Shown: piece after piece, positions 1 through 17,100 of the stretch
Layout: each line of letters starts with the position of its first letter
How positions within the stretch are numbered: position 1 is the first letter of the stretch
From: Deltaproteobacteria bacterium
Lineage (GTDB): Bacteria; Campylobacterota_A; Desulfurellia; JAGGSF01
DNA length: 17,100 nucleotides
Direction: 5' to 3'
Assembly: GCA_021159235.1 (NCBI GenBank)
Contig: JAGGSF010000012.1
Span: 1-17,100 of the forward strand
Translations under genes and position numbers: made by a program
Notes under the pieces: generated by a model
What the model saw: the letters and a program-made list of their open reading frames with translations, nothing else
Databases searched by the model: none
Told to the model about the DNA's origin: nothing

Positions 1-1
1 T

Positions 2-307
2 GATATAAGAAAAAAATATCCTCAAAGTTTTGTTATCAGTGATAATTATAAAATTTCCAGTGAAATGGCATTTTACTTAAAAGATCAACCTCAAACCTTT
101 GTCTTTTCGCCAGATAAGATTACACAGTATACGTTCTGGAAAGGTTACCCCAAGAAGAGAACAGCAATATTCATCACCTACGGGGATGATAAGGTCCCGG
201 GAAATTTTGGAAGAATGTGTAAAAGGGAAAAAACTGTAAATATAATAAGAATGAATAGAGTGATAAGAACATTCACCATCTGGTCCTGCAAAGTTGACAA
301 AAACTGA
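2..307 (+). CDS. Glycosyltransferase family 39 (ArnT/PMT-like), C-terminal fragment
   Basis: The frame is open from base 2 to a TGA at 305-307 with no start inside the window, so this is the last ~101 residues of a larger gene cut by the window edge. The fragment has the pattern I associate with the soluble tail of ArnT/dolichyl-phosphate-mannose-type membrane glycosyltransferases: a beta strand with 'FVISDNYKISSEMAFYL', then 'ITQYTFWKGY' and a closing 'RTFTIWSCK'. Such enzymes transfer sugars from lipid-phosphate carriers on the outer side of the cytoplasmic membrane through a multi-helix N-terminal domain, which is not visible here. The family call rests on resemblance of a short tail only. 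A perfect -35 hexamer (TTGACA, 294-299) for the next gene lies inside its last codons. Confidence 0.5.
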   Translation, partial: DIRKKYPQSFVISDNYKISSEMAFYLKDQPQTFVFSPDKITQYTFWKGYPKKRTAIFITYGDDKVPGNFGRMCKREKTVNIIRMNRVIRTFTIWSCKVDKN

Positions 308-320
308 TTTATCCTATAAA
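294..320 (+). promoter_or_regulatory. Putative sigma-A promoter for trpB2
   Basis: TTGACA at 294-299 is followed after 15 bases by TATAAA at 315-320. The -35 is perfect and the -10 is 5/6, but the spacer is 2 bases shorter than the usual 17. Transcription would start near 327, leaving a ~27-base leader that contains the strong ribosome binding site of the downstream gene. The -35 lies within the end of the preceding coding sequence. Confidence 0.45.
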
Positions 321-342
321 AGATAGTTTATTGAGAATCAAC

Positions 343-348
343 AGGAGG
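343..348 (+). promoter_or_regulatory. Ribosome binding site that decides the trpB2 start
   Basis: AGGAGG (extended AGGAGGTGA, 343-351) is an almost full complement of the 16S rRNA 3' end. The first possible start, GTG 348, lies inside this site and cannot use it. The second in-frame GTG at 354 has a 5-base spacer and is therefore preferred. Confidence 0.8.
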
Positions 349-353
349 TGAAG

Positions 354-1712
354 GTGGAAAGGACAAGGTTTATTTTAGATGAGAATGAGATGCCCACATC
401 CTGGTATAACATACAGGCAGACCTGCCGAAACCATTGCCACCTGCTCTGCATCCCGCCACAGGGAAACCTGTTACACCTGATGATTTAAAACCTATTTTT
501 CCCATGGAATTGATCAAACAGGAAGTAAGCAGGGAGAGGTGGATCGAGATCCCGGAAGAAGTGCAGGAAGTCTACAAACTGTGGAGGCCTACGCCACTAT
601 TTCGTGCTCATAGATTAGAGAAAGCCCTGGATACGCCGGCTAAAATCTTCTACAAATATGAGGGAATGAGTCCTCCTGGTAGTCATAAACCCAATACCGC
701 CGTAGCTCAGGCTTACTACAATAAGAAAGAAGGTATCAAACGCATCACTACAGAAACAGGAGCCGGACAATGGGGAAGTGCTTTATCCTTTGCTGGAGCG
801 TGTTTTGGTATAGAGATAAAGGTTTATATGGTCAGGGCGAGCTATGACCAGAAACCCTATCGACGGGTTATGATGGAGACCTGGGGAGGGAAATGTGTGC
901 CCAGTCCCAGCCCAGACACTAAGGTAGGGCGAGCTATATTGGAGAAGGACCCGAATTGCCCGGGCAGTTTAGGTATTGCTATAAGTGAAGCCATAGAAGA
1001 TTGTATGACCTGTGATGATACCCACTATGCTCTGGGTAGTGTACTCAACCATGTCCTGTTGCACCAGACAGTCATTGGACAGGAGGCAAAAAAGCAAATG
1101 GAAATGGCGGATGCATATCCGGATATTATTATCGGTTGTGTGGGCGGTGGTTCAAATTTTGCGGGCATGTTTCTGCCCTTTGTAAAGGATAAGATTGAGG
1201 GTAAAAAACCAGACTTGCGCATCATCAATGTAGAGCCTGCAAGTTGCCCTACTTTAACCAAGGGTCCCTATGTCTATGATTTTGGTGATTCGGCAGGATT
1301 AACACCTCTGCTTAAGATGTACACCCTGGGACATGATTTCATTCCCCCTCCCGTTCATGCTGGTGGCCTCAGGTATCACGGAATGGCCCCTATTATATGT
1401 CATTTATATAACTTAGGTCTGGTTGAAGCGCAAAGTGTGCACCAGCTTGCCGCTTTTGAAGCGGGAGTGAAATTTGCTCGCACTGAGGGTATTATCAGTG
1501 CTCCAGAACCCAATCATGCTATTAAAGTACTGATTGATGAGGCTTTAAAATGCAAGGAATCTGGAGAGAAAAAGACCATACTGCTTGCTCATAGTGGACA
1601 TGGACATGTAGATATGGCAGCTTATGATGCTTATTTATCTGGAAAATTGACAGATTACGCTTATCCAGAACAGGGTATAAAGGAAGCATTGAGGAATTTG
1701 CCCAGGCTATAG
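354..1712 (+). CDS. trpB2: Tryptophan synthase beta chain, TrpB2 class
   Basis: PLP-dependent enzyme of 452 aa that makes L-tryptophan from indole and L-serine. The TrpB2 class is recognised by its length (~450 aa against ~400 for ordinary TrpB), the N-terminal extension with 'MPTSWYNI' and 'PFPMELI'-like segment, and 'WRPTPLFRA'. The PLP lysine is in 'GSHKPNTA' (Lys112 from this start), the catalytic-loop segment is 'ETGAGQWG' (~134-141), and the phosphate-binding loop is 'GGGSN' (~264-268). GTG 354 is chosen because GTG 348 lies within the Shine-Dalgarno sequence. No trpA or other trp gene is in the window; family members are known as stand-alone enzymes thought to salvage free indole or replace TrpB1. 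The gene has its own putative promoter and is followed by an inverted repeat before hrcA. Function assignment is firm; pathway role here is inference. Confidence 0.93.
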
Positions 1713-1760
1713 AAGGAACAATATTTATTTCCATATAATCTCTTTGAAATTTATGTTCTG

Positions 1761-1793
1761 TGTCAAGTATTATGCTTTGCAGAATACTTGACA
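1761..1793 (+). repeat. Perfect 11-bp inverted repeat upstream of hrcA
   Basis: TGTCAAGTATT (1761-1771) and AATACTTGACA (1783-1793) are exact reverse complements separated by 11 bases. The spacer can add three inner pairs (TGC/GCA) around a TTT loop after one mismatch. In RNA this would form a stable hairpin after trpB2, but there is no T-run behind it, so it is not a classical intrinsic terminator. The right arm ends with the TTGACA that serves as the -35 of the hrcA promoter, so an operator for a dimeric regulator is equally possible. Confidence 0.75.
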
Positions 1794-1815
1794 ACAAAGA
1801 GAAATGTATTATATA
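1788..1815 (+). promoter_or_regulatory. Putative sigma-A promoter of the hrcA operon
   Basis: TTGACA (1788-1793) is a perfect -35, followed after 16 bases by TATATA (1810-1815, 4/6); TATACC at 1812 with an 18-base spacer is an alternative -10. The start point would lie near 1822, just in front of the CIRCE element, which is the usual arrangement for HrcA-repressed operons. Confidence 0.55.
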
Positions 1816-1825
1816 CCTATATTCA

Positions 1826-1852
1826 TTAGCAGATTGGAGTTAAGAGTGCTAA
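1826..1852 (+). promoter_or_regulatory. CIRCE operator (HrcA binding site)
   Basis: TTAGCAGAT (1826-1834), nine bases, then GAGTGCTAA (1844-1852). The consensus is TTAGCACTC-N9-GAGTGCTAA; the right arm is perfect, the left arm matches at its first six positions and the spacing is exactly nine. It ends 1 base before the hrcA ATG, so HrcA bound here would block its own operon. It also lies in the leader where a ribosome binding site would be expected. Confidence 0.88.
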
Positions 1853-1853
1853 G

Positions 1854-2861
1854 ATGGAGAAATTGACAAAAAGACAAATTGAAGCGCTAAATATTGTGGT
1901 GAAGAATTATATTGAGAAAGGAGAAGCACGCGGTTCTCACAGCTTAAAAGCTCAATTTAATGTGAATTTTTCTGCTGCTACCCTGAGAAACATTATGTCT
2001 GATTTAGAAAAAAAGGGCTATCTCACTCATCTTCATACTTCGAGCGGCAAAATTCCTACCCCTAAAGGATATAGATTTTATGTGGAAAACTTGTTAAGTT
2101 TAGATGATGATAAACAGGTTGTCTTTCTGGGTCGCAGGCGATCGCACATTGATGGAATTGCAGAAACACTGGAAAACGTTGTTTATGAAGTATCCAATAT
2201 CTCTCGTTGCATTTCTATAACATCCCTCAATCCCACTCCTTTTTTGAAATTGAAGAAGATCAGCTTTATTAAGGTGGATGAAAATGAAATACTCAGTATT
2301 ATTGCATCCAATATTGGTATTGTGGAGAGTAACATTGTTTGTACAGAAGAATCCTTTTCTCAAGAACAGCTGGAAGAATTTTCAGAATACCTATCTGAAA
2401 ACTACTACGATTGGCGTATTGATGACATACAAAAAGATCTTTTAAATAGTATCTTAACTCATGAGGACGAGTGCAAGAAACTTTTTCTAAAGGCGGTTGA
2501 AGATTGCAATAGAGATAGGATGTACATGGCTGGCCAGAAAAACATGCTCTTTTATCCGGAGTTTGTAAGAGACATAGATAGGTTAAAAAAGCTACTTTCT
2601 GTATTAGAGAGGAATAAAGACATACTGAAACTTTTAGAAAAGGTTACTAAAGATAAAAATCCGGCAATAATTATAGGGGAGGAAAATCCAGTGGAAGAAT
2701 TGCGTTCAACATCAATAATTGCCGCTCCTTATCTTTTAGATGAAAATACAGTAGGTGTATTTTCAATTATTGGCCCATTGCGTATGGATTATGAAAGGAA
2801 CATTCGCTTGGTTAGTGGAACTTCAAAAAGAATTAGTATGCTTTTGGATCGGAGGATATAA
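1854..2861 (+). CDS. hrcA: Heat-inducible transcription repressor HrcA
   Basis: DNA-binding repressor of class I heat-shock genes, 335 aa, a normal family length. The N-terminal winged helix (about 1-80) has the family pattern 'RQ..ALN.VV..YIEKGE..GS.SL', 'AATLRNIMSDLEKKGYL' and 'TSSGKIPTPKGYRFYV'. The middle and C-terminal parts form the GAF-like dimerisation region, ending with 'VFSIIGPLRMDYERNI'. HrcA is known to bind CIRCE and to lose activity when GroEL is occupied by unfolded protein. The ATG lies 1 base after the CIRCE element, and no good Shine-Dalgarno is at normal distance (GGAG at 1836-1839 is 14 bases away), so initiation may be weak. The stop overlaps the grpE start by one base (TAATG). 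Confidence 0.96.
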   Translation: MEKLTKRQIEALNIVVKNYIEKGEARGSHSLKAQFNVNFSAATLRNIMSDLEKKGYLTHLHTSSGKIPTPKGYRFYVENLLSLDDDKQVVFLGRRRSHIDGIAETLENVVYEVSNISRCISITSLNPTPFLKLKKISFIKVDENEILSIIASNIGIVESNIVCTEESFSQEQLEEFSEYLSENYYDWRIDDIQKDLLNSILTHEDECKKLFLKAVEDCNRDRMYMAGQKNMLFYPEFVRDIDRLKKLLSVLERNKDILKLLEKVTKDKNPAIIIGEENPVEELRSTSIIAAPYLLDENTVGVFSIIGPLRMDYERNIRLVSGTSKRISMLLDRRI

Positions 2862-3379
2862 TGGTAAAAGATGGCAATACAGAAGAACACCAGGAAGATA
2901 AAGAGGAGAAAAGGGATATAGAGAAAGAATTAGAAGAAATGAAAGATAAATACCTGAGATTGTTGGCGGAATTTGATAATTTTAAAAAGCGAGAGGAGAA
3001 AGAAAGAATACGACTATCAGATGTGGTAAAGGCAAATGTGATAAAGGATTTTTTACCCATTCTGGACGATTTACAAAAAGCGCTGGAAAACTCAAGACAG
3101 CATCAATCAAAGATTACAGAGGGCATTGAACTTGTTGTTAAGAAGTTTAATGATATTTTGAAAAATAAAGGAGTAAAGGAGATAAAGACACAGGGTGAGG
3201 TATTCAATCCTCATTATCATGAGGCGCTTCAGGTTCGGCAATCAGATGAATGCCCGCCAAATCTTATATTGGAAACATTGGAGAAAGGATATATGTATAA
3301 GGATATACTCATAAGACCAGCAAGGGTTGTAGTGAGCGCAGAAAAAGAAGGGATAGAAAAAAACGAGGGAGGTAAATAG
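2861..3379 (+). CDS. grpE: Nucleotide exchange factor GrpE
   Basis: Co-chaperone of 172 aa that releases ADP from DnaK. An acidic, charged N-terminus leads into a long helix (about 15-65, '[17 protein letters not shown]'), as in the GrpE dimer stalk. The C-terminal beta domain carries the family signature around 'FNPHYHEAL' and ends '[17 protein letters not shown]'. A good ribosome binding site (GGAGG, 2851-2855, 5-base spacer) sits in the end of hrcA, and the start codon overlaps the hrcA stop by one base, so translation is probably coupled. The dnaK ATG follows its stop after a single base. Confidence 0.96.
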
Positions 3380-3380
3380 G

Positions 3381-5270
3381 ATGGCTAAGGTTTTAGGAAT
3401 TGATTTGGGAACGACAAATTCCTGCATGTCAATTGTAGAAGGAGGAAAACCGAGGATAATACCCAATGCAGAAGGACAGAATACTACACCCTCTATTGTA
3501 GCGTTTACAGATAAGGGAGAAATGTTAGTGGGACAGGCTGCAAAGAGGCAAGCAGTTACCAATTCAAAGAGAACAATATTTTCTATAAAGAGATTGATCG
3601 GCAGAAGGTTTGAATCGAAAGAAGCTCAGCAGGCGAAGAAAGTCCTGCCGTATGAGATTGTTCCTGATCCCAATGGTGGTTGCCGTGTGAAGATTGAAAA
3701 CAAGGAATACACACCACAGGAGATATCTGCATTTATACTTCAGAAGTTGAAGAAAGACGCGGAGGAATATCTGGGGGAAAAAATCACAGACGCAGTGATA
3801 ACTGTGCCCGCATACTTTAACGACAGTCAGAGAAAGGCGACGAAGGATGCGGGAACAATTGCAGGACTGAATGTCCTGCGCATAATCAATGAACCTACAG
3901 CCTCATCCCTGGCTTTCGGTCTGGATAAGAAAAAAGAAGGCAAGATTGCTGTTTACGATTTGGGAGGAGGGACATTTGATATCAGCATATTAGAAATCGG
4001 AGAAGGTGTGTTCGAGGTTAAATCTACCAATGGAAATACCTATCTGGGAGGAGATGATTTTGATAGGAGATTGTTGGATTATGTTGCTGACGAGTTTTAT
4101 AAACAAAATGGTATAGATTTGAGAAAAGACCCCATGGCTCTGCAAAGATTAAAAGAAGCTACAGAGAAGGCAAAGATTGAACTTTCGTCAAGCCTGGAAA
4201 CAGAAATTAATCTTCCATTCATTACCGCTGATGCATCCGGTCCTAAACATTTAGTAATGAAGATAACCCGGGCAAAACTGGAAAGTCTGGTAGACGATTT
4301 GATTGAAAGCACCTTTGAGCCATGCAGATTGGCATTGGAAGATGCAAAATTAAAGCCTGAAGACATAGACTATGTAATATTAGTTGGCGGAATGACCAGA
4401 ATGCCCAGGATTAGAGAGAGGGTGTCTGAATTTTTTGGCAAAGAAGCACGCAAAGATGTAAATCCCGATGAAGCTGTAGCATTGGGTGCAGGCATTCAGG
4501 CTGGTGTATTGAAAGGAGAGGTAAAGGATATTCTCTTATTGGATGTAACACCTCTTTCTTTGGGAATAGAGACATTGGGTGGCGTGATGACCACCATTAT
4601 TCCCAGAAATACGACAATTCCTACCAGAAAAAGTCAGATATTCACCACGGCCGAGGATAATCAAACTGCTGTGACCATACATGTATTGCAGGGTGAAAGA
4701 CCGATGGCGGCAGATAACCGCACATTGGGGAGATTTGAATTGCTGGGTATTCCACCTGCCCCCAGAGGCATACCACAAATTGAAGTAACCTTCGATATAG
4801 ATGCTAATGGTATATTGAATGTTACAGCTAAGGATAAGGCAACAGGCAAGGAACAGGCAATCAGAATTACAGCCTCATCAGGATTGACGGAGGAAGAAAT
4901 AGAGAGAATGAAGAAGGAAGCAGAAGCACATACAGAAGAGGACAGAAGAAAGAAAGAGTTGATAGAAGCAAGAAATAAGGCGGATAATGCGGTTTATTCC
5001 ACCGAGAAGGCGCTGAGGGAATTAGGGGATAAAGTCAGTGAGGAAGAAAAAGCAAAAATTAAAGAAGCTATAGAGAAAACAAAAAAAGCGATGGAAGGAG
5101 AGGATAAAGAAGCAATAGAGAAAGCAACAAATGAGCTGTTTACAGTATCTCATCGTTTAGCAGAAGAAGCTTATAAAAAAGCACAGGCTTCTTCACAGGG
5201 AAAATCTGAAGAAAAACCCAAAGAAGAAGAAGTGGTGGAAGCAGAGGTAGAGGAGGAAAAGGAGAAATAG
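3381..5270 (+). CDS. dnaK: Molecular chaperone DnaK (Hsp70)
   Basis: ATP-dependent chaperone of 629 aa, full length. The nucleotide-binding domain shows phosphate loop 1 'GIDLGTTNS' (6-14), phosphate loop 2 '[10 protein letters not shown]' (191-200) and the adenosine motif '[11 protein letters not shown]' (332-342). The interdomain linker '[15 protein letters not shown]' spans 381-395, followed by the substrate-binding beta sandwich and helical lid. The tail is very acidic (rich in Glu and Lys). It retains the ~25-residue segment '[13 protein letters not shown]...' (about 65-90), which is known to be present in diderm and absent from most Gram-positive DnaKs, a useful lineage hint. Ribosome binding site GAGGGAGG at 3365-3372. 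It works with GrpE and DnaJ encoded on either side, under CIRCE/HrcA control. Confidence 0.98.
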
Positions 5271-5273
5271 TAA

Positions 5274-6347
5274 ATGAAGGATTACTACGCCATACTGGGT
5301 GTTTCAAGAGATGCCACAGAAGAAGATTTAAAGAGAGCTTATAGAAGATTGGCTATGAAGTACCATCCGGATAGAAATCCGGGTGATAGGGAGGCGGAGG
5401 AAAAATTTAAGGAAATCAGTGAGGCATATGCTGTTTTATCCGACCCTCAAAAGAGGGCGCAGTATGACCGGTTTGGGACAACGGAAGGATTTAGTACTGA
5501 TTTTGATATAGGAGATATCTTTTCCAGAGTGTTTGGAGATTTCTTCGGTCATGAGGAGGATATATTTGGAGACTTCTTCGGCCATCGCAGAAAACAGAGA
5601 GAAAGTCACATAAGAAAAGAAGACATAAGAGTGCATCTCACCATAGATTTTATGGAAGCCTGTTTCGGAACGAAAAAAAAGATAAGGGTGCGTAGATCGG
5701 AGATATGTTCTCATTGCGGTGGCACGGGAGCCGAAATTGGCGGAATAGCGACCTGCCCTTTGTGTGGGGGAACAGGAGAGGTCAGCTACACTGCAGGCTT
5801 TATGTCCATAAGAAGAACCTGTCAGAGATGTGGGGGAACAGGTGAAATTATTACTAAAAAGTGCAAAGAATGCAAGGGTAAGGGATTTATCTATACTGAC
5901 GGAGAATTGAGCGTTCATATTCCTGCAGGAGTAAATGATGGGGATGTCCTGCGGGTAAGAGGTAAGGGAAACAATGGTGGAGACCTGTATATCCATATAG
6001 GTGTTAAACCCCATAAACTGTTCAAGAGAGATGGCAAGAATATACATATCAAAATACCTATTTCTTTTGTTCAGGCTGCTCTGGGTGCAGAGATAGAGGT
6101 GCCCACCATTTATGGAGAGGAAAAACTCACCATTCCTCCCGGCACGCAAAATGGTGAAACATTCGTATTGAGAGGCAGAGGAATCAACGCCGGTAGTGTT
6201 GTGGGCAATGAGGTAGTGGAAGTATTTGTAGAAGTACCCAGAAAACTCAATAAAGAACAGAAAAGACTTCTGATTGAATTTGCCAATGCGGGAGGGAATG
6301 ATGTATCAAAAGACTTTATCTCCAGAATAAAGAATCTGCTCTCCTAA
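5274..6347 (+). CDS. dnaJ: Chaperone protein DnaJ (Hsp40, type I)
   Basis: Co-chaperone of 357 aa that delivers substrates and stimulates DnaK ATPase. The J domain (1-68) has HPD at 31-33. The zinc domain has four CxxCxGxG repeats: Cys145/148, 161/164, 183/186 and 197/200. The C-terminal substrate-binding and dimerisation part follows ('[19 protein letters not shown]', 'IPPGTQNG'). The linker that is normally Gly/Phe-rich is short, acidic and aromatic and contains a duplicated FGDFFGH (87-93 and 98-104). GGAG at 5261-5264 gives a 9-base spacer to the ATG, 3 bases after the dnaK stop. The stop codon directly touches the ATG of the next gene. Confidence 0.97.
5532..5585 (+). repeat. Internal tandem duplication in dnaJ linker
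   Basis: Two 21-base copies, 5532-5552 and 5565-5585, differ at two third-codon positions and both encode FGDFFGH. The period is 33 bases (11 codons). This looks like a fairly recent in-frame duplication in the Gly/Phe-type linker between the J domain and zinc domain. Confidence 0.8.
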
Positions 6348-7580
6348 ATGTACAGATTTGTTATACCTCCTGCCGTTGGAGCAGCGATAGGATATGTCAC
6401 CAACTATTTAGCTATAAAGATGCTGTTTCATCCCAAAAAGGCGTACTATATTGGAAAGATAAGATTACCATTCACTCCAGGTTTGATTCCAAAAAAAAGA
6501 GAGGAGCTTACAGAAAGCATCGCCACTTTAGTTTCTCAACAGCTGATTCAGGAAAAGGATATAATTAGAAATATATATGCCCGTAAAAATAAGGAAGCAC
6601 TATACAAGCTGGGAGAGGAGTTTTTTCGGGAATTGGGAGAAAGACCTCTGAATGCATTTATTCACTTGGACCGAAGATGGTTAAGAATTTTAGAAGAAAA
6701 TGTCGAGGTGGCAGGAAAAAGATTTGATGTATTCTTATATCAGGGAATCTCACGGGTAATAGACGATGTTTTTTGTTCTAAAGAGGAAATCTATAGCATT
6801 TTACCCCAGCATGTTAGGATAAATCTGCGTAAGTTTTCCGATAGATTTACGGAGGGTATTTTAGAAAGTCTAAGAAAAAGTCTGAAGAAAGAAAATACAA
6901 GGCAAGCGGTAAGTAAATATGCAACTGAAGCCATCTACAACTATGCACAGAGTTCCAATGTTATTGTTAAAACTATAGTGAATATGGTAACACCGCTCAT
7001 TGAAGATAGTGACAGGCTTGCTGATGCTATCTTAAAAGGGGCCGATACCATACTGAGCAGTGAGGTAATAAGGAAAAACTCAAGAGATGCTGTGTTTTCT
7101 AAGATTGAAGAATTAATGAGAACAGAGGTTTCGGAAACCTATTCCTTGTTAGGTTATGAAAGTAAAGAGGAGATGAAAAAAATTGTAAAAAAACAGATAC
7201 TTTCGATCATAAAAGATGATACAAATATAGATACATTTGTTAAACAGGGCCTGTCGCGTAAATTGTACGCTTATTTAAAGCTGATTATAAGAAAAACAAG
7301 ATTGAAAGATATATGGGAATTCATGGATTTTAATACCACCGAGCTTTCTCATAGTGTGGTGAGAAATATTCTCTATTTTTTAAAAACGCAGGCCGGAAGC
7401 ATTGCGTTTGACATAAAAAGTATTGTTTTAAGAAAGATAAACAGTTTAAATATAGATGGAGTGGAGGATATCACACTAAGGGTAAGCAAAGACCAGTTCA
7501 GGTATATTGAAATATTCGGTGGAATACTGGGCGGGCTTATAGGTTTAGCTCAAGTTGTTTTGACCCAGTTCATCTTCTAA
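6348..7580 (+). CDS. DUF445 family membrane protein (YheB-like)
   Basis: Uncharacterised membrane protein of 410 aa. The N-terminus is the family hallmark: a membrane helix 'VGAAIGYVTNYLAIKMLF' (about 10-27), then 'PFTPGLIPKKREELTESIA' (about 41-59). The long middle is helical and charged, and the C-terminus is a Gly-rich membrane helix 'FGGILGGLIGLAQVVL' (~389-405). Predicted topology is two terminal membrane anchors with a large soluble domain between. Its molecular role is unknown; B. subtilis YheB belongs to the family. The ATG directly follows the dnaJ stop with no evident ribosome binding site, so translation is probably coupled to dnaJ and the protein belongs to the HrcA operon. Its last 36 bases overlap the end of dnaE on the opposite strand. 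Confidence 0.88.
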   Translation: MYRFVIPPAVGAAIGYVTNYLAIKMLFHPKKAYYIGKIRLPFTPGLIPKKREELTESIATLVSQQLIQEKDIIRNIYARKNKEALYKLGEEFFRELGERPLNAFIHLDRRWLRILEENVEVAGKRFDVFLYQGISRVIDDVFCSKEEIYSILPQHVRINLRKFSDRFTEGILESLRKSLKKENTRQAVSKYATEAIYNYAQSSNVIVKTIVNMVTPLIEDSDRLADAILKGADTILSSEVIRKNSRDAVFSKIEELMRTEVSETYSLLGYESKEEMKKIVKKQILSIIKDDTNIDTFVKQGLSRKLYAYLKLIIRKTRLKDIWEFMDFNTTELSHSVVRNILYFLKTQAGSIAFDIKSIVLRKINSLNIDGVEDITLRVSKDQFRYIEIFGGILGGLIGLAQVVLTQFIF

Positions 7581-10500
7581 TAAGCAGTGGATAACACATC
7601 TTTTAAACAATGTTTCTGACTCTTCTATAAGAGAATTTGAAGGGTTGCAGGTATAAGGTGTTTCAATAATGAATGTTTCTTTATCTGTCTTTACATGAAA
7701 TTCTATAGGAACTGAACCTTTATGGTTGCTCACAATCTGTTTGAGTTTACGAATGTGTGTTTTTTCTACTTCGGTGGCATTGAGATTTACAACAATCTTC
7801 TTGATAGAGGCACCTATATTGTTCAAAGGCCACAACCTATGAGCGATTATACCTGTATCGTTTCCCGTTTTATCTATCTCGCCCTGCAGAATATACGGTT
7901 CACCGGATTCTACAATGGTATGATATTTTGCATACTGTGAAGAAAAGAGAATAACCTTTATTATTCCTTTCAAATCCTGCATCTTTAGCCAGGCCATATT
8001 TTTTTTGTTTGCCAACCGTTTTTTTCTCATCTCTTGAGTTATGCCTGCTATGGTTAGAACTTTTCCTGCAGGTAGGTTTTTTATCTTTTCTGTATCTGCT
8101 GTTATGATGGAGTTTATCAACGCCTTATAATCCTCTAAGGGATTTTCTGTAATATAGATACCCAGCAATTCCTTTTCATACCTGAGCATTTCAGATTTGC
8201 TTAATTTTACATCTTTTACAGGTGCTACAACAGGTTCTGGAGTCCCGAACAGTGTCTTTGATGTACCCTTCTGTACCACCTGCGAATACGCATCTATATT
8301 GGAAAGGAGTTCTTTCCTGTTTGTGCCTAAGGAATCAAAACATCCAACTTTTATCAGGCTTTCCACAACCTTTTTGTTTACCTTTCCCACATTTACTCTT
8401 CTTAGGAAACCAGAGAAAGAGGTAAATTTCCCTTTTTTTCTTTCCTTCAGTATTTCTGCAGCCGCGGCGGTACCAACATTTTTTATTGCTTCCAGTCCAA
8501 AGCGGATGGATGTTCTACCATTTATTCTTACCACTTTAAAATTTATATCACTTTCATTTATATCAGGAGGTAAAACATTTATGGACATATCTCTGCAGTC
8601 TTCTATGTATTTTGCCCTTGACTCGTTATCCTTTTCTGCGGTCATCAGAGCCGCCATCAGTTCTGCAGGAAAATGTGCCTTTAAATATGCTGTTTGGTAT
8701 GCGATGTATGCATAGGCGGCACTGTGTGACTTATTGAAACCATAGCCGGCAAAATACTCAATGAGTTCGAATATCTCTTCTGCCTTTTTTTTCTCAAAGC
8801 CTCTTTCTACCGCTCTTTTTACGAATACTTCTCTTTGCTGTTTCATTGTATTTTTTTCTTTCTTTCCCATTGCCCTGCGCAATATGTCCGCCTCTCCAAG
8901 ACTGTAACCGGCAAGTCTTTCTGCAATCTGCATTACCTGTTCTTGATAGAGGATCACACCGTATGTCTTTTCCAGTATCTCCTTCAGCTCAGGCACCGGA
9001 TACTCTATCTTTTTTAAACCATGTTTCCTTTCAATGAAATCCTTTATCATCCCGCTACCAAGAGGTCCCGGCCTATATAAGGCGATCAGGGCTATAATGT
9101 CTTCAAATTGAGTTGGTTTTAGCTCTTTTATTAAATTCTTCATGCCCTCCGATTCTAATTGAAATATACCCTCGGTTTTTCCTTCCTGCAGAAGTTTATA
9201 GGTTTTTTCATCGTCCAATGGAATGCTGTTTATATCAATACCTGCCATACGAGCGGTAATATCTATAATGGTCAAGTTCTTTAACCCTAAAAAATCGAAT
9301 TTAATCAGCCCTACATCTTCTAAGTACTTCTTTGAATATTGTGTTACTATCGTTTCTTCGCCTGCAGGCTTGTAGAGGGGGCTTTTTTCATAGATGGGTT
9401 TGGTAGAGATAACTACGCCGGCGGCATGGGTGGAGGCGTGCCTTTTAACCCCTTCCAGAACACTGGAAAATTCAAATAACTTTTTTATACGTTCATCTTG
9501 TTGTATTAACTTTCCAAGTTCCGGTACTGTGGATATCGCTTTTTCTATGGTTATGTCTAAGTCGTTGGGAATAAGTTTTGCCAACCTGTCGGCTTCTTTA
9601 TAAGGAAAGTTCAGCGCTCGTGCTACATCTCTTACCACTGCTTTTGCCGCCATCGTACCAAATGTTATGACCTGAGCCACATTGAGCCTTCCATATTTAT
9701 CTGTTACATAATCTATTACTTCCTGTCTTTTATTCATACAGAAATCCACATCTATATCGGGCATGCTTATTCTCTCGGGATTTAAAAACCGTTCAAAGAG
9801 CAAACCATACTTCAAAGGATCGATATTTGTTATACCCAGTAAATAGCAGATCAGCGAACCTGCAGCTGAGCCCCTGCCTGGACCTACGGGTATGTCCTTT
9901 TTCTTCGCATGGCTTACAAAATCCCATACGATAAGGAGATAACCGCAAAAGTTCATCTTCTTTATTACAGAAAACTCATAATTCAATCTCTCTACATAGG
10001 ATGAATGCAATTTTTTATCTATCTTTTTTAATTTCCTTTCCAGGTTTTCCCAGGCACGAGCATACAGAAATTTGCAATCTTCTTCAGCATTTTTGAAAAA
10101 TACAGGAGACTCTATCTTCCCTAATTCTATTTCCAGGTTGCACCTTTGAGCCACTGCATATGTATTTTCCACTGCTTCTTTCAGGTCTTTGAATCTATCA
10201 TACATTTCTTCCTGGGTTTTGAAGTAAAATTCATCGGAATCCATTTTCATCCTGTCTTTATCACTAACCTTTTTGGCAGTTTGAATGCACAACAGAACAT
10301 CGTGAGCGGCCGCATGTTCTCTATTTAAATAATGACAATCATTGGTAGCAATAAGCGGTGTGTTTGTTTCCGAGGATAATTTGATGATATCCTTCTCTAT
10401 CTGTTCTTCTTCCTTTAGACCATGACGCATTATCTCCAGAAAAAAGTTATCTTTTCCGAGGATGGATTTGTATTCTTCCACTGCGCGTTTTGCCATATCA

Positions 10501-10937
10501 AAATTGTGGTTCAGCAGATGCCTTTGAACCTCTCCTTTCAAACAACCAGAACCAGCAATAATTCCATTACCGTATTTTTCCAAGAGTTTCTTATCTATAC
10601 GCGGCTTATAATAAAAACCTTCAAGGTAGCTGATGGAGGAAAGCTTCATTAAATTTTTATAGCCTTCGCTGTTTTCCGCCCACAGGGTGAGATGGCAGTT
10701 GTCTTTATCCGTTTTGTTGTATAGATCTTTAGCCACATATGCTTCAATGCCGATTATGGGTTTTATACCTGAGACTTTAGCGGTTTTATAGAACTCTATA
10801 GCTCCGAACATATTTCCATGGTCAGTAATGGCCACTGCTTTCATATTGTCTTTTTTTGCCTTTTCAAGCATCTGTTTGATCTTTATTGCTCCATCAAGGA
10901 GACTGTATTCTGTATGGTTATGCAGGTGCACAAACAT
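7545..10937 (-). CDS. dnaE: DNA polymerase III subunit alpha
   Basis: Replicative polymerase of 1130 aa (C-family, DnaE1 type). The N-terminal PHP domain has 'HLHNHTEYSLLDG', 'TDHGN', 'GIEAY' and 'TNDCHY', retaining His and Asp metal ligands that E. coli DnaE has lost, so a built-in 3'-5' exonuclease is possible. The palm domain has 'PDIDVDF' (Asp394 and Asp396) and the third catalytic Asp548 in 'KFDFLGL'. A helix-hairpin-helix region ('GLEAIKNVG'), a possible degenerate clamp-binding motif (KTLFG) and an OB fold ('VLTIAGI..E.RKKR') follow. The start at 10937 is chosen because AAGGA lies 8 bases upstream and 'MFVHLHNHTEYSLLDGA' is where the family begins; an in-frame ATG at 10976 would add 13 atypical residues. 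It overlaps the end of radA by 20 bases. Confidence 0.96.
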   Translation of the reverse strand: MFVHLHNHTEYSLLDGAIKIKQMLEKAKKDNMKAVAITDHGNMFGAIEFYKTAKVSGIKPIIGIEAYVAKDLYNKTDKDNCHLTLWAENSEGYKNLMKLSSISYLEGFYYKPRIDKKLLEKYGNGIIAGSGCLKGEVQRHLLNHNFDMAKRAVEEYKSILGKDNFFLEIMRHGLKEEEQIEKDIIKLSSETNTPLIATNDCHYLNREHAAAHDVLLCIQTAKKVSDKDRMKMDSDEFYFKTQEEMYDRFKDLKEAVENTYAVAQRCNLEIELGKIESPVFFKNAEEDCKFLYARAWENLERKLKKIDKKLHSSYVERLNYEFSVIKKMNFCGYLLIVWDFVSHAKKKDIPVGPGRGSAAGSLICYLLGITNIDPLKYGLLFERFLNPERISMPDIDVDFCMNKRQEVIDYVTDKYGRLNVAQVITFGTMAAKAVVRDVARALNFPYKEADRLAKLIPNDLDITIEKAISTVPELGKLIQQDERIKKLFEFSSVLEGVKRHASTHAAGVVISTKPIYEKSPLYKPAGEETIVTQYSKKYLEDVGLIKFDFLGLKNLTIIDITARMAGIDINSIPLDDEKTYKLLQEGKTEGIFQLESEGMKNLIKELKPTQFEDIIALIALYRPGPLGSGMIKDFIERKHGLKKIEYPVPELKEILEKTYGVILYQEQVMQIAERLAGYSLGEADILRRAMGKKEKNTMKQQREVFVKRAVERGFEKKKAEEIFELIEYFAGYGFNKSHSAAYAYIAYQTAYLKAHFPAELMAALMTAEKDNESRAKYIEDCRDMSINVLPPDINESDINFKVVRINGRTSIRFGLEAIKNVGTAAAAEILKERKKGKFTSFSGFLRRVNVGKVNKKVVESLIKVGCFDSLGTNRKELLSNIDAYSQVVQKGTSKTLFGTPEPVVAPVKDVKLSKSEMLRYEKELLGIYITENPLEDYKALINSIITADTEKIKNLPAGKVLTIAGITQEMRKKRLANKKNMAWLKMQDLKGIIKVILFSSQYAKYHTIVESGEPYILQGEIDKTGNDTGIIAHRLWPLNNIGASIKKIVVNLNATEVEKTHIRKLKQIVSNHKGSVPIEFHVKTDKETFIIETPYTCNPSNSLIEESETLFKRCVIHCLLEDELGQNNLS

Positions 10938-12297
10938 CTCGACATTCCTTAATAATCTTAAACAGCTCATTAACATTGTTTACAGGGATAACATTGGTCT
11001 CCTTGGTAGAAGGAGAAAAAATATTTTTAAATCCTAATCTTCGTGCTTCCTCTATTCTCTTCTTTAAAAATTGAATCTTTCTTATCCTTCCTCCTAAATC
11101 TAATTCACCAAGGAAAACGGAGTTATCATTTAGGGGGAGCTCTTCCATGCTGGATATAATTGCGGCAGCCAGCGCCATATCACCGGTTGTATCTGTAATC
11201 TTCAATCCACCTGCAACATTTACAAATACATCAAGCATATACACAGGTAGCTTCATACGCTTCTCCAGAACAGCTAAGATAATATACAACCTGTTTATAT
11301 CGAAACCGGCGCATGTCCTTCTGGGTATTCCAAACGGTGTTTTTTTAGTCAAAACCTGTATTTCTGCCACCAAGGCTTGATTTCCTGCCATGACGATAGT
11401 GAGTGCTCTTCCGTCTACGGGACGAGATGGATGGTAGAAAAGCAAAGCGGGATCATCCACAATTTTTAAGCCATTATCTGTCATTTCTAAGATGACCGCC
11501 TTGGAAGCTTTACCGAACCTGTTTTTTTCACCTCTCAGGATGCGAAGGTCGCCTTCTTTTTCTTCTTCCATGTAAAATACAGCATCTACCATATGCTCGA
11601 TAACCTTTGGCCCAGCGATGACTCCCTCTTTTGTCACATGACCGGTAATAATAGTTGAGATGTTTTTTTTCTTTGCCAATTCAACAAATTTAAATGCAGA
11701 TGCTTTTACTTGATTAATGCTGCCCACCAGTCCCTCGCTGTCCTGAGATTTAACCGCCTGAATGGAATCTACAATAACTATCTGGGGGTTCTCTCGGGAT
11801 AATCTATCGATAATACTATCTATGTCATTTGCAGGTATCACCTTAATCTTCTGGGGATAAATGTTTAACCTTTTTGCTCTTAAAGAGAGTTGCCCAATTG
11901 ATTCTTCTGCGCTTACATATATAATATTGTGTTTCTCGGAGAGCTTCGATGCCATTTGAAGCAGTAGTGTAGATTTTCCTACTCCTGGTGGACCACCCAA
12001 AAGCACAACAGCCCCTTGCGCTAAACCACCACCGAGAAGATCATCTATTGCCTTTTCGCCGGTTTGATAGAATAAGGGTGGCTTAACATCCAGCAAGAGA
12101 CTGCTTATTACTGCTTCTTCTGATCTTATTTTTCCTTGTTGCTCCTTATATTCTTTACAGGTGCCCCATTCCTTGCAAGCAGGACATCTGCCAAACCACT
12201 TTCCCGATGTGTAACCACAATTCGTGCATACATAAACCTTTTTTTCCTTCACCGAATACAATATAACAGATTTTTTCATTTTAAAAAAGTGAAACAT
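10918..12297 (-). CDS. radA: DNA repair ATPase RadA (Sms)
   Basis: RecA-like motor of 459 aa that drives branch migration in recombination and repair. An N-terminal C4 zinc finger uses Cys24, Cys27, Cys38 and Cys41 ('CTNCGY...GRCPAC'). Walker A is 'GPPGVGKST' (102-110), Walker B 'IVIVDS' (173-178), and the RadA-specific KNRFG is at 258-262. The C-terminal Lon-protease-like domain begins near 'SRPVDGRALT' and contains 'GGLKITDTTGDMALAAAI'. The start is uncertain: ATG 12297, ATG 12279 ('MKKSVILYSVKEKKVYVC') and GTG 12252 are all in frame, and none has a Shine-Dalgarno site. A TATATT at 12304-12299 just before the first ATG could be a -10; if so, transcription starts inside this reading frame and ATG 12279 would be used. 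The gene is divergent from feoA and is in an operon with dnaE. Confidence 0.95.
   Translation of the reverse strand: MFHFFKMKKSVILYSVKEKKVYVCTNCGYTSGKWFGRCPACKEWGTCKEYKEQQGKIRSEEAVISSLLLDVKPPLFYQTGEKAIDDLLGGGLAQGAVVLLGGPPGVGKSTLLLQMASKLSEKHNIIYVSAEESIGQLSLRAKRLNIYPQKIKVIPANDIDSIIDRLSRENPQIVIVDSIQAVKSQDSEGLVGSINQVKASAFKFVELAKKKNISTIITGHVTKEGVIAGPKVIEHMVDAVFYMEEEKEGDLRILRGEKNRFGKASKAVILEMTDNGLKIVDDPALLFYHPSRPVDGRALTIVMAGNQALVAEIQVLTKKTPFGIPRRTCAGFDINRLYIILAVLEKRMKLPVYMLDVFVNVAGGLKITDTTGDMALAAAIISSMEELPLNDNSVFLGELDLGGRIRKIQFLKKRIEEARRLGFKNIFSPSTKETNVIPVNNVNELFKIIKECRDVCAPA
10946..10950 (-). promoter_or_regulatory. Ribosome binding site that decides the dnaE start
   Basis: On the minus strand AAGGA is followed by an 8-base spacer and ATG 10937. 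It lies within the last codons of radA, consistent with coupled translation, and supports the shorter DnaE start. Confidence 0.6.
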
Positions 12298-12397
12298 AAA
12301 TATAATGGTTTTAAATTTTACGGAATAGGCTGTAAAGAAGGAGATAGAAGCCTACTGGTATAGTTTGGAGAATAGTGTTTTGTTTTTTAAAATATTA

Positions 12398-12425
12398 TTG
12401 ACCAGGATATTTCATTTTGTATAAT
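12398..12425 (+). promoter_or_regulatory. Strong sigma-A promoter of feoAB
   Basis: TTGACC (12398-12403, 5/6) and a perfect TATAAT (12420-12425) with a 16-base spacer. Only 8 bases separate the -10 from the feoA ATG at 12434, so the start point should fall at about 12432-12434 and the message would have no or almost no leader. A weak AAATAT/ATATTT inverted repeat (12390-12395, 12407-12412) overlaps the -35; I do not claim it as an operator. Confidence 0.8.
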
Positions 12426-12433
12426 CTGGGTGC

Positions 12434-12658
12434 ATGATGTTATGCGAGGGTAAGGTAGGAAGGGCATACAAGATTATCGGCATAGAGGGTGGCCGTGGTG
12501 TAAAGGGTAGACTAATGCATCTGGGCATTATACCAAACAGCATTATAAGGATCAAAAGAGCTGCTCCGCTTCATGGACCTCTTATGCTCAGCGTGAATGG
12601 TATTGATTTGCTTATTGGTAGAGGCATTGCAAAAAAGATAGTAGTTGAGGAAGTTTAG
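12434..12658 (+). CDS. feoA: Ferrous iron transport protein A (FeoA)
   Basis: Small cytosolic SH3-fold protein of 74 aa that supports the FeoB ferrous-iron transporter. The sequence follows the family layout: 'IIGIEGGRGVKGRLMHLGIIPNSIIRIKRAAPLHGPLMLSVNG' and a C-terminal 'IGRGIAKKIVVEE'. The gene starts with two ATGs (12434 and 12437). There is no Shine-Dalgarno site and the predicted transcript starts at the ATG, so initiation is probably leaderless. It is separated from feoB by 8 bases, as expected for a feoAB operon. No feoC is visible. Confidence 0.92.
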   Translation: MMLCEGKVGRAYKIIGIEGGRGVKGRLMHLGIIPNSIIRIKRAAPLHGPLMLSVNGIDLLIGRGIAKKIVVEEV

Positions 12659-12666
12659 AGGACTAT

Positions 12667-14559
12667 TTGAGGATAGCTCTTATTGGTCAGCCTAACTCTG
12701 GTAAGAGTACTCTCTTCAACCAGGTTGCAGGGTACAGGAGTTTTTCTGCCAATTTTCCCGGAGCAACGGTTAAATACACCGTAGGTAAAACATATATAGA
12801 AGATGAACTGGTAGAAATTGTGGATTTGCCCGGTGCTTACTCCATTAGCTGGTATGATGATGCTGAGAAAGAAGCGATTAAAGCGCTGTTTTCAATGAAC
12901 ATTGATGTGATTATTAATATTGTTGATGCTTCAACGCTCATAAGAAGTCTTGAATTAACCTGGGAACTTATCTCTATTAATAAACCTATGGTTATGGCAC
13001 TCAATATGATGGATGAGGCTAAAAGGAAAGGCATTCATATAAATGTGAATAAACTCTCTGAGGTTTTAGGTATAAAAATTGTGCCTCTCATTGCCAGCAA
13101 GGGTAAGGGCGTAAAAGAATTAATGGTGGAAGCTAAAAGAGCACAACCACCGCTAAAAACAAATGTATATTCTCGGGAGATAGAGGCAGAGATTCACAAA
13201 GTTGAGGAGTGCATAGAAAAACATGTTAAAAGTGTAGATATGCCGGTCAGAACAGTTGCAATTAAAGCGCTGGAAGGTTTTAAGTCTTGCCTTGACATGG
13301 TTTTAAATACTCCCTGTGGCGATATTCTAAAGAATGCGAGGCGAAAACTGAAAGATGGTGTAGAGATAGAAAGAGAAAGACATGCCGGATGCATGAATAT
13401 ATTTGAACAATGTGCGAAAGTTTCAAGGATAGAGAAAAAAGCCACAGAAGATATATTGGACTCTGTTTTAATGCACCCCGTCTTTGGATACCTGTTTGTG
13501 ATTTTGATATTTTTAACTACATTTTACATTGTATTCAAGGGTGGTTCTTTATTTGAAGGTTTAATAGTCTCAGCGTTTGATAGTGTAAACTCTTATATTG
13601 AGAGCTCAATACCATTTCCCTTGCTGTCCAAAGTAGCCGGAGCTGTAATTGGAGGGGTAGGGGCAGCGATGGGTATAGCCTTGCCATATCTTATACCTTT
13701 TTTCATTATAATGTCGGTTTTGGAAGATACAGGCTACCTGCCAAGAATTGCCTATCTGATGGATTCAATAATGCATATATTGGGTGTTCATGGCACCAGT
13801 GTTATACCTTTTGTATTGGGATACGGTTGTAGTGTGCCTGCGGTTATGGCAACAAGAACCTTAAGGAGTAAGAAAGAAAAGGTAATATCTGCATTTTTGG
13901 TAACACTTATTCCGTGTTCAGCAAGAACGGTTGTAATAATGGGTCTTGTAGGATATTTTATGGGACCTGTCTATGCAATACTCCTCTACGGACTCAACCT
14001 TGTCGTTGTGGCTGTATTAGGTGCGAGTTTAAAAAAATTCTTACCGGGAATCAGTCCTGAGATAATGTTTGATATACCTCCATATAGAATGCCAACTGTA
14101 AAAACTGTTATCATAAAGACCTGGTATAGACTTAAAGACTTCATTTATCTTGCAGTCCCTTTACTTATAGCAGGAAGTGTTATCTTAGCTCTCATTTCAT
14201 ATTGTAAATTAGACCCGTACATAAATAGCGTGTTTTCGCCGGTTATATGGGGATTGCTGGGACTTCCTGTATCCTTGGGCATTGTTTTAATCTTTGGTGT
14301 TATGAAAAAAGAGCTGACACTCATGATGCTTTATCAGGCTCTTTCGCTTCCCACTTTTTCAATGGTAAAGGATGTTATGAGTCCAGAGCAGATGATGGTA
14401 TTTACGGTATTCGTTATATTTTATGTGCCCTGTTTCGCCACCATTTCAGCTTTATGGAAGGAAGTGGGGATTAAGAATGCCATATTTATTACAACTGGAA
14501 CCCTTGTTCTTGCCATTATCTTATCATTTTTGGCAAGAGTAATCTTTCAAATTTTATAA
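12667..14559 (+). CDS. feoB: Ferrous iron transporter FeoB
   Basis: Inner-membrane Fe2+ transporter of 630 aa. An N-terminal G domain has G1 'GQPNSGKS' (7-14), G3 'DLPG' (53-56), G4 'NMMD' (113-116) and a G5-like 'ASKGKG' (143-148). A helical regulatory segment (about 165-260) links to the membrane core, with the two Gate motifs: 'GYGCSVPAVMATR' (Cys388) and 'LIPCSART' (Cys417). A third cysteine lies in 'YVPCFATISALWKE' near the C-terminus. At 630 aa it is shorter than E. coli FeoB (773 aa). The start is TTG, supported by GAGG (12658-12661) 5 bases upstream and by 'RIALIGQPNSGKST' being the natural N-terminus. The stop lies 2 bases from the stop of the convergent gene. Confidence 0.96.
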   Translation: MRIALIGQPNSGKSTLFNQVAGYRSFSANFPGATVKYTVGKTYIEDELVEIVDLPGAYSISWYDDAEKEAIKALFSMNIDVIINIVDASTLIRSLELTWELISINKPMVMALNMMDEAKRKGIHINVNKLSEVLGIKIVPLIASKGKGVKELMVEAKRAQPPLKTNVYSREIEAEIHKVEECIEKHVKSVDMPVRTVAIKALEGFKSCLDMVLNTPCGDILKNARRKLKDGVEIERERHAGCMNIFEQCAKVSRIEKKATEDILDSVLMHPVFGYLFVILIFLTTFYIVFKGGSLFEGLIVSAFDSVNSYIESSIPFPLLSKVAGAVIGGVGAAMGIALPYLIPFFIIMSVLEDTGYLPRIAYLMDSIMHILGVHGTSVIPFVLGYGCSVPAVMATRTLRSKKEKVISAFLVTLIPCSARTVVIMGLVGYFMGPVYAILLYGLNLVVVAVLGASLKKFLPGISPEIMFDIPPYRMPTVKTVIIKTWYRLKDFIYLAVPLLIAGSVILALISYCKLDPYINSVFSPVIWGLLGLPVSLGIVLIFGVMKKELTLMMLYQALSLPTFSMVKDVMSPEQMMVFTVFVIFYVPCFATISALWKEVGIKNAIFITTGTLVLAIILSFLARVIFQIL

Positions 14560-14561
14560 CC

Positions 14562-15296
14562 TTATTTTACTATCGGTGATGCATCAGGATTAAAAGGATT
14601 TATTCTTACCGCCAGAGAATATAGATAAGGATAATGATTTTTCAGATGTTTCATATATCTCAGCCATTCACAGATTAGTAAAACATACGCCCTTTTCATG
14701 TCACCGGATATATGTTCATAATCGGCAGCAGGTAGGTGTTTCAGGTTCTTTCTTTTCTCCAGCTCATCGGTTAGGTGAAACACTGCCCAGAGGAGATCTG
14801 TAAAAGATTCATGCTCCAGCAGATTGGGATTTTCCAAGAGTCTTAATAGAAAGCCTCTTTTTTTCACAAGAAAATCGCGTAAGGGTTCCAAATCACTTCT
14901 GCGGCTATCAATTTTAAAATCACATTTTTTGGTTAGTTTCACAGCATTGGCAAAATCTTTATCCGACCAATTGTTGGTCATGATAAGTTTTTTTCTGATT
15001 TTATCAAAAGAGAGATCAAACTTGAAAAGATGACTTAAAAGCTCCGTGCCCACCTCATCACAAAAGCCTGCAGTGAGCATATTCATCTTTTCCAGCAGAT
15101 CTTTCTTTTTAATGGTACTGAGCAGTTGACCTATAACAACTGTAATCAGCAGCACAGAAATGGGAAGAAAAGCCAGCTGTGCCACTAAAAGCCTTGAAAT
15201 AAAGCGAGGTTCTCTGAAAATTACATAATGAATGATATATAAAATTATAGATATTACAATTAAAAATAAACACAGGCAGATTAATTTTCGCTTCAT
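14562..15296 (-). CDS. Conserved two-helix membrane protein of unknown function
   Basis: A 244-aa protein that I cannot assign to a characterised family. Residues 5-27 and about 36-60 are strongly hydrophobic and look like two membrane helices joined by a short polar loop ('FREPRFISR'); positive residues before helix 1 and after helix 2 suggest that both ends face the cytoplasm. The remaining ~180 residues are a charged, mostly helical cytoplasmic domain ending 'YPYLYSLAVRINPFNP'. I have the impression of similar hypothetical proteins in anaerobes, without known function. The ATG has a good ribosome binding site (AGGTGA, 9-base spacer). It is the last gene behind desulfoferrodoxin, separated by ~107 bases that hold a possible promoter, so membership of the PerR operon is uncertain. 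No catalytic motif is seen. Confidence 0.8.
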   Translation of the reverse strand: MKRKLICLCLFLIVISIILYIIHYVIFREPRFISRLLVAQLAFLPISVLLITVVIGQLLSTIKKKDLLEKMNMLTAGFCDEVGTELLSHLFKFDLSFDKIRKKLIMTNNWSDKDFANAVKLTKKCDFKIDSRRSDLEPLRDFLVKKRGFLLRLLENPNLLEHESFTDLLWAVFHLTDELEKRKNLKHLPAADYEHISGDMKRAYVLLICEWLRYMKHLKNHYPYLYSLAVRINPFNPDASPIVK

Positions 15297-15342
15297 ATTC
15301 TATTTTCACCTGCTGTAGATTTTAAATTTTCTCATAGTTCCA

Positions 15343-15348
15343 ATTATA
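15343..15348 (-). promoter_or_regulatory. Possible -10 element for the membrane protein gene
   Basis: A perfect TATAAT on the minus strand lies 47 bases before the ATG at 15296. No convincing -35 is found at 16-18 bases, so this is a weak candidate for a separate promoter between the desulfoferrodoxin and membrane-protein genes. Confidence 0.3.
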
Positions 15349-15403
15349 CGCCAATAACAATCCATACTCCCTCCCATAAAAATTTAAAGACTCTTATGAC
15401 GAT

Positions 15404-15787
15404 TTATTTTTTCACCCATAGCCCATGGATATTACACATTTCTCTTGCCAGCACTTCTCTGCCTTCCGGCACTTCAAATACAGCTTCAGGAACATCGCCT
15501 GGACTTAAATATTTTCTATGAACCATTCCATCCACAATAATCTCTATCCACTCAATATAGTGCTTTTCTTCCATCGGGTGTAAGGCATTTTCTCCGATTT
15601 TGATCATGTACTTATTACCCTCTCTTTTTATGAACGGAACATGTTTCTCTGTAGATGTATCTGCAGTTTGCTCTTTCAATAGTTCCATGGGTTTGTTGCA
15701 ACAAACAAGTTGTCCCACTCCTTCATGCAAAACCTCAACTATGTTTCCGCAAATGTTACACTTGTAAACCCGTGATCTCTTTGTCAT
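15404..15787 (-). CDS. dfx: Desulfoferrodoxin (2Fe superoxide reductase)
   Basis: Cytosolic enzyme of 127 aa that reduces superoxide to hydrogen peroxide without releasing oxygen, the usual route in anaerobes. Both iron centres are complete. Centre I, a rubredoxin-like FeS4 site, uses Cys10, Cys13, Cys29 and Cys30 ('CNICG' and 'VCCNKP'). Centre II, the active Fe(His)4Cys site, uses His49, His70, His76, Cys118 and His121, seen in 'EKHVP', '[13 protein letters not shown]' and 'CNIHGLW'; Glu47 and Lys48 are the known active-site partners. The start has AAGGAGA with a 7-base spacer. It lies 129 bases behind the ferritin-like gene in the PerR-headed cluster. The electron donor (usually rubredoxin) is not encoded here. 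Confidence 0.97.
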
Positions 15788-15804
15788 CTTTATGTCTCCT
15801 TACT

Positions 15805-15916
15805 TTATTTTTTTATGGCACAACCACCAGTCAAGACATTCAAATTCTCCTTTTTCGTCCTTTTAAATCTTTCTTGCGCCTACGCCCACAAAGGTGCTCT
15901 ATTTTTTCTTTTTCCT
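15805..15916 (-). other. Open frame without start codon between the ferritin-like gene and dfx
   Basis: In this spacer one minus-strand frame stays open for ~37 codons down to TAA at 15805-15807 and would read '..IEHLCGRRRKKDLKGRKK' followed by 'ENLNVLTGGCAIKK'. AGGAGG at the end of the ferritin-like gene would suit a start here, but only ATA and ATT codons are available, with no ATG or GTG (and TTG only near the end). It could be a decayed small gene, an untranslated leader or chance. I do not recognise the peptide. Confidence 0.2.
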
Positions 15917-16408
15917 TTATCTCCTCCTTTCTTCTAGGTCTTCCAATATAGCCTCAAGGTCTTCTTCGTGCTCTACCTCATCTTCAAGAATCTCTTCTGC
16001 CATGCGATAGGTAACAGTATCTTTATCTCTGGTGAAAGCCAGCAGTTTATTGTATGCTTCAATTGCACACCGTTCACCCTTTATGTTTTGTTTGAGCAGA
16101 TTTTCTACATGAGGATCTTCTGGTGCATCATAGCCGCAATTGGTCATTTTATACCAATCCTCGGGTTTCAGAATGGGTACACCGCCAAGCTGGATTATCC
16201 TCTCGGCAAGCATACCGGCATGCTTCAACTCGTCCCCTGCGTGTTCCTCAAGTTCTGCAACTACCTGTCTCCTCATATTACCTTTTGCCACTTTTGCTCC
16301 TAACCAATATTGATAATAAGCCAGCCATTCATCTGCAAATGCCTTGTTGAGTAACTCTATGAGTTTATCCACATCCAAACCCACAATTTCTCTTCCTTTT
16401 GTTCCCAT
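15917..16408 (-). CDS. Dps-like ferritin (DPSL/thioferritin type)
   Basis: Iron-storage and peroxide-consuming four-helix-bundle protein of 163 aa. The dinuclear ferroxidase site is complete in bacterioferritin style: Glu27 ('ADEW'), Glu60 and His63 ('DELKHA'), Glu112 ('GERCAIEAY'), Glu144 and His147 ('EVEH'). No heme-binding Met is evident at the usual place. Two cysteines, Cys91 in 'TNCGYDAPEDP' and Cys114 next to the Glu112 ligand, fit the Dps-like or thioferritin branch, known from archaea and some anaerobic bacteria for peroxide protection. AGGAGG with a 6-base spacer precedes the ATG, only 10 bases after the mini-nrdD stop. Oxidising Fe2+ with H2O2 would remove both the product of superoxide reductase and Fenton-active iron. 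An ordinary bacterioferritin is the alternative. Confidence 0.85.
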   Translation of the reverse strand: MGTKGREIVGLDVDKLIELLNKAFADEWLAYYQYWLGAKVAKGNMRRQVVAELEEHAGDELKHAGMLAERIIQLGGVPILKPEDWYKMTNCGYDAPEDPHVENLLKQNIKGERCAIEAYNKLLAFTRDKDTVTYRMAEEILEDEVEHEEDLEAILEDLEERRR

Positions 16409-16418
16409 CTTTTACCTC

Positions 16419-16601
16419 CTATGTTTTAAATGTTTTTCTTTCTTTGAACTCTTCCTGCTTTCCTCTATTCCACTGACCTGTAGGACGCAGGTATCCTACG
16501 CTTCTGGAAAATATCTCACACGGCGTGCCTTTCACCTCTTTCAGTTTTTCTTCCAATTTCCTAATTTTCTCCAGAATTTCCTCTTCACTCATCTTTTTCA
16601 T
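16419..16601 (-). CDS. Mini-NrdD: stand-alone glycyl-radical-domain-like small protein
   Basis: A 60-aa protein. Residues 1-24 form a charged, probably coiled helix (EEEILEKIRKLEEKLKEV). Residues 25-60 match the extreme C-terminus of class III anaerobic ribonucleotide reductase (NrdD): 'SRSVGYLRP' holds the glycyl-radical loop pattern R-x-x-G-Y-L with Gly36 at the radical position, followed by 'WNRGKQEEFKERKTF', which parallels 'FNAGKQEEVKRR' in E. coli NrdD. Only one Cys (Cys28) stands where NrdD has its CxxC zinc site, and the catalytic barrel is absent, so it cannot be a reductase by itself. The gene is real: AAGGAGG 9 bases before the ATG, a 17-base overlap with the end of perR and a 10-base gap to the ferritin-like gene. 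Databases tend to label such proteins 'anaerobic ribonucleoside-triphosphate reductase'; the function is not established. Confidence 0.88.
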   Translation of the reverse strand: MKKMSEEEILEKIRKLEEKLKEVKGTPCEIFSRSVGYLRPTGQWNRGKQEEFKERKTFKT

Positions 16602-17022
16602 TAGCTTTTTCCTCCTTCAAACATTTAGAACAAATGCCCAAAATATAAGGTTTAACCTCTTCAATTCTATGTCCATCTATCATTTTTTTTCCTACAAGAG
16701 GACATCCTTCAACATCAATATCGCAGATACGACCGCATCTGCGACAAAGAAAATGGTGATGAGGTTTGGTTTCATAGTCAAAGTGAGATTTCCCCTTTTC
16801 TATGGTTATCTCTTGGATAAGATTGTGATTTTTAAAAAGTTGCAAAGTGTTATAAATAGTGGCTTCTGAGATTGTAGGGAATCTTTTCTTCAAATCCTGA
16901 TAGATTTCTTCCGCTGTGGGATGAGTGGGGTTATTATAAAGGTATTCTAAAACTGCATAACGTTGTATAGTTACTGCAACACCTTTATTTTTGAGCAAAT
17001 CTATTTTTTCTTTCAGCTTCAT
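16585..17022 (-). CDS. perR: Peroxide-sensing repressor PerR (Fur family)
   Basis: Fur-superfamily repressor of 145 aa. The winged helix (about 1-80) includes 'GVAVTIQRYAVLEYL', 'HPTAEEIY' and 'SEATIYNTL'. The structural zinc site is Cys93, Cys96, Cys131 and Cys134 (CRRC and CSKC). Aligned to B. subtilis PerR, the regulatory iron ligands are conserved as His34 (H37), Asp82 (D85), His88 (H91), His90 (H93) and Asp101 (D104); the Asp at 101 favours PerR over Fur. The start is ATG 17022; a TTG at 17058 would add 12 residues coded by the promoter. No Shine-Dalgarno is present and the predicted start point lies at the ATG, so the message seems leaderless. A PerR box in the promoter suggests autorepression of the whole cluster until peroxide oxidises the protein. 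Confidence 0.92.
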   Translation of the reverse strand: MKLKEKIDLLKNKGVAVTIQRYAVLEYLYNNPTHPTAEEIYQDLKKRFPTISEATIYNTLQLFKNHNLIQEITIEKGKSHFDYETKPHHHFLCRRCGRICDIDVEGCPLVGKKMIDGHRIEEVKPYILGICSKCLKEEKANEKDE

Positions 17023-17029
17023 AAAAATA

Positions 17030-17058
17030 AATATAATATTAGAATTATTATAAATCAA
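17030..17058 (-). promoter_or_regulatory. Promoter of the perR cluster
   Basis: Minus strand: TTGATT (17058-17053, 4/6) and TATATT (17035-17030, 5/6) with an exact 17-base spacer. The start point is expected 6-8 bases beyond the -10, at about 17024-17022, on the perR ATG. An alternative -10, TATAAT at 17052-17047, has no matching -35. Confidence 0.6.
17039..17053 (-). promoter_or_regulatory. PerR box (operator)
   Basis: Minus strand TTATAATAATTCTAA matches the PerR consensus TTATAATnATTATAA at 13 of 14 defined positions. It fills most of the spacer between the -35 and -10 of the perR promoter, so a bound repressor would exclude RNA polymerase. The region is AT-rich, which raises the chance of a random match, but position and gene content agree. 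Confidence 0.7.
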
Positions 17059-17100
17059 GAATAAAAAATGATTTAGATATGAATTTAACTGCCCATCTTT

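Follow-up and report, generated by a model that had tools for sequence, protein, structure and literature searches.

A free-standing glycyl-radical domain of class III ribonucleotide reductase in a perR operon: a candidate spare part for NrdD

Why should a perR operon contain a gene for a 60-residue protein that resembles only the radical-bearing end of an anaerobic ribonucleotide reductase? The question is raised by the window, the whole stretch of 17,100 nucleotides analysed here, whose genome is placed by taxonomy in Desulfurellia (Campylobacterota), to which Hippea and Desulfurella belong. Identical sequences tie the relatives G014-G016 and G023 to named Desulfurellales/Hippea records. Class III ribonucleotide reductase (RNR), NrdD, has been described as a single chain with both the active site and the glycyl radical; in class I RNR the radical is found on a separate subunit.

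Oxygen destroys class III RNR through backbone cleavage at the glycyl radical (PMC2795772, PMC3019208). For pyruvate formate-lyase (PFL) spare parts have been validated, namely YfiD/GrcA of E. coli and Y06I of phage T4 only; others may exist, and the same study asks if other glycyl-radical enzymes have one (PMC8683613). The original prediction held that the window protein could play this role for class III RNR.

A radical domain of NrdD among oxidative-stress genes

The genes of the operon follow each other in the order perR, small gene, ferritin and superoxide reductase (Table 1), and the original prediction had named these three neighbours correctly, as judged by PF01475, PF00210 and TIGR00320. 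The frame of the small gene overlaps that of perR, and the ferritin gene starts 10 nt past its stop codon. It is a separate gene with its own start codon and ribosome site, its 60 aa falling within the 50–75 aa of such genes in relatives. Translation may instead begin at the ATG at 16592 (57 aa), the start used in the relatives.

Table 1 Features of the perR operon and of the small gene within the window
Feature	Position	Strand	Basis or remark
perR-like FUR-family repressor	16585..17022	(-)	PF01475 and NCBIfam PerR models; ATG at 17022
PerR-box-like palindrome TTAGAATTATTATAA	17039..17053	(.)	1 mismatch to TTATAATNATTATAA
Shine-Dalgarno AAGGAGG of the small gene, within the end of perR	16611..16617	(-)	sequence
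Free-standing class III RNR glycyl-radical subunit/domain (small gene)	16419..16601	(-)	60 aa; Pfam and own-NrdD match
N-terminal helix of the small protein, residues 4-25	16527..16592	(-)	matches helical linker of own NrdD
Radical loop S-R-S-V-G-Y-L-R-P, residues 32-40	16482..16508	(-)	invariant columns
Radical glycine G36	16494-16496	(-)	glycine in every matched copy
Ferritin-like protein (archaeal Dps-like)	15917..16408	(-)	PF00210, E 1.7e-30
Desulfoferrodoxin / superoxide reductase	15404..15787	(-)	TIGR00320, 188 bits, above cut-off

The palindrome lies 17–31 nt upstream of the perR start, and in a congener the palindrome TTAGAATTATTCTAA occupies the same place before perR. A PerR-box match with one mismatch is expected 0.36 times per window, at least one chance match being found in about one third of shuffles, and induction of the operon by PerR is putative.

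What is the small protein, MKKMSEEEILEKIRKLEEKLKEVKGTPCEIFSRSVGYLRPTGQWNRGKQEEFKERKTFKT? Its residues 27–58 align with the final 31 positions, 532–562, of the Pfam family NRDD (PF13597; E 1.1e-7, 31.4 bits, cut-off 26.2), and a search of its own genome matched residues 5–59 to the C-terminus of NrdD with 75% identity over 55 aa. With an E-value of 5.9e-25 this is far beyond a chance match, and chance or mistranslation as the origin of the reading frame is ruled out by the E-values and the conservation. The protein carries the R-x-V-G-Y-x-R-P ... W-N-x-G-K-x-x-E-F-x-x-R radical loop of the NrdD glycyl-radical domain and retains all residues common to working NrdD (R, V, G, Y, R, P, W, N, G, K, E, R). 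Its sequence identifies it as the glycyl-radical domain from the C-terminus of class III RNR. This identity had been anticipated by the original prediction and holds by both matches; the motifs that it had picked out, R-x-x-G-Y-L at residues 33–38 and GKQEE at 47–51, are likewise both correct, and the radical glycine on which it depended is invariant among homologues. A permissive pattern, in which other small residues were allowed in place of the glycine, still returned glycine in all matched copies.

The zinc site, which in this clade reads C-x-x-H ... C-x-x-C and lies just before the loop, is absent from the small protein, which is therefore a part of NrdD and not the whole C-terminal region. 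The ten-stranded barrel with the catalytic cysteine of a complete class III RNR is also missing from its 60 residues. Loss of the CxxC site had seemed puzzling; the absence is real, and the puzzle is resolved by split enzymes, in which the site stays on the catalytic chain. The helical segment noticed ahead of the loop is present but not unique to this protein: the genome's own NrdD has the same segment between zinc site and radical loop, and it also matches the N-terminal helix of split radical subunits.

NrdD with and without its own radical domain

The NrdD of the window genome is encoded by one frame of 1866 residues on contig C15 (G000, L009:634-6231) with three long, in-frame, intein-like inserts. 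It is fused, containing its radical domain as well as the helical segment, and ends in ...CPIHGYIPGEHPTCPVCEEEKRVEIKAEIQKLKTQLEQMKAREETSGKIKRLEKELKEVKGTPCEVFSRSVGYLRPVSQWNRGKQEEFKKRKAFKV, so the window ORF is a free extra copy. Directly upstream of nrdD lies a radical-SAM gene, presumably an NrdG-type activase. The full-length nrdD and a presumed gene for the activase, both called for by the original prediction, can hence be placed side by side in this genome, and the C-termini of NrdD and the small protein align. Neither a class I/II RNR catalytic domain nor a PFL-type glycyl-radical domain (PF01228) was found in the window genome and its two congeners; within the limits of this search, a free NrdD radical domain can serve only NrdD, and a spare part for PFL is ruled out. 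The NrdDs of the congener G001 and of the genome G009 also appear to hold an insert at the last of the intein-like sites.

In 16 genomes of the class the picture is a different one: NrdD terminates one helix beyond the zinc-site motif (CPxHG...CPxC), and a separate ORF of about 57–60 residues, in most genomes directly downstream, encodes the radical domain. Since the core ends before the loop, the radical domain is expected to work in trans in these split enzymes. Both congeners have such a catalytic chain without radical loop, from which the window species differs by being fused. The stop of the core and the start of the small gene overlap as ATGA in G001, while in the other congener, G002, they are at the ends of different contigs and the ribosome site of the small gene is intact. 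The nrdD-core contig of G002 ends just past the stop in a short GC-rich palindromic sequence (L182 end / L183 start), possibly a repeat element that has come to lie between core and radical subunit.

Comparison of the junctions suggests that a loss of about 11 nt fused core and small gene in the window species. In the unsplit NrdD of G011, a member of the class too, CPNC is followed immediately by PCEVYSRIVGYLRP, whereas the NrdD of the window species retains the coiled linker, which argues for a secondary fusion; we infer that the enzyme was split and then re-fused.

Is the split restricted to this class? Among named records, a set biased towards the query, we classified 39 split pairs, 34 fused NrdDs and eight orphan small genes. 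Split pairs also occur in Elusimicrobiota, Thermodesulfobacterium hveragerdense and T. thermophilum, Deferribacterota (Calditerrivibrio), Acidobacteriota, Chloroflexota, Micrarchaeota and Thermoplasmatota. In a broad sample, NrdD was matched in 159 of 386 genomes, and by a count made by hand at least 46 of the 159 combine a loop-less core with a separate small gene: 16 in Desulfurellia and about 30 of the 137 outside. On a quick tree built from 104 catalytic chains, nine changes between the split and fused states are required, and well-supported branches force at least four of them; long branches make the exact number unsure. An assembly or sequencing break as the cause is ruled out by single-contig genomes (G004, G009, G086, G124, G262, G327) and by the many phyla concerned. 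Programmed frameshifting or stop read-through is unlikely as well: core and small gene have separate starts and ribosome sites, their frames differ in several genomes, and in some a thyX-like gene stands between them or they are on different contigs. The latter holds for G354 and G324, in which a search for a second copy of the radical gene found none. These comparisons show that most relatives, and members of many phyla, have a split NrdD whose regular second subunit is encoded by the separate 50–75-aa radical gene. The original prediction, supported in part, had missed both this regular role and the presence of the domain in phages. No published description of a split NrdD or of an NrdD spare part was found among open-licence PubMed Central papers.

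Two further observations were made in this sample. The thyX-like thymidylate synthase gene between nrdD core and radical-subunit gene is that of G185 (L311), where it forms part of a deoxynucleotide operon. In seven genomes (G253, G113, G381, G234, G363, G166, G068) NrdD ends near profile position 531 with the radical-domain match absent or weak; these may have either divergent radical domains or further unlinked subunits.

For a structural view, the complex was represented by a tethered version, obtained by reading the split NrdD of G004 past its TAG stop, and modelled by AlphaFold2 with 40 homologues. The model has a mean pLDDT of 86.5 and a disordered linker, and confident helices flank the break on both sides (652–682 in the core, 703–718 in the small part). 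VIA-align superposes it on 8p2s_B with Z 36.4 and 2.8 A over 562 residues (model 91–756) and on T4 1h78 with Z 34.2 (model range to 740). This would put the small part at the place that the radical domain has in known class III RNRs, a matter of consistency rather than of binding, as the placement is partly imposed by the tethered read-through and the fused homologues in the alignment.

Second copies in congeners, prophages and viruses

G001 combines a split NrdD and its nrdD-linked radical gene with a second copy in a perR operon, which reads perR, DUF2249/rubredoxin, multihaem cytochrome, flavodiiron-type protein, small gene, ferritin, AhpC/TSA peroxiredoxin and superoxide reductase. One genus thereby holds natural split, fused and spare versions of the NrdD radical domain. 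The perR-operon copies of the two species share a nucleotide identity of 0.89 with each other and 0.79–0.86 with the nrdD-linked copies, so the duplication seems to be older than the two species, whose divergence amounts to about 0.2 synonymous changes per site. Between the perR-operon copies dN/dS is about 0.45 (47 codons), compared with about 0.04–0.07 for the nrdD-linked copies: by this measure the perR-operon copy is under constraint, yet a looser one. After the oxidative-stress operon, G001 has a 246-residue ORF resembling a 244-residue ORF of the window; both are of membrane type with no Pfam match (window 14562-15296 (-); L180:182-919 (-)).

Free copies also occur outside the genus. Among 79 classified copies on IMG/VR contigs, 67 stand alone without NrdD on the locus, four are beside a core and eight are fused. 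Orphan copies of Elusimicrobia lie near integrase, endolysin and tail genes, and that of G041 is inside a Mu-like prophage. PHROGs has no family for the window protein, and some phage copies match full NrdD there, weakly only. The survey of neighbours suggested by the original prediction was thus borne out in the perR operon of the second species but not beyond the genus: the idea that orphan copies generally accompany oxidative-stress genes fails there, the recognisable neighbours being phage genes.

Repair, reserve or relic?

What might the copy in the perR operon do? We consider it somewhat probable that, induced by peroxide, it provides NrdD with a replacement radical subunit, in the way that YfiD/GrcA does for PFL. 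PerR control would supply the small protein when needed, the radical on G36 would come from NrdG, and inside the NrdD barrel the loop would take the place of the radical domain cut by oxygen, so that dNTP synthesis could be restored without remaking the catalytic chain of 700 residues. A split enzyme would simply drop the cut piece of 57 residues and take a new one. The fused enzyme of the window species would need a free domain that displaces the stub, and the window ORF duplicates both the lost part and the helix of the stub, much as YfiD repeats a strand that PFL retains (PMC8683613). Four steps of this scheme are inferred: induction by PerR, formation of the radical, docking on the damaged NrdD and rescue. 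Several observations count against the proposal: the placement in a perR operon is known from two species of one genus and one origin, dN/dS points to looser constraint on this copy than on the nrdD-linked ones, a genome search of the third species of the genus found neither the ferritin nor a second copy, orphan copies with recognisable neighbours elsewhere keep company with phage and not with oxidative-stress genes, and the placement in the structural model is partly imposed.

The same observations leave room for other readings. In relatives it is normal for the radical domain to act in trans, and the protein might be a second isoform of the normal radical subunit that always pairs with NrdD and raises RNR capacity under stress, with no repair involved. 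Either copy could fill the site of the split NrdD in G001, but the fused NrdD of the window species leaves no vacancy unless its own domain is damaged or displaced, and we regard this reading as unlikely. Phages commonly carry such genes and no second copy was found in the third species of the genus, which would fit a duplicate of phage or intragenomic origin that is carried in the operon with little function. It appears quite improbable to us, given that the position beside ferritin has been kept in two species despite about 0.2 synonymous changes per site, and that start, ribosome site and all key residues are intact. A decoy or brake for the NrdG activase, or a sacrificial sink for radicals or oxygen, would be at home among oxygen-detoxifying operon partners and would present the loop that the activase should recognise. 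A non-working role of this kind is nevertheless very improbable, as all residues shared with working NrdD are retained and proteins of the same type are the sole radical domain of split enzymes.

How does the replacement subunit compare with known systems? Like YfiD/GrcA and Y06I it is a small free glycyl-radical domain with a segment upstream of the loop, found in bacteria and phages; unlike them its family is the PF13597 C-terminus and not PF01228, and it would serve NrdD instead of PFL. It shares radical loop and modelled position with full-length NrdD (T4, Thermotoga maritima, Prevotella copri), from which it differs in being a separate polypeptide; in this lineage, moreover, extra helices flank the break on either side. 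One RNR chain made as two gene products is also seen in the split class II NrdJa/NrdJb of Pseudomonas aeruginosa (PMC9669993, PMC4520616), whose split-off part is not radical-bearing, class II having no glycyl radical. In some phages nrdD is likewise in pieces, but phage RNR genes are broken mostly by mobile elements (introns, inteins, homing endonucleases; PMC3653736), whereas the break described here falls on a domain border and is found repeatedly, in many lineages of cellular organisms.

In a split enzyme the fragile radical part becomes cheap to replace, comparable to class I with its radical on a separate subunit, and the small protein offers a concrete, testable spare-part candidate for an enzyme that supplies DNA precursors. 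The wider picture, a two-subunit class III RNR with spare-part repair extending beyond PFL, extra copies under oxidative-stress control and phage copies sustaining dNTP synthesis, seems to us evenly balanced between right and wrong. It would suggest a function for many short phage and bacterial genes that resemble fragments of NrdD.

Some of the phage copies are longer, at about 90–150 aa, and have an extra KCxxC upstream of CEVYSRVVGYLRP (L206, L215, L220, L228, L244, L258, L260, L266), perhaps a zinc half-site of their own.
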